Assembly: GCF_023008405.1 (NCBI RefSeq)
Contig: NZ_CP095376.1
Coordinates: 1,822,001-1,886,000 of the forward strand
Direction of reading: 5' to 3'
Origin: Amycolatopsis sp. FBCC-B4732
GTDB taxonomy: Bacteria; Actinomycetota; Actinomycetes; Mycobacteriales; Pseudonocardiaceae
DNA length: 64,000 nt
Below, in pieces: positions 1 to 64,000 of this stretch. Under the pieces are notes generated by a model, which saw nothing but the letters and a program-made list of their open reading frames with translations, was not told where the DNA came from and did not search any database. Made by a program: the position numbers and the translations under genes. Within the stretch, counting starts at the first letter, position 1. Each line of letters opens with the position of its first letter.

Positions 1-330
1 GGCGTCGCCGCGCACAAGGTCGTCGACACGTACCGGCGCCGCGGTGCCGATGTCAGCGTCCCGGTTCCGGCGTTCGCTCCGGAACCCGCCGGGCACCAGG
101 AACCGCTCCACCACGTCGAAGACCTCGAGTGGCGGCAGCGGCTGCACCACCTGCTCGCCCTGCTGGCACCGCAGCAGCGCGACGTCGTGGTCCTGCGGGT
201 CATGGTCGGCCTGTCCGCCCAAGACACGGCCGCGGTGCTCGGGGTCGCCAGCCCGGGAGCGGTGCGGGTGAGCCAGCATCGGGCGCTGACCTCGCTGCGC
301 CGGCACCTAGCCGCCGCGCCGGTGCCGTGA
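1..330 (+). CDS. ECF-type RNA polymerase sigma factor, C-terminal part (cut by window start)
   Basis: Frame 1 is open from the first base to the TGA at 328-330 and gives the last 109 residues. The first residues (VAAHKVVDTYRRRG) resemble the end of sigma region 2, and residues 45-105 form a region 4 helix-turn-helix (LAPQQRDVVVLRVMVGLSA, then AVRVSQHRALTSLRRHL), which contacts the -35 element. The pattern is that of the short ECF/ShbA-like sigma factors of actinomycetes. The N-terminus and any partner anti-sigma gene lie outside the window, so subgroup and regulon cannot be named. Confidence 0.85.
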   Translation, partial: GVAAHKVVDTYRRRGADVSVPVPAFAPEPAGHQEPLHHVEDLEWRQRLHHLLALLAPQQRDVVVLRVMVGLSAQDTAAVLGVASPGAVRVSQHRALTSLRRHLAAAPVP

Positions 331-420
331 TGGCCCGGGCCGGCCCGCGGTTGCGGGTAGGGTGGGTGCCCGCGGCCGCGACAGCGGTGCTGATCCGGAC
401 CTGGCTGTGTCCGAGTTGGT

Positions 421-1194
421 GTGGCGATCACGTGCACCGACATGGGCGGAACTGGATGTGGAAACGCGGTGGCTGAGGTCGAAGTCTTGCGCGCGAGTGT
501 GCTGGCCGCCCTGGGCGAGGGAGGGGCCGGCAGCGGCGTCGACGTCGTCGGGCGGGTGTGCCGAGCGTGCGTGCGCCTGTTACCGGTGGACGGCGCGGCG
601 GTGTCGGTGATGGTCGACGCCGGGCACCGGGAGGTCGTCTACGCGAGCGACGCGGTGAGCACCGCGCTGGCGGAGCTGCAGTTCTCCCTGGGGGAAGGGC
701 CGTGCTTCGAGGCGTACAGCCTCGGTGGCCCTGTGCTGGTGCCGGATCTGGCAGCGGGATCGCCACCGGCGTGGCCGGTGTTCGCGGCCGAGGCCGCGGC
801 ACAGCCGGTGGCCGCGTTGTTCACGTTCCCGGTGCAGATCGGCGCGGTCCGGGTGGCGACCCTCGACACCTATCGGTCGACACCGGGCTCGCTGAGCGCC
901 GGCGAGCTGTCGACGGCCCTGCAGGTGGCCGACATCGCGGCGCTCGCCCTGTCGGGACTGCGCGGCGGAGGTGGTCTTTGGCTCGACGGGGACGGGCGGT
1001 GGATGGCGGGCGCGGGGATGCGGCACCGGGAGGTGCACCAGGCCACCGGGATGTTGATCGCGCACCTGGACCTGCCCGCGTCCGCCGCGTTGGCCCGGTT
1101 GCGAGCGTACGCGTTCGGGCACGGACGTTCCCTGCTCGAGGTCGCGGCCGACATCGTGGCCGGGCGACTGCGACTGGACGAGGAGTTCGGGTGA
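421..1194 (+). CDS. GAF and ANTAR domain regulator
   Basis: The protein of up to 257 residues has a GAF-like sensor domain (about residues 45-170; SLGEGPCFEAYS is the usual GAF signature of this family) followed by a C-terminal ANTAR helix bundle (about 195-250; HREVHQATGMLIAHLDL). ANTAR domains bind paired RNA hairpins and act as antiterminators; the GAF domain is taken to sense a small ligand or redox state. The start is uncertain: GTG at 421, ATG at 442 or GTG at 469, none with a strong ribosome binding site. It lies 90 bp after the sigma factor and 42 bp before a second GAF-ANTAR gene, so the two may be co-transcribed. Confidence 0.85.
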   Translation: MAITCTDMGGTGCGNAVAEVEVLRASVLAALGEGGAGSGVDVVGRVCRACVRLLPVDGAAVSVMVDAGHREVVYASDAVSTALAELQFSLGEGPCFEAYSLGGPVLVPDLAAGSPPAWPVFAAEAAAQPVAALFTFPVQIGAVRVATLDTYRSTPGSLSAGELSTALQVADIAALALSGLRGGGGLWLDGDGRWMAGAGMRHREVHQATGMLIAHLDLPASAALARLRAYAFGHGRSLLEVAADIVAGRLRLDEEFG

Positions 1195-1236
1195 GGATCA
1201 CCATGAAAGCAGCTGACGAACCAGGAGATGGTGGGC

Positions 1237-2007
1237 ATGGCCGACCGTGAACGACAAGTGACCCGGGCGTTCGTCGCGCTGGCGGACACGCTGGTCGACG
1301 ACTACGACGTCGCCGACCTGCTGCACACGCTGGTGCAGCAGTGCGTGGAGCTGCTCGACGTCGCCGCGGCCGGGCTGACCCTGGTCGACGAGCGGGGCGG
1401 CTTGCAGCTGCTCGCCTCCTCCACCGAGCAGGCGCGGCTGCTCGAGCTGTTCCAGCTCGACATCGACGAAGGGCCGTGCATCGAGTGCTTCACGACCAGC
1501 ACGCCGGTGCTGGTGGCCGACATCGCCGCGCAGGCCGCGCGGTGGCCGCGGTTCGCCATCGAGGCGGCCAAGGACGGGTTCGCGTCGGTGCACGCGCTGC
1601 CGTTGCGACTGCGCAAACAGACGATCGGAGCGCTGAACCTCTTCGGGCTGAACTCGGGGGACCTGTCGGCGGACGACGTGGCACTGGCGCAGGGGCTGGC
1701 CGACACCGCGACCATCGGCATCCTCCACGAACGAGCCTTCCGCCGAGGGGAGATCCTCTCCGAGCAGCTGCAGACCGCGTTGAACAGCCGGGTGATCATC
1801 GAGCAGGCCAAGGGTGTGCTCGCCGTCAGCGGGCAGCTGAGCATGGACGCGGCCTTCCAGGCCCTGCGCGGCTTCGCCCGGCGGAACAACCTCCGGCTCA
1901 GCGACGTCGCACGCGCGCTGGCCGACCGCGATCTCGCTCCCGCGGTCGTGCTGGCCCCCGTGGAGACGGCCACTCCCACTCACCTGGGTCCGTTGCGGCA
2001 CCGGTGA
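1237..2007 (+). CDS. GAF and ANTAR domain regulator
   Basis: A 256-residue protein with a GAF domain (about 20-165; IDEGPCIECFTTSTPVL and GALNLFGLNSGDLS are typical) and a canonical ANTAR domain (about 175-235; NSRVIIEQAKGVLAVSG, then the helix RRNNLRLSDVARAL). The role is predicted to be ligand-gated RNA binding and transcription antitermination. ATG 1237 is preferred over the in-frame ATG 1228 because AGGAG at 1223-1227 sits nine bases before it. The motif is closer to the ANTAR consensus than in the gene upstream, so the pair are diverged paralogues rather than a fresh duplication. Confidence 0.9.
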   Translation: MADRERQVTRAFVALADTLVDDYDVADLLHTLVQQCVELLDVAAAGLTLVDERGGLQLLASSTEQARLLELFQLDIDEGPCIECFTTSTPVLVADIAAQAARWPRFAIEAAKDGFASVHALPLRLRKQTIGALNLFGLNSGDLSADDVALAQGLADTATIGILHERAFRRGEILSEQLQTALNSRVIIEQAKGVLAVSGQLSMDAAFQALRGFARRNNLRLSDVARALADRDLAPAVVLAPVETATPTHLGPLRHR

Positions 2008-2082
2008 AAGGGTGCCGAACGGTCCACCTGGCGGTGACCAACGGCCCTCGCGCCGCGGACGCGGTGCCGTGATGCTGGAGCC

Positions 2083-2094
2083 GGCCGAACGGCC
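2083..2094. promoter_or_regulatory. GGCCGAACGGCC palindrome before the phosphoribosyltransferase
   Basis: A perfect 12-bp palindrome lies 20 bp before the ATG at 2115. A near copy (TGCCGAACGGTC) lies at 2013-2024 and another (TGCCGAACGGCC) at 7470-7481 between the Acg-like and DevS-like genes. Both flanked genes belong to families found in mycobacterial DevR/DosR regulons, so a DevR-type binding site is possible. The motif is GC-rich and could recur by chance; a similar 12-mer is inside the G6PDH gene near 19888. Confidence 0.35.
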
Positions 2095-2114
2095 TTCGAC
2101 TCCCGGGAGTGCCC

Positions 2115-2771
2115 ATGCGGTTCCGTGATCGCCGGGAAGCCGGCGAGCGGCTGGCCCTGCGGTTGCGACCGCTGCGCGGCGACCGGGCTGTGGTCCTCGG
2201 CCTGTCCGAGGGCGGGCTGGTGGTGGCCGGCGAGATCGCCGACGTCCTCGGCGCGCCGCTGGACATCCTGCTCACCGGCCGGATCGAGGCCGCGGGGCCG
2301 CCGCCGACGACGCTCGGCGCCGTCGGGGAGGGCGGCTTGGCCGTCTGGGACCACGACGCCATCCGCCGGTTCGACATCGAGGCGGGCGAGCTCACCCGGC
2401 TCGCCGACGAAGCGCGGGCCGGGCTGGCCCGGCAGATCACCGGGTACCGGGGCACGGTGGTGCCGGCGGCGATCGCCGGCCGCACGGTCGTCCTCGCCGA
2501 CGACGGCGCCGCCACCGGCACGACCGCGCACACGGCGATCCGCGTCCTGCGGGCCCGCCAGGTCCGCCGGATCGTGCTGGCGGTTCCGGTCGCCCAGGCC
2601 GACGTGGTCGACCGGCTCGCCCGGGAGGTGGACCAGTTCGTCTGCCTGCGCACGCTGCCCTGGCTGCACGCGGTCGGCAACAGCTACCGGAAGTTCCCCG
2701 CGGTCGCCGACACCGAGGCGCTCGAACTGCTGCACCGCGAACCCCGCCTGCCGACCGAGGTCCGCCGGTGA
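2115..2771 (+). CDS. phosphoribosyltransferase-family protein
   Basis: A 218-residue PRTase-fold protein. The PRPP-binding loop VVLADDGAATGTTA sits near residue 125-138 after a hydrophobic strand, as in type I phosphoribosyltransferases, and the N-terminus has the conserved VVLGLSEGGLVVAGEIA segment. Actinobacterial relatives, including the phosphoribosyltransferase part of Rv0571c of Mycobacterium tuberculosis, occur in dormancy regulons; their substrates are not settled. ATG 2115 follows GGGAG at 2105-2109; the GTG at 2109 would overlap that site. Two TGCCGAACGG-type palindromes stand upstream, and a DevR/DevS-like pair lies 3-5 kb downstream, consistent with but not proving shared control. 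Confidence 0.85.
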   Translation: MRFRDRREAGERLALRLRPLRGDRAVVLGLSEGGLVVAGEIADVLGAPLDILLTGRIEAAGPPPTTLGAVGEGGLAVWDHDAIRRFDIEAGELTRLADEARAGLARQITGYRGTVVPAAIAGRTVVLADDGAATGTTAHTAIRVLRARQVRRIVLAVPVAQADVVDRLAREVDQFVCLRTLPWLHAVGNSYRKFPAVADTEALELLHREPRLPTEVRR

Positions 2772-2792
2772 CGTCCACAGTGGACTGACAAG

Positions 2793-3428
2793 TCAGCTCT
2801 GGAGGCGCACGGTGATTTCGTCGCCCAGCGCCGCGCCGCCCGCCAGCTCGAGGTCGTCGCCGCTCCAGAACCGGCCGGCGTCGTACCAGTTCGGCCGGCG
2901 GCCCGGGGACAGCAGGCCCATGGCTTCGTAGGTCAGAGCGACGATCTCGGCGCAGTAAGCGCTTTCGAGGCCGGCCTCCCGGGCCTCCCGCCTGCGCCGG
3001 GGCAGCCGGCCGCCGAGCCAGCGCGACGCGAGGCGCGCGGTCGACGGGAACGGCGTGCCGTCCAGCCGCGCGATCGTCCGCAGGACTGCGTCCTCCACCT
3101 CCCCGGTGACCGGGTGGTCGAGCTGGCGCAGCCACACCCGCTGGTGGTACTTCTCCGCCCACACGAGCACCGCCTGGCGCAGGTCGTGCAGCTGGGCGCC
3201 CCGCTGGTGGGTCCCGGACCAGACGTCCGGCAGGGCCCGCCCCAGCTCCGCGTGCCACAGCAGCGGCGGCAGGTCCTCGATCACCACGGCCATGCCGACG
3301 TGGTTGACCGGGCTGTTCGTCACGACGCGGATCGTGCGGTCGGCCGCGGACCGGCCCCGGAACAGCCACAGGTCACCCGTGCGCGTCCCGGCCACGGCTT
3401 CGTCGAAATCCAGCTCGCTCCCCGGCAC
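2793..3428 (-). CDS. permuted papain-fold (YiiX/NlpC-P60-like) protein
   Basis: A 211-residue protein that starts with GTG. The segment GDLWLFRG followed by NSPVNHVGMAVV (His near residue 44) and, much later, ESAYCAEIVALTYEAMGLL (Cys near residue 160) gives the His-before-Cys order of circularly permuted NlpC/P60-like enzymes (YiiX/YaeF group). Such proteins are thought to be hydrolases or acyltransferases acting on lipid or peptide amides; the substrate here is unknown. There is no signal peptide. It converges on the phosphoribosyltransferase with a 21-bp gap and is divergent from the small gene at 3446. Confidence 0.7.
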   Translation of the reverse strand: MPGSELDFDEAVAGTRTGDLWLFRGRSAADRTIRVVTNSPVNHVGMAVVIEDLPPLLWHAELGRALPDVWSGTHQRGAQLHDLRQAVLVWAEKYHQRVWLRQLDHPVTGEVEDAVLRTIARLDGTPFPSTARLASRWLGGRLPRRRREAREAGLESAYCAEIVALTYEAMGLLSPGRRPNWYDAGRFWSGDDLELAGGAALGDEITVRLQS

Positions 3429-3445
3429 GGCAGTAGCCTAGGCCG

Positions 3446-3622
3446 ATGCGCTGGTGGAAGACAGTGGGACTGGCCGGGCTCGTCGGGGTCGCCGCGACCG
3501 GGGTGGTGATCGCCCGGGAAGAACGCCGGCGGCGGGCCTACACCCCGGACGAGATCCGCGAACGGCTGCACGCCCGCCTGGATGCCTCGTCACCGACGCC
3601 CCAGGACCGAACCGACGGCTGA
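3446..3622 (+). CDS. small single-span membrane protein, 58 residues
   Basis: The ATG at 3446 opens a 58-residue frame to the TGA at 3620-3622. Residues 2-23 (WWKTVGLAGLVGVAATGVVI) form one hydrophobic span, followed by a basic patch REERRRRA and a short amphipathic YTPDEIRERLHARL helix, so the predicted topology is N-out or signal-anchor with a cytoplasmic tail. Codon use has strong third-position GC like true genes. It starts 17 bp from the divergent papain-fold gene. No function is known to me. Confidence 0.7.
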   Translation: MRWWKTVGLAGLVGVAATGVVIAREERRRRAYTPDEIRERLHARLDASSPTPQDRTDG

Positions 3623-3629
3623 CCGGACG

Positions 3630-4127
3630 TCACTCCGGGGAGCGGTTCCGCCCCGGCAGGCCGGGGCGGAACGGGATGCCCAGTGCCGCGAAGACGCCGA
3701 GCATCTTCGCGTTTCCCGCGTCCACGTCGGCGACGAGCATCCGCACACCCTCGTGTTCCGCCGAGACGACGAGCTGTTCGAGCAGCAAGGCCGCCACGCC
3801 GAGCGTCGGGCCGTGGCCGTCGACCGCCAGCGCGACCTGCGCTTCGGCCGGGTCGGTGAGGATGTCGTAGCGGGCGATGCCCACCAGCCGGGAGTGCAGG
3901 AAACACCCCACCGCGGTGTGCCCGACGCCGGAGCCGCGGGACAGCTGCGTCGAAAGCTCGGCCAGGCCGGCCACGCCGAGACCGAAGAACCGCAGGTGCC
4001 GATCCCGCCCGGAGACCCGGGCCCGCAGCGCGAGGACCGCGGCGGCGTCGCGAGCTTCCAGCGTGCGCACCCAGGCGACTTCGCCGTCCGGGAGCAGGGC
4101 TCGTACCGGTGGGGTGGCGGTGGACAT
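3630..4127 (-). CDS. GNAT-family N-acetyltransferase
   Basis: A 165-residue single-domain GNAT protein. It begins with the regulatory-style phrase GEVAWVRTLEARDAAAVLALRARVSG and has SRLVGIARYDILTDPAEAQVALAV (strands 3-4) and a C-terminal acetyl-CoA region (LLEQLVVSAEHEGVRMLVADV). This resembles the acetyltransferase half of mycobacterial Pat-type protein lysine acetyltransferases, but the cyclic-nucleotide domain is absent. The start has a good GAGGAG site. Downstream of the SPFH gene on the same strand but separated from it by a strong hairpin, so probably its own unit. Confidence 0.8.
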   Translation of the reverse strand: MSTATPPVRALLPDGEVAWVRTLEARDAAAVLALRARVSGRDRHLRFFGLGVAGLAELSTQLSRGSGVGHTAVGCFLHSRLVGIARYDILTDPAEAQVALAVDGHGPTLGVAALLLEQLVVSAEHEGVRMLVADVDAGNAKMLGVFAALGIPFRPGLPGRNRSPE

Positions 4128-4163
4128 GGCGTGCTCCTCACGGTTCCGGCGGCCCGCCCGAGT

Positions 4164-4200
4164 CCGCGGTGCTCTGTCCTTTTCGGACAGAACACCGCGG
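4164..4200 (-). terminator. long hairpin between SPFH and GNAT genes
   Basis: CCGCGGTGCTCTGTCC at 4164-4179 pairs with GGACAGAACACCGCGG at 4185-4200 (16 bp, one mismatch) around a five-base loop. It follows the stop of the leftward SPFH gene by 17 bp and would end that transcript before the GNAT gene. No clear U-tract, as is common in actinomycetes. Confidence 0.7.
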
Positions 4201-4217
4201 AGTCCGTGGGCCGCGGG

Positions 4218-5066
4218 TCAGCGGTCTTCGGCCCGGGTTCCGTTCACGGCCGCTTTCGGCGGCACGATCGGGGCCGTGGTGACCGGTTCCGGCCGGGTCG
4301 CGGCGGCGCTCTCGCGGGCCAGGAAGGAGCCCAGCTCGCCGATGGTGCTCATCAGCGGGGCGGGGAAGACGACGGTGGTGTTCTTGTCCACGCCGATCTC
4401 CACCAGGCTCTGCAGGTTGCGCAGCTGCAGCGCGAGCGGGTGCGCCATCATCGTGTCGGACGCGTCGCCGAGTGCGGCGGCGGCCAGGGATTCGCCTTCG
4501 GCGCTGATGATCTTGGCGCGCTTTTCGCGTTCCGCTTCGGCCTGCCTGGCCATCGCCCGCTTCATCGTGTCCGGCAGCTGGATGTCCTTCAGTTCCACCA
4601 AAGTCACTTCCACACCCCAGTCGAGAGTGGTGACGTCCAGGATCCGGCGGATGTCGACGTTGATGCTGTCGGTCTCGGACAGCGTCTCGTCCAGCGTGTG
4701 CTGCCCGACGACCTTCCGCAACGTGGTTTGGGCGATCTGGTCGATCGCGGCGTAGACGTTCTCGATCGCGACGACCGACTTCACCGCGTCCCGCACCCGG
4801 AAGTACGCCACCGCGGACACGTCGACGCTCACGTTGTCCCGGGTGATGATGCCCTGGGACTGGATCGGCATCGTGATGATCCGCAACGGCACCCGGCGCA
4901 GGACGTCGACGACGGGGATGATCAGCCGCAACCCCGGCTCGCACACGCCGATCACCCGGCCGAGCCGGAACAGGACACCCTGTTCGTACTGCTTGACGAT
5001 CCGCACCGCGGTAGCGAGGAGAAGCAGCAGCGCGGCGGCGATGAGGACGATCACGAGAACGTTCAT
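4218..5066 (-). CDS. SPFH/Band 7 (slipin-type) membrane protein
   Basis: A 282-residue stomatin-like protein. Residues 3-20 are one transmembrane segment (LVIVLIAAALLLLLATAV), followed by the Band 7 core with QYEQGVLFRLGRV, PGLRLIIPVVD and ITRDNVSVDVSAVAYFRV, which match slipins closely. A charged coiled-coil stretch (KRAMARQAEAEREKRAKII) follows and the tail is Pro/Ala-rich. Slipins scaffold ordered membrane patches and often partner a NfeD-type protease; none is visible here. The nearest gene upstream on the same strand, 36 bp away, encodes a BON-domain protein, suggesting an envelope-stress pair. Confidence 0.92.
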   Translation of the reverse strand: MNVLVIVLIAAALLLLLATAVRIVKQYEQGVLFRLGRVIGVCEPGLRLIIPVVDVLRRVPLRIITMPIQSQGIITRDNVSVDVSAVAYFRVRDAVKSVVAIENVYAAIDQIAQTTLRKVVGQHTLDETLSETDSINVDIRRILDVTTLDWGVEVTLVELKDIQLPDTMKRAMARQAEAEREKRAKIISAEGESLAAAALGDASDTMMAHPLALQLRNLQSLVEIGVDKNTTVVFPAPLMSTIGELGSFLARESAAATRPEPVTTAPIVPPKAAVNGTRAEDR

Positions 5067-5102
5067 GGTGCTCCAGACTTCGCGGCTAGCGCGGGAGGAG
5101 GC

Positions 5103-5777
5103 TCAGCCGGAGAGCTTCACCTGGTTGTCGACCGCGGTCACGCCGGGGGCGAACCACGCGGTCTGCTCGGCCGAACGGCGTTCGGCCGGGGTGAGGACCT
5201 GGCCGGTCAGGGTGACCTGGCCGTCGTCGATGCCGACCTCGACGTGCTGCGCGAACCCCGGGGCGTGCCGGGCGAGCGCCGCGACGATCTGCGCCTTGGT
5301 CTCGGCTGCCGAGACACCCGGCGAAGGCCGCAGCGTGATCAGGTTGCGCACCCCGCTGATGCCGGGGAGCACGGCCACCGCCCGGCGGGCGGCTTCACGC
5401 TGGTGGTGCCAGTCCACCGAGCCGCGCAGGGTGACGACCTGGTCGCGCACGTCGACCTGCACCGAGTCCTTCGGTACGAGGATCGTGTGGTGGTCGAACA
5501 CGGCCATGGCCGCCCGGGCGAGATCCGCGTCCACCGGAACGTCTTGACCGTGCCGGACGATGATCTTGTCCGTGGTCGTGGTCACGCCCTGGACCCGGGC
5601 CGCGGCGCGCAGCGCCTCTTCCTTCTCGGGGTAGGTGCCCACGTGCCCGGACAGCGCCGCGACACCGCCCGAGACGGTCACGCCGATCCCTTCGGCGTTG
5701 ACGCTGGGGGTCCAGGCGAGTTCATCGGTGACAGCGGTCTTGAGGTGATGATCGGGCCTGTGCTGGATCTCTGTCAT
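5103..5777 (-). CDS. triple BON-domain protein
   Basis: A 224-residue protein made of three BON units (about residues 10-72, 80-148, 152-222), each with the glycine-centred strand pattern (VTVSGGVAALSGHVGTY, VVTLRGSVDWHHQR, VTLTGQVLTPAERRS). BON domains bind phospholipid or peptidoglycan surfaces and help maintain the envelope under osmotic or other stress. No signal peptide or membrane span is seen, so it would act at the cytoplasmic face. Divergent from the DevR-like regulator with a 92-bp shared promoter region, and followed by the SPFH gene with which it probably forms an operon. Confidence 0.88.
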   Translation of the reverse strand: MTEIQHRPDHHLKTAVTDELAWTPSVNAEGIGVTVSGGVAALSGHVGTYPEKEEALRAAARVQGVTTTTDKIIVRHGQDVPVDADLARAAMAVFDHHTILVPKDSVQVDVRDQVVTLRGSVDWHHQREAARRAVAVLPGISGVRNLITLRPSPGVSAAETKAQIVAALARHAPGFAQHVEVGIDDGQVTLTGQVLTPAERRSAEQTAWFAPGVTAVDNQVKLSG

Positions 5778-5869
5778 CCCTCCACCGTGGTCCGCGCGCC
5801 CCGCGCGGCCTAGTGCCGCCGGACCTTTCTTCCGGGGTCGTTCGGCGCGGGCGGGCGTAGCCTGAGAAC

Positions 5870-6538
5870 GTGGACGAAAACGCGCTCGTCATCACGGTCT
5901 TCCTGGTCGACGACCACGAACTCGTGCGGCGCGGGGTCGCCGAACTCGTCGACGACGAACCCGACCTGACCGTCGTCGGACAGGCTTCTTCGGTCGCGGA
6001 GGCCATGGCCAGGGTCCCCGCGCTGCGCCCGGACGTGGCGGTGCTCGACGTGCGGCTGCCCGACGGGAACGGCGTGGAGCTGTGCCGCGACCTGCGCGTG
6101 GCACTGCCCGGCCTGCGGTGCCTGATACTGACCTCTTTCACCGACGAGGATTCGATGGTCGAAGCGGTCCTGGCCGGCGCCGAGGGGTACGTCATCAAGG
6201 ATGTGAAGGGTTTGCAGCTAATCGACGCCATCCGCCGGGTGGGGTCCGGCGAAACCCTGCTGGACACCCGGGCGGTCGCCGCACTCATGGCCGAGCTGCG
6301 GGCGAAGGCCGGGAAACCGGGTCCGCTGGCGGGGCTGAGCGAGCAGGAGCTCGTCCTGCTGGACCTGCTCGGGGAAAGCCTGACGAACCGGCAGATCGCC
6401 GAGCGGATGTTCCTCGCGGAGAAGACCGTCAAGAACTACGTGTCCCGGCTGCTGGCGAAGCTCGGGTTGGAGCGGCGGTCCCAGGCGGCGGTGCTGGTCA
6501 CCGGGATCCACGACGCGGAGCGCCGTCCCGGCGGTTAG
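5870..6538 (+). CDS. NarL/FixJ-family response regulator, DevR/DosR-like
   Basis: A 222-residue two-domain response regulator. The receiver (1-125) has the acidic pair in [13 protein letters not shown], the phospho-acceptor Asp60 in [11 protein letters not shown], Thr in [10 protein letters not shown] and Lys in YVIKDVKG. The LuxR-type helix-turn-helix lies at about 155-215 ([14 protein letters not shown], then [20 protein letters not shown]). The sequence style is that of actinobacterial DevR/DosR proteins, which switch on redox and hypoxia genes. The presumed partner kinase is at 7546; between them, on the other strand, is an Acg-like nitroreductase that overlaps this gene's 3' end by 41 bp. 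Confidence 0.92.
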
Positions 6539-7400
6539 TGGCGAACGGGTGCTCGTCGCTGATCACGACGTCCTCGAGCGGTGTCCGCGCCGACGACGGC
6601 ACCGCGGTGCCGTGGCCGAGGCGCAGCATGATCTGGGGCCAGAGCCCGCCGCCGAGCAGCTGCCGCAGTTCACGCCGGCTCGCCGGCTCGGCCATCGCCT
6701 GTGAGGAGAGTGCCGCCGAAATCCCGGCGGCGGCAGCCGTCAGCAGCACCCGCTGCATGGCCTGGCCGGCCTGGAGCCGGCCCAGGGCGGTGTCGTGCAG
6801 CGAGCCGATGACCACGACCAGCCGGTCGGGTTCGACGTCGAGGTCACTCCCGCCACCGGGACCCGGGGGTGCCGGCGGGACTTCGGCGTGGCGCATGATG
6901 TCGCGCAGCTGTGGCACCTGGTCGGCGGTGATGGTGGCCAGCCACGCGCGTTCCACCTCGGCCGCGCGCCGGAGCTGCCGCTGCACCGCGTCGGGGACGA
7001 CGGCAGCGGTGAAGGGACGCCGGTTGCTCTGCCGGCCGGCGATGGCCGCCACGAGTTCCTCGTCGTGCGGGGCGATCGTCTCGTACCCGTGCGGCTGCAC
7101 GACGGCGAGCAGGTCGGGCCGCCCCGCCGTGGGGAACAGCCGGACGTCGGCGTGGCTGCCCTGCGCCTTGATCGCCAGCCGGAGGTTGAGCAAGGCCGCA
7201 CCGCAGTCCAGCATCCGTTCCCGTTGCTCGCTGTCGGTGCCGGTGGTGAGCGGATCCGCGTACAGCTCGACGGAATCCGGGGTGCACTGGAACCGCCACG
7301 GCCGGGCGGACAGCAGCGGCGGAGGAGCCGTGGCCGCGAGGAGGGCGGCGTGCACCTGGCTTGCGCTGAGGTGCCCGACGGGCATGACACCGGTCTTCAT
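6498..7400 (-). CDS. Acg-family FMN-binding nitroreductase-like protein
   Basis: A 300-residue protein of the Acg family (Rv2032/Rv3131 type). The N-terminal half has the nitroreductase-like segment [18 protein letters not shown] (an equivalent of the APSxxNxQPW region) and [16 protein letters not shown]; the C-terminal half has [15 protein letters not shown] and [21 protein letters not shown]. Family members bind FMN in a lidded pocket and are thought to sequester flavin in dormant cells. Such genes are classic DevR/DosR targets, and this one sits between a DevR-like regulator and a DevS-like kinase. Start ATG 7400 is preceded by GGAG at suitable spacing. The 3' end overlaps the regulator tail-to-tail. 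Confidence 0.85.
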
Positions 7401-7469
7401 GGACGGCTCCGAACTCCTGGACTACTGGATGCGCTTTCACCGTCCGCCCGGGCCGCGGGCTCCGCCCAG

Positions 7470-7481
7470 TGCCGAACGGCC
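7470..7481. promoter_or_regulatory. TGCCGAACGGCC element between acg-like and devS-like genes
   Basis: This 12-mer lies in the 145-bp divergent region, 70 bp from the Acg-like start and 65 bp from the kinase start. It differs at one base from the palindrome GGCCGAACGGCC before the phosphoribosyltransferase gene (2083-2094). Possible DevR-type box; statistical weight is modest because of the GC content. Confidence 0.35.
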
Positions 7482-7545
7482 TCCGCCTCCGGGCGAAGGT
7501 CGTCGGTTGCGACCCGGATCGAGACCGCTGTGTCACAGTGGTGGC

Positions 7546-9138
7546 ATGCCCGAGGAACCGACGTCGGGCCGGGACCGGATGGACGCGCTGCCGGCGGCCG
7601 TCCTCGCCTTTTCCGCCGGTCTGGAGCTCGAGACGACGCTGCGCCGGATCGTCACGGCCGCGGCCGGCCTGGTCGGCGCCCGGTACGGCGCGCTGGCCCT
7701 GCTCGACGAGGACGGCCGCACGACCGCGTTCGCCGTGACCGGCGTCGACGACGCCACGCGGGAGCGGCTGGGCCCGCCACCGGACGGCCACGGGCTGCTC
7801 GGCGAGCTGGTGACCGGCCGGGCCCCGGTACGCCTGGCCCGCCTCGGAACCGGTGGGTTCCCGCCGGCCCACCCGTCGATGCGCGCGTTCCTCGGCGTCC
7901 CGCTGCCGGTGCGGGGCGAGGTCCTCGGGCGGTTGTACCTCAGCCGCGAGCAGCCGTTCACCGCCGACGACGAACGAGCGACCGTGGCGCTGGCGGCGGC
8001 GGCCGGGATCGCGGTCGACAACGCGCGGCTCTACGAGGAGAGCCGGAGCAGGCAGCGGTGGCTGGAAGCCATCGGGGAGATCTCCGCCGAGCTCCTGGGC
8101 GGCACGGACGTCCGTGCGGTGCTGCACCTGATCGCGACCCGGGCCGCCGAGCTCACCGGCGCCGACGACGCGCTCATCGCGCTGCCCGAGTCGCCCGGTG
8201 GGGCATTGGTCGTCACGGTGTGCGCCGGCCCCGACGCCGACTTGCTGACCGGTCGCCGGATCCCGCTCGACGGGTCGACCTCGGGTGCGGTACTGCGCGA
8301 CCACGTGCCGCGCAGCGTGCCGAGCCTGGCGTTCGACCTGGCCGGCGGCCTCGGCGTGGACCTCGGGCCGGCGCTGGTGGTGCGGTTGCGGTCCGGCTCG
8401 CGGTCCGGCGCGGCGGTGCTCCTGGCGATCCGCGGCCGCGGCGCGGCGCGGTTCGACGAGCACGAGCTGCAGCTGGTGTCCGCCTTCGCCGACCAGGCCG
8501 CGCTGGCGCTGCGGGACGCCGAAAGCCAGGCCGCCCGCCGGGAGCTGGACGTCGTGGTGGACCGCGACCGGATCGCCCGCGACCTCCACGACCACGTCAT
8601 CCAGCGGTTGTTCGCGGTGGGCCTGGGGATCGAGGGCACCCGTCGCCGGTCCGGTTCGCCCGCGGTCACCAGCCGGCTCACCCAGCACATCGACCAGCTC
8701 CAGGACGTCATCGAGGAGATCCGCAGCGCGATCTTCGCCCTGCACGCGCAGCCGGGAGCCGGGCGGGGCCTGCGGGCCCGCCTGCAGAACGCGATCGCCG
8801 ACACGACCGCCGACTCCGCGATCCGCACGACGGTGCGGCTGTCGGGTGCGTTCGACCGGGTGCCCGCCGGTCTGGCCGAGCACGCGGAGGCCGTCGTCCG
8901 CGAAGCGGTCACCAACGTCCTGCGGCACGCGAGGGCGGCCGAACTGGCGGTCACCGTGTCCCTGGACGGCGCCCTGGTCGTCGAGGTATCGGACACGGGG
9001 ATCGGGATGCCGGAAGCCGTGGCCCGCAGCGGACTCCGCAACCTCGAGCAGCGCGCCGCGGAGGCGGGTGGATCGTTGCGGCTCGACCACCCGGCCGGAG
9101 GCGGAACCCGTCTGGTGTGGACGGTCCCCGTTCCCTGA
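7546..9138 (+). CDS. GAF-GAF histidine kinase, DevS/DosT-like
   Basis: A 530-residue soluble sensor kinase: GAF-A (about 15-165), GAF-B (about 175-325), a HisKA_3 dimerisation helix with DRIARDLHDHVIQRLFAVG (His348 in the DLHDHV box) and an HATPase domain (VVREAVTNVLRHARA, VEVSDTGIGMP, GLRNLEQRAAEAGG). His109 in AHPSMRAFLGVP matches, from memory, the region of GAF-A that carries the haem-ligating His of mycobacterial DosS/DosT, so O2/NO/CO sensing is plausible. ATG 7546 is chosen because the frame upstream has no protein-like sequence. The natural partner is the DevR-like regulator at 5870. Confidence 0.9.
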   Translation: MPEEPTSGRDRMDALPAAVLAFSAGLELETTLRRIVTAAAGLVGARYGALALLDEDGRTTAFAVTGVDDATRERLGPPPDGHGLLGELVTGRAPVRLARLGTGGFPPAHPSMRAFLGVPLPVRGEVLGRLYLSREQPFTADDERATVALAAAAGIAVDNARLYEESRSRQRWLEAIGEISAELLGGTDVRAVLHLIATRAAELTGADDALIALPESPGGALVVTVCAGPDADLLTGRRIPLDGSTSGAVLRDHVPRSVPSLAFDLAGGLGVDLGPALVVRLRSGSRSGAAVLLAIRGRGAARFDEHELQLVSAFADQAALALRDAESQAARRELDVVVDRDRIARDLHDHVIQRLFAVGLGIEGTRRRSGSPAVTSRLTQHIDQLQDVIEEIRSAIFALHAQPGAGRGLRARLQNAIADTTADSAIRTTVRLSGAFDRVPAGLAEHAEAVVREAVTNVLRHARAAELAVTVSLDGALVVEVSDTGIGMPEAVARSGLRNLEQRAAEAGGSLRLDHPAGGGTRLVWTVPVP

Positions 9139-9278
9139 CGCCGGGCGACCCTGCGGACGTCACCGACCGGGTGGTCCTGCGTGACCCGTTCGGCACCAGC
9201 ATCCGGTTCAACCAGCCACTGTCCGGTTCCCGAGCAAGCCGTCCGTTGTGGACGACTTGCACAGATCGGGTACCCGGG

Positions 9279-9830
9279 TCAGCCGGGGCGCAGCCGGTCG
9301 CGCAGACCGGCCGCGAGCCCGGCGACGGTCAGCAGATCGACCAGCCCACCGCCGTGCTCGACCAGCCGCGGCCGGCGTGCGCCGCTCAGCCGGAAGCGGA
9401 GGTGGACCCGGGTGGTGCCGCCGCCGTCGTCCGTGAGGCGGATCGCCCAGCTGATTTCGAGGTGGCCGCGGGTGGAGCGGTGGACCAGGGTGTGGGGCGG
9501 GTCGTGGGTGACGATCTCGAAGGTCGCGTCGCGGCCGCCCCAGTCGTCGATCACGTCGCCCGGGCTCAGGTGCTGCAGCGCGGGGTCGAGCCGGCGCAGG
9601 GCGCGGCGGCGCCGGGGAAGGAGCGCCTCGATCCCGGTGGGCAGGTACCAGCCCGCGCGGTTCTTGCCGAGCTGGGCGAACCAGGGCCAGACCCGCTCGG
9701 GCGGCGCGTCCAGGGTGAACCCGCGGTCCATCACGACGTCCGGGTGGGGGACGAGGTCGTCGCCGGGCACAGCGGCGGCGACCTCGTCCGCGCGGGGTGC
9801 CACTCCGAAGCCGATCACACTGACCACCAC
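9279..9830 (-). CDS. SRPBCC (START-like) domain protein
   Basis: A 183-residue protein whose centre (about residues 32-150) reads as a SRPBCC helix-grip fold: RGFTLDAPPERVWPWFAQLG, then RAGWYLPTGIEALL and repeated strands ending TRVHLRFRLSG. The GKNRAGWY phrase is typical of a common actinobacterial subgroup with no defined ligand. The start is GTG or an internal codon; the gene is divergent from a MarR regulator, with a GTATC-type element in the 56-bp shared region, so it is probably a target of that regulator. Confidence 0.75.
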   Translation of the reverse strand: MVVSVIGFGVAPRADEVAAAVPGDDLVPHPDVVMDRGFTLDAPPERVWPWFAQLGKNRAGWYLPTGIEALLPRRRRALRRLDPALQHLSPGDVIDDWGGRDATFEIVTHDPPHTLVHRSTRGHLEISWAIRLTDDGGGTTRVHLRFRLSGARRPRLVEHGGGLVDLLTVAGLAAGLRDRLRPG

Positions 9831-9836
9831 CGTTCC

Positions 9837-9850
9837 GTATCGAATGAAAC
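9837..9850. promoter_or_regulatory. putative MarR operator, imperfect GTATC-N4-GATAC
   Basis: GTATCGAATGAAAC lies between the divergent SRPBCC and MarR genes and differs at one base from GTATC-N4-GATAC. A further GTATC half follows at 9852-9856. Perfect copies occur at 11041-11054 and 14320-14333, all next to genes controlled by or encoding the two paralogous MarR proteins. The TAGGGT at 9875-9880 sits about seven bases before the MarR ATG, so that mRNA may be leaderless. Confidence 0.6.
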
Positions 9851-9886
9851 CGTATCACTTGACGCCCTTTGGGGTAGGGTGCTCGC

Positions 9887-10357
9887 ATGACCGGTAAGCC
9901 CAGGATCCGCGCCACCGACCGCCCGGGGGACGTGTCCCCCTTCGCATTGGGACTGCTGCTGCGCCGGGCGCACGCCCGGGCGGCGGGGGCGATGGCTGCC
10001 GCTATGCGCCCGCACGGGTTGGAGCTGAGGCACTTCGCCGTGTTGATCGTCCTCGCCGACCGCGGGCCGACGATGCAGCGGGACTTGGTCGAGGCGACGG
10101 GTTCGGACAAGGCCGGGGTCATGCGGGTCGTCGACGACCTGGAAGCGAAGGGGTTCGCGGTCCGCAACACCGTGCCGGGTGACCGGCGGGTGCGCGAGAT
10201 CGAGATCACCCCGGCCGGCCTGAAGGCGTTCGACGCCGCACACGAGGAGGCGCTCACCCCGGCCCGGGAATTGGTCTCGCATCTGGGCGCCGGCGAGCCG
10301 GCGAAGCTGATGGACCTGCTGACCAGGTTCACCTATCCGCCCGTCGACGAGGCGTAG
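9887..10357 (+). CDS. MarR-family transcriptional regulator (paralogue A)
   Basis: A 156-residue winged-helix repressor: dimerisation helices at both ends, the recognition region around 55-90 (MQRDLVEATGSDKAGVMRVVDDLEAKG) and the wing PGDRRVREIEITPAG. It is a clear paralogue of the MarR protein at 13848-14309: both share the N-terminal DxPGDxSPFALGLLLRRAH block and the GSDK helix. MarR proteins commonly respond to phenolics, quinones or oxidants. The ATG follows a TAGGGT -10-like box by six bases, suggesting a leaderless start. It faces the WrbA-like gene tail to tail. Confidence 0.92.
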   Translation: MTGKPRIRATDRPGDVSPFALGLLLRRAHARAAGAMAAAMRPHGLELRHFAVLIVLADRGPTMQRDLVEATGSDKAGVMRVVDDLEAKGFAVRNTVPGDRRVREIEITPAGLKAFDAAHEEALTPARELVSHLGAGEPAKLMDLLTRFTYPPVDEA

Positions 10358-10362
10358 GCCGG

Positions 10363-10989
10363 TCATGCCGCGGCGAGTCCGTGCTTGAGGGCGGCGGCCA
10401 TCGTCGCGACCCGGTGACCTTGCGAGCGTGCCGCCGTCGATGCCGTGTCGTCGACGGCGATCGAGCCGTCGTCGCCGGTGACGTGGCTTGCCCCATAAGG
10501 GTTTCCGCCGGAGTCGTCGTGGTGGTCCTTGTACCCGGGCGGGACGATGACGCCGCCGAAGTGATACGCGGAGTTGTACAGCGCCAACAGCGTCGATTCC
10601 TGGCCCCCGTGCGCGGACGCCGTCGAGGTGAATCCACTGTAGACCTTGTCCGCGAGCAGATCCCGCGTCCAGAGCCCGGACAGGGTGTCGAGGAACTGCT
10701 TGAGCTGGCTCGCGACGTTCCCGAACCGCGCCGGGGTGCCGAACACGATCGCGTCGGCCCAGAGCAGGTCGTCGTGCGTGGCCACCGGGATGTGCCCGGT
10801 GCCGGCCAGGTGCTCGACCCAGGCGCCGTTGCGGGCGATCGCCTGGACGGGCACGATCTCCTCGACGCGCCGTAGCCGCACCTCCGCCCCGGCGTCGGCG
10901 GCGCCGGCGCGCACGGCGTCGGCGAGGGTGAAGATCGTGCCGGTCGCGGAGTAGTAGACGACGGCGACGTGACAGGTCGGCTCGGGCAT
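10363..10989 (-). CDS. flavodoxin-fold NAD(P)H:quinone oxidoreductase, WrbA-like
   Basis: A 208-residue protein of the WrbA family. It opens with the FMN phosphate loop VAVVYYSATGTIFTLAD, has the family's FGTPARFGNVASQLKQFLD segment and GGVIVPPGYKD near residue 140. WrbA enzymes carry out two-electron reduction of quinones and protect against redox cycling. ATG 10989 is preferred over 11016 because GAGGAG lies eight bases before it. Upstream are an inverted repeat (11013-11038) and the perfect GTATC-N4-GATAC site, so MarR control is likely. It shares that region with a divergent methyltransferase gene. Confidence 0.88.
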   Translation of the reverse strand: MPEPTCHVAVVYYSATGTIFTLADAVRAGAADAGAEVRLRRVEEIVPVQAIARNGAWVEHLAGTGHIPVATHDDLLWADAIVFGTPARFGNVASQLKQFLDTLSGLWTRDLLADKVYSGFTSTASAHGGQESTLLALYNSAYHFGGVIVPPGYKDHHDDSGGNPYGASHVTGDDGSIAVDDTASTAARSQGHRVATMAAALKHGLAAA

Positions 10990-11012
10990 GACCGCATCTC
11001 CTCGGTGATTCA

Positions 11013-11038
11013 TCACTCGGTGAATCCTTCACGAGTGA
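11013..11038. promoter_or_regulatory. TCACTC/GAGTGA inverted repeat before the WrbA-like gene
   Basis: TCACTCGGTGA at 11013-11023 faces TCACGAGTGA at 11029-11038, an inverted repeat with one bulged base, 24 bp before the WrbA-like start. It is distinct from the GTATC-type operator next to it and may bind a second regulator or be part of the promoter. Confidence 0.35.
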
Positions 11039-11040
11039 AC

Positions 11041-11054
11041 GTATCACATGATAC
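11041..11054. promoter_or_regulatory. putative MarR operator, perfect GTATC-N4-GATAC
   Basis: GTATCACATGATAC is a perfect GTATCA/TGATAC inverted repeat in the region shared by the divergent WrbA-like and methyltransferase genes. AT content is unusual for this genome, which strengthens the case for a protein-binding site. Confidence 0.7.
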
Positions 11055-11095
11055 CGTCGCGAACGCAACCAAATAACTGCGTCGAGAGGAGGCGT

Positions 11096-11902
11096 ATGGA
11101 CCTGGACGGGATCGACGCGATCGGGCGGACCGCGTTCGAGGTGGCGCTGCTGCGCGCGGCCGAGGACCGCCGTCCGGACCGGCTGGCCGCCGATCCGTGC
11201 GCGCGGCTGTTCCTGGAGGCCGCCGGGATCACCGAACAGAAGCGGGACTTCGCCGCGCTGATGGGACCGCAGGTCGCCGTGCGGACGCGGTTCCTCGACG
11301 ACGCCCTGCTGTCCGGCGGAGTTCGGCAGGTCGTGCTCGTGGCGTCCGGAATGGACGGACGTCCGTGACGGCTCGGCTGGCCCGACGGCACCGAGGTCTT
11401 CGAGATCGACCAAGCCCCGGTGCTCCGGTTCAAGGACGCCGCGGCGGCGTCCTTTACGGCCCGCTGTGTCCGGCGTCCCGTGGTCGCCGACCTGCGTTCG
11501 GACTGGGCCGGGCCGTTGCGGGCGGCCGGGTTCCGGCCCGGCCGGCCCACGGCGTGGCTGACCAAGGGCCTGCTCTACGCACTGGACGAGGCTGCCGCGG
11601 ACGGGCTGCTGGCGGCCATCACCGGGCTCAGTGCGGCGGGCAGCACGCTCGCGTTCGACCACCTCGAGACCAGTGAACCCCTACGCGTGGCGATCGGTCC
11701 CGACCTGGCCCGGTTGTGGCGGTCGGGGCCGGTCGATCCGGCGCGATGGCTGACCCGGCACGGCTGGGAACCGGACATCAGCGAACTCGCCGACGTCGCC
11801 GCGAAGTACGGGCGGCGGATCCACCCGGCCTACGACCCGGCGGCCGGTGGCACAGCACGAGCGTGGCTGGGCCAGGCCGTGTTACTCGGACAAGAAAGGT
11901 GA
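11096..11902 (+). pseudogene. class I SAM-dependent methyltransferase interrupted by one in-frame TGA
   Basis: From ATG 11096 (GAGAGGAGG site at 11084-11092) the frame reads GRTAFEVALLRAAED, then VVLVASGMDGRP and meets TGA at 11366-11368, codon 91. The same frame continues at once with RLGWPDGTEVFEIDQ and runs to the stop at 11902 with AWLTKGLLYALDEAAADGLL and FDHLE. Together they make one 268-codon protein of the leucine-carboxymethyltransferase-like family (TIGR00027 type), whose usual motif is GMDxRAYRLxWPDG. Only one codon is wrong, and TGG to TGA would explain it. It is either a very recent nonsense mutation, a base-call error, or readthrough. Seven bases separate it from the Rid gene. 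Confidence 0.8.
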
Positions 11903-11909
11903 TCGGCCC

Positions 11910-12299
11910 ATGAGCACCACGAAGTTCGTCACCCACCCCGACGGCGTGCACCAGCCGCCGGGCAACGCGTTCTCGCACGCGGTCGTCGCAGGTGGCCTGG
12001 TGCACACCTCGGGCCAGGTCGGCATCAACCCCGACGGTTTGCTGCTGGACGGTTTCGAGGGCCAGGCGCAGCAGGCGTTCGAGAACCTGAAGGTGGTGCT
12101 CGGCGCGTGCGGCGCCGGGCTGGCCGACGTGGTCAAGGTGAACGTCCTGGTCGCCGAGACCGCCGATGTCCGCAAGTACCTCCCGATCGCGGCCAGGTAC
12201 CTCGCCGACCGCCCGGCGAGCACCCTGCACGCGGTGAAGGCCTTTGCCATGCCGGGGCTGCTGTTCGAGGTGGACGCGGTCGCGGTACTGCCGCGCTGA
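11910..12299 (+). CDS. RidA-family (YjgF/YER057c/UK114) protein
   Basis: A 129-residue single-domain Rid protein: GGLVHTSGQVGINPDG near the start, AQQAFENLKVVLGACGAGLADVVKV in the middle and LLFEVDAVAVL at the end. Rid proteins hydrolyse reactive enamine/imine intermediates or act in related deaminations; whether this is true RidA or another Rid subgroup cannot be decided here, since the active-site Arg region (usually YPRxxxP or similar) is diverged (DRPASTLHAVKAFAMP). ATG 11910 follows AAGAAAGG. Seven bases after the methyltransferase frame, so co-transcribed and probably MarR-controlled. Confidence 0.88.
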   Translation: MSTTKFVTHPDGVHQPPGNAFSHAVVAGGLVHTSGQVGINPDGLLLDGFEGQAQQAFENLKVVLGACGAGLADVVKVNVLVAETADVRKYLPIAARYLADRPASTLHAVKAFAMPGLLFEVDAVAVLPR

Positions 12300-12302
12300 G
12301 AG

Positions 12303-12331
12303 GCGGTTCCGGGGAACCTCCCCGGAACCGC
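12303..12331. terminator. bidirectional terminator hairpin
   Basis: GCGGTTCCGGGG (12303-12314) and CCCCGGAACCGC (12320-12331) form a perfect 12-bp stem with a five-base loop, exactly between the convergent Rid and monooxygenase-fold genes. Confidence 0.85.
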
Positions 12332-12631
12332 TCACTTCGCCGGCACGTGCGTCGACGACACCGTGAACTGCTGCACCACCGGCCGGGCGATCGCCCACGC
12401 GGGCGCCATCCGCTCCCGCGTCGCCGGATCTTCCATCATCGTGCGGACGGCCGCCGCGCCGGTCCACCGGGCGTGGTTGACGACCGTGGTGCCGTCGGGG
12501 GTGGCCAGCAGGTCTGCCGTCACGAAGCCGGGCTGGTGGCGCAGCACCTCCTCGGCATTGGCGCGCAACAGGTCCAGGAGTTCTCGCTGTTTTCCGGGCG
12601 GGACCGTGAAGGTCGAGATCACCACGAGCAC
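12332..12631 (-). CDS. antibiotic biosynthesis monooxygenase (ABM)-domain protein
   Basis: A 99-residue ferredoxin-like alpha/beta barrel of the ABM superfamily: VVISTFTVPPGKQRELLDLLRANAEEVLRHQPGFVTADLL, then a conserved NHARW. Members act as small cofactor-less quinol monooxygenases or as stress proteins. It lies nine bases downstream of the FAD monooxygenase on the same strand, so the two are probably one transcript whose products act on related aromatic or quinone substrates. Confidence 0.82.
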   Translation of the reverse strand: MLVVISTFTVPPGKQRELLDLLRANAEEVLRHQPGFVTADLLATPDGTTVVNHARWTGAAAVRTMMEDPATRERMAPAWAIARPVVQQFTVSSTHVPAK

Positions 12632-12640
12632 GTCTGCTCC

Positions 12641-13822
12641 TCAGCTGACCGGGAACATGCGCTGCTTGACCGGCGGCAGCGCTTCGGCGAGGCGCAGTAC
12701 CGTCCGGAAGGCGTGCCGCGGCAGCCGGGACGTCGTCGCCGCGCCGCGGGCGTTGCGGGTGGACAGCGCCAGCGCCGCGTTGGCGTAACCGCGCATTTCG
12801 TCTTCGTAGCCCGGCACACCGCCGTCGCCGGCCAGGTGCCGGCGCAGCGTGCCGGCGTCGCGCAACGCCGTGTTGGCGCCGATCCCGGCCATCGGGGTCA
12901 TGGTGTGGATCGCGTCGCCCAGCAGGGTGACGGCCGTCGGTGCCCACCGCGGCAGCTCCGGCATGGTCTTGAGCGGGATTGCCGCGACGGTCGCCGGATC
13001 GGTCTCGGCGATGATCCGCCGGAGCGGGGGCGCCCAGGTGGCGGTCCGGTCCCGGACCAGCTCGAGCAGGTCGGTGCTGCCGAGGTCGCCCGGGTAGGTC
13101 GAGCGGTCCGCGGCCCACGCCCACACCACGTACCGCGTCTCGGCGCCGGCGTCCCAGGTGGACAGGAACATCCAGCCGGGCCGGGCGGGCACCACGTTGT
13201 TGACGGCGCCGTCGATGAGCATCGCCGGCAACGCGCTTGCGAGCTCGGGAGTCAGCCGGACGCGGCCGGCGACGTTGACGATGCCCAGGTCCTGACGTCG
13301 GAGGTCAGGCAGCCGCTGCTCGCGGAGGCGGGAGTTCGCGCCGTCGGCGCCGACGAGCAGGTCCGCGTCGATCGCGCGGCCGTCGGCGCTGTACACGCGG
13401 ACGCCGTCGCCGGTGTACTCGAAGCGGTCGAACGAGGTGCCCCAGCGGATCACGTCGTCGCAGCCGAGGAGCAGGGCGTCGCGCAGCGCGTCACGGTTCA
13501 CCGCCCGCCGGCGCGTGACGGGATCGGTGTTGGCCGGGGTGCCGGTGTGGTCGCGCTCGGCGAGCACCCGCAGGTCTTGGTCGTGGAAGCGGACGATGTC
13601 CGGCGCCGGGGCCGACGTCTCGATCAGCCGCGCCCAGTTCTCTCCGGGGAGACAGGCGTGCAGGGCGCGCAGGCCGTCGGCGTTGAGGTGGATGCCGTAG
13701 CCGGCGGGCCGGGAGTCCCGGGTCGGGTGGCGTTCGAGTACGACGACGTCCACGCCGTCGCGGCACAGTCCGTGGGCCAGGCACAGGCCGCCGAGCCCGG
13801 CGCCGGCGATGACGACTCGCAT
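12641..13822 (-). CDS. FAD-dependent aromatic monooxygenase-like oxidoreductase
   Basis: A 393-residue class A flavoprotein monooxygenase-fold protein. It has the FAD GxGxxG site in VVIAGAGLGGLCLAHGL (residues 3-19), Glu-Arg ending the second strand (VVLERHP), the DLLVGADGANSRLRE segment near 160 and the GDAIHTMTPMAGIGANTAL motif near 300. Related enzymes hydroxylate aromatic or polyketide substrates using NAD(P)H. Its closest neighbours are an ABM-fold protein downstream and a MarR repressor immediately upstream (25 bp), so it looks like a MarR-controlled detoxification or tailoring unit. Substrate unknown. Confidence 0.88.
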   Translation of the reverse strand: MRVVIAGAGLGGLCLAHGLCRDGVDVVVLERHPTRDSRPAGYGIHLNADGLRALHACLPGENWARLIETSAPAPDIVRFHDQDLRVLAERDHTGTPANTDPVTRRRAVNRDALRDALLLGCDDVIRWGTSFDRFEYTGDGVRVYSADGRAIDADLLVGADGANSRLREQRLPDLRRQDLGIVNVAGRVRLTPELASALPAMLIDGAVNNVVPARPGWMFLSTWDAGAETRYVVWAWAADRSTYPGDLGSTDLLELVRDRTATWAPPLRRIIAETDPATVAAIPLKTMPELPRWAPTAVTLLGDAIHTMTPMAGIGANTALRDAGTLRRHLAGDGGVPGYEDEMRGYANAALALSTRNARGAATTSRLPRHAFRTVLRLAEALPPVKQRMFPVS

Positions 13823-13847
13823 GAAGGTTCTCCCAATCGGTGGTGGA

Positions 13848-14309
13848 TCAGGCTTCGCCGGGAAAGGCGAGCCGGGTGAGCAGGTCCAGGAGGAGCCGGA
13901 CGTCGCCGAGGCCTTCGCGCAGGTGCGCGGCGACGGGCTCGGCGTGCCGGTGGGCGGTGTCGAACACGGCTGTGCCGGCGGGGGTCGGGGTGATCGTGTG
14001 CACCCGCCGGTCGCCGGGTCGCGGGTCGCGGGTGACGAGCCCGGCGCGCTCGAGGTCGTCGACGACGCGGACCATCGTGGTCTTGTCGCTGCCGACGGCG
14101 CCGACCAGCGCCCGCTGGCTCATCGGCCCACTGCGGTGGAGCGCGACGAGCACGATGAAGTGCCGGAACTCCAGCTCCAGCGGCCGCAGGACGCCCAGCA
14201 GCTCCGCGGCGACGCGGTCGTGGGCGCGCCGCAGCAGCAGGCCGAGGGCGAACGGGGATTCGTCGCCCGGTCCGTCCGTCGCTCTCGCCGTGCCCAGCCG
14301 CATCGTCAT
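13848..14309 (-). CDS. MarR-family transcriptional regulator (paralogue B)
   Basis: A 153-residue MarR protein. Residues 10-30 (GPGDESPFALGLLLRRAH), the recognition segment SQRALVGAVGSDKTTMVRVVDD and the wing PGDRRVHTITPTPAG match the MarR protein at 9887-10357 along their length. The ATG at 14309 is chosen: eleven bases upstream is a perfect GTATC-N4-GATAC site, so autorepression is likely, and longer in-frame extensions run through that site. It heads the leftward transcript that includes the FAD monooxygenase and ABM protein. Confidence 0.92.
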   Translation of the reverse strand: MTMRLGTARATDGPGDESPFALGLLLRRAHDRVAAELLGVLRPLELEFRHFIVLVALHRSGPMSQRALVGAVGSDKTTMVRVVDDLERAGLVTRDPRPGDRRVHTITPTPAGTAVFDTAHRHAEPVAAHLREGLGDVRLLLDLLTRLAFPGEA

Positions 14310-14319
14310 GACCGAGAAC

Positions 14320-14333
14320 GTATCAGTCGATAC
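14320..14333. promoter_or_regulatory. putative MarR operator, perfect GTATC-N4-GATAC
   Basis: GTATCAGTCGATAC stands eleven bases before the start of MarR paralogue B and 41 bp before the divergent membrane-protein gene. It is the third member of the GTATC-N4-GATAC set in this window. Confidence 0.7.
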
Positions 14334-14373
14334 AACCTTGTGCAAGAAAGTTTCATGTGAGACGTTCTCTGGT

Positions 14374-14985
14374 GTGAACACGAACCACGAAGTCCGCGTC
14401 CCGTCCGAACCCGCGGCCCCGCCGCGCAAGAACCGCTGGGAGACCGCCGTGGTGACCGCCGCGCCGACGGTGGCGTTCGTGGCCGCCAACGCCGTCGGCG
14501 ATCTCACCGCAGGCCTCGTGACCGCCGCGGGCACCGCGATCGCCGCGTTCGGCTGGCGGCTGTATCGGCGTCAGCCGCTGCGCCAGGCCGCGCTGGGCTT
14601 GCTGCTGGTCGCGGCGTGCGCGGTGGTGGCCGCCGTCACCGGTGAGGCGCGCGGGTTCTTCCTCATCCCCGCGCTGATTCCGTTCGCGGTCATCGCCGTC
14701 TGCCTGACGACCGTCCTCATCGGACGCCCACTGACCGGCCTCATCCTCAACCGCGTCGCCGGCGGCCCCGCCGACTGGCGGTCGGTGCCCCGGCTGCGGC
14801 GGATCCACACGGTCTCGACGCTCACCTGCGCGGCGGTCAACGTCGTCAACGGTGCGCTCCAGGTGAGCTTCTACCGGGGCAACCAGCCCCTGGTCCTGGG
14901 CGCGGTGCACATCGCGACGGGCCCGGTGTTCGCCGTCATCGTGGCGGTGACGATCGCCTGCGTCCGCCGCGCCCGGCGTCCCTGA
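14374..14985 (+). CDS. DUF3159-like integral membrane protein
   Basis: A 203-residue membrane protein starting at GTG 14374. Five or six hydrophobic segments can be seen: about 25-45, 50-65, 72-90, 92-115 and 150-195, with the conserved loop RNRVAGGPADWRSVPRLRRIH-like stretch near residue 130. It resembles the DUF3159 group of actinobacterial membrane proteins, for which no activity is known. The divergent position opposite MarR paralogue B and the shared operator suggest MarR control. Confidence 0.7.
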   Translation: MNTNHEVRVPSEPAAPPRKNRWETAVVTAAPTVAFVAANAVGDLTAGLVTAAGTAIAAFGWRLYRRQPLRQAALGLLLVAACAVVAAVTGEARGFFLIPALIPFAVIAVCLTTVLIGRPLTGLILNRVAGGPADWRSVPRLRRIHTVSTLTCAAVNVVNGALQVSFYRGNQPLVLGAVHIATGPVFAVIVAVTIACVRRARRP

Positions 14986-15562
<577 letters not shown>

Positions 15563-16297
15563 TCAGTCAGCGGTCCTCGGCCGACTCGAAACCTCGACGA
15601 CGAATCGGCCGGCGACGTCGCGCAGCTTGGTGTTGGTCTGCTGGGATTCGGTGACCAGTCTCCGCATGGCGGTTTCGGCGTCGACGCGGTGAATGGCCAT
15701 GAGCATGCCCTTGGCTTGTTCGATCACCGCGCGGGACCGCATGGCGGTGGTGAGGTGCTCGCACTGTTCGGCCGCGTGACGGTAGCGGCGCGCGCTGCGC
15801 AGCCCGAACGAGACGAGGGTGGTGTAGACGGTGATCAGGTGCGATTCCGCCGCGGCGAACCCGTGGTCGCCGAAGCCGAACAGGTTCAGCGCACCGGCGA
15901 GCGTGTCATCCACGCGCAGGGGCGCGGCCAGGTAGCTGCCGACGCCGAAAGCGGAGGCGTGGCGGGCGAACTCGGGAAACCGGTCGGCCGCGTCCGGCAT
16001 GGCGATCCGCACGACGTCACCGGTTTCGGCGGCGCGCAGGCAGGGGCCGGTACCGGCCTGGTACTGGCCGCGGTCGATCTCGACCGCGCGCGGGTCGGAG
16101 TGCGCGGCGGTTTCGGGTTCACCGTGGTGGAAGGCGGTGATGCTCGCCATATCGGCATCGGGGAACGCTCGCACAGCCTCGGCGACGATGGTGTCGAGAA
16201 CGTTTTGTTCGCCTTCGTCGCTCTCGAAGGACTCGGTCAGCGATCGGGCCGCGCCGGCGAGCTCGTCGAACGCGCGGGGCAGGTCGTGGTCGAGCAT
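15563..16297 (-). CDS. GAF and ANTAR domain regulator
   Basis: A 244-residue protein: GAF domain at about 25-165 (IDRGQYQAGTGPCLRAAETG, GALNLFGFGDHGFA) and ANTAR at about 175-235 (MRSRAVIEQAKGMLMAIHRV, then TNTKLRDVAGRFV). Predicted ligand-responsive RNA-binding antiterminator. ATG at 16297. It stands alone, with about 400 bp of apparently non-coding sequence upstream. Confidence 0.9.
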   Translation of the reverse strand: MLDHDLPRAFDELAGAARSLTESFESDEGEQNVLDTIVAEAVRAFPDADMASITAFHHGEPETAAHSDPRAVEIDRGQYQAGTGPCLRAAETGDVVRIAMPDAADRFPEFARHASAFGVGSYLAAPLRVDDTLAGALNLFGFGDHGFAAAESHLITVYTTLVSFGLRSARRYRHAAEQCEHLTTAMRSRAVIEQAKGMLMAIHRVDAETAMRRLVTESQQTNTKLRDVAGRFVVEVSSRPRTAD

Positions 16298-16703
16298 GGT
16301 CGCTCCTGTCGAACCGTGGCGGGTGCGTGCGGAGGCCGATCCCGGTCTCGTGCCGCCGCTGTGGTTTCAACGGAGCGGTCGGAAGCGTAACCGCCGGCAC
16401 CGACACTTTCCGAGCAGCGGCGGTCCAGCGTCGCACGTGATCGGGGGAAGGGCCGGTAGTTGCGCTGGATGCCGCCGGGACAGCCCCACAGTGGATGGGC
16501 AGTGTGGTTGATCACATCCGGTGGTCGTTTCGCGCGAGCCGCGTGTGAGACGGTGCGAAAGGGGTATGCGCCGGTGTCTTGCGTACGCGCAAGGCGGCTG
16601 AAAAGGGGTGGCGCCGGTTCAGCCAGCAGCCGGCGCCACCGCCGGGTCGGGAATTTTCGACCGGCGTTCTCGAGCGGCGCCGTCTGCCGGGGACGTGGTT
16701 GCG
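16298..16703. other. 406-bp gap, no gene recognised
   Basis: Presumably contains the promoter of the leftward GAF-ANTAR gene. Frames across it have poor coding character in both directions. Confidence 0.4.
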
Positions 16704-16925
16704 TCATGCCTGGTCGAGCCGAGGGTAGAGCACCTCCTTGACCAGCAGGAGAATCGCCGCGGCGATGGGAATGGCGCGATGGCCAGCAGCGCCGCGTTGG
16801 GCACCCCGAAGACCAGCAGCCAGACCAGGGTGAGCGCGCCGGCGATCACGGAGACGGCCAGGTTGCCCAAGACGTAACCGCCGGCCTTGGCCAAGATGTC
16901 GTCTCCGGTCAGGATGGCGCGTGGC
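16704..16925 (-). pseudogene. AI-2E family transporter remnant
   Basis: One frame reads ILTGDDILAKAGGYVLGN, then LVWLLVFGVPNAALLAI, a membrane segment typical of AI-2E-type permeases; a second frame then gives the exact family tail AIPIAAAILLLVKEV and LYPRLDQA before TGA at 16704. About 100 residues that should separate the two parts (the VPVVGS region onward) are missing, and the junction changes frame. The gene is therefore an internally deleted remnant and not functional. Confidence 0.75.
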
Positions 16926-16929
16926 CGCT

Positions 16930-17214
16930 TGCCCGCGCCCAGGACGCCACTGGTGACGGCGGTGGCCCGCTGGCGTCAGCCGGTCGGCGTGGGCCAGGCA
17001 CAGCCTGCCGGCATCGCCGTCCTCGTCGGTGACGACCGCGGCGACCGGTTTCCGCACGCGGGCTGTGGAGCCGGTCGTAGCTCCACTCGCGGCCGCAGCC
17101 GATGACGGCGCACCGGGCCCGGTCGGCGTCGGACCGCAGCGTCATCCCGTGGACGGAGCAGACGCCCCGCGGAACGTCGGCGTCCGCGGCCGGCGCGCGC
17201 AGCTCGGTCGGCAC
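16930..17214 (-). pseudogene. small Cys-containing protein remnant, frameshifted
   Basis: From 17214 one frame reads GVCSVHGMTLRSDADRARC then AVIGCGREWSYDRLHS; the continuing sense passes to another frame with KPVAAVVTDEDGDAGRLC and LAHADRL. Paired cysteines and His suggest a small zinc-ribbon protein. The frame change near 17060 and fusion to the AI-2E remnant downstream indicate decay. Function not recognised. Confidence 0.5.
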
Positions 17215-17341
17215 GGCTCGGGCGTCTTCTGCTCACGCATCGTCGTCCTTGGAGGTGAGGGAGCGGGAGGAGGAAATCGATCCGCTTTTGCTTACCCAGC
17301 AGCGAATCCGGGTAATCGGATCGTCTCGGGTGAATCGTGGC

Positions 17342-19147
17342 TCACCCGTCCAAGGCGCGGTCGAGGTTGATCGCGGAGCTGATCAGGGACAGGTGGGTGA
17401 ACGCCTGGGGAAAGTTGCCCAGCTGGTCGCCGGTCAGGCCGATCTGCTCGGCGTACAGACCGACGTGGTTGGCGTAGGTGAACATCTTTTCCAGCGCCAG
17501 CCGGGCGTCTTCCACCCGGCCGGTGCGGGCCAGGGCTTCCACGTACCAGAACGAGCAGATGGAGAACGTGCCTTCGGCGCCGTCCACCCCGTCCGGTGCC
17601 TCGTCCGGGTCGTAGCGGAAGACCAGGCTGTCGACGACGAGGGACCGCTCGAGGGCGGCCATGGTGGAGACGAACCGCGGGTCGGTGGGACTGCAGAACT
17701 TCACCAGGGGCATCAGCAGCAGCGACGCATCCGGGGCGAAACCGTCGTAGCGCTGGGAAAAGCTGTTCTCCTCGGCACTCCAGCCGCGGGTCTGGATCTG
17801 CTCGTAGATCTCGTCGCGGACGCTCGTCCAGCGGCCGAGGTCGGCCGGCAGGCCCCGGCGGCGGGCGACGCGGATCATGCGCTCGATCCCCACCCAGCAC
17901 ATCAGCCGGGAGAACGTGTGGTCCTGCCGCCCGGAGCGCGCTTCCCAGATCCCTTCGTCCGGCTGGTCCCAGTGCTCGAACAGCCAGTCCAGCACCCGGA
18001 CGAGGTTGTGCCACGCCTGGTGGGAAATGCCGGCGCTGTACTTGTCGAACAGGTAGATCGAGTCGATCAGCTCGCCGTAGATGTCCAGTTGCAGCTGCCG
18101 GGCCGCGGCGTTGCCGATCCGGACCGGCGCGGAGCCGCGGTAGCCCTCCCAGTGGTCGAGGACTTCTTCTTCGCGCGCGGGTTCGCCGTCGATGGTGTAC
18201 ATCACCCGCAACGGGCCGAGGTCGCCGTCGCCGGGGTCGTCGAAGCGATCGGTGAGCCAGCTGAAGAAGTCCTCCGCTTCGCAGGTGAAACCCAGGCGCA
18301 GCAAGGCGTAGAGCGAAAAGGCGGCGTCCCGGATCCACACGTGCCGGTAGTCCCAATTGCGCTCGCCGCCGACCTGTTCCGGCAGCCCGCAGGTCGGCGC
18401 GGCGATGATCGCGCCGGACGGTTCGTGGGTGAGCAGTTTCAGCAGCAGCGCGGAGCGGTGCACCATCTCCCGCCAGCGGCCGGTGTAGGTGGACTGCTCG
18501 ATCCAGGACCGCCAGAACCCCACCGTGGCCCGGAAGAGGTCTTCGACCTCGTCGTCCAGCGGGCCGGCGGGCAGGTCGCCGTCGAGCACCTCGAGCACGA
18601 ACACGGCGGTGTCGCCGGGGCCGAGGTCGAACTCGCCGCCGAGACCGCCGTCGGCGGGCTCCAGCGGGATCGACGTGCGCAGGCCCAGCCGCAGCCCCGG
18701 GCCTTCGAAGACGGTCCCGGTCCCGTCGGTTTCGGTCCGGTGTGCCGCGCGGCCGTAGTCGAAGCGGGGGCGGACGTCGGTCCTCAGGCGGACGTGGCCG
18801 CGGATGTTGACGACCCGGCGCACCAGCCGCTGCCGGTGCTCCGGGTCGCGCCGGCACCGGATCGGCATGAAGTCCTGGACCTCGACGATGCCGTCCTCGG
18901 TGAGGAAGCGGGTGACCAGGATGTTGGAGTCGGGGATGTAGAACTGGTGCCGGTTGGTCACTTCGCACACGGGGTGCAGCGCCCACCGGCCGCCGTCGTC
19001 GGCGTCGAGCAGGGCGCCGAACACGCTGGGGGAGTCGAACCGGGGTGCGCAGAACCAGCTGATCCCGCCGTCGGTGCCGACGACGGCGGCGGTGCGCAGG
19101 TCGCCGATGAGACCGTGCTCGGCGATCGGGAGGTACCGCTCGCTCAT
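17342..19147 (-). CDS. glycoside hydrolase family 15 (glucoamylase/trehalase-type)
   Basis: A 601-residue cytoplasmic GH15 enzyme. The N-terminal beta-sandwich begins YLPIAEHGLIGDLRTAAVVG with the typical GGISWFCAPRFDSPSVFG; the catalytic (alpha/alpha)6 barrel has NWDYRHVWIRDAAFSLYAL, EGYRGSAPVRIGNAA and QPDEGIWEARSGRQDHTFS. Actinobacterial members of this type include trehalases and enzymes with unclear glucan substrates. ATG 19147 overlaps the stop of the G6PDH gene (ATGA at 19144-19147), so the two are translationally coupled. The pairing suggests glucose release feeding the oxidative pentose phosphate entry step. Confidence 0.93.
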   Translation of the reverse strand: MSERYLPIAEHGLIGDLRTAAVVGTDGGISWFCAPRFDSPSVFGALLDADDGGRWALHPVCEVTNRHQFYIPDSNILVTRFLTEDGIVEVQDFMPIRCRRDPEHRQRLVRRVVNIRGHVRLRTDVRPRFDYGRAAHRTETDGTGTVFEGPGLRLGLRTSIPLEPADGGLGGEFDLGPGDTAVFVLEVLDGDLPAGPLDDEVEDLFRATVGFWRSWIEQSTYTGRWREMVHRSALLLKLLTHEPSGAIIAAPTCGLPEQVGGERNWDYRHVWIRDAAFSLYALLRLGFTCEAEDFFSWLTDRFDDPGDGDLGPLRVMYTIDGEPAREEEVLDHWEGYRGSAPVRIGNAAARQLQLDIYGELIDSIYLFDKYSAGISHQAWHNLVRVLDWLFEHWDQPDEGIWEARSGRQDHTFSRLMCWVGIERMIRVARRRGLPADLGRWTSVRDEIYEQIQTRGWSAEENSFSQRYDGFAPDASLLLMPLVKFCSPTDPRFVSTMAALERSLVVDSLVFRYDPDEAPDGVDGAEGTFSICSFWYVEALARTGRVEDARLALEKMFTYANHVGLYAEQIGLTGDQLGNFPQAFTHLSLISSAINLDRALDG

Positions 19148-20325
19148 CGGCCCGCCGCGTTCCGCGGTCCCTGCGAACCGCGGTCGTACCGCCGGGTGGG
19201 CGGCGGCGAGTCCAGTACCGGCGCGGCCACCTCCCACAGCCGCTCGACCTCCTCGGCGCTGTTGAACCAGGTCCGGTCACCCCGCAGCGCGTCGTGCAGC
19301 AAGTGCGCGTACGGCGTCGCTTCCGACTCGTCGGCGAGGTCGAAGCGGTGCGGACCGGCCGTGACCACGATGTGTGTCTCGGCCAGTGCCTTGCCGGTCC
19401 GCAGGCGGAAGGGCACGCCTTGCCAGCGCCCGGTGTCGACGAATGCGTCCAGCTCGACATACGTTTCCCGGTCGGATTCCGGGTCGACGTCGTCTTCGTC
19501 GCGGTAGCCCTCGTACTGGCCGAACACCGTGCGTTCCGGGTCGAAGGGCCGCAGCGCGCGGAACACCGCCAGTTTCGCGGCGTGCAGGCTGTCCGCGTCG
19601 AGGGCGTCCGGGGGATCCATGGCCAGGACGCCGAGGACCTGGCACAGGTGGGTGGGGATCATGTCGCGGAAGGTGCCGGTGGACTCCATGAACGACCCGC
19701 GGCCTTCGATGTCGATTTCTTCGGGCACGTCGATCCGCACGGACGACACCGGCCCGGTCACTGTCCCGGCCAGGTCTCGGACCGCGTCCTTGCCCAGGAA
19801 GTGGTCGATCCGGAAGATCCGCTCTTCGGGGAAGACAGCCCGTACGGTCTCGTTGAGCTCGCGTGCGGAGGCGAGGTCGTGGCCGAACGGCTTCTCGACG
19901 ATCAGGCGCGCGTCCTCGGCCAGACCGGTGTCACCGAGCATGCGCACCATGGGCCCCATCGCCTCCGGCGGCACGGACAGGTACAGCATCGTCCGGGCGC
20001 CGTCGCCCAGCTCCGCGCGCGCCGCGCGCACGGCCGCGGCGAGGTCTTCACCGTCGTCGCTGTCGGACGTCACGAACGAGAGGTGGCCGGCGAAGGCATC
20101 CCAGGTCGCCGTGTCGACATCGCCGAACTCCCGGACGTCCCGGCCGAGGGTGTCGCGGAATTCACGGTCACTTCCCGGCGACGTCCTCCCCGTGCCGATG
20201 ACGCGGAATCCGTCCGGCAGGCCGCCCGCGCGCCACAGCTGGACAACCCCGGGGAACAGCAGCCGCTTGGCCAGATCGCCGGTGGCACCGAAGATCACCA
20301 GGACGTGCGGAGGGATCTCCGACAT
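19144..20325 (-). CDS. zwf: glucose-6-phosphate dehydrogenase, short divergent form
   Basis: A 393-residue protein with the G6PDH landmarks: VLVIFGATGDLAKRLLFP (NADP site), VEKPFGHD, RIDHFLGKD with the catalytic His, and DIEGRGSFMESTGTFRDM. Usual bacterial enzymes have about 480-510 residues. The FRFAN/FEPIWN segment that normally follows the LGK motif is replaced by a short stretch (AVRDLAGTVTGPVSSV), and the C-terminus is shorter. The core is intact, so activity is plausible but altered oligomer or cofactor use is possible. First gene of a coupled pair with a GH15 hydrolase; 175 bp of promoter region separates it from the divergent stress gene. Confidence 0.85.
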   Translation of the reverse strand: MSEIPPHVLVIFGATGDLAKRLLFPGVVQLWRAGGLPDGFRVIGTGRTSPGSDREFRDTLGRDVREFGDVDTATWDAFAGHLSFVTSDSDDGEDLAAAVRAARAELGDGARTMLYLSVPPEAMGPMVRMLGDTGLAEDARLIVEKPFGHDLASARELNETVRAVFPEERIFRIDHFLGKDAVRDLAGTVTGPVSSVRIDVPEEIDIEGRGSFMESTGTFRDMIPTHLCQVLGVLAMDPPDALDADSLHAAKLAVFRALRPFDPERTVFGQYEGYRDEDDVDPESDRETYVELDAFVDTGRWQGVPFRLRTGKALAETHIVVTAGPHRFDLADESEATPYAHLLHDALRGDRTWFNSAEEVERLWEVAAPVLDSPPPTRRYDRGSQGPRNAAGR

Positions 20326-20518
20326 AGGGCACCTCGTTCGATGGCGGGGTCTCGCATTGATCGGATGCTAAGCGGCCGCTCGGGGCCTCGCACCGCGAAG
20401 GACGGCCGGCTGTCCTCTCGTCCGGGGCACTTTCAACCGATTCACCCTCGTGGAGCTTCGCCGGCGACTTCGTGGGTACCCCGAGTGCACCAGTAACCGG
20501 ATGAAAACGGAGGAGCTC

Positions 20519-20998
20519 GTGAGCGACGACGACCACCGCATCGTCACCGAGATCGCGCGGAAGGTCCGCACGGCGATGATCACCAGCCGCGGCGCGGACG
20601 GCAAGCTGACCAGCCGGCCGATGACGAGCCAGCAGGTGGACTTCGACGGCACCGCCTGGTTCTTCGTCAGCAGGACCGCCGACCTGGTCGCGGACATCGC
20701 CCGGGACGGCCAGGTCAACGTCGGCTACGCGGGCTCCGGCTCGTGGCTGTCGCTGAGCGGCACCGCGTCCGTGGTCGACGACCGGGCCCGCAAGAACGAG
20801 CTGTGGAACGAGTTCGTCCAGGCCTGGTTCCCGAACGGTCCGGACGACCCCGACGTCGTGTTGCTGAAGGTGGACGCGGACTCAGCGGAGTACTGGAACA
20901 CACCCGGCGGCAAGCCCCGGGCCCTGTTCGAGATGGCGAAGGCCCGGGTGACGGGGCACCGGCCGGATCCGGGGGACAACGACACCGTGGACCTCTGA
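20519..20998 (+). CDS. pyridoxamine 5'-phosphate oxidase-like general stress protein
   Basis: A 159-residue split-barrel flavin-binding protein (FMN or F420) of the general stress protein 26 type: VRTAMITSRGADGKLTSRPM, TAWFFVSRTADLVADI and VNVGYAGSGSWLSLSGTA are characteristic. GTG 20519 is chosen as start because GGAGG lies at 20509-20513; the in-frame ATG at 20501 has no ribosome binding site. The physiological substrate in this family is not known. It leads a probable rightward unit with an SRPBCC protein and a DUF1295 membrane protein. Confidence 0.88.
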   Translation: MSDDDHRIVTEIARKVRTAMITSRGADGKLTSRPMTSQQVDFDGTAWFFVSRTADLVADIARDGQVNVGYAGSGSWLSLSGTASVVDDRARKNELWNEFVQAWFPNGPDDPDVVLLKVDADSAEYWNTPGGKPRALFEMAKARVTGHRPDPGDNDTVDL

Positions 20999-21050
20999 CC
21001 CCGGCGGATCCCGGTTCGCAGGCCTGCCACGACTACCGAAAGAAGACGCT

Positions 21051-21488
21051 GTGACCACCGTTTCCCGTACGTTCACCGTCGGCCCCGCGCCCGACGTCGT
21101 CGTCCCGTACCTCGCCGACTTCGGCCACGCCGAGCAGTGGGATCCCGGCACCGAGCGGTGCACCCGCAACGACGACGGGCCCGTGCGGGTCGGGTCGTCG
21201 TGGCACAACACCTCGAAGATCGCGGGCATCAGCACGGAGCTGACCTACACGCTCGAGCAGCTCTCCGCCGACCGGATCGTGCTGGTGGGCCGCAACGACA
21301 CCGCGACCTCGACCGAGACCATCGACGTCGTCCCCGACGGGAGCGGGTCGCGCCTGACCTACACGAACGACCTGGAGTTCAAGGGAGTCGCGAAACTCGC
21401 GGCGCCGCTGGGCAAGGTGGTGTTCGAGAAGCTCGGCAACGACACCGAGCGGCAGCTGACCGACGTGCTCAACGGCCTGGGCCGGTAG
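21051..21488 (+). CDS. SRPBCC-family protein (polyketide cyclase/dehydrase-like)
   Basis: A 145-residue helix-grip protein: SRTFTVGPAPDVVVPYLAD, then AEQWDPGTERCTR and the C-terminal helix FEKLGNDTERQLTDVLNGL. Members bind lipids or hydrophobic ligands. Ligand unknown. Fifty-two bases after the stress protein and six before the DUF1295 gene, indicating one operon. Confidence 0.85.
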   Translation: MTTVSRTFTVGPAPDVVVPYLADFGHAEQWDPGTERCTRNDDGPVRVGSSWHNTSKIAGISTELTYTLEQLSADRIVLVGRNDTATSTETIDVVPDGSGSRLTYTNDLEFKGVAKLAAPLGKVVFEKLGNDTERQLTDVLNGLGR

Positions 21489-21494
21489 CCGCCG

Positions 21495-22328
21495 ATGCGA
21501 TCGCGACGGCGGATGACGCCGGACGTGCGCAACCTGCGCCGGGTGGCCGTGCTCTCGGCCGGGGTCGTGGCGGGTGCCCAGGCCGCCACCGCGGTGGCCG
21601 CGCTGCGTGCGGGCCGGCGTGATTACGCCGATGCGGTGTGGGGCCCCGGCTTGGCCGCGGTGGCCGTCACGAGCGCGCTGGCCGGGCGGGGCGACGCTCG
21701 TCGGCGGTGGGCGCTCGCGGCCGCGACGACCGCGTGGGCGGCCCGGCTCGAACGCCAGATGCTCGCCCGGATCCGCGGCAGCCGGGAAGAAGACCCGCGC
21801 TACACCGAGTTCCTGGACGGCGACTCGACGGCGGCCGTCGTCGGCAAGGTCTTCGTCACCCAAGGGCTGAGCCAGCTGCTGGTGTCCGTGCCGATCCAGC
21901 TGGCCGCGGCGAGCGCGCTGCCGCGCGGCCGGCGCAAGTGGCTCGCTCCGGCGGGGCTCGCGGTCATGGCCGGTGGTGCACTGGTCGAGGCGCTGGCGGA
22001 CCGCCAGAAGGCGCGGTATTCCGAGCGTGGCGAGGACGAGCGGCCGGCCGTGCTCGACACCGGGCTCTGGGGCTGGTCGCGGCACCCGAACTACTTCGGC
22101 GACTCACTGGTGTGGGACGGGGCGTGGCTGGCCGCGACGGCGTCCCCCTTCGGCGGGTGGACGCTGCCCGCCCCGGCCTTGATGAGCTACCTGCTGATGT
22201 TCGCCACCGGAGCCAAGCGCACCGAACGGCGGATGCAGGACCGCCCGGGTTACCAGGACTACCGAAGCCGGGTCGCGTTCTTCTTCCCCCGGCCACCGCG
22301 GACCGCACCGACGGACGATGCACGGTGA
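21495..22328 (+). CDS. DUF1295 membrane protein (steroid 5-alpha-reductase-like)
   Basis: A 277-residue integral membrane protein with about six hydrophobic segments. The C-terminal motif LWGWSRHPNYFGDSLVWDGAW-type region (near residue 195) with the conserved RHPNYFG is the hallmark of DUF1295/isoprenylcysteine methyltransferase-like proteins. Relatives are annotated as putative NADPH-dependent reductases of lipids; the real reaction is unproven. It follows the SRPBCC gene by six bases. Confidence 0.87.
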   Translation: MRSRRRMTPDVRNLRRVAVLSAGVVAGAQAATAVAALRAGRRDYADAVWGPGLAAVAVTSALAGRGDARRRWALAAATTAWAARLERQMLARIRGSREEDPRYTEFLDGDSTAAVVGKVFVTQGLSQLLVSVPIQLAAASALPRGRRKWLAPAGLAVMAGGALVEALADRQKARYSERGEDERPAVLDTGLWGWSRHPNYFGDSLVWDGAWLAATASPFGGWTLPAPALMSYLLMFATGAKRTERRMQDRPGYQDYRSRVAFFFPRPPRTAPTDDAR

Positions 22329-22333
22329 CGGTG

Positions 22334-23317
22334 TCACTCGGCCCGGCCGAGCTTGCGGTCGACGAACCGGAGTTTCGCCTGCACGGCCGGTGACAGCGCG
22401 AACGGGTAGAGGTCGTCCTTGCCCATGCTGCGGTTGAGCTGGTTGAGCGCCCGCGACAGCGGGACCCAGGTGGCCATCAGGGCGTCGACGTCACGCGGGT
22501 GGTCTTCGGGCTCCGCGTCGACCGGGCTGCCGGGATGCGGCGCGATCGGCGTGCCCGCCACGAGCACGCCCAGTGCGGCGGCGGTCTGGACCGTGTCGCG
22601 GATGTGGAGCAGGTGGGCGAACGTCTCCGCCCAGTCCTCCCACGGGTGCGCGGCCGCGTAGTGGCTGACGTGGGTGTCGGTCCAGCCGGTGCCGGGGTCG
22701 GTCGCGTAGTGCGTCGCCAAGGCTTCTTGGTAGTCGGCGCGCTCGTCACCGAAGACGCGCCGGAACTCGCCGGGGTCGCCGGCGACGAGCACGTCCCAGT
22801 ACCAGTGGCCGACTTCGTGGCGGACGTGCCCGAGCATCGTCCGGTAGGGCTCGGCCAGCTTCGCGCGCAGCCCTTCCCGGAACCCGTCGTCGCCTTCGGC
22901 GAGGTCGATGGTGATCACGCCGCCGGCGTGTCCGGTGATCACCGGCTCTTCGGCGCTGGACAGCAGGTCGAACGCCAGTCCGTGCTCCGGGTCGTCGGTC
23001 CGTGGCGTGGTGGGCAGGCCGAGGTCGTCGAGCTGGTAGAGCAGCCGCCGCTTGGCGGCCTCGGCGACCCGGAAGGTGTCGTCGACGTCCACGTCGGCGG
23101 GGCGGGTGCGGGTCAGGGCGCAGCAACCGCACAGTGGGCCGTCGGCGGCGAGCCAGTTGCACCCGGCGAGTTCGGCGTTGGCGCAGCGCCGGTTCTCGTC
23201 GGCCCGCAGCATCGACGCGCTTTCGCGGTCGAAGCCGACATCGGTGCCGCACACCACGCAGGCCGAGTTCTCGAAGAACAGCAGGTTCGCGCATTCCGGG
23301 CAGGTGAAGGTGCGCAC
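22334..23317 (-). CDS. zinc-ribbon/zinc-binding metallopeptidase-like protein
   Basis: A 327-residue protein starting with a two-Cys-pair ribbon (CPECANLLFFENSACVVCG), then a second Cys-rich unit (CANAELAGCNWLAADGPLCGCC) and a metallopeptidase-like core with HVRHEVGHWYWDVL, an HExxH motif (HEVGH), near residue 165, plus the acidic ERADYQEAL and HPWEDWAETFAHLLHI segments. This is the putative zinc-binding metallopeptidase family common in actinobacteria and proteobacteria; substrates are unknown. Convergent with the DUF1295 gene, five bases apart. Confidence 0.88.
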   Translation of the reverse strand: MRTFTCPECANLLFFENSACVVCGTDVGFDRESASMLRADENRRCANAELAGCNWLAADGPLCGCCALTRTRPADVDVDDTFRVAEAAKRRLLYQLDDLGLPTTPRTDDPEHGLAFDLLSSAEEPVITGHAGGVITIDLAEGDDGFREGLRAKLAEPYRTMLGHVRHEVGHWYWDVLVAGDPGEFRRVFGDERADYQEALATHYATDPGTGWTDTHVSHYAAAHPWEDWAETFAHLLHIRDTVQTAAALGVLVAGTPIAPHPGSPVDAEPEDHPRDVDALMATWVPLSRALNQLNRSMGKDDLYPFALSPAVQAKLRFVDRKLGRAE

Positions 23318-23516
23318 GGGTCCCCTTTCGTGATCGTCGCCGCCCGTACGCGGTTCCGGCGTTCGGGCGACGGTCCCGCACCGAACCGAACAGACGGTGA
23401 TCCGGACGTTGACGGACGTTCCGGTTGTCGCGGACCTATGAGCTCATCAGGCACCCCTTGCGCGACCGCTGCGTGTCGTCCTCGGAGCCGCTCGAGGCAG
23501 TGGCGGTGGCTCGTCA

Positions 23517-23907
23517 CCCCGCGGGGCGTTCGAAGATCTGATCGATCCCGTTCCGGGCGTCGTCACGGACGTGGCCGAAGCCGTGGCGTTCGAAGAGGCC
23601 GCGGATCCGGCTGCCGCGGTCGATCGCGAGCCGGAACGGTCGCCGGTCCGCCGTCCCCCGCGGGATCGGCGGCCAGGACCTCGCCGCCGATCCGGCGTCC
23701 GTGGACCACCGTGGACAGGGAGAAGTGCCCGATCCACCGAGCGTCCCGGCTCCGGGCGAGGACGAATCCGGCGAGGAACCTGCCGCGCGCCCAGTCACGG
23801 TCCCAGAGCCCGAGTCGTTCGAGGTCCCGCCGCATGGCCTCCGCCTTCAGGACGGCCGGCCATTCCGAGTCGTCCGCCGTCGCCGCCCGGAAGGTCCACC
23901 GCACCAC
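23517..23907 (-). pseudogene. GNAT acetyltransferase, frameshifted
   Basis: One frame reads WTFRAATADDSEWPAVLKAE, RDWARGRFLAGFVLARS and HGRRIGGEVLAA, the start of a GNAT protein; the sense then moves to another frame with PFRLAIDRGSRIRGLFERHG and FGHVRDDARNGIDQIFERP, the usual C-terminal acetyltransferase end. The shift is near 23650. A broken copy of a fusion-type GNAT protein, or a base-call error. Confidence 0.65.
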
Positions 23908-23944
23908 GCCATCTTTTCACGGGTGCCCGGTGCCGGCGCGACGG

Positions 23945-24078
23945 TGTCGGTCCACCGGGCACGACCTCTCCGAGGTGCACCGCGGCGGAGAGCTCGACGA
24001 CGCGTGGCCGGCGGTGACCGAATCGGTCGGCAACGCCTGCGAACACGGCGGCGGACCTCTGCACCTGGCGTTGTCAGT
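23945..24078 (+). pseudogene. anti-sigma-type ATP-binding domain fragment
   Basis: A start-less frame reads HDLSEVHRGGELDDAWPAVT and ESVGNACEHGGGPLHLALS, which matches the N-box region of HATPase_c_2 proteins (SELVxNAxxHxGGPxxLRL). The rest of the domain is absent. Probably a relic lying at the boundary of the Asp23 operon. Confidence 0.4.
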
Positions 24079-24115
24079 CAGTACGGCGCCGTGTACTCCG
24101 GCTAAGCGGGGGCCG

Positions 24116-24673
24116 TCAGGCGACGCGGGAGCCGGCTGCGGTGGTGAAGCGCAGTTCGACGCGGGTGGGCAGGTCGTCGAGGTCCAGGGCCTGGCACAGC
24201 CGCGGCACCCCCTCGTCGCGGATGCGGTCGCGGATCTCGGCCGGGTCGCCGTCCTGCTCGACCGAGACGACCACGAGCAGGTCCGGGTGGTCGCGGGAGC
24301 CGGTGAGGGACGCCGTCGCGGTGCGCACGCCCGAGTAACCGCGCACTTCTTCGGCGAACGGGGCGACGGCCGTGGTGGTGGCCAGGTCCGTGGTGCCGGT
24401 GTCGGTTTCGAAGTGCCAGGTGCGGTTGCCGGGTTTGCGGATCAGCTGGGCGGCCAGCCAGCGCAGCCCGGCCAGCGCGACGACGATCCCGGCGGCCGCG
24501 GCCACGTACCACGCCCAAGTCGGCGGCAGCTCGGTGCCTGGCACGATCGGCCGGTCCGCGCCGAGCGCCGGGAGCCAGTGGAAACGGATCGCGGCCGGGA
24601 TCGCGCCGGCGGCGAGCAAGAGCAGCCCGAGGATGGCGAGCAGGGTGCGGTTGAGTCCGGCGGGACGGTTCAC
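24116..24673 (-). CDS. alkaline shock response membrane anchor AmaP-like protein
   Basis: A 185-residue protein with two membrane segments (about 8-28 and 55-78) and a cytoplasmic C-terminal alpha/beta domain with a charged RDRIRDEGVPRLCQALDL helix. Its position as last gene of an Asp23 cluster fits AmaP, which tethers Asp23 to the membrane. It overlaps the previous gene by four bases (ATGA at 24670-24673). Confidence 0.8.
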   Translation of the reverse strand: MNRPAGLNRTLLAILGLLLLAAGAIPAAIRFHWLPALGADRPIVPGTELPPTWAWYVAAAAGIVVALAGLRWLAAQLIRKPGNRTWHFETDTGTTDLATTTAVAPFAEEVRGYSGVRTATASLTGSRDHPDLLVVVSVEQDGDPAEIRDRIRDEGVPRLCQALDLDDLPTRVELRFTTAAGSRVA

Positions 24674-25197
24674 GACGTGCTCCTCACTGCGCGGAGACGG
24701 ACCTTGACCTCGGGACGGCGGACCGGATCGATCCGGTCGAGCCGCTCCGCGACGGCGACGCGGACCGCGTCGGCGATCCCGTCGGGGCGGGTGCGGCGCG
24801 TCCGCACCCGGACGCGGACGCTGCGCCGTCGCACCTTCAGCCGCACTTTCTCCACGCCGTCGACCCGCGCCGCGGCGGCCCGGAGGGTGGAGCCGTAGCT
24901 GTGGCGCGAGGCGCCTGAGTCCAGGTCACCGCGCAGCGGCAGCACGGTGAGCTTGCCCGGTAGCACCGCCGCGAACACCAGGACCAGGCCGAGCAGCGCG
25001 ACGGCCCCGCCGGTGATGACGACGGGCAGGTCGGCCCAATGCAGGTCGTGCAGCCGCCGTGCGGTGGCGCCGTAGTCCAGCCACGGGCGCTCGCCGAGGA
25101 TCATCTGGACGGCGACGATCGCGGCGAGCGCGCCGGTCGCGGTCACGACCAGCGCGGTCAGCGCAGCCGGGGTGCTGCGGCGTGGGCGGCGTTTCAC
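24670..25197 (-). CDS. DUF6286 membrane protein of the Asp23 cluster
   Basis: A 175-residue protein with two membrane spans (about 13-32 and 58-80), then a basic domain (VEKVRLKVRRRSVRVRVRTR) of the DUF6286 kind found almost only in actinobacterial Asp23/AmaP operons. Overlaps both neighbours by four bases, so it is translationally coupled. Function unknown. Confidence 0.8.
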   Translation of the reverse strand: MKRRPRRSTPAALTALVVTATGALAAIVAVQMILGERPWLDYGATARRLHDLHWADLPVVITGGAVALLGLVLVFAAVLPGKLTVLPLRGDLDSGASRHSYGSTLRAAAARVDGVEKVRLKVRRRSVRVRVRTRRTRPDGIADAVRVAVAERLDRIDPVRRPEVKVRLRAVRSTS

Positions 25198-25568
25198 GAC
25201 ACCCTCCTCGAGGACGTGGCCGGCGGGTGCAGTGCGGTGACGGTGATGTCCACCCGTTCGACGTCGAGCCCAGTCAATGCGCTCACCCGCTCACGCAAGT
25301 GGGTCCGGGCCTGTTCGGTGGTGCGGGCGACCGACGCCGGGTAGGTGATCGACAGCCGCGTGGCCAGCCGCACCCGGTCGCCGTCGACCTCCGCGTCGAC
25401 CTTGACCGAGCGCCCGGCGTCTTCGCCGCCTAGCGCGACCCCCAGCACCCGCCCGGCGGCGCCGCGGACGTCATCGAGCTCGCGGGCGGCGTGCGCGGCG
25501 ATCCGTTCGACCGCGTGGCCGGCGATGACCAGGTCACCCCGCTCTTCGGCGGGCACGGTGGTGGTCAT
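25194..25568 (-). CDS. Asp23/Gls24-family envelope stress protein
   Basis: A 124-residue Asp23 domain (residues 10-110): GDLVIAGHAVERIAAHAARE, RVLGVALGGEDAG and RLSITYPASVARTTEQART. Asp23-type proteins polymerise under the membrane and respond to cell-wall stress. It is the second Asp23 gene of the operon; the first (26032-26481) has a longer Thr-rich N-terminus. A broken third copy lies at 36.7-37.1 kb. Confidence 0.88.
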   Translation of the reverse strand: MTTTVPAEERGDLVIAGHAVERIAAHAARELDDVRGAAGRVLGVALGGEDAGRSVKVDAEVDGDRVRLATRLSITYPASVARTTEQARTHLRERVSALTGLDVERVDITVTALHPPATSSRRVS

Positions 25569-25571
25569 GGC

Positions 25572-25748
25572 TCAGCCTCGGTCCCGGCCGAACAGCTGGA
25601 CGAGGTCGATCTTGCCGTCGAGGTGGCGGCCGATCAGGGAGCCGATCGCCCCGAGCACGAGCACGGCGAGGAACGCGCCGAACCCGCCGAAGGCGAGGGC
25701 GAAGCCGAGCACGAGGCCGGTCAGCAACCCGGTCCTGGTGGCATTCAT
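25572..25748 (-). CDS. small DUF2273-like membrane protein, 58 residues
   Basis: Starts at ATG 25748 after GGAGG with five bases spacing; an upstream in-frame codon at 25763 is less likely. Two short hydrophobic segments (TGLLTGLVLGFALAF and GAFLAVLVLGAIGSLIG) are followed by RHLDGKIDLVQLFGRDRG, the conserved xLDGxxDL tail of DUF2273 proteins that accompany Asp23. Confidence 0.78.
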   Translation of the reverse strand: MNATRTGLLTGLVLGFALAFGGFGAFLAVLVLGAIGSLIGRHLDGKIDLVQLFGRDRG

Positions 25749-25759
25749 GGGTACCTCCG

Positions 25760-26035
25760 TCAAGAAGTGGTGGGTGCGGCGATGTCGCCGATGAACACGC
25801 GCACGGGCCGGTCGAGCGGGCCGATCGCGGCCTGGACTGCGGTCGCCGCCGCGGCGGCGGTGACCGGGTAGGTGAGCACGACGCCGATGGTCACCTCGTC
25901 GTCGGTGACGCGGACCCCGGCGACTCGCCGGCCGGGCAGCAGCGTCGCGATTTCTCCGACCCGGCCGCCGTGCGGGCCCGCCACCTCGGGCAGGCCCGCC
26001 ACGGCTGCGGCGATCGCGACCGCGTCGGGCGTCAC
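25760..26035 (-). CDS. Asp23-operon hypothetical protein, 91 residues
   Basis: A small protein with Ala-rich helices and strands (RRVAGVRVTDDEVTIGVVL, then RPVRVFIGDIA). It resembles a minimal, divergent Asp23-like fold without the usual motifs. It overlaps the preceding Asp23 gene by four bases (ATGA at 26032-26035) and is therefore part of the same unit. No known function. Confidence 0.75.
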   Translation of the reverse strand: MTPDAVAIAAAVAGLPEVAGPHGGRVGEIATLLPGRRVAGVRVTDDEVTIGVVLTYPVTAAAAATAVQAAIGPLDRPVRVFIGDIAAPTTS

Positions 26036-26481
26036 TGCACCCGGCCGGTGTCGGTGCTCTGCTCGTCGGCGTCGTCGCCGGGGAGGTTGAGGTCGCCGAC
26101 GGCGATGTTGACCTCGACGACCTCGAGGCCGGTCATCTGCTCGACGGCGGTGATCACGTTACGCCGCACCGAGCGTGAGAGGTCGGCGATGGACACGCCG
26201 TACTCCACGACGACCTGCAGGTCGACCGCGGCCTGCTTCTCGCCGACCTCGACCGAGACGCCCTGCCCCGCGGAGGCGGTCGCACCCGGGATGCGCTCCC
26301 GGATCGCGGAGAAGGCACGGGCGGCACCGCCACCGAGGGAGTGCACGCCGGACACCTCACGGGTGGCCAGACCGGCGATCTTCTGCACCACGGTGTCGGC
26401 GATCGTGGTCGAGCCTTGGCTGGTGACGAGGGCGCCGGTCGCCTCGGTGGTGGCGGGGGTCTTCGTGGTCGTCTCGGCCAT
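26032..26481 (-). CDS. Asp23/Gls24-family envelope stress protein
   Basis: A 149-residue Asp23 protein, first gene of the operon. After a 20-residue Thr/Ala-rich leader come TTIADTVVQKIAGLATREV, SGVHSLGGGAARAF, then VEVGEKQAAVDLQVVVEYG and RSVRRNVITAVEQMTGLEVV, all typical. The acidic tail (DDADEQSTDTG) resembles other actinobacterial homologues. ATG 26481 is preceded by AGGAGG-like sequence. The promoter must lie in 26482-26663, shared with the divergent CsbD gene. Confidence 0.92.
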   Translation of the reverse strand: MAETTTKTPATTEATGALVTSQGSTTIADTVVQKIAGLATREVSGVHSLGGGAARAFSAIRERIPGATASAGQGVSVEVGEKQAAVDLQVVVEYGVSIADLSRSVRRNVITAVEQMTGLEVVEVNIAVGDLNLPGDDADEQSTDTGRVQ

Positions 26482-26663
26482 GGTGTTCCTCCTTCGTCGG
26501 GTGAACTGTTGTGCCGGGAAGACCCGGGGTGGGCCGGAATCGTCACGGCCACGATCGAGTGAACACGGTCACGCGGCCGGGGAAGTGACGAATGGGTCGC
26601 CGGGGTGTCTTGATGGGCATGGCCGTCCACAAGGGACGGTGACGGCACCGGAGGAGCGAAGAC

Positions 26664-26873
26664 ATGTCGTTGGGCGACAAGATCGGGAACAAGGCCGAAG
26701 ACTTCGGCGGCAAGGCCAAGGAGACGGCGGGCACGGTCACCGGCGACGACGAGCTGCGCGCCGAAGGCCAGGCCGACCAGGCCAAGGCCGGTGTGAAGGA
26801 CGCGGTCGAGAACGTCAAGGACGCGGTCGGCGACGCGGTCGACAAGGTCAAGAACGTCCTGAAGAAGGACTGA
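26664..26873 (+). CDS. CsbD-family stress protein
   Basis: A 69-residue, Lys/Asp/Glu/Ala-rich hydrophilic protein of the CsbD family: GDKIGNKAEDFGGKAKETAG, GDDELRAEGQADQAKA and a C-terminal amphipathic VKDAVGDAVDKVKNVL. CsbD proteins are abundant general-stress proteins of unknown mechanism. Good GGAGG site near 26650. Divergent from the Asp23 operon, another stress unit. Confidence 0.92.
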   Translation: MSLGDKIGNKAEDFGGKAKETAGTVTGDDELRAEGQADQAKAGVKDAVENVKDAVGDAVDKVKNVLKKD

Positions 26874-26889
26874 GCCCGCCCGGGAGACC

Positions 26890-26926
26890 GGTGGCCGGCG
26901 CGGCAAGAGGGAGCGCGCCGGTCACC
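26890..26926. terminator. bidirectional terminator after csbD
   Basis: GGTGGCCGGCGCG (26890-26902) pairs with CGCGCCGGTCACC (26914-26926), 13 bp with one G-U, loop of 11. It sits between the convergent CsbD and YdcF-like genes. Confidence 0.7.
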
Positions 26927-26983
26927 ACCCGGGGACAGCGCCGGTTCGGCAGCGCATCGCGGATCGGGCTGGTCCGGTCCGGC

Positions 26984-27979
26984 TCAGGGGAGAGCGGCCA
27001 GGAAGCCGGTGAGCGCGAGCAGCCCCGTCACTCCGAAGTTGACCAGCCGGTGCTCCATGAGGATGGCGGTGAACTCCCGGATGGTGGCGCTGGGCCAGTA
27101 GTAGAGGGCGGTGGGGGCGCCGACGACCTGACCGTTCACCTTCGCCGTGCGGGCGAGGATCGCGGTGCGGAAGGCGTGGAAGTTGTTGGTGACGACCACG
27201 CACCGGTGCTCAGGCCGGTGTTGCCGCATGAGTTCGCGGCTGAAGGTGAGGTTTTGCGCGGTGGTCGCCGAGCGGTCTTCGCGGAGCACCTCGCCGTCGG
27301 GAACGCCGTGCGCGACGAGGTAGTCGGCCATGGCGTGGGATTCGGGCTGGTTTTCGTCCGTTCCCTGGCCGCCTGAGGTGATGACGATCGGCTTGCCACC
27401 CTGGTCCCGTTCGTTCCGGTAGAGGGCGATCGCTTTGTCGAGCCGGGAGGCCAGCAGCGGCGGGATTCTGCCGTTGATGATCCGGGAGCCGAGCACGACC
27501 ACGAAGTCGACGCCGGAACGGACGCGGAGCCGGCCGTAGAGGAAGGCGTAACCCAGGTAGCAGCAGAACAGGAAGCTCACGTAGGCCACGGCGGCCAGCG
27601 CCGAAACGGCGACCGCGCCGATGGCCGGGTGCTGGGTGTACTCGGCGGCGATCAGCAGGACGACGAGGGCGAACAGGCCCAGGCCGGTGAGGAAGGAGAG
27701 GAGGTTGCCCAGTGACCTGCTCTCGCGCCGGATCATGGTCACACCGTTGGCGAGCAGGAAGACCGCCAGCACCAGGACCGTGATCAGCGGTATCAGGAGG
27801 ACGAAGAACACGACGGTGCCGGCCACGTCGAGGGGAAGCCGGTCGATGTCGCCGAGCAGCGCGATGATGAGGCTGGCGACGGCCAGGCCGAGCAGGACCG
27901 CGTTGCGGAACCGACGGCGGTCTTGACGGATGCTCACCAGCGCCACGACGAGGAACAGCGCGGCCAAGGCGTAGAGAAT
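26984..27979 (-). CDS. YdcF/DUF218-family membrane protein
   Basis: A 331-residue protein with about five membrane segments in the first 150 residues and a C-terminal DUF218 domain (VDFVVVLGSRIINGRIPPLLASRLD, IVITSGGQGTDE, ESHAMADYLVAHG, CVVVTNNFHAFRTAILA), as in ElyC/SanA/YdcF proteins linked to envelope integrity. The start is a problem: no ATG fits. An ATT at 27979 has GGAGG eight bases upstream (27988-27992) and lines up with the expected hydrophobic N-terminus (ILYALAALFLVVALV). A GTG at 28060 would add 27 hydrophilic residues with no good ribosome binding site. A final hydrophobic segment closes the protein. Confidence 0.78.
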   Translation of the reverse strand: MLYALAALFLVVALVSIRQDRRRFRNAVLLGLAVASLIIALLGDIDRLPLDVAGTVVFFVLLIPLITVLVLAVFLLANGVTMIRRESRSLGNLLSFLTGLGLFALVVLLIAAEYTQHPAIGAVAVSALAAVAYVSFLFCCYLGYAFLYGRLRVRSGVDFVVVLGSRIINGRIPPLLASRLDKAIALYRNERDQGGKPIVITSGGQGTDENQPESHAMADYLVAHGVPDGEVLREDRSATTAQNLTFSRELMRQHRPEHRCVVVTNNFHAFRTAILARTAKVNGQVVGAPTALYYWPSATIREFTAILMEHRLVNFGVTGLLALTGFLAALP

Positions 27980-28157
27980 GGCTATCGCCTCCGGGGTCTC
28001 GGTGTCGGATCGCCAGCAAGGATCTTCGGACTTCAGGGGCCGACGGGCAGGCTGTGTCACTCTTTGGTGCTTGTTGTTCACCTGCCCGGACGTCGCCGGG
28101 GAAATCGCCGCGGGGCAGCCGAGCCGAACGAGGTGTGCTGTGCCGGCCAGAGCGAGC

Positions 28158-28928
28158 TCACATCGTGACGACCGCGTTTTTGCCGCCGTCGACGGAAAGG
28201 GTCGCGCCCTGGATGTAGGACGCCTGCGGGGAAACCAGGAACCGGATGGCTTCGGCGACTTCTCCGGGTCGGGCGCCGCGGCCGGCCGGGAGCGTGGCGA
28301 GGTAACCGCCGAACATGTCGCGGATGTGCTCGTTGACGCGGGTGAGGACGTAGCCGGGCTCGACGGAGTTGACCCGCACCCCACGCGGGCCGTACTCGGC
28401 GGTCCACGACTTGGTCAGCATGCTCAGGGCGGCTTTCGCCGCTTGGAAGGCGCTGGTTCCCGAGGCGGCCATGGTGGTGCTGAGACTGCCGACGTTGACG
28501 ATCGCGCCGCGGCCGCGTTCCGCCATGCCGGGAGCGAACGCCCCGGTCAGCAGGTAGGGCGCTTTGACGTTGAGGGCGAACGCCGTGTCGAACATGGCTT
28601 CGGTGGTGTCCTCGGTGGGCGCGAACCCACCGCCGCCGGCGTTGTTGACCAGGACGTCCACGGTGCCGCCCGCGGTCGCTTCCCGTGTTCCGGCGATGAG
28701 CCGCCGGACCTCGGCGGGGTCGGCGAAGTCGGCGATCAGGTGGACCGCGCGGCCGCCGGCGGCCTCGATGGTCTTGCGGGTTTCGGTGGCCCGGTCGGCG
28801 TCGCGGCCGCAGACGACGATCGCGTACCCGTCTTCGGCCAGCTTCAGTGCGGTCGCCCGCCCGATGCCGCTGGTCGAACCCGTGACGAGCGCCCAGGAGT
28901 TCGGTGGGGCGGATTCGGTGTCGCTCAT
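28158..28928 (-). CDS. short-chain dehydrogenase/reductase with Phe in place of the catalytic Tyr
   Basis: A 256-residue SDR: TGSTSGIGRATAL (cofactor loop, residues 16-28), NNAGGGGF near 95-102, NVGSLSTTM, and C-terminal EPGYVLTRVN and IQGATLSVDGG. The catalytic YxxxK is FxxxK here: Phe161 (codon TTC at 28448-28446) and Lys165 in SAFQAAKAAL. Loss of the Tyr usually removes classic oxidoreductase activity, so the protein may be a binding or regulatory SDR, or use another residue. The MDR gene lies 10 bp upstream, so an operon with it is likely. Confidence 0.9.
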   Translation of the reverse strand: MSDTESAPPNSWALVTGSTSGIGRATALKLAEDGYAIVVCGRDADRATETRKTIEAAGGRAVHLIADFADPAEVRRLIAGTREATAGGTVDVLVNNAGGGGFAPTEDTTEAMFDTAFALNVKAPYLLTGAFAPGMAERGRGAIVNVGSLSTTMAASGTSAFQAAKAALSMLTKSWTAEYGPRGVRVNSVEPGYVLTRVNEHIRDMFGGYLATLPAGRGARPGEVAEAIRFLVSPQASYIQGATLSVDGGKNAVVTM

Positions 28929-28938
28929 GGGGTTTCCT

Positions 28939-29853
28939 TCAGTTGACGATGAGGACCAGGCGGCCGCGGACGTGGCCGGTTTCGGCGGCGTGGTGGGCTT
29001 CGGCGATGTCGGCCAGGGGGAAGGTCCGTTCGACCGGCAGCCAGAACTTGCCGGCTTCGATGAGTTCGCCGATGGTGGCGAGGGCGTGGAAGGCGTTGCC
29101 GTCGGCGAAGCCGTTGCTGAAGTGCACGCCGTGCGCTTCGGCGCCGGCGAAGTCTGCGACGGTGATGACGTTCTTCGCGTCGCCTCCGGCGAGGGCGATG
29201 AGCTCGGGCAGGACGCCGTTGCCGGCGACGTCGAGGGCGACGTCGACGCCGTCGGGAGCGAGCGCGCGGACGCGGTCGGTCATGCCGTCCCCGTAGACGA
29301 CCGGTTCCGCGCCCAGGGTCTGCAGGAAGCCGGTGTTGCGGGCGCCGGCGGAGCCGATGACCCGGGCGCCGCGGGCGAGGGCGAGCTGGACGGTCGCGGT
29401 GCCGACGCCGCCGGAGGCGCCGTTGACGAACAGGGTGGTGCCGGCGGTGACGTGGAGCTGGTCGAGGCCGCGGGTGGCGGTTTCGAGAGCCGCGGGGATG
29501 CCGGCCGCGTCGACGAACCCGAGCGAGGGCGGGATCGGTGCCCGGTAGGTCAGCAGCGCGTATTCGGCGGTCGCGGCCTGGGTGTCGGAGATCCCGAAGA
29601 CGCGGTCGCCGACGGCGAGGTCGGTGACGCCGTCGCCGATTTCGTCGACGATTCCGGCGACGTCGGCTCCGGTGGTTTGGGGGAGGGTGGCGCCGAAGCT
29701 GAGTTCGCCGCGGCGGATTTTGGTGTCGCTGGCGCTGATCCCGGCCGCGCGGACGGTGATCCGGACCTGGCCGGGGCCGGGGTGCGGGTCGGGGAGGTCG
29801 ACGAGTTCGAGGACTTCGGGGCCGCCGTACTGTTTGAACTGCACTGCTTTCAT
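28939..29853 (-). CDS. NADP-dependent MDR oxidoreductase (quinone oxidoreductase-like)
   Basis: A 304-residue zinc-free medium-chain reductase: GGPEVLELVDLPDPHPGPGQ, GADVAGIVDEIGDGV, then the cofactor site LFVNGASGGVGTATVQLA (near residue 150) and TGHVRGRLVLIVN at the end. Family members reduce quinones and alpha,beta-unsaturated carbonyls. The catalytic zinc Cys residues are absent. Lies between the SDR gene and a PPOX F420 gene on the same strand with short gaps, as part of a redox operon. Confidence 0.92.
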   Translation of the reverse strand: MKAVQFKQYGGPEVLELVDLPDPHPGPGQVRITVRAAGISASDTKIRRGELSFGATLPQTTGADVAGIVDEIGDGVTDLAVGDRVFGISDTQAATAEYALLTYRAPIPPSLGFVDAAGIPAALETATRGLDQLHVTAGTTLFVNGASGGVGTATVQLALARGARVIGSAGARNTGFLQTLGAEPVVYGDGMTDRVRALAPDGVDVALDVAGNGVLPELIALAGGDAKNVITVADFAGAEAHGVHFSNGFADGNAFHALATIGELIEAGKFWLPVERTFPLADIAEAHHAAETGHVRGRLVLIVN

Positions 29854-29868
29854 GGTGGTGGGCTCCTG

Positions 29869-30276
29869 TCAGACGTTGCGGCTGTGGGGGGTTTGCTGGG
29901 TGTAGTCGACGTCCCAGTCTTCGACGCCGATGGCGATGATGCGTTTCGGGTGGACGCGGATCATCGCGTTGTCGTGGTGTCCGGGGGTTTCGACGTCGGT
30001 GAGCGCTTCGGCGTGGCCGCGGATTTCCAGGGAGCGGACTCGCCAGGGGTCGGTGCTGGGGACGTCGTCGATGACGAGGGCGATGCGGCCGTTGTCGGCG
30101 ACGTTGCGGAAGCGGCGGCTCTTGCGGAGGTCGAGGCCCATCAGGTCGATGGTCTGCGTGTCGGGGTTGTAGGTGAAGCCGACCGGGCTGACCTGGAGGG
30201 TGCCGTCGGGCTGTGCGGTGGCCACCCGGCACAGGGGCTGGTCGTGCAGGTATTGGACTTCCTTATCGGTGAACAT
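29869..30276 (-). CDS. PPOX-class F420-dependent oxidoreductase
   Basis: A 135-residue split-barrel protein: QPLCRVATAQPDGTLQVSPV, GFTYNPDTQTIDLMGLDL, KSRRFRNVADNGRIALVIDD and DPWRVRSLEIRGHAEAL match the actinobacterial F420-dependent PPOX family (MSMEG_5819 type). Such enzymes reduce quinones, biliverdin or xenobiotics with F420H2. Seventeen bases after the MFS gene on the same strand. Confidence 0.9.
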   Translation of the reverse strand: MFTDKEVQYLHDQPLCRVATAQPDGTLQVSPVGFTYNPDTQTIDLMGLDLRKSRRFRNVADNGRIALVIDDVPSTDPWRVRSLEIRGHAEALTDVETPGHHDNAMIRVHPKRIIAIGVEDWDVDYTQQTPHSRNV

Positions 30277-30293
30277 GGTTCTCCTCGGTCTGT

Positions 30294-31751
30294 TCAGTGG
30301 GTGAGCACGGGTTCAGGGGTGACCGGGAGCGGGCCACGGCGGAAGAGGCCGGCGGCGAGCAGGGCACCGGCGAAGAACAGCGCGGCGGCGATCCAGAACA
30401 CGAAGTGGTAGCCGGCGAAGGTCGCCGCGGCGAGGGTGGCGGGGTCGCTCCCGGTCGCCGCGTGGGCGGTGAGGTAGCTCGTGGTGGCGGTCGCGCCGAG
30501 GGAGCTGAACACCGCGAGGCCGATCGAGCCGCCGACTTGCTGGGTGATGTTGGCCATCGCCGAGGCGACGCCGGTTTCGTGCGGCCGCACGCCGCTGGTG
30601 GCGGCGTTCTGGCCGGGTCCGAAGATCAGGCCGAGGCCGAGGCCGATGAGGAGCAGGGCCGGGAGCACCCCGCCGGGGTAGGTCGAGTCCGTGTCGATGC
30701 CGGTGAGCAGGACCATGCCGGCCGCGGCGAGGAGGCTGCCGATCGGGACGATCGGGCGGGGGCCGACGCGGGGGAGCAGCACGGCTCCGGAGACGACCGC
30801 GCCGGCCATGACGAGGACGACCATGGGCAGGAACGCCAGGCCGCTCTGCACCGGGGTGAACTTCAGGGTGTCGGCGAGGTAGTAGGTGACGAAGAGGAAC
30901 ACGGCGAAGCCGCCGGTGCCGGAGATCCCGATGGTCAGGTAGGAGGCGCCGCGGTCGCGGTCCAGGACCACCGACAGCGGCAGCAGCGGGTTGCGGACCT
31001 GGCGTTCGACCAGGACGAACGCACCGACGAGCAGCAGCCCGAACACGGTCGGACCGAGGGTCCACAGGTCGGTCCAGCCGCGGGTGGCGGCGTTGCCGAG
31101 GCCGTAGACGACACCGAACAGGCCGAGCAGCGCGAGGACGGTGCCGGCGAGGTCGAGCCGGGTGCGTTCCGGGCGGGCGTGGTCGACGAGGAAGAGCAGG
31201 GCGCCGGCGACGGCGATCGCGGCGATGACCACGTTGACGTAGAGGCACCAGCGCCAGGACAGGTGCTGGGTGAGGACGCCGCCCAGGAGCAGGCCGAGTG
31301 CGCCGCCGGCGCCGGAGATGGCGCCGAAGACGCCGAAGGCCCGGCCGCGTTCGTCGGCGTTGTCGGCGAAGGTCACCGACACCATCGACAGCGCGGCCGG
31401 GGCGAGCACGGCCGCGAACGCACCCTGCGCGATGCGGGCGATGAGCAGCAGGGTGAAGCCGTCCGCTGCGCCGCCGAGGGCGGAGGCGGCGGCGAAGCCC
31501 AGCATGCCGATGGTGAACAGCCTTTTGCGACCGAAGAGGTCGCAGAGCCGGCCGCCCAGCAACAGGAGGCTGCCGAAGGCGAGGGCGTAGCCGGTGACCA
31601 CCCATTGCCGGTTGTCGTCGGAGAACGCCAGGTCGTGCTGCGCGGTCGGCAGGGCGATGTTGACGATCGTGGAGTCCAGGATCACGGTCAGCTGGGCCAG
31701 GCTCAGGACGACCAGCGCGAGCCACCGGTTCGGAACGGCTTCGGATTTCAT
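30294..31751 (-). CDS. DHA2-family MFS drug exporter (EmrB/QacA type)
   Basis: A 485-residue, 14-span transporter. Motif C-like and D1 landmarks are visible: LTVILDSTIVNIALPTAQ in span 1, RQWVVTGYALAFGSLLLLGG, GRLCDLFGRKRLF (motif A, loop 2-3) and VSVTFADNADERGRAFG. The family exports diverse drugs and dyes by proton antiport. The divergent TetR gene, 91 bp away, with a nested palindrome and direct repeats, is the likely repressor. It heads the leftward MFS-PPOX-MDR-SDR unit, so export and redox conversion of one compound may be coupled. Confidence 0.94.
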   Translation of the reverse strand: MKSEAVPNRWLALVVLSLAQLTVILDSTIVNIALPTAQHDLAFSDDNRQWVVTGYALAFGSLLLLGGRLCDLFGRKRLFTIGMLGFAAASALGGAADGFTLLLIARIAQGAFAAVLAPAALSMVSVTFADNADERGRAFGVFGAISGAGGALGLLLGGVLTQHLSWRWCLYVNVVIAAIAVAGALLFLVDHARPERTRLDLAGTVLALLGLFGVVYGLGNAATRGWTDLWTLGPTVFGLLLVGAFVLVERQVRNPLLPLSVVLDRDRGASYLTIGISGTGGFAVFLFVTYYLADTLKFTPVQSGLAFLPMVVLVMAGAVVSGAVLLPRVGPRPIVPIGSLLAAAGMVLLTGIDTDSTYPGGVLPALLLIGLGLGLIFGPGQNAATSGVRPHETGVASAMANITQQVGGSIGLAVFSSLGATATTSYLTAHAATGSDPATLAAATFAGYHFVFWIAAALFFAGALLAAGLFRRGPLPVTPEPVLTH

Positions 31752-31774
31752 GGGGACCTTCGATCGCTCACGGG

Positions 31775-31818
31775 CTTGACTTACCGATGTTATATTAACT
31801 TACCGATGATAAGTCAAG
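31775..31818. promoter_or_regulatory. TetR operator and MFS promoter region
   Basis: CTTGACTTA (31775-31783) and TAAGTCAAG (31810-31818) are a perfect 9-bp inverted repeat; inside it ACTTACCGATG occurs twice as a direct repeat (31779-31789 and 31798-31808). On the minus strand TTGACT (31817-31812) and TATAAC (31794-31789) have exact 17-bp spacing, an excellent promoter for the MFS gene that the repeats would occlude. Confidence 0.75.
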
Positions 31819-31842
31819 TGTCGACGGGTAAGGTGATCTGCC

Positions 31843-32514
31843 ATGACCGACGACGTCCTCTGGCTGCGGGACGAGCCACCGCGACCGCCGAGGCGGAACA
31901 CGCCGCTCACCCTGGAGCGGATCATCACCGCGTCGATCGCCGAACTCGACGCGGCGGGGGCGGAACGGCTGACGATGCGCAAGCTCGCCGAACGGCTCGA
32001 GGTGACTTCCACCGCGCTCTACTGGCACGTCGCGACCAAGGAAGACCTGCTCGACCTCGCGCTCGACCACGTCGTCGGCGAAGTACCGGTGCCCCCGCCC
32101 GGCTCGGAGCCCCGGCCCGGACTCCGGACGCTGCTCGTCGGCTGGCGCGCCGCGATGCTCGCCCATCCGTGGTCGCCCGCCCTGCTCGGCCGCCCGCTGC
32201 TCGGACCCAACGTGCTGGCGCGCACCGAGTTCATCCAGGCGAAGCTCGTCCAGGCCGGGCTGGCGGGGCTGGAACTCGCGGCCGCGACCCGCACGCTCGC
32301 CGGCTTCGTGCTCGGGGCGGCGATGGCGGACGCCACCTGGCGCCGGCTGGACGACCCGGCCGCGATCGCCAAGGTCCGCGCGCACATCCTCGATTCCGCC
32401 GAGCGCTACCCGACCCTCAGCTCGTCGGGGTTCGTCGATGCCGGGTGGCCGGACGACGAGCTGTTCGTCTTCGGCCTCGACCGGGTGCTCGACCGGCTTC
32501 TCGCCGGAACCTGA
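31843..32514 (+). CDS. TetR/AcrR-family transcriptional regulator
   Basis: A 223-residue repressor: helix-turn-helix at about 25-70 (RIITASIAELDAAGAERLTMR, then LAERLEVTSTALYWHVATKEDLLDL) and a ligand-binding TetR_C-type domain. Sequence style is that of regulators of tetracycline-like or multidrug exporters. Divergent from the DHA2 exporter, with a strong palindrome between them; it should repress the exporter operon and itself until a ligand binds. Confidence 0.93.
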   Translation: MTDDVLWLRDEPPRPPRRNTPLTLERIITASIAELDAAGAERLTMRKLAERLEVTSTALYWHVATKEDLLDLALDHVVGEVPVPPPGSEPRPGLRTLLVGWRAAMLAHPWSPALLGRPLLGPNVLARTEFIQAKLVQAGLAGLELAAATRTLAGFVLGAAMADATWRRLDDPAAIAKVRAHILDSAERYPTLSSSGFVDAGWPDDELFVFGLDRVLDRLLAGT

Positions 32515-32800
32515 GCGCGACGGGCTCGCCGAACTCGCGAACCCGTAGCACATCTGCCCGGAGACAAGGCCGAATGCGGCGCGAGGTAGTCGGCGCAAGT
32601 GCGGCCGTGGTTCCTCGGCTTCCGCAAGCAGCCACGCCGGTGCAACCCGCCGACTGCCACCCGAACCGCCGCTTCGCCGTCAACTCCGTGGTCCGCCGTC
32701 GTGGCGCGAAAGCGGCCTGGCGACACCGCATACGAGCGGTGCAAGGCGGCGGAGAAGGTGAACTCCGTATCCCGCCAAGGCGGCAGATGGCGGTGACGGA

Positions 32801-33856
32801 TCAGCCCTTGGCCAACCCCTCGAGCAGTGCCGCCGAGAACTCCTTCGGATTCTCGATGTGCGGGCTGTGCCCGGTGTCCGCGATGACCACTTCACGGTAG
32901 TCGCCGCCCGTCGCCGCGTAGCGGTCGAGGACGGCTCTGGTCTGGGTGACCATCGGCTGCGCGGGATGGGTGTCCCCGCCCGGCCAGCCGGGCACCGCGC
33001 CGAGCCGGCCGAGGTGGGCGAGGTCGAACAGGGAGGTGTCGGACACGATCTGGTCGTCGGCGCCCCGCATCCAGAGGATCGGAGGCTTGGGCTCGATCGC
33101 GTCGAGGTCGTCGAGGCGGAAGTTGCCGGGCGCCAGGGTGTTGAGCACGCCACGGGTGCCCGGCGCGACGCCCGGCCACGCGTCGGTCGCGGCGAAGTCG
33201 CCGGGGTAGTGGTCGTCGCCGACCCGGGTGGTGAGCATCGACTCGACGAAGTCGTCGAGGCGGGCGGGGCGGAACGGGGGTTTGACGTAGAAGGCCAGCA
33301 GCACCTGCCGCGGGGAGAACGGCGACTCGTCCGAGGTGTCGCCGTCCTTGAGCCGGGCGACGAAGTCGGGGTTGGCGCCCCCGCCGCCCGAGCCCGTGCC
33401 CGCCGCGTCGACCAGCTCGCCGTCCGCACCCTTGGTACCGCCGAAGCCGTAGGGCGAGACCGGGTTGACCAGCGTCACGGTGCGCGCGACCGCGGGGTGC
33501 TCGCGCAGCAGCTGCAGCACCACGCCGCCGCCCAGACTCCAGCCGGCCAGGTGCGCGGCGTCGATGCCCAGCGCGGCCAGCGTGGCGGCCACGTCGTCGG
33601 CGTAGTCGCGCACGCCCCGCGTCGCGTCCACCGGCAACGGGTCGGTGCCGCCGAAGCCGCGCAGGTCCACCGCGATCGGACGGTACCGCGGCGGCAGGTC
33701 GAGCATCGACTCCTGCCAGAAGGCGGCGGATGAGACGTTGCCGTGGACGAACACGACCGGCTCGCCGTGCTCCCGGCCGGCCACCTCCAGCACGTGCACG
33801 GTCAGCCGGTCGGTCGGCACCTTCGCCGAAGTGATTCCGTCGAGGAGTGTGGTCAC
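32801..33856 (-). CDS. alpha/beta hydrolase
   Basis: A 351-residue alpha/beta-hydrolase fold enzyme without signal peptide: oxyanion PVVFVHGNVSSAAFW, VDLRGFGGTD, nucleophile elbow LAGWSLGGGVV (G-W-S-L-G), acid in ILWMRGADDQIV and His in VVIADTGHSPHIEN. A Gly/Ser-rich insert (GTGSGGGGANPD) lies in the lid region. GTG 33856 is chosen; AAGGA lies just before it, 12 bp after the upstream lipase stop, so the two hydrolase genes form an operon. Substrate unknown, ester or lactone likely. Confidence 0.9.
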   Translation of the reverse strand: MTTLLDGITSAKVPTDRLTVHVLEVAGREHGEPVVFVHGNVSSAAFWQESMLDLPPRYRPIAVDLRGFGGTDPLPVDATRGVRDYADDVAATLAALGIDAAHLAGWSLGGGVVLQLLREHPAVARTVTLVNPVSPYGFGGTKGADGELVDAAGTGSGGGGANPDFVARLKDGDTSDESPFSPRQVLLAFYVKPPFRPARLDDFVESMLTTRVGDDHYPGDFAATDAWPGVAPGTRGVLNTLAPGNFRLDDLDAIEPKPPILWMRGADDQIVSDTSLFDLAHLGRLGAVPGWPGGDTHPAQPMVTQTRAVLDRYAATGGDYREVVIADTGHSPHIENPKEFSAALLEGLAKG

Positions 33857-33867
33857 TGCCGTTCCTT

Positions 33868-35127
33868 TCACGCCAGCCAGCTGGTCACCTGGGACATCGA
33901 CGCCGATGCCCAGCCCAGCTGCAAGTGGTTCACCGATCCGACCAGCGCGGTCGCGGCGAGGTGGCCGATGCCGGTGCTGTCCAACGCGCTGGTCGTGAAC
34001 ACGATGCCGTCGCTCGGGCCGCGGTTCTCGTTGAACACGCCGACGATGCTCGGCGAGCCACCGGCCAGCAAGTACACCGAGACGCTGGCCGGGGTGCCGG
34101 CGGACTGGATGGTGGAGATCATCGAGCCGGCGTCGATCGCGGCCTGGATGCCCGTCCCGTCGGTGTAGAAACCCTGGCCGCCGTAGTAGGTCGTGTACCA
34201 GTCCTGTTGCGAGCCGTCCACGCCGAACGTGCTGTCGAAGCGGGCCAGCATCTGCCGCTGCCCGGGGTAAGTGTCCCAGCCGGCTGTGGGTGTGATCGAC
34301 AGTTCCGGGTGGTAGGTGTACCTGCCGTAACACGTCATCCTGGTGTGCGGGCTCGGCGCGTTGATGTTGACGCCGCACTCCGGCCAGATCGACAGGTCGT
34401 GCGCGTAGCCGTGCGCGAACGGGTAGTCGAAGCCACCGTTCGGTCCGCCGAGGGTGATCAGCTTGCGCACGTCGCCGGCGTAGGCCCGTCCCCACGGGGG
34501 CTTCACCGAGGAGACATACATCCGGGTGGACAGCTCGCCCTTGCTCCAGCCGACCAGGTCGACCTGGCTCACGCCCAGCCGTGCCTTGATCAGCGCGATC
34601 GCGTCGCCGACCTGCTGTGCCTGCTGGCGGTTCTCGCCCTGCTTGTGCGCGAAGCCGATGGCGAACACCCGGTACCCGCGCGAGCTGAGGTACTGCATCA
34701 GCCCGGTCGACGGGCAGGTCGCCGAGCCGCATCCGAAGCCGCCGGATTCGTTCGGATTGGCCCATGCCCGGTCGGGGTTGTCGTTGGCACCGTGGACGAG
34801 CAGCACCGGCGTGGCCTTCGCACCGGTCGACCAGCCGGGTGCGGAGTAGAGCAGGAACCGCGACGAGGACGGCTGCGTCACGCCGCCGAAGAAGGTCAGC
34901 CGCTGCCCGTCCTGGTTGCCCCGTCCGTCCGGCGGGTACTGCTCGTCGGCGAATCCCGCCGTGGTGTCGCGGTACCGCTCCACCTTGTCCCACCCGTTGG
35001 CGACGGTGCCGAATGTCGCCTCCTTGGTCAGGTAGGCGGGATCAGCGGCGGCAACCGGCAAGGCCGGCGCGGCGACCTCCACACCGGCGACGATGGCCGC
35101 AGCGACCACCAGGCTGAGCAGGTGCAC
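33868..35127 (-). CDS. secreted class 2-type lipase/esterase
   Basis: A 419-residue exported hydrolase. GTG 35127 has GAGGAG six bases upstream; the N-terminus HLLSLVVAAAIVAGVEVAAP is a signal peptide ending near residue 30. The mature enzyme has PVLLVHGANDNPDRAW (oxyanion region), the nucleophile in DLVGWSKGELST (G-W-S-K-G) and a C-terminal His in GIGHLAA. Several Cys pairs suggest extracellular disulfides. The type is the triacylglycerol lipase family of streptomycetes. Operon with the alpha/beta hydrolase. Confidence 0.9.
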   Translation of the reverse strand: MHLLSLVVAAAIVAGVEVAAPALPVAAADPAYLTKEATFGTVANGWDKVERYRDTTAGFADEQYPPDGRGNQDGQRLTFFGGVTQPSSSRFLLYSAPGWSTGAKATPVLLVHGANDNPDRAWANPNESGGFGCGSATCPSTGLMQYLSSRGYRVFAIGFAHKQGENRQQAQQVGDAIALIKARLGVSQVDLVGWSKGELSTRMYVSSVKPPWGRAYAGDVRKLITLGGPNGGFDYPFAHGYAHDLSIWPECGVNINAPSPHTRMTCYGRYTYHPELSITPTAGWDTYPGQRQMLARFDSTFGVDGSQQDWYTTYYGGQGFYTDGTGIQAAIDAGSMISTIQSAGTPASVSVYLLAGGSPSIVGVFNENRGPSDGIVFTTSALDSTGIGHLAATALVGSVNHLQLGWASASMSQVTSWLA

Positions 35128-35581
35128 GACGGGCTCCTCACGACATCGGGAGAACTCCGCAACTATCGGCCACCGGACGAACCGGGGGCAATGTGCACCG
35201 CCCACGCCTCGCGTGCCTCGGACATGGTCGTGGGCGCCATGTCGAGGGGTGCGGTCACGGGTCGCCGAAGGTGCTCGATCCAGGGTGCCGTGGGTGAGGG
35301 CCACCGCCGCGTCGACGCACACGCAAAGCCCGCCCTGAACACGCAAACGTGGGAGATTTCCCGCAGGGAGGCAGCTCACTCGAGCTGCAGGACAGTGGCG
35401 AACTTCAGGATGGAGTTATAGATCAACTCGGTCCTCGGACACAAAAACCAGGAATATCTCCCGCATCGCAGAGTAACAGGCCCGCCACGGCGGGTCTTTC
35501 TGGCGTTCAGCCTCAGTCAGGCTCGGCGACGCTGATCTTGACCGTGCCCTCCTCGCGCGACCGTTGTCGGGGAGGTGCGTC
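35128..35581. other. 454-bp gap before the AbrB chimera
   Basis: Holds the lipase promoter region on the left. A short GC stem CCCGCC/GGCGGG with a following TCTTTCT lies at 35481-35500. No gene recognised. Confidence 0.4.
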
Positions 35582-36322
35582 ATGACCGGCATCGCGCCGC
35601 TCGCGCTCCCGCCTCGCACCGGCGGCCCTGAACCCGCTCCTGTACGAACCGGAGCCCTCGTCCCGCTGCCGATACCGGCGCTGCCGGACCTGGCCACCGA
35701 CGGGCAGCGGCGATTCTCCACCGCGCTATTGGACGCCTCCGGCCGGATCCAGGACCGCGGCATCGTCACCGCCCTGGACTGGAAACCCGGTGACCGTCTG
35801 CTGATCACCCAGCTCAGCTCGTCCGCTGTAATCTGCCGCCGCAGCGACGGCGTCTTTCGGATGATGGACATTCGGATGCCCGGCGTGGACGGGCTGCGGG
35901 CTACGGAGCTACTGGCCGGCCCGGGCGTCCCGGAGCCACTGCACGCCGTGATGGTCACGACGTTCGGGCTGGACGAGAACGTGCACGCGGCGCTGCGGGC
36001 CGGCGCCTGCGGGTTCCTGCTCAAGGACGCGGGGCCGAACCTGCTCGTCGAAGCCGTGCACGCGGCCGCGAACGGCGAGGCGATGGTCTCCTCCGCGATC
36101 ACCGCGCGGCTGCTGGAGCACTTCGCGCGCCGCGGTCCCGGACGGGCCGGCACCCCGGAAAACCCGCTCACGCCCCGGGAATCCGATGTCGTGCAAGCTG
36201 TGGCGCGCGGTCAGACCAACGAGGAGATCTGCCGCTCACTCGTGGTGTCGATGCCCACGGTCAAGACCCACATCGGCGCGGTCATCGCCATCTGGGCCTG
36301 GGAAAGCGGGCTGGTCCGCTGA
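35582..36322 (+). CDS. chimeric AbrB-like/response-regulator protein (recombination product)
   Basis: An uninterrupted 246-residue frame made of parts of two families. Residues 1-95 match the N-terminal half of actinobacterial AbrB/MazE-type proteins (TALLDASGRIQDRGIVTALDW, PGDRLLITQLSSSAVICRRS). At MDIRMPGVDGLRATE it turns into a NarL-type response regulator that has lost its first ~50 receiver residues, then keeps LKDAGPN and the LuxR helix (LTPRESDVVQAVARG, NEEICRSLVVSMPTVKTHIG). The end is also faulty: after KTHIG comes AVIAIWAWESGLVR, lacking about a dozen usual residues (KLGxRDRVQ). GGAGG lies at 35571-35575. Whether the hybrid is functional is unknown. Confidence 0.7.
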   Translation: MTGIAPLALPPRTGGPEPAPVRTGALVPLPIPALPDLATDGQRRFSTALLDASGRIQDRGIVTALDWKPGDRLLITQLSSSAVICRRSDGVFRMMDIRMPGVDGLRATELLAGPGVPEPLHAVMVTTFGLDENVHAALRAGACGFLLKDAGPNLLVEAVHAAANGEAMVSSAITARLLEHFARRGPGRAGTPENPLTPRESDVVQAVARGQTNEEICRSLVVSMPTVKTHIGAVIAIWAWESGLVR

Positions 36323-36668
36323 GCGCGGGACGCGCACGACGAGCGTGCGCGCCACGATGTCGCCGAACCGCTGCCGCCGCTTGCTCACCAGCATCACCAC
36401 GATCCCGGCCAGCCCCCAGGCAAATCCGTCGACCAGCATCAGCAGCTCGCGCGCGGCGAAGGCGCCCAGCGACGGGGTGCCCGCCGTCGACGGTGACGAC
36501 CCGCAGGCGCAGCCAGCGCATCGCCGGCGTCTGCCCGCCGTGGCGGTACGGCCACCACGCGCCGACGAACCACAGGCCGGCGAAGTCGAGCGCCTCGTCC
36601 GGCAGGAACTGCGCGAGGCAGCGCCCGACGACGCCCAGCCCCGGCCGGGAACCGGTCGTGGAGCCCAT
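36236..36668 (-). pseudogene. RDD-family membrane protein, frameshifted
   Basis: One frame gives DEALDFAGLWFVGAWWPYRH and GGQTPAMRWLRLRVVTVDGG, a typical RDD motif region; the next part is in another frame as MLVDGFAWGLAGIVVMLVSK and RRQRFGDIVARTLVVRVP. The shift is near 36470-36490. The N-terminal RDD membrane segment is missing too, and the 3' end overlaps the chimeric gene on the other strand. Non-functional remnant. Confidence 0.65.
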
Positions 36669-36719
36669 GATCTCGGTCCCGCCGGCGTCGGGGCGGCTCC
36701 ACTCGTCTACATTCTCCCG

Positions 36720-37074
36720 TTCCGCACAATTCGAGGGTTCTCAAGAGACATCAGCAGGCTATCTCTTACCCGCGCCCGTTCCAGGTAGCCGTGGGAGAGG
36801 CGGATGTCGAGCGTTGCAGCGCCGTCGGCGACGTGTGCGGTGACCTGGACCGGGCCGCCGGATCTTCAGTACCGAGGCTGAGGCCGAGGAGCCGGCCGGA
36901 CGCACCGCCGATGTCGTCGACCGCCAGCACCTCGCTGGCGGTCAGGCATTGCGCCGCCTGCTCGACGATGATCAGCATGCCGCGATCCCGGGCGGCCAAC
37001 GTGGTCGTCACGGCGCTCACTTCGGTTGCACGGAAGGATTGTCGGGGAACCGGCGTCGATGGTTTCTTCCGCAC
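36720..37074 (-). pseudogene. Asp23/Gls24 remnant, frameshifted
   Basis: One frame has EVLAVDDIGGASGRLLGLSL followed by GTEDPA; another continues the domain with PVQVTAHVADGAATLDIRLS and HGYLERARVRDSLLMSLE. Together they match the Asp23 domain of the gene at 25194-25568 (GRVLGVALGGEDAG, RLSITYP). The frame change lies near 36860. A decayed third Asp23 copy. Confidence 0.55.
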
Positions 37075-37168
37075 AGGACAGACGCCGGCTCGGAAGATCG
37101 TCGCGACCAGCTCCAGTGAATCAGGCCACCTTCAGGCGGCGAGGGTCTCTTTACGCTGGGTGCGATGG

Positions 37169-37966
37169 TCAGGGGGTCGGCAGGTCGACCTCGGTGTGAC
37201 GCGTTGCCAAGGTCGAAGCCACTTCGGCCAGCTTGACGTTGAGGTCTTGGGAGGTGCGCCGGAGCACGTCGAAGGCTTCGCCGGCTGAGACGCCGCGTCG
37301 GGCCATGATGATGCCCTTGGCCTGGCCGATCACGTCTCGGCTTTCGATCGCCTTGCGTAGGTTGGCGGCCTGCAGCTCGGCTCTCGTCACAGCGTCGGTG
37401 GTGGCCAGGGCGAGCGATGCGTGCGTGGCCAGCAGGAGCAGGACGTCCCGGTCGGCCTCATTCAGCCCGCCTGCGGACCGCGAGAAGACGTTGAGCGCTC
37501 CGATGGACCGGCCGGCCGGGGGACCGGGGATCAGCGCGGTGGCCAGGACCGACCGGACACCGAGGCTCAGCGCCGCGGGCGCCCACTGCGGCCAGCGTCG
37601 CTCGTCGGCCAGATCGGGGGAAACAGCCATTGCGGGACCGCCCGGGAGGGCTGCTTCGACGCATGGTCCCTCGCGGAAGCGGTACTGCAGCACATCGAGG
37701 TCTGTGGCGGTGTCTTCGGTCTCGGCGGGGGTGTGGAAGCCGCCGTCGTCGTCGAGAAGGGTGAAACTGGCCAGGTCGGCGGCCGGGACCATCACGGTGG
37801 TGACATCGAGTATGCGCTGAAGCACGTCTTCGACCGAGGGCGCGGCGAGCAGCGTGGCGGTCAGCTGTGCGAACTGTTCGGCCAGCGCTCCTGGACCGGG
37901 CTCGGTCTGGTCGGTGCCTGATGTGAACGCTTTTCGGTCGAGTTGCCAATCCTGCTCACGGGTCAT
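37169..37966 (-). CDS. GAF and ANTAR domain regulator
   Basis: A 265-residue protein: GAF at about 20-180 (TLLDDDGGFHTPAETEDT, YRFREGPCVEAALPGG, GALNVFSRSAGGLNEADR) and ANTAR at about 200-258 (ESRDVIGQAKGIIMARRGV, then LNVKLAEVASTLA). ATG 37966 has AGGGAG just upstream; longer in-frame extensions are hydrophilic and unlikely. Fourth GAF-ANTAR gene of this window. Predicted RNA-binding antiterminator with a sensory GAF. Confidence 0.9.
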   Translation of the reverse strand: MTREQDWQLDRKAFTSGTDQTEPGPGALAEQFAQLTATLLAAPSVEDVLQRILDVTTVMVPAADLASFTLLDDDGGFHTPAETEDTATDLDVLQYRFREGPCVEAALPGGPAMAVSPDLADERRWPQWAPAALSLGVRSVLATALIPGPPAGRSIGALNVFSRSAGGLNEADRDVLLLLATHASLALATTDAVTRAELQAANLRKAIESRDVIGQAKGIIMARRGVSAGEAFDVLRRTSQDLNVKLAEVASTLATRHTEVDLPTP

Positions 37967-38627
37967 GCCGTTCTCCCTGATGTCCGCGGAGGACGGCTGC
38001 TTGCTCAACCATCGCAACGACCAACTTAGCCCCCGGCGTCGCTGCTTCAAGAGTGGGTTTTGATCCGCGCAGGCGGGTAGGGTGTCTCAGGTCTGGTGGT
38101 CTCGTACGAGTTCGGGCAGACCTAGACCCCGTTGGCTCTAAAACCAGGGCCAACGGGGTCGCCGAAGTCGGCAGTTCGATGCGGCTTCGGCGGGGTTGGG
38201 CAAGCCACGCGCCGACCTGCTCGCCGTTGACCTTCGACGTGACGCCGGTCGACGACGCAGGGTAGCGAGACACCGGGACGTCCTGTGTCCCGCTTCGCCG
38301 GGTCAGCCGAGGTCGAGCAGACCGTCGTAGCAGCCGTCGTCGTGGTGGCCGCCGGTGACGGGCACGCGGTGGGGGGTGACCGGGTTCGTGGCCGGCGACC
38401 GGGTGCGGCGGGCAGGTCCGCGACGCGCGTATCAGTCCTGTGGGTGACGAACCGGCGGTTCGAGCGATGCCGGGCATCGCCGGTTCGGTCACGCAAACAT
38501 CGTCATACCGCCGAAGAAAAGCTCCAGCAGCGCCCCGATTCCGAAGCCGTGTGCGTCATCATGGTGACCTACCCGTCGGATCACCCCAGTCTCACACGGT
38601 TCACGCCCGGTGACCCTTGCCGCACGG
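37967..38627. other. 661-bp gene-poor stretch with a perfect hairpin
   Basis: No convincing gene. The main structure is GACCCCGTTGGC at 38125-38136 and GCCAACGGGGTC at 38149-38160, a perfect 12-bp stem with a 12-base A-rich loop. It does not follow a gene closely enough to be an obvious terminator, and no tRNA cloverleaf could be drawn. Confidence 0.5.
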
Positions 38628-39077
38628 TTACCGCGTTTCGGGAGCCTGCAGTTCCTCGGCGAGCATCACGATGATGCCGCTGGGACCGCGGACGTAGGTG
38701 AGCTTGTAGGTACCTTCGTAGGTGGCCACGCCGCGAAGCGGGTGGCATCCGTGTTTCGCTGCCGTCTCGAGGGCTTTGTCGATGTCGTCGACCGAGAAGG
38801 CGACGCGGTGCATGCCGATCTCGTGGGGAAGCGTGGGATCCGACTCGATCGCTTCGGGGTGGATGTACTCGAAGAGCTCGAGGCGGCCGGCGCCGTCGGG
38901 CGTCTGGAGCATCGCGATGCGGGCGTGGTTGCCATCGAGGCCGACGGCTGTGTCGGTCCACTCGCCACTGACGGTGTCGCGGCCGACGACCGTGAGACCG
39001 AGGTCTGTGAAGAAGGAGATCGCTGCTTCGAGGTCGCGGACGGTGATGCCGACGTTTTCGAGTTTTCTGATGGCCAT
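38628..39077 (-). CDS. VOC-family (glyoxalase/dioxygenase-like) protein
   Basis: A 149-residue two-betaalphabetabetabeta-module protein: LENVGITVRDLEAAISFFTD, GLELFEYIHPEAIES-like middle (LELFEYIHPEA), IGMHRVAFSVDDIDKALETA and YVRGPSGIIVMLAEEL. Metal-binding His and Glu are at the positions usual in VOC enzymes. Substrate unknown. Start ATG 39077 or 39086; both lack a strong ribosome binding site. Downstream of the ferritin-like gene on the same strand by 57 bp. Confidence 0.88.
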   Translation of the reverse strand: MAIRKLENVGITVRDLEAAISFFTDLGLTVVGRDTVSGEWTDTAVGLDGNHARIAMLQTPDGAGRLELFEYIHPEAIESDPTLPHEIGMHRVAFSVDDIDKALETAAKHGCHPLRGVATYEGTYKLTYVRGPSGIIVMLAEELQAPETR

Positions 39078-39133
39078 TTGCCGCATGCTACCGAGGCCGG
39101 ACCGCCCCGACGGCGGTCCGGCACCCGCTTCGA

Positions 39134-40099
39134 TCAGTTGGCGGCGCTGGTGTTCACTTCGCCGTTGACGCCCTTGGGGAAGAAGCCGCCGGACTTGGCG
39201 GCCTTGTTCGTCAGGTACACGATGTTGAGCACCTGACCCGGCGAGCGGCTGTAGGCGATACCGTTCGCGTCCGTCGGGACGATGTTCGCGTTGCCGTGGC
39301 TGTCGATGACGCCCTGGTCGTCGTCGGTGGGGCCGTCGAGGCTGTCGCGGGCGTTGGACAGCTTGACGGTCGCCTTGGCGTCGCCGCGCTGGTAGAGCGC
39401 GCTGCGGATGTTGGCCGCGTGGTACGCCTCCACCGCCAGGATGCCCGCCGCGGCTTCGAGGTAGGTCTTGTTGGTGATCAGCGGTGCGGCCCCCTTGTAG
39501 GCCGTGACGCCGACATCCTCGAACAGGAACGCCGCGAGCAGGAAGTTCTCCTCGCACGAGAACGCGTCGAAGCTCTGGCCCGGCTTGACCAGCCCGGCGG
39601 CCTGCGCGGCGGCGGTGAAGCTGGACTGCAGGTCGATCGCCGGCCGGCTGACCGCGGCCGAGCCGAGCGCGGTGCGCAGGAACTGGACGTGGGCCTTCTC
39701 GTCGCTCGCGATCTCCTGCGCGTACTGGCGGGCGGCGCGGGTCTGGAACCGGACGGCGCGGCCGCCGGTGACGCCGCCGCGGGTGCCCGTGCCGGTCGTC
39801 ATCGAGTCGGCGAGACCCTTGCCGGTGGTGGCGTGCAGGTAGAACTCGGCTTCGAGGTACTCGAGGTTGAGGGCGAAGTTGAGGACGGCGCCGTCACTGA
39901 CCTCAGCGGACGCGGCGGCCGCCGCTGCGGTGGGCCTGGTGTTCGCGGCGGATGCGGTCCCGGTGGCGAGGCCGCCGAGCGCACTCGCGCCGACGACCCC
40001 GAGGCCGGTCATGCCGGCCGCTTTGAGGAAACGGCGGCGGTCCTGGTCGTTCTCCGCGCTCCGGTTGATCATCGAAGCGGCATAGCGTTTGCCAAACAC
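39134..40099 (-). CDS. Tat-exported ferritin-like domain protein
   Basis: A 321-residue protein with a Tat signal ([20 protein letters not shown] then AXA-like ATGTASA) and a ferritin-like four-helix core of the desiccation-associated type ([77 protein letters not shown]) with Glu/His residues spaced as metal ligands. Function of exported relatives is unclear; iron or desiccation protection is suggested. GTG 40099 is preferred because GGGGAGGAG lies seven bases upstream. A SigK-like element may drive it (40192-40218). Confidence 0.88.
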
Positions 40100-40191
40100 G
40101 GACGAACTCCTCCCCACCCGCGCGAACGGCGGGCGTCACCCGGCGTCGAGCGTTCCGGCGCTGGGGGATGGATCCTTCGTGGACAGTTCGC

Positions 40192-40218
40192 TTTCGAGGC
40201 TGGGTGCGCTGCGGATGG
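40192..40218 (-). promoter_or_regulatory. weak SigK-like promoter of the ferritin-like gene
   Basis: On the minus strand CCATCC (40218-40213), 15 bp, TCGAAA (40197-40192). CCATCC is the -35 reported for mycobacterial SigK promoters. Weaker than the four other elements because the -10 differs and the distance to the start codon is about 90 bp. Confidence 0.35.
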
Positions 40219-40354
40219 GTGGTGGCCTCGAGTGGGTGACCGCGGGCACGACTTGGGCGATTCGTGCTGTTCGCCGACGAAAAATACGATGGTTTACCCG
40301 CTACTCAGCGGTAGAAACCCGTGTGGCCGGAAATAAAAAACTTGGATTTGCACC

Positions 40355-40382
40355 CAATCCGGTGAAGGTCGTCGCCCCGAAA
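40355..40382 (+). promoter_or_regulatory. SigK-type promoter of the Pro-Val-repeat gene
   Basis: CAATCC (40355-40360), 16 bp, CCGAAA (40377-40382), 43 bp before the ATG at 40426. Same -35 as the sigK and fasciclin gene elements. Confidence 0.6.
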
Positions 40383-40425
40383 TACGACTGACAGTGAAGT
40401 CCACACTCGAAGGGGGGTGAGATGG

Positions 40426-41322
40426 ATGGATACTTCCCTGACGGATGACGCACCGACGGGGCAGCCGCTCTTGCTGCGGATGCTCGTGGTCGCCGGCGCG
40501 TTGTTCGGGTTCACCCTGCTGGCCTTGGCCGTGTCGGGGACCGCGGACGCTTCCGAGGGTTCGCCCCTGGATCGGCCCGGGTTGCTCGACCACGTCGGGA
40601 GCACGGCTCACAGTGTGCTCAAGCCGGTCGAACCGGTGCTGACGTCGGTTACGAAGCCGGTGCACGCGGTGACGTCGCAGGTGGCTCAGGTCGCGAAGCC
40701 GGTGACGAACGGGCTCGAGCCTGTTCTCGCGCCGGTTACGCGTCCGGTGCTGCGCGCGGCGGAGCCGCTCCTGTCGGCCCTGCGTCCGGTCACCGAGCCG
40801 GTGGTGCACGCGGTGTCCCCGGTGACCTCGCCGGTGCTGCACGCCACGGCACCGCTGACCGCGCCGGTGGCTCGGTCGATCGGGGCCGAGGACGTGGTTC
40901 CGGTGGTGACCGGGCGCCAGGACGGCGACTGGCCGGCAAAGCCCACGCCGCGTGAAGACGTCGTGTCTTCGCCGAGCGTGGCCGCGCCTGCCGGGAGCAG
41001 TACTCCGGTCACGGTCACCTCGGCCGATCCGTGGCGTTCTCGTTTCGTGCACGCTGCTGTCCGGTCGGCTGCCGAACAGCCCGGTTCGCGGATCGGTGTT
41101 GCCGATCCGGTGCCCCTGTCGGGCGGTGGCGGGCTGCCCGCCGACGTCTCCGGTGCGAGCGGGGCGATGTCGGCGAGTCCGGGTGGCCAGCACGGTGGCG
41201 AGTACGCCGTGACCACGGCCGGGAGCGCTGTTCCCGGTACCGATCGCACGTGGCGGGCACCACCCGCCGGGGCGTGGTCGTTGCACTGGCTGGAGTACTA
41301 CGGCAACGACCACCCGAGCTGA
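40426..41322 (+). CDS. exported Pro-Val-repeat protein
   Basis: A 298-residue protein. ATG 40426 lies eight bases after GGGGGG; a GTG at 40417 would overlap that site. Residues 14-40 are a hydrophobic signal or anchor (PLLLRMLVVAGALFGFTLL, ending in ADAS). Residues 60-145 repeat a PVxxVTxPV-like unit every 11-14 residues (KPVEPVLTSVTKPVHAV; KPVTNGLEPVLAPVTRPV; RPVTEPVVHAVSPVTSPV), predicted to be an extended amphipathic helix or rod. The rest is Ser/Pro/Gly-rich and ends WSLHWLEYYGND. Such proteins are common in Amycolatopsis-like genomes and uncharacterised. Fifty-three bases before the Gly/Asn-repeat gene. Confidence 0.8.
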   Translation: MDTSLTDDAPTGQPLLLRMLVVAGALFGFTLLALAVSGTADASEGSPLDRPGLLDHVGSTAHSVLKPVEPVLTSVTKPVHAVTSQVAQVAKPVTNGLEPVLAPVTRPVLRAAEPLLSALRPVTEPVVHAVSPVTSPVLHATAPLTAPVARSIGAEDVVPVVTGRQDGDWPAKPTPREDVVSSPSVAAPAGSSTPVTVTSADPWRSRFVHAAVRSAAEQPGSRIGVADPVPLSGGGGLPADVSGASGAMSASPGGQHGGEYAVTTAGSAVPGTDRTWRAPPAGAWSLHWLEYYGNDHPS

Positions 41323-41375
41323 CGGGCCCTTCCACCTCAAAATCCACAATGGACAGAGAGCTAGGAAGGGAAGTC

Positions 41376-43091
41376 ATGCACAAGTACGTGCGACGCGGCC
41401 TGACCGCCGCGTTCATCTCCGGCGGGTTCGTCCTGCTGGGATCAGCGGTGGCCAGTGCGGACACCGGGAACTCGGGCCCGCTGGGCGGGCTCGGCACCAC
41501 GCTGCACTCGGTGGTCTCCGGCGCTTCGGCCGGCGGCACCGGCGGGGACTCCGGTTCCGGCGGCAACGCGAGCAGCAGCAACAACGCTGTCAGCGGGAAC
41601 TCCGGCAACTCGGGCAACTCCGGGTCCACCGGGCACAACAGCGCCTACGGCGTTTGCGTGCTGGCCAAGTGCACCACCTCGGTGTCCTCGGGCAACTCCG
41701 GGAACACGGGCGCGACCGGCTCGACCGGGAACGCCTCGAACACCAGCAGCACCGCCGGCGGCCACTCCGGGAACGCCGGCAACGGCGGCTCCGGGACCAC
41801 GGCGGCGTCGGGCAGGAACACCGCGGACTCGCGGGGCGCCCGCGGCGTCCTCGGCTCGGTGACCGGCACCGCCAGGGGCGGCAACGGTGGCGACTCCGGT
41901 GACGCCGGGAACGCCACCAGTTCCAACTCGGCGGTGTCGGGGAACTCGGGCAACTCCGGGAACTCCGGGTCGACCGGCGGCAACAGCGCCTACGGCCTCT
42001 GCCTGCTGGCGCAGTGCTCCACCACGGTGACCTCGGGTGACTCCGGGAACACCGGCGCCACCGGCTCGACCGGCGACGCGAGCAACACCAGCACCACCAC
42101 CGGCGGAAATTCCGGCTGGGCGGGCAACGGCGGCGACGCCACCGTCGTCAGCGAAAGCCGCAACTCCGCCACGAACACCGGTGGGCACAGCTGGAAGCGT
42201 CACGGGCAGGGCGGCGACACGGGCGTCCTGGGCTGGGTCACGGGCACGGCGAAGGGCGGCAACGGTGGTGACTCCGGCGACGCCGGGAACGCCACCAGCC
42301 ACAACAACGCGGTGACCGGGAACTCCGGCAACTCGGGTGACTCGGGCTCCACCGGTGGCAACACCGCCATCGTGTGGACGCTCGGCGGCCAGGACAAGGG
42401 CCGCGGCCACGGTGGGCACCAGTACTGCGGTGGGAACCACGGCGGCACCTGGAACCACCACGGCAGCTGGAAGCACGAGGGCACGACGTCGCACACCGCG
42501 GTGACGTCGGGCAACTCGGGTGACACCGGCGCCACCGGTTCGACCGGCGACGCGGGCAACTGGAGCACCACCACCGGCGGGAACTCCGGCTGGGCGGGCA
42601 ACGGCGGCGGCGCCACCGTCGTCAGCACCGGCCAGAACTCCGCGATGAACAACGGTGGGCACAGCTGGAAGCGGCACGAGCAGGGCGGCCGCACCGGCGT
42701 CCTGGGTGTCGTGACCGGCATCGCCAAGGGTGGCAACGGTGGCGTTTCCGGCGACGCCGGAAACGCCACCAGCAGCAACAACGCCGTGAGCGGCAAGTCC
42801 GGCAACTCGGGCGACTCGGGCTCGACCGGCGGCAACACCGCCGTCGTCTCGACCCGCGGGCACGAGCAGCAGGGCCGTCACCACGGTGGCTGGAAGCACG
42901 AGGGCACGACGTCGCACACCGCGGTGACGTCGGGCAACTCGGGTGACACCGGCGCCACCGGCTCGACCGGCGACGCCTGGAACACCAGCACCACCACCGG
43001 CGGCAACTCCGGCTGGGCGGGCAACGGCGGCGACGCCGGCGTCATCGCCACGGGCTGGAACACCGCCGCGCACACCCCGCACACCGTCTGA
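41376..43091 (+). CDS. exported Gly/Asn/Ser-rich repeat protein with Cys-type and His-type modules
   Basis: A 571-residue protein: signal peptide (KYVRRGLTAAFISGGFVLL, cleaved after ASA near residue 30), then four imperfect modules of 115-155 residues (boundaries about 41540, 41880, 42260, 42735). Each has GNSGNSGxSGSTG, a variable core, then SGxTGATGSTGxAxNxSTT and GGNSGWAGNGG. Modules 1 and 2 have a hydrophobic core with a Cys pair (AYGVCVLAKCTT; AYGLCLLAQCST), recalling chaplin-like surface peptides. Modules 3 and 4 replace it by His/Trp-rich cores (HGGTWNHHGSWKHEGTTSH; GRHHGGWKHEGTTSH), possible metal ligands. AGGAAGGGA precedes the ATG. No characterised family recognised; probably a surface or matrix protein. 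Confidence 0.82.
   Translation: MHKYVRRGLTAAFISGGFVLLGSAVASADTGNSGPLGGLGTTLHSVVSGASAGGTGGDSGSGGNASSSNNAVSGNSGNSGNSGSTGHNSAYGVCVLAKCTTSVSSGNSGNTGATGSTGNASNTSSTAGGHSGNAGNGGSGTTAASGRNTADSRGARGVLGSVTGTARGGNGGDSGDAGNATSSNSAVSGNSGNSGNSGSTGGNSAYGLCLLAQCSTTVTSGDSGNTGATGSTGDASNTSTTTGGNSGWAGNGGDATVVSESRNSATNTGGHSWKRHGQGGDTGVLGWVTGTAKGGNGGDSGDAGNATSHNNAVTGNSGNSGDSGSTGGNTAIVWTLGGQDKGRGHGGHQYCGGNHGGTWNHHGSWKHEGTTSHTAVTSGNSGDTGATGSTGDAGNWSTTTGGNSGWAGNGGGATVVSTGQNSAMNNGGHSWKRHEQGGRTGVLGVVTGIAKGGNGGVSGDAGNATSSNNAVSGKSGNSGDSGSTGGNTAVVSTRGHEQQGRHHGGWKHEGTTSHTAVTSGNSGDTGATGSTGDAWNTSTTTGGNSGWAGNGGDAGVIATGWNTAAHTPHTV
41540..43060 (+). repeat. four tandem coding modules of about 340-475 bp
   Basis: DNA repeats underlying the modules of the exported protein. 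Blocks such as GGCGACTCCGGTGACGCC-like and GGCAACTCCGGCTGGGCGGG recur with few changes in modules 2, 3 and 4, while core segments differ in length and kind. The pattern fits duplication followed by core exchange. The open reverse frame over the region is a by-product of this composition. Confidence 0.75.
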
Positions 43092-43111
43092 CGGTCAACG
43101 GGGAGCGCATG

Positions 43112-43143
43112 AGTGGGGCACCGGCGAGATCCGGTGCCCCACT
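43112..43143 (+). terminator. intrinsic terminator after the repeat-protein gene
   Basis: AGTGGGGCACCGG (43112-43124) and CCGGTGCCCCACT (43131-43143) form a perfect 13-bp stem with a six-base loop, followed by TTTTG. It lies 21 bp after the stop. Confidence 0.92.
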
Positions 43144-43375
43144 TTTGTCGGAGGACCGCGCGACCGCTGGGCGGGACTGGTGGAGGCGGACGCCGTGGCG
43201 GGCAGTGCGGCAGTCACGAGCAGATGACGGCCGGAATGTGCCTGCGATGTTCTCCTTCTCCTCAAACGGTCACCGGTCACGATCCGGATGGCGAATGGAT
43301 CACCAGGAGTTCAGCGGAATCAGGCCCGGCGGACAAGTTCCCGGCACTGGACGAGGCCCTGTGGCTGCCAACGCG

Positions 43376-43407
43376 GAAGGCCCGGTCACCTCGGTGACCG
43401 GGCCTTC
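43376..43407 (-). terminator. terminator after rskA
   Basis: GAAGGCCCGGTCACC (43376-43390) and GGTGACCGGGCCTTC (43393-43407), a perfect 15-bp inverted repeat with two bases between, lies nine bases beyond the leftward RskA stop. Confidence 0.88.
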
Positions 43408-43415
43408 GCGCTGGT

Positions 43416-44135
43416 TCAGCTGACTACGAGGCTCGCGACGGACGGTGTCGTCGGCTGCAGCGACCCGGTGGCGGGTTCGACGGTCACCGCGACACCGTCG
43501 GTCGTGGCGGGCAGGGCGGTCTCGACGGTGCCCCCGGGCCCGAGCAGTCCCGCCGATCGTGGCGTGCCCGGTCCGGTGAGCCACAGCTCGTAGGCGTGGC
43601 CGGCGTCCAGCTGTGGCAGGGCCTGCGCGGTGACCAGTACTTTGCCCAGCTGCCGGGAAGCCGTGGCCGAGACCGAGCCTCCGCCGGCCACGGCCGCGCG
43701 CACGGTGGTCGCGTCGGGCGCGGATGCCACCGCGCCACTGTCGGCCACCGGCACCGGGCGGCCGGAGACCGACTGGTCCAGCCCGATGCTGATACCGCCG
43801 GCAAGTACCGCGGCCGCTGCGGCGACCGACACCGCTGCGGTCAGTGCGCGCTTGCGCCACCGGGAGCGTCGTGCCGGGGCGGCAGGCTCAGGGGTGACGC
43901 GGGGCGGCTGCTGCCGTGTCTGGGAGATCTCGGCGAGCACCCGCCGTCGCAGTCCCGGGCCGGCAACGACTGTTGTGGCAGCGCCCAGTCTGGCGGCGGT
44001 TTCCCGGAATTCGGCGACCTCGTCCGCGCACGCGGCGCATTCGGCCAGGTGCCGGGCGAAAGCGGCATTTTCGAGGTCGTCTACCGCGTCGAGGGCGTAC
44101 GCGCCGGCGAGGATGTGGACGTCGGCGGTGGTCAT
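43416..44135 (-). CDS. rskA: anti-sigma-K factor RskA
   Basis: A 239-residue membrane anti-sigma factor. The N-terminal cytoplasmic domain has the zinc-type HxxxCxxC motif (His29, Cys33, Cys36 in RHLAECAACADE); a membrane span follows at about 95-117 (LTAAVSVAAAAAVLAGGISI) and the extracytoplasmic C-terminal RskA domain ends with DAGHAYELWLTGPGTPRSAG and a Thr/Pro-rich tail. RskA holds SigK inactive until cleaved. Its start overlaps the sigK stop (ATGA, 44132-44135), so the two are co-translated. Confidence 0.93.
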   Translation of the reverse strand: MTTADVHILAGAYALDAVDDLENAAFARHLAECAACADEVAEFRETAARLGAATTVVAGPGLRRRVLAEISQTRQQPPRVTPEPAAPARRSRWRKRALTAAVSVAAAAAVLAGGISIGLDQSVSGRPVPVADSGAVASAPDATTVRAAVAGGGSVSATASRQLGKVLVTAQALPQLDAGHAYELWLTGPGTPRSAGLLGPGGTVETALPATTDGVAVTVEPATGSLQPTTPSVASLVVS

Positions 44136-44725
44136 CGGTGCACTCCCAGAGCATCGCGCAAGCGGAGCAGTCCGTCCCGCATACGGGTCTTGACGGTGCC
44201 GACGGCGACACCGAGTTCTTCGGAAACTTCCCGGCAGGTGTAACCCTGAAAGTAGGCGAGCAGGATCGACTCCCGCTGGAGCTCGGTCAGGACCGCCAAT
44301 GCGGCGCGAACCTGCGCCCGGTCGTGCTGATCGAGCATGGTCTCGGTGACGTCGTCGTAGGGACGGCGCAGGTCCAGCCGCTCGGCCCGGTCCTCCCGGT
44401 TGACCGCGGACTGCTCAGACCGAACCCGGTCGATCGCCCGCCGGTGCGCGATGGTCAGCGCCCAGGTCTGCACCCGTCCGCGCCCGGCGTCGAACGTCGG
44501 CGCCTTGCGCCAGATCTCGAGCAGCACTTCCTGCGTGACCTCTTCCGCATGCGCCCGGGAGCGCAATACGTGGAACACGGTGCCGAAGATCGGCCCGGCC
44601 AGCTGGTCGTAGAGCGCGGCGAAAGCCTCCTCGTCACCGAGAGCGGTGCGGGCGAGCAGCTCTTCCGGTTCTAATTCCGGCTCCGCTCCGGGCACGGCGC
44701 GGAGCGCGACTGTGCGGGCTGTCAT
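44132..44725 (-). CDS. sigK: ECF sigma factor SigK
   Basis: A 197-residue ECF sigma factor: region 2 at about 30-100 (FAALYDQLAGPIFGTVFHVL, EEVTQEVLLEIWRKAPTFD, RVQTWALTIAHRRAIDRVR) and region 4 at about 140-190 (LTELQRESILLAYFQGYT, REVSEELGVAVGTVKTRMR). ATG 44725 is chosen; the upstream part is Arg/Pro-rich and unlike sigma factors. M. tuberculosis SigK senses redox through a Cys pair; only one Cys is present here (YTCREV), so that switch is probably absent. A SigK-type element upstream suggests autoregulation, and the rskA and fasciclin genes confirm the subgroup. Confidence 0.93.
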   Translation of the reverse strand: MTARTVALRAVPGAEPELEPEELLARTALGDEEAFAALYDQLAGPIFGTVFHVLRSRAHAEEVTQEVLLEIWRKAPTFDAGRGRVQTWALTIAHRRAIDRVRSEQSAVNREDRAERLDLRRPYDDVTETMLDQHDRAQVRAALAVLTELQRESILLAYFQGYTCREVSEELGVAVGTVKTRMRDGLLRLRDALGVHR

Positions 44726-44756
44726 GGCACCTGTCCTTCCCGGCGGGCGCCGAGTC

Positions 44757-44779
44757 ACACGCCGCCCTCGGCGGCGTGT
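44757..44779 (-). promoter_or_regulatory. hairpin in the predicted sigK 5' leader
   Basis: ACACGCCGCC (44757-44766) and GGCGGCGTGT (44770-44779) form a perfect 10-bp stem with a three-base loop. If transcription starts near 44780, as the SigK-type element predicts, the hairpin is the very 5' end of the sigK mRNA and may stabilise it. Confidence 0.45.
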
Positions 44780-44787
44780 CACCAGGA

Positions 44788-44815
44788 GTTCGTTCCGGCC
44801 GGCCCGCGCGGATTG
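44788..44815 (-). promoter_or_regulatory. SigK-type promoter of sigK
   Basis: On the minus strand CAATCC (44815-44810), 16 bp, ACGAAC (44793-44788). The bases just before the -35 (ACCAATCC) are the same as at the fasciclin gene. Implies autoregulation. Confidence 0.6.
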
Positions 44816-44863
44816 GTGCTGTGCCGAGATACGCAGCTCTCACCCATAAGGAGGGGCGAAGCG

Positions 44864-45722
44864 ACGCTGTCCACAAAGGATCACCCAACCCGCGAGGTCA
44901 CTCGGCTCTCGTTCGGGCACTACCAGCCGAACCGGACGGTCACGAACGACGGACTCGCAGACCGGCTAGGTACGTCCAACGCGTGGATCCGCGAGCGCGT
45001 GGGCGTGCGACGTCGACGGATCCGGTCACGACGCGGCCGAGGTCGACCTCGTGATCGTCGCCACGTACACCACGTTCGACCGGATGCCCAGCGTCGCTTG
45101 CCGAGTCGCCGAGCGGCTGGGGATCACCGCGCCCGGCGCGTTCGCCACGGCCGCCCACGCCATCCGCGCGGATACTGCCTCCCGGGCCATCGTGGTGGGC
45201 GTCGACAAGATGAGCGACTTCCTCGACTGGACTGACCGCTCGACGTGCGTGATCTTCGGCGACGCTGGGGGCGCGGCTGTCGTCGAGCGGGCCCCGGGCG
45301 GGATCGGACCGGTGGTGTGGGGCTCGGACCCGGCGAATGGCCACTGCATCACGCTCGAAGCCGCCGGGCCCGGTGTGCTGCCCGCGGTGTTCGGCAGAAG
45401 GGCCAGGCAGTGTTCCGCTGGGCCACCACCGCACCAGCCCGATCGCCCCGGAAGCGTGCTGCCGCGCCGGCGCCGACCTCGGCGGTGTCGGGACCCACAG
45501 GCCGACGTTCGCATCATCGATGCGTTGGCCCGCAAGATCGGTGCGACCGGCGCGGTGCTCGCGACGGACGTGACGGAGTCGGGCAACACCTCGGCCGCGA
45601 GCATCCCGCTGGCGTTGTCGAAGCTCGTCGAGCGCGGGGAAATCGCGGCGGGCGCGCCGGTGCCGCTGTTCGGGTTCGGCGCCGGGCTGACCTACGCCGG
45701 GCAGGTCATCAGCTGCCCGTAA
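44864..45722 (+). pseudogene. beta-ketoacyl-ACP synthase III (FabH) remnant
   Basis: Recognisable KAS III pieces in different frames: STKDHPTREVTRLSFGHYQP and NAWIRERVGV (frame 2), then VIVATYTTFDRMPSVACR, VVGVDKMSDFLDWTDRST, CVIFGDAGGAAVVE (frame 3) and the intact family end SKLVERGEIAAGAPVPLFGF and GAGLTYAGQV. The stretch with the catalytic Cys is deleted (GAFATAAHA where GAFDLNAACAGFxYALATAAHA is expected). The start position carries ACG after a good AAGGAGG site, where ATG would be expected. Clearly dead; it now lies between sigK and its oxidoreductase target. Confidence 0.88.
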
Positions 45723-45770
45723 TGCTCAAGTCTTTCACCCGATCCGGCGAAACAGAACTACCGCGCGGAC

Positions 45771-45797
45771 CAATACTTCGACCGAGCCGCCTCGAAT
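45771..45797 (+). promoter_or_regulatory. SigK-type promoter of the molybdopterin oxidoreductase gene
   Basis: CAATAC (45771-45776), 15 bp, TCGAAT (45792-45797). The context ACCAATAC...CGAATCAC agrees with that of the fasciclin promoter at 47408-47434 except for two bases in the boxes. The -10 ends seven bases before the ATG at 45805, giving a leaderless or nearly leaderless mRNA. Confidence 0.65.
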
Positions 45798-45804
45798 CAC
45801 TGTC

Positions 45805-47388
45805 ATGACCGCAACCGAGCTCGACACCCCGGAAGCCCCGTCAGCGCCGCCGCGCGCCCGGTTGCGATTCTTCGCGGCCGCGTTCACCGGCATTCTGGCG
45901 CTGGCCGCCGCGCTGGCCGCCGGGCATCTGGTGGCCGGTCTCATCAGTATCAACGCCTCTCCCTACCTCGCGGTCGGCAACGGCGCCATCGACCTCACCC
46001 CGGTCGAGCTGAAGGACTTCGCTGTCCGCACCTTCGGCACCTACGACAAGCTCGTGCTGCTGGGCAGCATGGCCGTGGTCATGGTGCTGGCCGCGGCGCT
46101 CGCCGGTGTGCTGTCGCGGCGTTCCCCGGTGCCCGGGACGGTCATCATCGTCCTGTTCGGACTGCTCGGCGGGTTCGCCGTGTCCCGGCGCCCGGATCTC
46201 ACGGTCGTCGCGCTGCTGGCGCCGGTTGCGAGCCTCGTGACCGGCGTGGCCGTTTTCCTTCTCCTGCACCACATCGCGCCCCGTGTCTGGCGGGAACCGG
46301 ACTCCGACGAGAAGACCGGAACATCGCGGCGGTCGTTCCTGCTCGGCGGAGCCGGGGTGGCCGTCGGCGCGGGCGCGATGGGTCTCGGCGGCCAGCTGAT
46401 CAGCTCGACCCGGGACGCGACGGCGTCGCGGGAGGCGATCGGCAAGCTCGTGCCCGCGCGGACCGCGCCGATGATCCCGGCCGACGCGGACTTCGCCAAG
46501 CTCGGAACCCCGCCGTTCCTGACGCCGAACGACAAGTTCTACCGCGTCGACACCGCGTTGTCGGTGCCTCAGCTGCGCGCCGAGGACTGGAGCCTGCGCC
46601 TGCACGGCATGGTCGACCGCGAAGTCCGCTTCAGCTACAACGACATCCGCAACCGGCCGTTGGTCGAGCGGACGGTCACGATGACGTGCGTGTCCAATGA
46701 GGTCGGTGGCGACTACGTGTCGACGTCGAACTTCATCGGCGTCGACCTGGCCGACCTGCTCGCCGAAGCCGGCGTGAAACCCGGCGCCGAGCAGCTGTTC
46801 TGCACCAGCGTCGACGGCTGGACGTCGGGCACGCCGGTCGCGGCGGGGCAGGACCGCGCCCGCGGCGCGATGCTCGCGATCGGGATGAACGGCGAGCCGC
46901 TGCCGCTGGAGCACGGCTTCCCGGCCCGGCTCGTCACCCCCGGCCTCTACGGCTACGTCTCGGCGACGAAATGGGTCGTGGACATCGAGGTCACGACGTG
47001 GGCGGCGCGCCAGGCGTACTGGCTCAAGCGGAGCTGGAGCCAGGAGGCGCCGATCAAGACGGAGTCCCGGATCGACTCCCACCGCGGCTTCGCCAACGTC
47101 CAAAAGGGAAAGGTGCGGGTCGCCGGGGTCGCGTGGGCACAGCACACCGGGATCGAGAAGGTCGAGGTGCGCATGGACCAGGGTCCGTGGCAGGAGACGA
47201 CGTTGTCGAAGGAGGTCAACCTGAACACCTGGCGGATGTGGTGGACCGAAATCGACATCCCTGCCGGGGTGCACCAGGTTTTCTGCCGTGCCACGGACAA
47301 GTCCGGCTACACCCAGACCGACATGCGCGCGGGCACCGTCCCGAACGGCGCTACAGGATGGCACAACGTCACGTTCACCGCCGCCTGA
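45805..47388 (+). CDS. membrane-anchored molybdopterin-dependent oxidoreductase (sulfite oxidase-like)
   Basis: A 527-residue protein. The first 155 residues hold about four membrane spans (25-47, 75-95, 103-120, 128-150); SRRSFLLGGAGVAVGAG at about 173-190 looks like a Tat-type RRxFL motif inside the protein. Residues 235-420 are the oxidoreductase molybdopterin domain, with the Mo-ligand Cys295 in TMTCVSNEVGGDY and a DWSLRLHGMVDREVRFSYND start; a Mo-co dimerisation domain (420-520) follows. Substrate unknown. Actinobacterial sigK loci often contain this enzyme with a fasciclin protein, supporting a common exported redox function. Confidence 0.92.
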   Translation: MTATELDTPEAPSAPPRARLRFFAAAFTGILALAAALAAGHLVAGLISINASPYLAVGNGAIDLTPVELKDFAVRTFGTYDKLVLLGSMAVVMVLAAALAGVLSRRSPVPGTVIIVLFGLLGGFAVSRRPDLTVVALLAPVASLVTGVAVFLLLHHIAPRVWREPDSDEKTGTSRRSFLLGGAGVAVGAGAMGLGGQLISSTRDATASREAIGKLVPARTAPMIPADADFAKLGTPPFLTPNDKFYRVDTALSVPQLRAEDWSLRLHGMVDREVRFSYNDIRNRPLVERTVTMTCVSNEVGGDYVSTSNFIGVDLADLLAEAGVKPGAEQLFCTSVDGWTSGTPVAAGQDRARGAMLAIGMNGEPLPLEHGFPARLVTPGLYGYVSATKWVVDIEVTTWAARQAYWLKRSWSQEAPIKTESRIDSHRGFANVQKGKVRVAGVAWAQHTGIEKVEVRMDQGPWQETTLSKEVNLNTWRMWWTEIDIPAGVHQVFCRATDKSGYTQTDMRAGTVPNGATGWHNVTFTAA

Positions 47389-47407
47389 GAAATATTTTCC
47401 GATCGAC

Positions 47408-47434
47408 CAATCCGGGCCCGCCCGGGCACCGAAT
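47408..47434 (+). promoter_or_regulatory. SigK-type promoter of the fasciclin lipoprotein gene
   Basis: CAATCC (47408-47413), 15 bp, CCGAAT (47429-47434), 67 bp before the start codon. CCGAAT equals the -10 and CAATCC is one base from the CCATCC -35 reported for mycobacterial SigK. Confidence 0.7.
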
Positions 47435-47501
47435 CACCAGCAACAAGAGGTTCTCGCCGACTGGGCAGCCTCAGCCGCGTAATCAATTGGAGTGAATTCT
47501 C

Positions 47502-48173
47502 GTGCGTAACCTTCGTATTGCCGGTATCGGCCTCACCGCGGCCGCCGCGCTCACCCTCACCGCGTGCAGCGGCAGCGACACCGCGTCTTCGGGCAGCTCG
47601 AGTGCGCCCGCGCCGTCCTCGTCCGCGGCCGCCCCGTCCTCCAGCGCCGACGCGGGCGCCTCGGACGGCATGACCACCAACGCCGACGTGTTCGGCCCGG
47701 CCTGCTCCCAGCTGCCGCAGGGTTCCGCGCCGGGTTCGCTGGACTCGATGGGCCCGCAGCCCGTCGCTTCCGCTGCCTCGACCAACCCGCTGCTGACCAA
47801 GCTGGTCGCCGCGGTCAAGGCCACCAACCTGGTCGACACCCTCAACAGCGCCCCGGCCATCACCGTGTTCGCGCCCGCCGACCCCGCCTTCGCCGCTCTC
47901 GGCGACGCGAAGTTCAACGAGCTGGCGGGCAAGCCGGCCGAGCTGGCGCCGATCCTGCAGTACCACGTCGTCGGCAAGCGCTACAACGCCAAGGGCCTCG
48001 AAGGCGCCGGCACCCTCGACACGCTGAACGCCGCCGGCGGGCCGCTGAAGATCGAAGGCACGGGCGAGAACATGACCGTCAACGGCGCGAAGATCCTGTG
48101 CGGCAACATCCCCACGAAGAACGCGACGGTCTTCGTGATCGACAAGGTCATGACCCCGGGCACCAACAAGTAA
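47502..48173 (+). CDS. fasciclin (FAS1) domain lipoprotein, MPT83-like
   Basis: A 223-residue lipoprotein: lipobox LTAC with Cys22 (TLTACSGSD), a Ser/Ala/Pro-rich linker to about residue 55, then one FAS1 domain: GPACSQLPQGSAPGSLD, NPLLTKLVAAVKATNLVDTL, ITVFAPADPAFAALGD and LAPILQYHVVGKRY, ending VNGAKILCGNIPTKNATVFV. The order matches mycobacterial MPT83/MPT70, the classic SigK targets. FAS1 proteins mediate adhesion. It is initiated at GTG 47502. Confidence 0.93.
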   Translation: MRNLRIAGIGLTAAAALTLTACSGSDTASSGSSSAPAPSSSAAAPSSSADAGASDGMTTNADVFGPACSQLPQGSAPGSLDSMGPQPVASAASTNPLLTKLVAAVKATNLVDTLNSAPAITVFAPADPAFAALGDAKFNELAGKPAELAPILQYHVVGKRYNAKGLEGAGTLDTLNAAGGPLKIEGTGENMTVNGAKILCGNIPTKNATVFVIDKVMTPGTNK

Positions 48174-48213
48174 CACCACAGCGTCCGGTCGCCGACGGGT
48201 GACCTGACACCGC

Positions 48214-48258
48214 ACGGCCGCCTCGCCTCCACTTACCTCCTGGAGCCGAGGCGGTCGT
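48214..48258 (+). terminator. terminator after the fasciclin gene
   Basis: ACGGCCGCCTCG (48214-48225) and CGAGGCGGTCGT (48247-48258), 12 bp with one G-U, enclosing CTCC/GGAG inner pairing, followed by CCTTTCG. Confidence 0.65.
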
Positions 48259-48513
48259 CCTTTCGCCGCCCGAGGACTTCTTCCGGGCTCGGGCGGCGAC
48301 CATGTCTGGTGGCGGATTGCAGAAATCCTCTACCGGGGACGCCGAAGCGGCGGCGTCCGCCGGTCGTCGCCACCGCCGGATCACTCCAGGGTCGGTGGCG
48401 GCGATCGGCCCTTTGCTGTCATTGCCAGCTCGCACACCCCCATCGAGGTAAGGTCGCCGACCAGTCGGAGACCGTAGCGGCCGGACCCGGTTTGCCTTGG
48501 TGACGGCTGGATC

Positions 48514-48822
48514 GTGGCCGCTGACTTTGCCCATCGGGCTCTCGCAGTTGCGGGTGCGATCAGTTCGCGAGCCGCCGAGGAGCCGGAGCCCTTGATGGCG
48601 ATGCGGCGCGGCGCGGCCGGCAACGAGAACGCGTGCGTGCAGCTGCGCGACTTCATCCAGTCCCGGTTGCTGCATGGCGCAGGCGGCGGTGGCGATGCGA
48701 TGCTGCGCGCCGGCCTGGCGGCGGCGATGCTGGTCGGCATCGTCACCGGCAGGCGGATCGTCGGGGGTGCCCGTCCGACGCGGGCCACCGTGGCCGAGGC
48801 TGTCACCGTGGTCGAAGGCTGA
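48514..48822 (+). pseudogene. TetR-family C-terminal domain fragment
   Basis: Reads AAGNENACVQLRDFIQSRLL, then GDAMLRAGLAAAMLVGIVTG and RRIVGG, the usual C-terminal ligand-domain end of TetR proteins (xLRAxLxAAxLVGLxxxRxVL). The DNA-binding domain is missing and the last residues are out of register. A relic. Confidence 0.55.
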
Positions 48823-49293
48823 GGCGGCCGTACAGGAAGTCACAGTAACTGCCTCTTTTTTGTCGTCGTAGAGGACTTGCAGGCTGAAGTCCTGGTAGAC
48901 CTCCGCCACGTCGATCGCCTGTGCGTCCGGCAGGTGCTCACCCACGGCTTGACCTTCCTGCTCATGGCCCGCGTCGTGCTGCCCGGTCACACGTCCTTGG
49001 CTTGACCGCGGAGGACTTCAGCGGCTCACGCCGGGCGAGCCTGGCCTGGGACCTTGTCCGCGACGTCGCCGGGCTCGACGGCCCACCCTCTTGGGTGGGC
49101 AGAGAGCTGACTGTGCGTGACCGAGATGGCACGGGCGATGTAGCGATCTGTAACTCCACTGTGACACAGACCCTTTCAAGTGCACGGACTGCGATGTAGC
49201 ATCGGTCCGATCAAGCCGACGGATCAAGCCGGACGGCACAGTCGCCCTGGACGGTGTGCCCGTCCACTCCGAGAGTGCCGAGGGGTCAGGCCC

Positions 49294-52200
49294 ATGGAGT
49301 CCGCAGTAGTCGGCCGCGCGCTGCGCGGAATTCTGGTCGTCGTCCTGTTGCTGGCCGGCAGCGTGGGCACCGCGGGGGCGGTGACCGCGCCCGCCGATGG
49401 CCCATCGGCCAAGGAGAAGGAGCGCACCTCGCTCGCCGACGTCGCCAAGACGCCGGAGCCGCAGGTGCCCGACAAGTCGTGGCAGGTCGACGGGAACGGG
49501 ACGTTCACCGATTCGATCGCGCTCCGGGTCCCGGCCTTCCACGACATCACCCCGCAGTTCTCGCTGGCCTACGATTCGTCCGCCCTCAACGGGCTGGCCG
49601 GGGTCGGCTGGACGCTGAGCGGCCTCAGCGAGATCGAACGGGCCGGCGCCGGCAAGGGCGCCCCCCGCTACGACGCCTCGGACGTCTACCTCGCGGACGG
49701 CGAGGAGCTCGTGCCCTGCGTCGCCGGCAGCGTGAGCCCGAGCTGCACCTCGGGTGGCACGCACGCGACCAAGAACGAGTCCTTCCGGAAGTTCGCGCTG
49801 ACCGGCACCGGAGCCGCCAGCCGGTGGACCTTGACCGCGAAGGACGGCGTCAAGCGCGTCTACGCGCCCGTGCTGTCGGCCGGGACCGATCTCGTCTACC
49901 GGTGGGGCCTGAGCCAGGTCGTCGACCCGAAGGGCAACACGGTCACCTACAACTGGGCGGCCAACCAGTTCGCGTGCTGCTGGGAGTACCTCGATTCGGT
50001 CACCTACAACGGGACGACGGTCAAGTTCACCTACGAGCAGCGCACCGACACCGATCTGCGGGCGATGGGCAACGGCGGCATCCGGACCGTCCAGGGCCGC
50101 ATCAAGACCATCGACGTGAGCGTCGGCGGCAGCCGGGTCCGCGCGTACAAGCTGACCTACGCCACCAGTGACGCGACGGGACGGTCACTCCTGTCGGCCG
50201 TGCAGCAGTTCGGCACCGACGCCGTCCTGGACGCCGCGGGCACCGTCACCGGCGGCACCGCGATGCCACCCGTGACGGCGACCTACCAGGCCGGCGCGCC
50301 CGCGTTCGTCTCCGGCAGCAACAACCAGGCGTTCACCGGCAACAACAACGCCGCCAAAGACTTCCCGATGGACATCAACGGCGACGGCAAGACCGACATG
50401 CTGGAGCTGTGGCCGAACTTCGGGACCTACCAACGCAAGACGTGGCTGTCCGACGGCACCGACTTCACGCTCGCGTCGGCGGAAGGCGCGACGTCGCTCA
50501 ACGAGAACGCGCGCTACCTGCCGGGTGACTTCACCGGCGACGGGAAGTCCGACCTGCTGGAGTTCTCCCCCTCCGGCCTCGGTATGGCGCGGCAGCTGTG
50601 GGTGTCCACCGGCACCGGCTTCACGGCGGGTTCGACCGGCGCGGCCCAGGGCCGCAACGACGCGAACGCGCGCTTCCTCCCGATGGACGTCAACGGCGAC
50701 GGCAAGACCGACGTCCTGGAACTGTATTCCTGCGGCATCTTCCCGGTGAACTACTGCCGCGCGACGTGGCTTTCGGACGGCACCACCTTCACCCTCGCCT
50801 CCAACGACGCCGGTATCGCCTACGACGCGAATCGGCAGTTCGAGGCCGCCGACGTCAACGGCGACGGCAAGACCGACTTCGTCGAACTGTCGCCCGCGCT
50901 CTTCGGCGCCGGCAACCGGCACATCTGGCTGTCCACCGGAACCGGCTTCGTCTCCGGGGCGAGCGACTCCGGCATCTCCTGGAGCGCGCCGAACGCGGAA
51001 GGCGCCGGCAGCCGGTTCCTGATGATGGACGTCAACGACGACGACAAAGTCGACATGGTCGAGCTCTACCCGCTGTTCGGCACGTACACCCGCCGGACGT
51101 GGCTCTCCACCGGCTACAGCTACAAACTGGGCGCCACCGACACGAGCATGGCCTACGCCGAGACGTCCAAGCAGCTCGTGATGGACGTCAACGGCGACCA
51201 CCGGATGGACATGGTCGCCCTCTCCCCGGGATTCCTGGGGGCGTCGACGAAACGCGACATCTGGTTGTCCACCGGCTCCGGCTTCACGCCCGGCGCGAGC
51301 GACCCGACGATGGGTACCTACTCCTGCAGCAAGGGCACCTGCACCAGCGACTTCCTCGAAATGGACGTCAACGGCGACATGCGCACGGAAATGGTGGAGC
51401 TCTACAACACCAACTTCGGCCTCAACAAGGGGCGCCACATCTGGAACATGGGCGGCGCGGCGACCGACGTGCTGACCTCCCGCACCAACGAGTGGGGCGA
51501 CAAGACGTCGGTGAGCTACCAGCCGTCGTCGGCGTGGGCGAACACGAACAACCCGCCGCTGACCCAGACGGTGTCCGCCGTGACCGACAACGCCGGCCCG
51601 GGTGGCGCCGCGACCACGAACTACAGCTACTCCGGCGGGGCGTACCACCACCCGGAGCGCACGTTCCTCGGGTTCCGCACGCAGCGGGAGACCAAGCCGT
51701 GCAACGCGGGCGAGACGCAGTGCCCGTACGTCGACACGACGTTCCGCCAGGACCTCGCCGCGATCGGCCAGGCGGAACGCGTCGAGAACCACGGCGGCGA
51801 CGGCGCGCTGCTGAGCTCGACGGTCACCGACTACGTCACCAACGGCACGACCGTGCCGAGGACGGCGCTGCCGACCGGCACGATGGAGACCGCGTACACC
51901 GGCAAAAGCGCGGTGTGCCCCGGAGCGGACTGCAAGCGCAGCTACACGAGCCGGGCGTACAACGCCTACGGCGAAGTGGTGACCCAGATCGAGAACGGCG
52001 ACAACGAGCAGGCGGGTGACGAACGCACGACGGTGACCACGTTCGTGCCCAACACGGCCGCCTACATCGTGAACAAGCCGGCCGCGGTGAAGGTAGTCAC
52101 CGGGGTCGGCGCCGGCGGGACGAAGCTCAGCGAGACCCGCACCGGGTACGACGGCGCGGCGTGGGACCAGGCTCCCGCGGCCGGTTACGCGACGTCGTCG

Positions 52201-55026
52201 GCCCAGTGGCTTTCGACGCGGGACGCGTTCGTCGGGACGGGCAAGGAGTACGACGCGTGGGGCAACCTCACCGCTGAGATCGACGCGCTCGGCGGACGCA
52301 CCACACTCGGCTACGACCCGGCGTACCACAGTTTCCAGACCTCGGAGACCAACGCGCTGTCCCAGACGGTCGACGCGACGTGGGATCCCGTCTGCGGCAC
52401 ACCGACCCGGGTGAACGACCTCAACCGGCAGGCGACCACGGTCACCTACGACCCGCTGTGCCGGGCGGCCGAAACCACCCAGCCCGGCGGCAAGTTCGAA
52501 CGCCACAAGTGGGTGGACGTCGGCGATCCGGCCAAGCAGTACGAGCAGATCGAGAAGCCGGCCGCGGACGGGACGAGCGCCCCGCAGTGGAGCCGCCGCT
52601 ACGTGGACGGTCTGCAGCGCCCGTACCGCACCGCGAACAAGGGCCCGGACGCGGCGACCGGTGACATCTACGTCGACACGGCGTACAACGCCCGCGGCCA
52701 GGTCGCGTCGAGGACCGCGCCGTACTACTGGGTGGCGGGCACCGCGCAGCCGGTGACGTACCCGACGCTCACCGCCTACGACGGGCTCGACCGGGTGGTC
52801 AAGACCACGCTGCCGGGTGGCGCGGTCCAGACCAAGAGCTACGGCCCGTGGTCGACCACCAGCACCGACGAGAACGGGCACGCCACGACCGACCGCCTGG
52901 ACGCCTACGGCAAGCGCGCCGAGCGCCAGGAGCCGGTCGGCGGCAAGCCCGTGACCGCGCGGTACGACTACGACCTGCGGGGAAACCTCGCGAAGTCCAC
53001 CGACCCGTCCGGGGCCGTCATCACCTACACCACCGACTCGTTCGGGCGGCAGACGAAGGTGGCGGACCCGGACAAGGGCGTCACCACCTACGAGTGGGAC
53101 GACGCCGGCCGCGCGGTCGCGCAGACCGACGCGAACAACCAGCGCACGACGTTCACCAACGACAAGCTGGGCCGCAAGACCGCCAAGACGACCAACGCGG
53201 GAACCGCGTCCGCAACGACGGTGTCCTGGACCTACGACGAGGTCCGCGCCGGCTACGCCAACGTCGGCAAGGTCACCGCGAACACGGACGCCGCCGGCAC
53301 CCGGACGTTCGACTACGACGCCCTCGGCCACACCGTCAAGACCGTGCGGACCGTGGGCGCCGCGAGCTACGAGTTCCGGTACGGCTTCGACGCGGGTGAC
53401 CGCAAGCTGTGGACCACCTACCCCGACGGGGACACGCAGGGCACCGCGGCGGCACCGTTGCGCTACGACAGCGCGGGCCGGCTCACGGCGATCCCCGGCT
53501 ACGTCACCTCGGCGACCTACAACGCCGACGGCAAGGTGACCCGGATCGCCAACGCCAACGGCACCACGACCACCCGCCCGCACGACGCGGAACGCGGCTG
53601 GCTCACCGGCATCGAGACGAAGTCGGGCGCGAACGTCGTGCAGGACAACAAGTTCACCCGCGATCCGAGCGGCAACATCACGAAGGTCACCAGCCCGTTC
53701 CCCGACGAGAGCTGGACCTACACCTACGACGACGGCGGCCGGCTCACCAGCGCGACCGACGACGCCGGCCCGGCGAACAACCAGTCCCTCACCTACGACG
53801 CGGCCGGCAACATCGCCGCGAACTCCCGGACCGGTGCCTACGCCTACGACCCGGCGCACCCGCACGCGGTGAGCACCGCCGGGGCGAACACCTACACCTA
53901 CGACGCGGCGGGCAACATGACCTCCGGCGCCGGCCGCACCCTCACCTGGAACGGCAACGGGCTGCTCGCTTCGGTCGTCAAGGGCGGTGTCACGTCGACG
54001 TTCACCTACGACGCCGACGACACCCGGCTCCAGCAGGTCGAGGGCGGCGTCACCCGCCGCTACCTCGGCGTCGACTACGAGGTGAACGTCACCGCCGGCA
54101 CGACCACCAAGTACATCTCGATCGAGGGCACGCCGGTGGCCCGGGTCGACGGCGGGACGAAGTACTGGGTGCACACCGACATCCAGGGCTCGGTGCAGGC
54201 CGAGACCGACGCCGCGGGGGTGGAGGTCCACCGCAAGAAGTACCGGCCCTTCGGCGAGGTCCTGTCGGCCGGTGGGTCGCTGCCCTTCGAGTCGCGCGGC
54301 TTCATCGCCGAACGCCAGGACTCGACCGGGCTGGTGTACCTCAACGCCCGCTACTACGACCCGCAGCTCGGCCGGTTCATCTCGCCCGACCCCACCATCG
54401 ACGGCGAAGACACCATCGGCCTCAACCGGTACGCCTACGCCGCGAACGACCCGGTGAACCAGGTCGACCGCACCGGCCTCTCGTGCCAGAAGGCGGACGG
54501 CAACAAGTGCGACCCGGAGAACGAACCCAAGATCACCCGGTCGGAGATCATCGCCCGGGCGCAGTACTGGGTCGACCACAAGCCAGGGCCGTACTACGAC
54601 CCGGACAACTTCGCCCCCGGTGACAACGGTTTCTCACCCGGGCCGGGTGACGGACGCGTCTACCGCCGCGACTGCTCCGGGTACGTCTCGATGGCCTTCC
54701 ACCTCAGCTGGAGCGCGAGCACGTACACCCTGCCCTACTACGGAGAGAAGATCGACCGCTCCGAGCTCCAGGCCGGGGACATCCTGAATTCGACCACCGA
54801 ACACGTCCTGCTCTTCCACAAGTGGCTCGACGACAAGGGGAACTTCGAGTACTACTCGTTCGGCGCGACCCCGGTGAAGCGCGCCACGGCCAACATCAAC
54901 GACTCCACCCTCGACAGCCACGCGAACGGCAACTACCAGGCGTACCGCTACGTCAACGTCGTCGATGACCCCCCGCCGCCACCCGGCGTCATCGGAAATT
55001 CCGTCGGCCGTTCGCCGTTTTCCTGA
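49294..55026 (+). CDS. secreted SpvB/FG-GAP/Rhs repeat protein with C-terminal NlpC/P60-like domain
   Basis: A 1910-residue protein from ATG 49294 (GAGGGG upstream). Residues 1-32 are a signal peptide (GILVVVLLLAGSVGTAGA). Residues 65-345 resemble the SpvB/TcdB N-terminal domain (FHDITPQFSLAYDSSALNGL, AGVGWTLSGLSEIER); 350-720 hold six FG-GAP/VCBS repeats with DxNGDGKTD calcium-loop motifs; 980-1670 are YD/Rhs repeats, closing with RYYDPQLGRFISPDP and NRYAYAANDPVNQVD. After this conserved end, residues 1733-1910 are a variable tip: RDCSGYVSMAFHLSW (Cys1794), LQAGDILNSTTEHVLLFH (His1837), the Cys-His order of NlpC/P60 enzymes. A polymorphic toxin-like architecture; a wall-hydrolytic or amidase toxin is inferred, not shown. 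Confidence 0.9.
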   Translation: MESAVVGRALRGILVVVLLLAGSVGTAGAVTAPADGPSAKEKERTSLADVAKTPEPQVPDKSWQVDGNGTFTDSIALRVPAFHDITPQFSLAYDSSALNGLAGVGWTLSGLSEIERAGAGKGAPRYDASDVYLADGEELVPCVAGSVSPSCTSGGTHATKNESFRKFALTGTGAASRWTLTAKDGVKRVYAPVLSAGTDLVYRWGLSQVVDPKGNTVTYNWAANQFACCWEYLDSVTYNGTTVKFTYEQRTDTDLRAMGNGGIRTVQGRIKTIDVSVGGSRVRAYKLTYATSDATGRSLLSAVQQFGTDAVLDAAGTVTGGTAMPPVTATYQAGAPAFVSGSNNQAFTGNNNAAKDFPMDINGDGKTDMLELWPNFGTYQRKTWLSDGTDFTLASAEGATSLNENARYLPGDFTGDGKSDLLEFSPSGLGMARQLWVSTGTGFTAGSTGAAQGRNDANARFLPMDVNGDGKTDVLELYSCGIFPVNYCRATWLSDGTTFTLASNDAGIAYDANRQFEAADVNGDGKTDFVELSPALFGAGNRHIWLSTGTGFVSGASDSGISWSAPNAEGAGSRFLMMDVNDDDKVDMVELYPLFGTYTRRTWLSTGYSYKLGATDTSMAYAETSKQLVMDVNGDHRMDMVALSPGFLGASTKRDIWLSTGSGFTPGASDPTMGTYSCSKGTCTSDFLEMDVNGDMRTEMVELYNTNFGLNKGRHIWNMGGAATDVLTSRTNEWGDKTSVSYQPSSAWANTNNPPLTQTVSAVTDNAGPGGAATTNYSYSGGAYHHPERTFLGFRTQRETKPCNAGETQCPYVDTTFRQDLAAIGQAERVENHGGDGALLSSTVTDYVTNGTTVPRTALPTGTMETAYTGKSAVCPGADCKRSYTSRAYNAYGEVVTQIENGDNEQAGDERTTVTTFVPNTAAYIVNKPAAVKVVTGVGAGGTKLSETRTGYDGAAWDQAPAAGYATSSAQWLSTRDAFVGTGKEYDAWGNLTAEIDALGGRTTLGYDPAYHSFQTSETNALSQTVDATWDPVCGTPTRVNDLNRQATTVTYDPLCRAAETTQPGGKFERHKWVDVGDPAKQYEQIEKPAADGTSAPQWSRRYVDGLQRPYRTANKGPDAATGDIYVDTAYNARGQVASRTAPYYWVAGTAQPVTYPTLTAYDGLDRVVKTTLPGGAVQTKSYGPWSTTSTDENGHATTDRLDAYGKRAERQEPVGGKPVTARYDYDLRGNLAKSTDPSGAVITYTTDSFGRQTKVADPDKGVTTYEWDDAGRAVAQTDANNQRTTFTNDKLGRKTAKTTNAGTASATTVSWTYDEVRAGYANVGKVTANTDAAGTRTFDYDALGHTVKTVRTVGAASYEFRYGFDAGDRKLWTTYPDGDTQGTAAAPLRYDSAGRLTAIPGYVTSATYNADGKVTRIANANGTTTTRPHDAERGWLTGIETKSGANVVQDNKFTRDPSGNITKVTSPFPDESWTYTYDDGGRLTSATDDAGPANNQSLTYDAAGNIAANSRTGAYAYDPAHPHAVSTAGANTYTYDAAGNMTSGAGRTLTWNGNGLLASVVKGGVTSTFTYDADDTRLQQVEGGVTRRYLGVDYEVNVTAGTTTKYISIEGTPVARVDGGTKYWVHTDIQGSVQAETDAAGVEVHRKKYRPFGEVLSAGGSLPFESRGFIAERQDSTGLVYLNARYYDPQLGRFISPDPTIDGEDTIGLNRYAYAANDPVNQVDRTGLSCQKADGNKCDPENEPKITRSEIIARAQYWVDHKPGPYYDPDNFAPGDNGFSPGPGDGRVYRRDCSGYVSMAFHLSWSASTYTLPYYGEKIDRSELQAGDILNSTTEHVLLFHKWLDDKGNFEYYSFGATPVKRATANINDSTLDSHANGNYQAYRYVNVVDDPPPPPGVIGNSVGRSPFS

Positions 55027-55039
55027 CGGCCCGCGCTCG

Positions 55040-55294
55040 CTATCCAGCCTGACCTGGCACTCGGACGCAGTGTTCGGGAAGGACGGTGCTGCTCCAGTGC
55101 TCGAGGCCGGCAGGATCGGGCTCGGCGGGGAACTCGATGTCGACGGTGACGATGGGGGACTGTAAGGCACTGGCGAACGCGATGCCGTCGGATCCGAACG
55201 CACAGATATGTCCGGTGCCGAGCAGGCCGTCGACGAGGAAGAACAGGCCGGGGTGGACGGCGACGGTGCGGTCCGTCCGGAAGCCGACGCGCAT
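55040..55294 (-). CDS. unassigned 84-residue protein or fragment
   Basis: Opens at ATG 55294 and reads MRVGFRTDRTVAVHPGLFFL, GTGHICAFGSDGIAFASALQ, SPIVTVDIEFPAEPDPAGLE and ends VLPEHCVRVPGQAG. Composition and third-position GC look like a real protein, but no family is recognised. Its ATG overlaps the ATG of the rightward fragment (CATG at 55292-55295). It may be an immunity-like gene on the opposite strand or the surviving end of a longer gene. Confidence 0.4.
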   Translation of the reverse strand: MRVGFRTDRTVAVHPGLFFLVDGLLGTGHICAFGSDGIAFASALQSPIVTVDIEFPAEPDPAGLEHWSSTVLPEHCVRVPGQAG

Positions 55295-55586
55295 GCGAGC
55301 CGCCGACTTCGTCAACGACCCGGACCTCGCCGCCCCGCTGGGCATGTTCTCGCGGTCGGTGATCGAGCGCTGTCACCAGGCCGAGTCGCAGTTCGCCAGC
55401 GAAGTCCCGCAATGGCTGGACCAGTGGCACGACAACGCCGTTTTCCTCGACGCACGGCTATCTCCGACTCCCGAAGAGGCGGCGGCTATGAGCGCAGAGG
55501 TCGACGCGGTGATCGACCGTTACCGCCGCGAGCCCGCCGGGTGGCTGCTACCGCCTGATCACGCCGCTCACCGGCACAAGAAATAG
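55293..55586 (+). pseudogene. ArsR/winged-helix-type C-terminal fragment
   Basis: Reads DPDLAAPLGMFSRSVIERCH, SEVPQWLDQWHDNAVFLDAR and LSPTPEEAAAMSAEVDAVID then RYRREP. This matches the effector half that follows the winged helix in a common actinobacterial ArsR-like family (xLTPEEAxALxxELxAVxxRYR). The DNA-binding half is missing. Possibly still translated from ATG 55293. Confidence 0.5.
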
Positions 55587-55698
55587 GAGCGATAGCCGGC
55601 TTGTCCGCCATCCGGCGATCGAGGTTGGGGTGAAGTCGCGGGCCTACGCCACTCGTTCGCCGCAGTGGGAGCGTCACTGGCGTCGGGATACTGGCGGT

Positions 55699-57468
55699 GT
55701 GAACCACGACCCAGCCGACGGTGAGCACGAGGAGATCGCGAGGATCCTCGGCCTGCGCTCCGGCACGGCGAACGTCATCCGCGGTCCGGTGTCAGGCACG
55801 GTGGTGCAGGCGGGCACGATCGGCTCGCTGCACGTGCACCACGAAGGCTTGGCACGGCCCCGGCAATCGGACCACTTCGCGATGTGCGTCGCGCGGGTGT
55901 TGTCGCGGGCAGACGAGCCCGCCGGCGTGGCGATGGTGGTCGACCGGCGCACACTGGTCACCGACATCGAGGTCGTGAGCCGGGTGCTCGGAGCCGACGC
56001 GACGCCAGGCGGGTCGATCACCGTGGACTTCCCGCTGCTGGCTCCGGGCCGCACGCACACGGCTGTGGTCGAACGGTGGCGGCCCGACGGGCTCGACATC
56101 GCAGTGCTGAGGCTGACGAGCGCGCCGACGCAGCGACTGCTGCGGGTGTGGCTGGTCGACCCGGGCAACTGCTGGGGCCACCGAGCCGGGCTGGTCGCGA
56201 TCGGCCTCGGCGCACCGGACGGCGTCCCCGTCAATGCGGTGCTGCTGGCGCACCAGGACGAGAACACGATCGCGATCGACATCCAGGCGCCAGCGCGGCC
56301 GGACCTTCTCGGCTCTCCGGTGTGGGACGACGACGCGGCGGGAATCGTCGGCGTCGCGGTCCGCGGGAGCCGCGTCCTGTCCGGGCGCCGGATCGCTGCC
56401 GCCGTCGGGCTGGACCTCGGACCGGTCACCGCCCTGGCGCCGCCCGATGACGCCCGCGCCCGGCGAGCCCTGCGGCTCGGGTTCGCGCACGTGCTCAGCG
56501 CCCGGCTGGAAGCCCTCCCCGCCGGCGAGGACCGCGACCGCCAAGTGGATGCCCTGCTGTGGGAGTCCGCCGACCACGCCGACTTCCTCGGTGTCGACCT
56601 GCCCCAGTCGGCGCCGGACCCTGATCCGCGCGTCGGTGTCCTGCTCGGCCGAATCCGTGACGGACACGCGGTGCGGAACCGGCTGGCCCGCACGCACGGC
56701 CCTGGGGTCGCGGCGGCGCACTGGGTGGGCGTGCGGCTCGCGGCGGTGTCGGAGAAGCTGGCGCCCGTCGACGACCGCGCCCGCGACGCCGATGGGATCG
56801 CGACCGGGTGCCGCACCTCGGGTCTTCCGGACGACCTCGCTCAACGAACGGCCGACCTGGTGCGCCAGCCCTCGGCCGCCGCCGCGGACCTCTCGGACGT
56901 CTGGCGCTGTCGCGACGAGTTGGTGGGGTGGTGGGACGAGCGGCTGGCGACCGATCGATGGACCCGGGCCGCCCAGCGCGACCTGTGGGGCTACACCCGC
57001 TCCGCCGCGTTCGCCGGGATAGCCAGAGCGCGCGGTGTCGACACCCGTTTCGCCGCGACCGCCCGCCTGCACGCCGATGCGCTCGACATCGACGTCCCGG
57101 CCCTGTTCGACCGCACCGGCGACACGGTGACCGACGACGTTCGGGCGCTGCACTACATCCTGGAGGAGATCCCCGCCCCCATAACGCGCGCGATGGTTGC
57201 GCGCTACGGCCCGACCGCGGATCGCATCCTGTCCCTGTCCCGCCGCCTGTTCGGCTGGCTGCTCTACCCCGAACCGGCGCTCTGCCGCGACCTGGCCACC
57301 ACCATCACCGACACGTGCCACGCATTGCGTCTCCCGAACACCCTGGGCGCCCCGCACGCGTCCAGTCTCGCAGGCGATGCCGACTACGACACCGCGTCGA
57401 GCGCGATCCTGGCCTTCGACCGGGAACTGCGGACGTTCCTCGACCAGGCGGTTCGGACCTGGGCATGA
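55699..57468 (+). CDS. trypsin-fold protein lacking catalytic His, with conflict-system-type N-terminus
   Basis: A 589-residue protein from GTG 55699. Residues 22-48 (SGTANVIRGPVSGTVVQAGT then SLHVHH) match the short leader seen in many actinobacterial NTPase/effector conflict proteins. Residues 58-225 follow the trypsin-like fold used in those systems: AGVAMVVDRRTLVTDIEVVS, where the usual TCAHVV His is absent (TDIEVV, about 89-93); LDIAVLRL keeps the Asp (Asp133); and LLGSPVWDDDAAGIVGV keeps the Ser (Ser206). Residues 230-589 are helical, Arg/Asp/Leu-rich and without recognised motifs. No NTPase domain is present. It looks like a pseudo-protease sensor or regulator; no function is assigned. 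Confidence 0.7.
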   Translation: MNHDPADGEHEEIARILGLRSGTANVIRGPVSGTVVQAGTIGSLHVHHEGLARPRQSDHFAMCVARVLSRADEPAGVAMVVDRRTLVTDIEVVSRVLGADATPGGSITVDFPLLAPGRTHTAVVERWRPDGLDIAVLRLTSAPTQRLLRVWLVDPGNCWGHRAGLVAIGLGAPDGVPVNAVLLAHQDENTIAIDIQAPARPDLLGSPVWDDDAAGIVGVAVRGSRVLSGRRIAAAVGLDLGPVTALAPPDDARARRALRLGFAHVLSARLEALPAGEDRDRQVDALLWESADHADFLGVDLPQSAPDPDPRVGVLLGRIRDGHAVRNRLARTHGPGVAAAHWVGVRLAAVSEKLAPVDDRARDADGIATGCRTSGLPDDLAQRTADLVRQPSAAAADLSDVWRCRDELVGWWDERLATDRWTRAAQRDLWGYTRSAAFAGIARARGVDTRFAATARLHADALDIDVPALFDRTGDTVTDDVRALHYILEEIPAPITRAMVARYGPTADRILSLSRRLFGWLLYPEPALCRDLATTITDTCHALRLPNTLGAPHASSLAGDADYDTASSAILAFDRELRTFLDQAVRTWA

Positions 57469-57827
57469 ACAAGCTGATGGCGCGCCCGTCTTGATCATCG
57501 CAAACGCCGCGGCAAACCGTCGCGCAGTTCCAGCTAGGTGTACCTCAGTAGGTGGCGCAGAGCCGGTCGCGGATGGATCGACAGCATGGCCTGCGGGGAC
57601 GGCTGTTCGAACCACGTTGCCCCATCGGTCGCCGGGATGCCGCCCGGGTAGCTGCCGTCGGCAGTGTGGCAGCTACCCGTGCCCGGCCCCCGTGACTGCC
57701 GTGAAATCATGACACCGCAAGTATCCCTTGATGCGCACGGCGAGACACGTTGGTGGCGATTTGCCGTTTCAAAGCTCTGCCTGGTTCGTGTAGGTTACTT
57801 CTCTTCAGGGGTTGCGTTTGATCGATC
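57469..57827. other. 359-bp gap with one hairpin
   Basis: No gene recognised. GGGTAGCTGCC (57646-57656) and GGCAGCTACCC (57668-57678) form a perfect 11-bp stem with an 11-base loop, possibly a terminator serving the gene on the left. Confidence 0.5.
57646..57678. terminator. hairpin, possible terminator
   Basis: Perfect 11-bp stem as described for the surrounding gap. It lies 178 bp after the conflict-type gene and 150 bp beyond the end of the leftward secreted-protein gene; no U-tract. Confidence 0.4.
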
Positions 57828-58151
57828 TCAGCCGCACCAGGTGTTGCCGGTGTAACTGAGGTTGCTCGACAGCACCCAGCCCCATTTGGAGCTGCCGGTG
57901 TTGAATCCGTAGTAGCGCGGGTTTCCTTGGATGCGAACGTTGATCAGGTCGCCGACGTACGCATCGCCCACGTAGTTTCCGCCGGACTCGGCGTCCGTCA
58001 TGTTTCCGGGGTTTGTCACGCGGTACTGCCACACGGTCGAGCATCGGGCTTGTGCGGTCGATGCGTGAGCGGACGGAGCGATGTCTCCGCCGGCGGTCGC
58101 AACGCCGATCGCGGACATGGCAACGGCGATGAGGCAAAGCTGTCTCAGCAT
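57828..58151 (-). CDS. small secreted SH3-like protein
   Basis: A 107-residue protein from ATG 58151 (GGGAGG eight bases upstream). Signal peptide at 1-31 (LCLIAVAMSAIGVATAGG, cut near AHA). The mature part has two Cys (ARCSTVWQYRV, NTWCG at the end) and strands GDAYVGDLINVRIQGNPRYY then KWGWVLSSNLSYTG, the pattern of bacterial SH3-like exported modules. Resembles the extracellular tail of the kinase at 58622 (GWALNQYLRTSC). Function unknown. Confidence 0.78.
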   Translation of the reverse strand: MLRQLCLIAVAMSAIGVATAGGDIAPSAHASTAQARCSTVWQYRVTNPGNMTDAESGGNYVGDAYVGDLINVRIQGNPRYYGFNTGSSKWGWVLSSNLSYTGNTWCG

Positions 58152-58621
58152 GATTGTTCCCTCCCTCGGGCAGAAATTTGCTGGCGAGCAACACTGTAGG
58201 GCAGGAATTGCTGACCTTTTGGCGTTTCCTGTCAGACTGCCTGATCGGTCCAGGGCGGTCGTCTGTTCTTCTTGATCGTGATACGCAGTGCAGTTGAACA
58301 AATGCGCCGGTGGAATGAATCAAGCTGCGGTCGGGTGAATGAGCACGTCATCGATCGGTCCGGTACCGACCTGGGCCGGACCTCCTGTCGCGGGGATGGG
58401 GTACACGTGTGACGGGTGATCGACTGCGCGCTGTACCCAGGCGGTGAGCGGCCAGGGGAGAGTCGAGGTGGCGTTCGACGAGGAAGATCGTGCTGCACGT
58501 GCAGATGGTGCCCGGAGGGCCGTTCGACTTACGCTGCCTAGGAAATAGCCAAACCTGGCAACCGGACAGCGGGGAGCTGATCACCCTGCCGATCGCGGTT
58601 GCTCGGTGGGGAACCGGACGC
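58152..58621. other. 470-bp gap, no gene recognised
   Basis: Contains the promoter region of the leftward secreted-protein gene. Short protein-like phrases on the plus strand near 58400-58600 could not be tied to a family. Confidence 0.4.
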
Positions 58622-59806
58622 TCAGCAGCTCGTACGGAGGTACTGGTTCAGGGCCCAGCCGGTCCGGCCGTCGGCAGTGTGGACGTACGACCAGGGGCCC
58701 GCGTCCTCGTGGTGGTCCAGCGTGACGACGTCGCCGCGGGTGAGGTGGCCGATGTCGTGGCCGTCGCCGCCCGGCCGGTCGCGCAACGTCGCCGACTCCG
58801 CGCATTCGGACCGGCTCACCGTGGCGTGCGCCGCCGGGGTGGGCCGAAGCACCAGGTAGCCGCCCGTCGCGGCCAGGGCCACGACCACGATCACCGCCGC
58901 CGCGAGCCACCAGCGGCGGGCCGGGGCGGGTCCGCGGCCGGTGGTCAAGGCGGCGGCGAATGCCGGGACGTCGGGGAAGCGGCGCGCCGGGTCCTTGGCC
59001 ATGGCGTGGCGGACGACGGCGTCGAACCGGGGCGGGGCTCCGGTGCGGCTCGGTGCCGGTGGTGGCTCCACCGCGACGGCCATGGCCAGCTCGGTCAGCG
59101 TCCGCTGCGGGTAGGGCCGCTGCCCGGTCAAGGCCGCGTACAGCAAGCCGCCGAGGGCGTAGACGTCGGTGCGGGGCGTTGCGCGTTCGCCGCGCCACTG
59201 CTCGGGGGCCATGTAGGTGACGGTGCCGGCCAGCTCGGCCGGTTCGTCGGCGGTCCGGTCGAGGCTGTGCAGCCAGTCCGCCTGCCCGAGCGAGCCGGTG
59301 CCGAGGGTGGCGTCCACCGTGGCGACCGGGGCGGCGAGGCCGAAGTCGGTGACGCGGGCGCGCAGCCCGTCGGCTGTCTCGGTGAGCAGGACGTTCGCGG
59401 GCTTGAGGTCGCGGTGCACGATCCCGGCCGCGTGCAGCGCCGCGACCGCGTCGGCCACTTGCCGCACCACCGCGACGGCCGTCGCGGGGTCGAGCGGGCC
59501 TTCGTCGAGCCGGCGCTGCAGGTCGGGGCCGTCGATGCGCTCCATGGCCAGCCACGCGCCGGCGTCCGGGTCGACGTCGAGGATGCGCACCACGCCCGGG
59601 TGGTCGATCGTGCTCGCGCGTCCGGCCTCCGCGCGCAGACGTTCGCCGTGTCCGGGCACCGCTGTCAGCTCCGGGTGCAGCACCTTCAGGGCGACGTCGA
59701 GGCCGTCGGACTCCCGCGTGGCCGCGTACACGACCCCGGTGCCGCCTCGGCCGAGTTCGGGACCGAGCCGGTAGCCGGTGACCATGGGGTGCGGCGATGC
59801 GGACAC
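58622..59806 (-). CDS. membrane Ser/Thr protein kinase with extracellular SH3-like domain
   Basis: A 394-residue Hanks-type kinase. Kinase domain 10-280: Gly loop LGRGGTGVVYAA, Lys in VALKVLHPE, HRDLKPANVLL, DFGLAAP and MAPEQWRGE with all catalytic residues. A membrane span follows at about 303-325 (WWLAAAVIVVVALAATGGYL). The outside domain (330-394) has ECAESATLRDRPGG, WSYVHTADGRTGWALNQYL and a terminal Cys, an SH3-like fold with one disulfide. Other PknB-type kinases carry PASTA or sensor domains here. The flanking secreted SH3-like proteins are possible ligands or substrates. Confidence 0.9.
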   Translation of the reverse strand: MSASPHPMVTGYRLGPELGRGGTGVVYAATRESDGLDVALKVLHPELTAVPGHGERLRAEAGRASTIDHPGVVRILDVDPDAGAWLAMERIDGPDLQRRLDEGPLDPATAVAVVRQVADAVAALHAAGIVHRDLKPANVLLTETADGLRARVTDFGLAAPVATVDATLGTGSLGQADWLHSLDRTADEPAELAGTVTYMAPEQWRGERATPRTDVYALGGLLYAALTGQRPYPQRTLTELAMAVAVEPPPAPSRTGAPPRFDAVVRHAMAKDPARRFPDVPAFAAALTTGRGPAPARRWWLAAAVIVVVALAATGGYLVLRPTPAAHATVSRSECAESATLRDRPGGDGHDIGHLTRGDVVTLDHHEDAGPWSYVHTADGRTGWALNQYLRTSC

Positions 59807-59816
59807 AGCGGGAAGG

Positions 59817-60353
59817 TTATCCGTTCGGGTGGGTTTCGGCCGTGTGTTCGGGATTCGCCGTCCTGGCCAGCTGCGCGAGTGCGGGCAGGACGCCGACGAG
59901 CCGGGCCCGGACGGCCGCCGGGGCGCTCTCGCCCGCCAGCGCGGCCAGCACGGTGCGGGCGTGGCGGCCGTCGTCGTCGGCCGGGGTGGCTTCGACGGCT
60001 GGCTCGAGCTCCCGCACCGCGGCGACGGCCTGGGCGAGCAGGTGCGGGCGCGGGTGCTCCTCCAGCAGCAGCGCGAGCAGGCGCAGAGCGCGCCGGGCGA
60101 GGCGGGCGGCCAGTTCGGGGGAGAGGGGCGCAGCCTCTCCTTCGCCGCGCCGGGCGCGCATCCGGTCGATCCACGGCTCGACGGCCGCGCCCTCCCAGAT
60201 CGGGCCGGAGGAGAGCTCGGCGGTCGGTTCCGGGATGTCGTGGCTGCGGCGGCGGCGCCACACGGTCACGAGCTGGCGGCTGAGGCCGAGCGCGTCCGCG
60301 ATCTCGGCCAGGCCGTAGTACGCCCGCCGTGGCGCCGTGTCCTGCTGCATCAC
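59817..60353 (-). CDS. HTH-domain protein upstream of the kinase
   Basis: A 178-residue protein. The first 60 residues form a MerR/excisionase-like helix-turn-helix (YGLAEIADALGLSRQLVTVW then RRRRSHDIPEPTAEL and GPIWEGAAVEPWI); the rest is a Leu/Ala/Arg-rich helical region (LARRALRLLALLLEEHPRPH). It ends ten bases before the kinase gene on the same strand, so the two probably form an operon. Predicted DNA-binding; no family assignment beyond the fold. Confidence 0.75.
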   Translation of the reverse strand: MMQQDTAPRRAYYGLAEIADALGLSRQLVTVWRRRRSHDIPEPTAELSSGPIWEGAAVEPWIDRMRARRGEGEAAPLSPELAARLARRALRLLALLLEEHPRPHLLAQAVAAVRELEPAVEATPADDDGRHARTVLAALAGESAPAAVRARLVGVLPALAQLARTANPEHTAETHPNG

Positions 60354-60449
60354 GTGATCAATGTAGCTGGAGAAGTCACCACTTGCTATTTGCGATGACG
60401 CGACTTACCGTCGAGATGTCATCCAAAATAACGCGAAGGGATCGTGAAG

Positions 60450-60752
60450 ATGACATCAAGGAGTGTTCTCGGCGGTGTCGCCGTCGCCCTGTCGGCGCTG
60501 GGGCTCGCGGCCGCCGCACCGGCCGCGTCGGGCGAGGCGATCACCGAACCGGTGACCGTGCACTGCGACCTGGCGCACTACTACGCGAACTACGACCAGG
60601 CCAACGACAAGTTCTACGGCGAGCAGACCGACTCCGTCGCCCGCGGCGGCACGATGAACCGCCGCATCAAGACCCCGTTCGAAGGGCCACGCGGGGTCGT
60701 CGTCTTCCACGTCGACCAGTGGTACTTCACCACCCGCGCCTGCCTCGGCTGA
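60450..60752 (+). CDS. small secreted protein, 100 residues
   Basis: Starts at ATG 60450 (GAAGGGA eight bases upstream; GTG 60444 is less likely). Signal peptide (RSVLGGVAVALSALGLAAAA, cut near ASG). The mature ~70 residues have Cys at both ends (VTVHCDLAHYYANYDQ, YFTTRACLG) and strands like the other SH3-like secreted proteins here. First of three secreted-protein genes reading away from the kinase operon. Confidence 0.78.
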   Translation: MTSRSVLGGVAVALSALGLAAAAPAASGEAITEPVTVHCDLAHYYANYDQANDKFYGEQTDSVARGGTMNRRIKTPFEGPRGVVVFHVDQWYFTTRACLG

Positions 60753-60768
60753 CCGAAGGAGCCTTCCC

Positions 60769-61092
60769 ATGAACCGCAGGACCACGTTCGTCGCGGCGCT
60801 GGCGGCCACCGGCCTGGCCACCGCGCTGTGCACCACGCCGGCCGCCCAGGCCAGTGAAGACGTCCTCTACGTCTGCCACGCCCAGGACACCTACGTCCGC
60901 GCCCAGCCGGTCGGGGAGATCGTCGGCACGATCTTCCACAGCCAGACCTTCCACCGGCTCGAGCCGACCACGCCCGGCGGCTGGATCAAGGGCTACGCCC
61001 CGGCGGTGCTCGACGGGCCGGCCGCGCAGCAGCACGGCCGCATCGACGGGTACGTCGACCACGACTACGTCTGCACGGGACCCCAGGACTGA
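60769..61092 (+). CDS. small secreted SH3-like protein
   Basis: A 107-residue protein: signal peptide (FVAALAATGLATALCTTP, cut near AQA), then VLYVCHAQDTYVRAQPVGEI, VGTIFHSQTFHRLEPTTPGG and GYVDHDYVCTG. Two Cys at the ends and the VRxxP...G...GWIKGYAP strand order are SH3-like. It overlaps the next gene by one base (TGATG), so the two are coupled. Confidence 0.82.
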   Translation: MNRRTTFVAALAATGLATALCTTPAAQASEDVLYVCHAQDTYVRAQPVGEIVGTIFHSQTFHRLEPTTPGGWIKGYAPAVLDGPAAQQHGRIDGYVDHDYVCTGPQD

Positions 61093-61718
61093 TGCGCGCG
61101 ACCGCCCTCGCCACCGCGCTCGCCGCCGCCCTGGCCGTCACGGAGTCGCCGGCGCAGGCCGCCGACGACACGCACTACACGACCTCGGCGACGCTGACCC
61201 AGGCGTCCTGCACCATCTACGAGAACTACCCGAAGGCCGGCGTGCCGGACCGCCACTGGGTCAAGGACCGCACCACCGCCGACGGAACGCCGTACCACCT
61301 GGGAGTGCGCTACACCGTCAACGACTACGCGCTGGTGCTGGACTACGCCCGGTCCGACGCGGCCATCCACTGGGGGTTCACACCCGCGAGCTGCGTGGAT
61401 CCGGGGTACGCGAAGGACACCCACGGCGCTCGCATTCCGGAGCTGCACGGCCTGGACAGCCACGACGCCGTCGTGGCCATCCCGTTCCAGCCCGCGCACG
61501 ACGGTGACTCGGTGGCCACGATCCACGCCACCAGCGCGGGTTCGCTGCGCAGCGCCCCGCAGTCGTTCGTGATCGGCAACGTCCGCGACGGCGACGAGTT
61601 CCGCATCACGACGGCCCACTGCGGCTCGCACGCCCCGACGGCCTGGATCCTCGGCTACGCGCCGAGTTCCGGGCGGTGGGGATACCTCGAGGCGATGCAC
61701 TTGGCCGCCTGCACGTGA
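61092..61718 (+). CDS. secreted protein, 208 residues, of the SH3-like cluster
   Basis: Signal peptide at 1-24 (ALATALAAALAVTESPAQA). The mature part has four Cys (TQASCTIYENY, TPASCVDPGY, ITTAHCGSHAP, MHLAACT), consistent with two disulfides, and ends AWILGYAPSSGRWGYLE, echoing the GYAP/GW strands of its neighbours; it may hold two SH3-like units. Start overlaps the previous stop (TGATG). No enzymatic motif seen. Confidence 0.8.
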   Translation: MRATALATALAAALAVTESPAQAADDTHYTTSATLTQASCTIYENYPKAGVPDRHWVKDRTTADGTPYHLGVRYTVNDYALVLDYARSDAAIHWGFTPASCVDPGYAKDTHGARIPELHGLDSHDAVVAIPFQPAHDGDSVATIHATSAGSLRSAPQSFVIGNVRDGDEFRITTAHCGSHAPTAWILGYAPSSGRWGYLEAMHLAACT

Positions 61719-62128
61719 CCCGTCCCGGGCCGGCCGGATCCGGCCGGCCCGGGTTCCGGCAGTTCGCGTGTGGTACCGGCGATTCCGCCGGAGACCTCGG
61801 AAATACGGCAGCGCGGTCGCTCTCTTCGATTTGGCCACGGCCCGAGTTGGGTGAACTGGTCTCGGACGAACGTGTAGCCGCCCTCATGGGTCTGTCCTTT
61901 GCCGACCGTACGGGCCGAGCACACCACCAGCGACCGGGTGTGCCCGCTGTGCCGGGTGCGGGGATGTCCTGGTAGAGATCGGCGGTGTGCTCGGCCAGGA
62001 ACGCCCGGGCGGTCGAGCCCATCGAGCAGTTCTGCGCCGAAGCGGCGTTGTTCCTTGCCAAGCCGAGCGTGTCGGCTGCCATCACGCGTCATGATCGAAC
62101 GCCGTAGCTCCCGCGTCGGGAACTAGCG
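61719..62128. other. gap with protein-like scraps, no gene assigned
   Basis: Plus-strand phrases (GELVSDERVAALMGLSFADR near 61855; EQFCAEAALFLAKPSVSAA near 62015) look coding but have no start, differ in frame and match nothing I recognise. Probably a decayed gene. Confidence 0.4.
61724..61753. terminator. 30-bp perfect palindrome, terminator
   Basis: A perfect palindrome centred on GGATCC (61736-61741), six bases after the stop of the secreted-protein gene. It would form a very stable GC hairpin; no U-tract follows. Confidence 0.75.
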
Positions 62129-62163
62129 GAGCCGGTGCGCCCCTCGATTGCGCACCGGCTCCA
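62129..62163. terminator. hairpin at the end of the arsI/cadI-like gene
   Basis: GGAGCCGGTGCGC (62129-62141) and GCGCACCGGCTCC (62151-62163) form a perfect 13-bp stem with a nine-base loop, seven bases beyond the leftward stop. Confidence 0.85.
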
Positions 62164-62169
62164 GGGGCT

Positions 62170-62640
62170 TCAGTTGCAGCAGCCCTCCGGCTGGGCCGTC
62201 GCGCCGGTCTCGGCGTCCGGTGTGCAGCACGTCGCCGGGGTGGCCAGGGCGGCGCTGTCGGTGCCGAACGTCGTCGAGTCGCCCTTCACCGTGTAGACCT
62301 CCCAGGGCTCCTTGCCCGGCCCGTGGACCCACACCTTGTCCTGCACGGCGTAGCAGCACGTGGTGTCGTCCTCGGTGAGTGTCTCGAGGCCTTCGCCGGT
62401 CAGCCGCTGGGTGGCCGCGTTGACCTGGTCGGTCGAGGAGACCTCGACGCCGAGGTGGTCCATGACCGTTTCCTGGCCTGGTTCGCCCTCCAACAGCACC
62501 AGCTTCAGTGCGGGCTCCTCGATCGCGAAGTTCGCGTAGCCCGGCCGGAGCTTGGCCGGCTCAGTGCCGAAGAGCTTCGAGTAGAAGTCGATCGACCCCG
62601 CCAAGTCGCCCACCCGCAGTGCCAGTTGCACCCTGGACAT
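62170..62640 (-). CDS. ArsI/CadI-family VOC protein
   Basis: A 156-residue VOC protein: RVQLALRVGDLAGSIDFYSK, LFGTEPAKLRPGYANFAIEE, MDHLGVEVSSTDQV and GPGKEPWEVYTVKGD. The vicinal pair TTCCYAVQDK is the thiol site that binds trivalent arsenicals in ArsI C-As lyases; metal ligands His/Glu are in place (DHLGVEV, WEVYTV). The C-terminus carries two further Cys pairs (ATCCTPD, EGCCN). Members are annotated either as ArsI (organoarsenical lyase) or CadI (cadmium-induced). Divergent from arsR with a shared operator. Confidence 0.9.
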   Translation of the reverse strand: MSRVQLALRVGDLAGSIDFYSKLFGTEPAKLRPGYANFAIEEPALKLVLLEGEPGQETVMDHLGVEVSSTDQVNAATQRLTGEGLETLTEDDTTCCYAVQDKVWVHGPGKEPWEVYTVKGDSTTFGTDSAALATPATCCTPDAETGATAQPEGCCN

Positions 62641-62683
62641 CGTCGCTACCTCCTTGGATAGATGACAGTCTAAGTAGATTGCA

Positions 62684-62711
62684 CTCTATATGTAAGTCTG
62701 TCAATATAGAG
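62684..62711. promoter_or_regulatory. putative ArsR operator
   Basis: CTCTATAT (62684-62691) and ATATAGAG (62704-62711), a perfect 8-bp AT-rich inverted repeat with a 12-base spacer, lies just before the arsR ATG at 62714 and 44 bp from the divergent arsI/cadI-like start. Confidence 0.72.
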
Positions 62712-62713
62712 GG

Positions 62714-63076
62714 ATGTCGAAGCAACTGCCGCTCGTCGCGATGGACGCCTGCTGCGCGCCCCTGGCGCGGGAGCCGCTGACGCAGGACCAGGCGATTGAG
62801 CTGTCGCACCTGTTCAAGGCGATGGCCGACCCGGTGCGGCTGCGGCTGCTCTCGCTGATCGCCTCCCACGCCGGCGGCGAAGCGTGCGTCTGCGACCTCA
62901 CTGAAGCTTTCGACCTGACCGGTCCGACCATCTCCCACCACCTCAAGGTGCTGCGCGAGTCCGGGTTGATCACCGGCGACCGGCGCGGCACGTGGATCTA
63001 CTACCGCGTGCACCCCGAGGTGCTGGCGCGGTTGTCGACGGTGCTCACCACCACCGGCGAAACGGTCACCGCGTGA
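62714..63076 (+). CDS. arsR: ArsR-family arsenic-responsive repressor
   Basis: A 120-residue winged-helix repressor: FKAMADPVRLRLLSLIASHA, the metal-site helix GEACVCDLTEAFDLTGPTIS (CVCDL at the N-terminal end of the sensor helix) and HHLKVLRESGLITGDRRGTW. An extra Cys pair at the N-terminus (MDACCAPL) may supply the third thiol, as in actinobacterial ArsR proteins. Its stop overlaps the acr3 start (GTGA at 63073-63076). Confidence 0.93.
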   Translation: MSKQLPLVAMDACCAPLAREPLTQDQAIELSHLFKAMADPVRLRLLSLIASHAGGEACVCDLTEAFDLTGPTISHHLKVLRESGLITGDRRGTWIYYRVHPEVLARLSTVLTTTGETVTA

Positions 63077-64000
63077 CGACGCTCGAAGCACCGCCGCGCC
63101 TGTCCACTCTGGACAAGTTCCTGCCGGTCTGGATCGCGGCCGCGATGGTCGCGGGGCTGCTGGCCGGGCGCTGGGTCCCCGGCCTGAACTCCGCGCTGTC
63201 GGCGGTGCAGGTCGACGGCATCTCGCTGCCGATCGCGCTCGGGCTGCTGGTGATGATGTACCCGGTGCTGGCCAAGGTCCGCTACGACCGGCTCGGCACG
63301 GTCACCCGCGACCGGCGGCTGCTGTGGCCCTCGCTGGTGCTGAACTGGCTCGTCGGCCCGGCCTTGATGTTCGCCCTCGCCTGGTTGCTGCTGCCGGACC
63401 TGCCTGAGTACCGGACCGGCCTGATCATCGTCGGTCTCGCGCGCTGTATCGCGATGGTGATCATCTGGAACGACCTCGCCTGCGGCGACCGGGAAGCCGC
63501 CGCGGTGCTGGTCGCGCTGAACTCGGTCTTCCAGGTCATCGCATTCGGCCTGCTGGGGTGGTTCTACCTGTCGGTTCTGCCTGGCTGGCTCGGCCTCCCG
63601 CAAGCCGACCTCGCGGTGTCCGGGTGGCAGATCGCCAAAAGCGTGCTGATTTTTCTTGGCATCCCGCTGGTCGCCGGCTACCTCAGCCGCCGCGTCGGCG
63701 AGGGCGCCAAGGGCCGTGACTGGTACGAGAGCACGTTCCTGCCGAAGGTCGGGCCGGTCGCGCTGTACGGGCTGCTGTTCACCATCGTCATCCTCTTCGC
63801 CCTGCAGGGCGACCAGATCACCAGCCGCCCGCTCGACGTCGTGCGCATCGCCGTTCCGTTGCTGGTCTACTTCGGACTGATGTGGGCCGGGTCCTACGCG
63901 CTGGGCAAGGCCGTGGGGCTGAACTACGAGCGGACCACCACGCTGGCGTTCACCGCCGCGGGCAACAACTTCGAACTCGCCATCGCCGTGGCCATCGCGA
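63073..64000 (+). CDS. acr3: Acr3-type arsenite efflux permease (cut by window end)
   Basis: At least 309 residues from GTG 63073. Membrane spans begin LPVWIAAAMVAGLLAGRWVP, ISLPIALGLLVMMYPVLAKV and WPSLVLNWLVGPALMFALAW; the conserved Cys site LIIVGLARCIAMVIIWNDLA then CGDREAAAVLVALNSVFQ and the later TLAFTAAGNNFELAIAVAIA are family hallmarks. Acr3 exports arsenite by proton antiport. Translationally coupled to arsR. The C-terminus and any further ars genes lie outside the window. Confidence 0.95.
   Translation, partial: MTTLEAPPRLSTLDKFLPVWIAAAMVAGLLAGRWVPGLNSALSAVQVDGISLPIALGLLVMMYPVLAKVRYDRLGTVTRDRRLLWPSLVLNWLVGPALMFALAWLLLPDLPEYRTGLIIVGLARCIAMVIIWNDLACGDREAAAVLVALNSVFQVIAFGLLGWFYLSVLPGWLGLPQADLAVSGWQIAKSVLIFLGIPLVAGYLSRRVGEGAKGRDWYESTFLPKVGPVALYGLLFTIVILFALQGDQITSRPLDVVRIAVPLLVYFGLMWAGSYALGKAVGLNYERTTTLAFTAAGNNFELAIAVAIA

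Follow-up and report, generated by a model that had tools for sequence, protein, structure and literature searches.

Candidate SigK-type promoters beside sigK-rskA in Amycolatopsis sp. FBCC-B4732 and their probable place in a regulon spread over several loci

The SigK consensus in Mycobacterium is CCATCC and CCGAAT. The SigK-RskA regulon of the M. tuberculosis complex (mpt83-dipZ-mpt70, and a sigK locus with ufaA1) resembles the Amycolatopsis locus described here in its SigK and RskA, in its fasciclin targets and in a -35 element of the CCATCC/CAATCC type combined with CGAA. In Amycolatopsis, however, sites are found also at an oxidoreductase gene, at a gene for an exported ferritin-like protein and at the repeat-protein pair PV-GN; furthermore, the locus is duplicated, and the local SigK is without both redox cysteines. 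A minimal mpt83-sigK-rskA cassette, such as that of Yersinia enterocolitica described in PMC7509140, likewise places a fasciclin gene and its SigK site next to sigK-rskA, but the Amycolatopsis locus has more putative targets and a cysteine-less SigK. That SigK sites precede fasciclin genes is already known: the same paper describes them upstream of mpt83 and as conserved throughout Actinobacteria. The PV-GN pair, the exported ferritin and a wider gene set would extend this known regulon. The RpoE-ChrR singlet-oxygen regulon of Rhodobacter sphaeroides, as described in PMC7074977, also combines an ECF/anti-sigma pair with a fasciclin gene (RSP_1409) and cyclopropane-synthesis genes, but the pair is a different one; for the SigK described here, a singlet-oxygen response is a possibility suggested by analogy of gene content. 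Literature searches found no report of such a SigK regulon in Amycolatopsis, which is not proof of absence.

The sites, their conservation, the gene families and the absence of the two cysteines were computed here. The window is the whole stretch of 64,000 nucleotides that was analysed, and the features are as follows (positions within the window):

39134..40117, minus strand: gene for an exported ferritin-like protein (Ferritin_2, PF13668; Pfam 1e-45)
40193..40218, minus strand: SigK-type element CCATCC-N16-CGAA, upstream of the ferritin-like gene
40355..40381, plus strand: SigK-type element CAATCC-N17-CGAA, upstream of PV
40417..41322, plus strand: PV, gene for a secreted Pro-Val repeat protein (start GTG 40417 or ATG 40426)
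41376..43091, plus strand: GN, gene for a secreted Gly-Asn-Ser repeat protein, likely co-transcribed with PV
43416..44135, minus strand: rskA, anti-SigK factor (RskA_C 8.5e-19, RskA_N 1.4e-07)
44132..44725, minus strand: sigK, ECF sigma factor (NF007228, 242.7 bits; cut-off 226)
44789..44815, minus strand: SigK-type element CAATCC-N17-CGAA, upstream of sigK; autoregulation predicted
45771..45796, plus strand: SigK-type element CAATAC-N16-CGAA, upstream of the molybdopterin oxidoreductase gene, ending 8 nt 5' of its ATG
45805..47388, plus strand: gene for a membrane-anchored molybdopterin oxidoreductase, sulfite-oxidase-like (Oxidored_molyb 5.5e-41)
47408..47433, plus strand: SigK-type element CAATCC-N16-CGAA, upstream of the fasciclin gene
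47502..48173, plus strand: gene for a fasciclin-domain lipoprotein, MPT70/MPT83 relative (Fasciclin 3.4e-29; 1nyo_A, MPT70, 8.6e-24)

All four CAATMC/CGAA elements of the original prediction exist, with a spacer to CGAA of 16-17 bp in place of the 15-16 bp first given; the base preceding CGAA varies among them (C, A, T, C). The oxidoreductase and fasciclin elements do agree in their flanks, with ACCAAT upstream and TCAC after CGAA. The element before the ferritin-like gene had been called weaker; its CCATCC is exact.

The sigma factor had been named SigK, and rightly so: the product exceeds the cut-off of the NCBIfam SigK model, its closest solved structure is SigK (4nqw_A), and rskA adjoins and overlaps the gene, with both RskA_C and RskA_N above the Pfam cut-offs. 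In the alignment, Ala142 and Ala192 take the place of M. tuberculosis Cys133 and Cys183, and the protein is placed in a clade that lacks the two redox cysteines. According to PMC7509140, this pair is common but not universal (94% in ECF18, 56% in ECF19); since the family is not defined by it, membership stands despite the missing cysteines. Four sigK-rskA loci sharing one motif are present in the genome. The PV/GN-sigK locus occurs twice, and there are two further sigK-rskA loci; cysteine-containing SigK paralogues are encoded at the 69 kb locus and the 4.70 Mb locus. The elements are probably SigK-type ECF promoters; with the locus duplicated and the same motif at two more sigK-rskA loci, they would serve one regulon over several loci, with probable cross-talk. 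The word "local" in the first proposal is too narrow in view of the four sigK-rskA loci and the further sites elsewhere. Because these loci share their motif, the motif alone cannot assign the sigma factor, and the promoters might be real ones read mainly by the cysteine-containing paralogues of the 69 kb or 4.70 Mb locus, leaving the local cysteine-less SigK with other targets or no main target. We consider this unlikely, since the cysteine-less sigK genes are themselves preceded by the element in both copies and in relatives, and the arrangement of sites moves together with the locus.

How would a SigK regulon of this kind operate? Membrane-bound RskA would sequester SigK until an envelope signal releases it. 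SigK-RNA polymerase, presumably binding at the elements, would then transcribe sigK-rskA, leading to self-amplification, as well as the genes for the oxidoreductase, the fasciclin lipoprotein, the PV-GN operon and the exported ferritin-like protein. The oxidoreductase transcript is predicted to start at the A of the ATG and thus to be leaderless, because CGAA ends 8 nt before the ATG; CGAA-N8-ATG occurs in 11 of 13 oxidoreductase upstream regions that were chosen blind to the motif.

PV has a repeat periodicity of 11 residues and no match in Pfam or NCBIfam, and its named homologues are annotated as hypothetical, uncharacterised or secreted protein. GN, for which the AlphaFold2 model is of low confidence (mean pLDDT 44.5), begins 53 nt past the PV stop, and the gap is 52-70 nt in 22 of 23 PV-GN cassettes. 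Both repeat proteins had been tied to the SigK targets. For PV, the element is exact in 11 of the 23 cassettes, has one mismatch in another and is absent from 11. GN, on the other hand, has no SigK-type element of its own and is linked to the regulon only as the likely second gene of a PV operon. (The 23 include L143, L146, L299 and L306, none with the element; outside them are L300-L305, which are six GN-like loci with no PV-like frame, L285, a partial match, and L283, L284 and L307, which have no GN start. A separate PV table gave 7 of 26, with 26 of 30 loci scored and no hit at the other four; it was set aside, since two genes are entered twice in it, as L081/L103 and L085/L106.) Within Amycolatopsis, six of seven cassettes have the exact element and the seventh has the single mismatch; all 11 element-less cassettes come from outside the genus, where seven carry TGAACC-N16/17-CGAA, one carries CGAACC-N17-CGAA and three have neither. 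Such a distribution could mean that outside Amycolatopsis PV-GN is mainly under another ECF factor that reads TGAACC, in which case the link to SigK would be a lineage-specific change that says little about function. This is improbable, given that exact elements are found in four genera (g1, g49, g30 and g53), that G140 of g30 retains CAATCC in a context where its relatives carry TGAACC, and that a number of these genomes have the pair close to sigK or rskA.

Could the SigK-type sites have arisen by chance? Four CAATMC...CGAA sites lie within 40301-47500 (7.2 kb) and none in the rest of the window; 2000 dinucleotide shuffles of these 7.2 kb gave a mean of 0.02 sites and a maximum of 1, with the caveat that the pattern was picked after the sites had been seen. 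Over the genome as a whole, the short pattern shows no enrichment: it matches 33 times (spacers 15-17), where a first-order Markov model of the window predicts about 39. Thirteen of the 33 were counted at plausible targets, and the other 20 were taken as chance, the screening being of downstream reading frames only. Apart from the four sigK loci, the match at 1359969, at a secreted-repeat lipoprotein gene, is well placed and recurs across the genus. A CCATCC site at 4515121 (GDSL lipase) is isolated and was left out of the count. A sigma-70-type scan turned up a single match, where the ferritin-like gene starts; 0.2 would be expected.

It is the position of the sites and their recurrence at orthologues that carry the evidence. 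At named actinobacterial loci, the element was found at 36 of 68 fasciclin genes (0.30 in shuffles), 33 of 80 oxidoreductase genes (0.18) and 9 of 26 sigK genes (0.12), the scanned stretch having no site in 32, 47 and 17 of these, respectively. The opposite strand of these stretches held 5 CAATMC sites for the oxidoreductase, 1 for fasciclin and 1 for sigK. The -35/-10 pair with its 16-17 bp spacer recurs before sigK and before mpt83-like fasciclin genes; for sigK it is also present in G005, G017, NBRC 101858 and the second copy. In the second copy of the locus, elements precede the same genes, with spacers altered between fixed ends, and CCATCC-N16-CGAA again precedes the ferritin-like gene; orthologues of that gene occur in 37 of 200 family genomes, and CAATCC lies upstream in 8 of 30 loci. 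The scan of orthologues against shuffles that the original prediction had called for puts the sigK, oxidoreductase, fasciclin, ferritin-like and PV sites far above background, and absence from orthologues, named there as evidence against the idea, does not hold as a whole. Across Amycolatopsis, the motif scan gave 79 matches against about 12 expected. (A reversed-pattern control gave 0 matches in 40 genomes. It makes the enrichment look too large, since composition alone renders the reversed pattern rarer, with 1.9 against 12.2 expected; the comparison of 79 with about 12 is used instead.) Chance matches and hitchhiking through a recent duplication, as the short, post hoc pattern and its random genome total might suggest, are highly improbable given orthologue counts far above shuffles, spacers that change between fixed ends and coherent targets from a gene-blind scan. 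For sigK and for the oxidoreductase and fasciclin genes this explanation is rejected, since the sites recur at their orthologues.

To what would the regulon respond? The stimuli of SigK-RskA are described as still obscure in PMC9861118, which also reports that fasciclin genes of M. kansasii are induced by light. In the genus scan, 27 of 30 fetched loci fall into seven gene families: fasciclin lipoprotein, peroxiredoxin, secreted-repeat lipoprotein, ferritin-like, cyclopropane synthase, amine oxidase and glycosyltransferase. (The peroxiredoxin gene of FBCC-B4732 itself has CAAGCC only and no exact element.) The combination of peroxiredoxin, ferritin-like protein, oxidoreductase, cyclopropane synthase with amine oxidase, and fasciclin protein points to envelope protection and remodelling under oxidative, perhaps light-driven, stress, a stimulus proposed by analogy with the Rhodobacter RpoE regulon and the light response in M. 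kansasii. More tentatively, SigK may be the actinobacterial counterpart of the Rhodobacter RpoE regulon for singlet oxygen and envelope oxidation. Duplication in Amycolatopsis might then have given rise to a branch without the cysteines that controls genes of its own (exported ferritin-like protein, the surface repeat pair PV-GN, leaderless oxidoreductase) and is released via RskA alone, no longer by a SigK disulfide.

A regulon known from mycobacteria would grow by three secreted proteins, two of them unstudied repeat proteins and the third ferritin-like, and two protein families without a Pfam or NCBIfam match would gain a regulatory home. For a soil genus, the wider gene set offers a testable guess at the stimulus (envelope oxidation, light), and one genome offers a natural comparison between SigK with and without the redox cysteines. 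At the 4.70 Mb locus, sigK-rskA is accompanied by amine oxidase, DUF1365, CMAS and DUF1295 genes, an arrangement that resembles the locus which PMC10540498 describes in M. bovis.

Four SigK-type promoter elements (CAATMC, a spacer of 16 or 17 bp and CGAA) lie in the window where the original prediction had placed them, and the further element that it had assigned to the ferritin-like gene is also there, with an exact CCATCC:

40193-40218, minus strand: CCATCC-N16-CGAA before the ferritin-like gene
40355-40381, plus strand: SigK-type element before PV, the gene for a secreted Pro-Val repeat protein
44789-44815, minus strand: SigK-type element before sigK
45771-45796, plus strand: SigK-type element before the molybdopterin oxidoreductase gene
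47408-47433, plus strand: SigK-type element before the fasciclin gene

Strict sites number four in 40301-47500 and none in the rest of the window, and dinucleotide shuffles of this interval (n = 2000) gave a mean of 0.02 and a maximum of 1. The pattern was picked after sight of the sites, and it is short and common genome-wide (33 matches with spacers of 15-17 in the single 10.19 Mb contig, against about 39 expected); proof must therefore rest on relatives.

The genes themselves are mostly recognizable. SigK passes its NCBIfam model (242.7 against a cut-off of 226 bits), and its gene overlaps rskA, which is intact. The ferritin-like product is a Ferritin_2 protein and the oxidoreductase an Oxidored_molyb protein (96% in the best segment against Amycolatopsis sp. 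NBRC 101858), while the fasciclin gene product has a lipoprotein-like start and is related to MPT70 (1nyo_A, 8.6e-24). PV and the adjacent Gly-Asn-Ser repeat protein gene, GN, matched no family in Pfam or NCBIfam. PV (95% against Amycolatopsis sp. NPDC049159) has a periodicity of 11 residues; GN has 26% Gly, with G-x-x triplets and a superrepeat of 158 residues. Of its five cysteines, those at 94, 99, 209 and 214 are invariant in 12 aligned sequences.

Before orthologues, sites are far more frequent than in shuffled sequence. Among 30 fetched loci per gene, strict sites (spacer 15-18, up to 400 bp upstream) precede the oxidoreductase in 14, our own included (shuffles, 0.03), and the ferritin-like gene in eight, a count outside which our own CCATCC row falls (0.045). 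A set of 80 named loci, picked from the genome collection by oxidoreductase similarity, ranges from Amycolatopsis to Prauserella, Saccharopolyspora, Lentzea, Nocardia, Hoyosella, Actinomadura and Streptomyces. Here CAATMC...CGAA or CCATCC...CGA(A/T), with a spacer of 16-17, was found before 33/80 oxidoreductase, 36/68 fasciclin and 9/26 sigK genes (shuffles, 0.18, 0.30 and 0.12), leaving 47, 32 and 17 without a site, possibly because of wrong start codons or SigK-independent paralogues. Reversed CAATMC gave no match before any of the three genes, and the opposite strand gave five, one and one.

A scan of 40 Amycolatopsis genomes, with no genes preselected, pointed the same way. The pattern ACCAATCC-N15/16-CCGAA matched 79 times in 35 of them, against about 12 expected from a first-order Markov model of the window. 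Of 30 matches fetched as loci, 27 point to seven families: fasciclin (11, including L344, whose contig ends and which was therefore identified from its position with the G017 gene in L147), peroxiredoxin (6), secreted-repeat lipoprotein (4), ferritin-like (2), cyclopropane synthase family (CMAS; 2), amine oxidase (1) and glycosyltransferase (1). The other three are L334, L341 and L346. In our genome the lipoprotein gene has a site at 1359967, and the peroxiredoxin gene has CAAGCC only.

In 13 distinct oxidoreductase upstreams, chosen by start codon regardless of motif, CGAA ends exactly 8 nt from the ATG in 11, and ten of these carry C(A/C)AT(A/C)C at the right distance. With initiation at the ninth base after CGAA, the message would open directly with the ATG, so a leaderless mRNA is predicted. 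The same 8 nt recur in the genus scan for peroxiredoxin (5/6), CMAS (2/2), amine oxidase (1/1) and glycosyltransferase (1/1); for genes of exported proteins (fasciclin, ferritin-like, secreted-repeat lipoprotein) the distance is 30-99 nt.

The elements are confirmed, and their interpretation as a SigK regulon is supported with three qualifications: GN belongs only through a likely operon, the regulon is not only local, and the PV-GN element is not universal. Both repeat proteins had been tied to SigK. PV has its own element; within the window no strict site precedes GN, which is linked solely as the probable second gene of a PV operon. Among 23 cassettes (20 genomes, 8 genera), PV lies directly upstream of GN with a gap of 52-70 nt in 22, the PV frame of L298 being ambiguous. 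An exact element precedes 11: CAATCC in both own copies, G017, G035, G169, G140 and Amycolatopsis sp. CA-128772, and CCATCC in G085 (twice), G186 and G028. G020 has CAATCT, one mismatch away, and 11 have none. In seven of these (L144, L145, L146, L149, L150, L296, L297) TGAACC-N16/17-CGAA stands upstream of PV in place of the Amycolatopsis CAATCC...CGAA, and L299 has CGAACC-N17-CGAA; L298, L306 and L143 have neither the SigK-type element nor either variant. The TGAACC form could reflect a change to a different ECF factor. Were the pair mainly under such a factor outside Amycolatopsis, the SigK link would be lineage-specific and say little about function; we consider this unlikely, though the 11 cassettes of the 23 that lack the element speak for it. 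Amycolatopsis has six exact elements and one near one in seven cassettes, and three other genera have at least one cassette each with an exact element. From these counts, membership of the pair in the SigK regulon appears well supported in Amycolatopsis and doubtful beyond it and those three genera.

The regulon had also been called local. The sites do cluster, but further sites and sigK-rskA loci occur elsewhere in the genome. At 9.504 Mb, a SigK copy (90% identical) is accompanied by rskA, the ferritin-like gene, PV, GN, the oxidoreductase and two fasciclin genes, one of them additional; the four strict sites are all present again with different spacers, and CCATCC-N16-CGAA again precedes the ferritin-like gene. 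A third locus, at 69 kb (SigK 62%), has a site before its fasciclin gene; its oxidoreductase gene (L063:10503-11917) matches as three pieces, each in a different frame, which suggests either a frameshifted gene or an assembly error. At the fourth, at 4.70 Mb (SigK 54%), amine oxidase and DUF1365 genes adjoin sigK-rskA, CMAS and DUF1295 genes are oriented divergently, and two sites lie in the gap between the divergent genes. Its content resembles that of the M. bovis SigK locus, which PMC10540498 describes as encoding UfaA1 together with proteins of unknown function.

In the window protein, alignment to 4nqw_A puts Ala142 and Ala192 in place of Cys133 and Cys183 of M. tuberculosis SigK. Among 64 distinct sequences from loci in hand (at least 45% identity), 50 have both cysteines, as do our 69 kb and 4.70 Mb loci, and 14 have neither. 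A tree of 63 of these sequences unites 13 of the 14 in a purely Amycolatopsis group (support 99/98); the remaining one is from Streptomycetales. According to Veyrier and colleagues (PMC7509140), full activation of M. tuberculosis SigK needs both cysteines, and a Nocardia SigK lacking them acts without RskA activation. Since the window rskA is intact, release of the cysteine-less SigK through RskA would be the simplest reading.

PMC7509140, citing Veyrier 2008, describes SigK sites as strongly conserved across Actinobacteria and reports an mpt83-sigK-rskA cassette that carries a SigK site, so the core of the finding is known in kind. As far as literature searches tell, the additions are the repeat pair, the exported ferritin-like protein, the oxidoreductase, the wider gene set, the leaderless spacing and a duplicated SigK branch that lacks the cysteines. 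What might such a set do? Its content is similar to that of the RpoE singlet-oxygen regulon in R. sphaeroides, which includes fasciclin gene RSP_1409 and cyclopropane-synthesis genes (PMC7074977), and in M. kansasii light raised two fasciclin genes with putative SigK sites (PMC9861118). By this analogy, and as the least certain step, the set may be an envelope-oxidation response, perhaps light-driven.

Several smaller features adjoin these loci. In the 9.504 Mb copy, a strict site precedes an HATPase_c_2 (anti-sigma-kinase-like) gene (L061:14151-14651), and a similar one, with no assigned gene, lies in Amycolatopsis sp. NBRC 101858 (L187:13327). CCATCC-N17-CGAA-N8-ATG at 9508697-9508724 (L322) heads a short frame that by eye resembles the start of the L331 glycosyltransferase, possibly a remnant of such a gene. 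Between sigK and the oxidoreductase, 45051-45722 (plus strand) holds a 3-oxoacyl-ACP synthase III fragment, both domain parts incomplete, that looks like a decaying gene; the second copy has a 72% similar stretch at the matching place. Just downstream of the window locus, 49180-55026 (plus strand) is a frame of 1948 residues with RHS/YD-like repeats.
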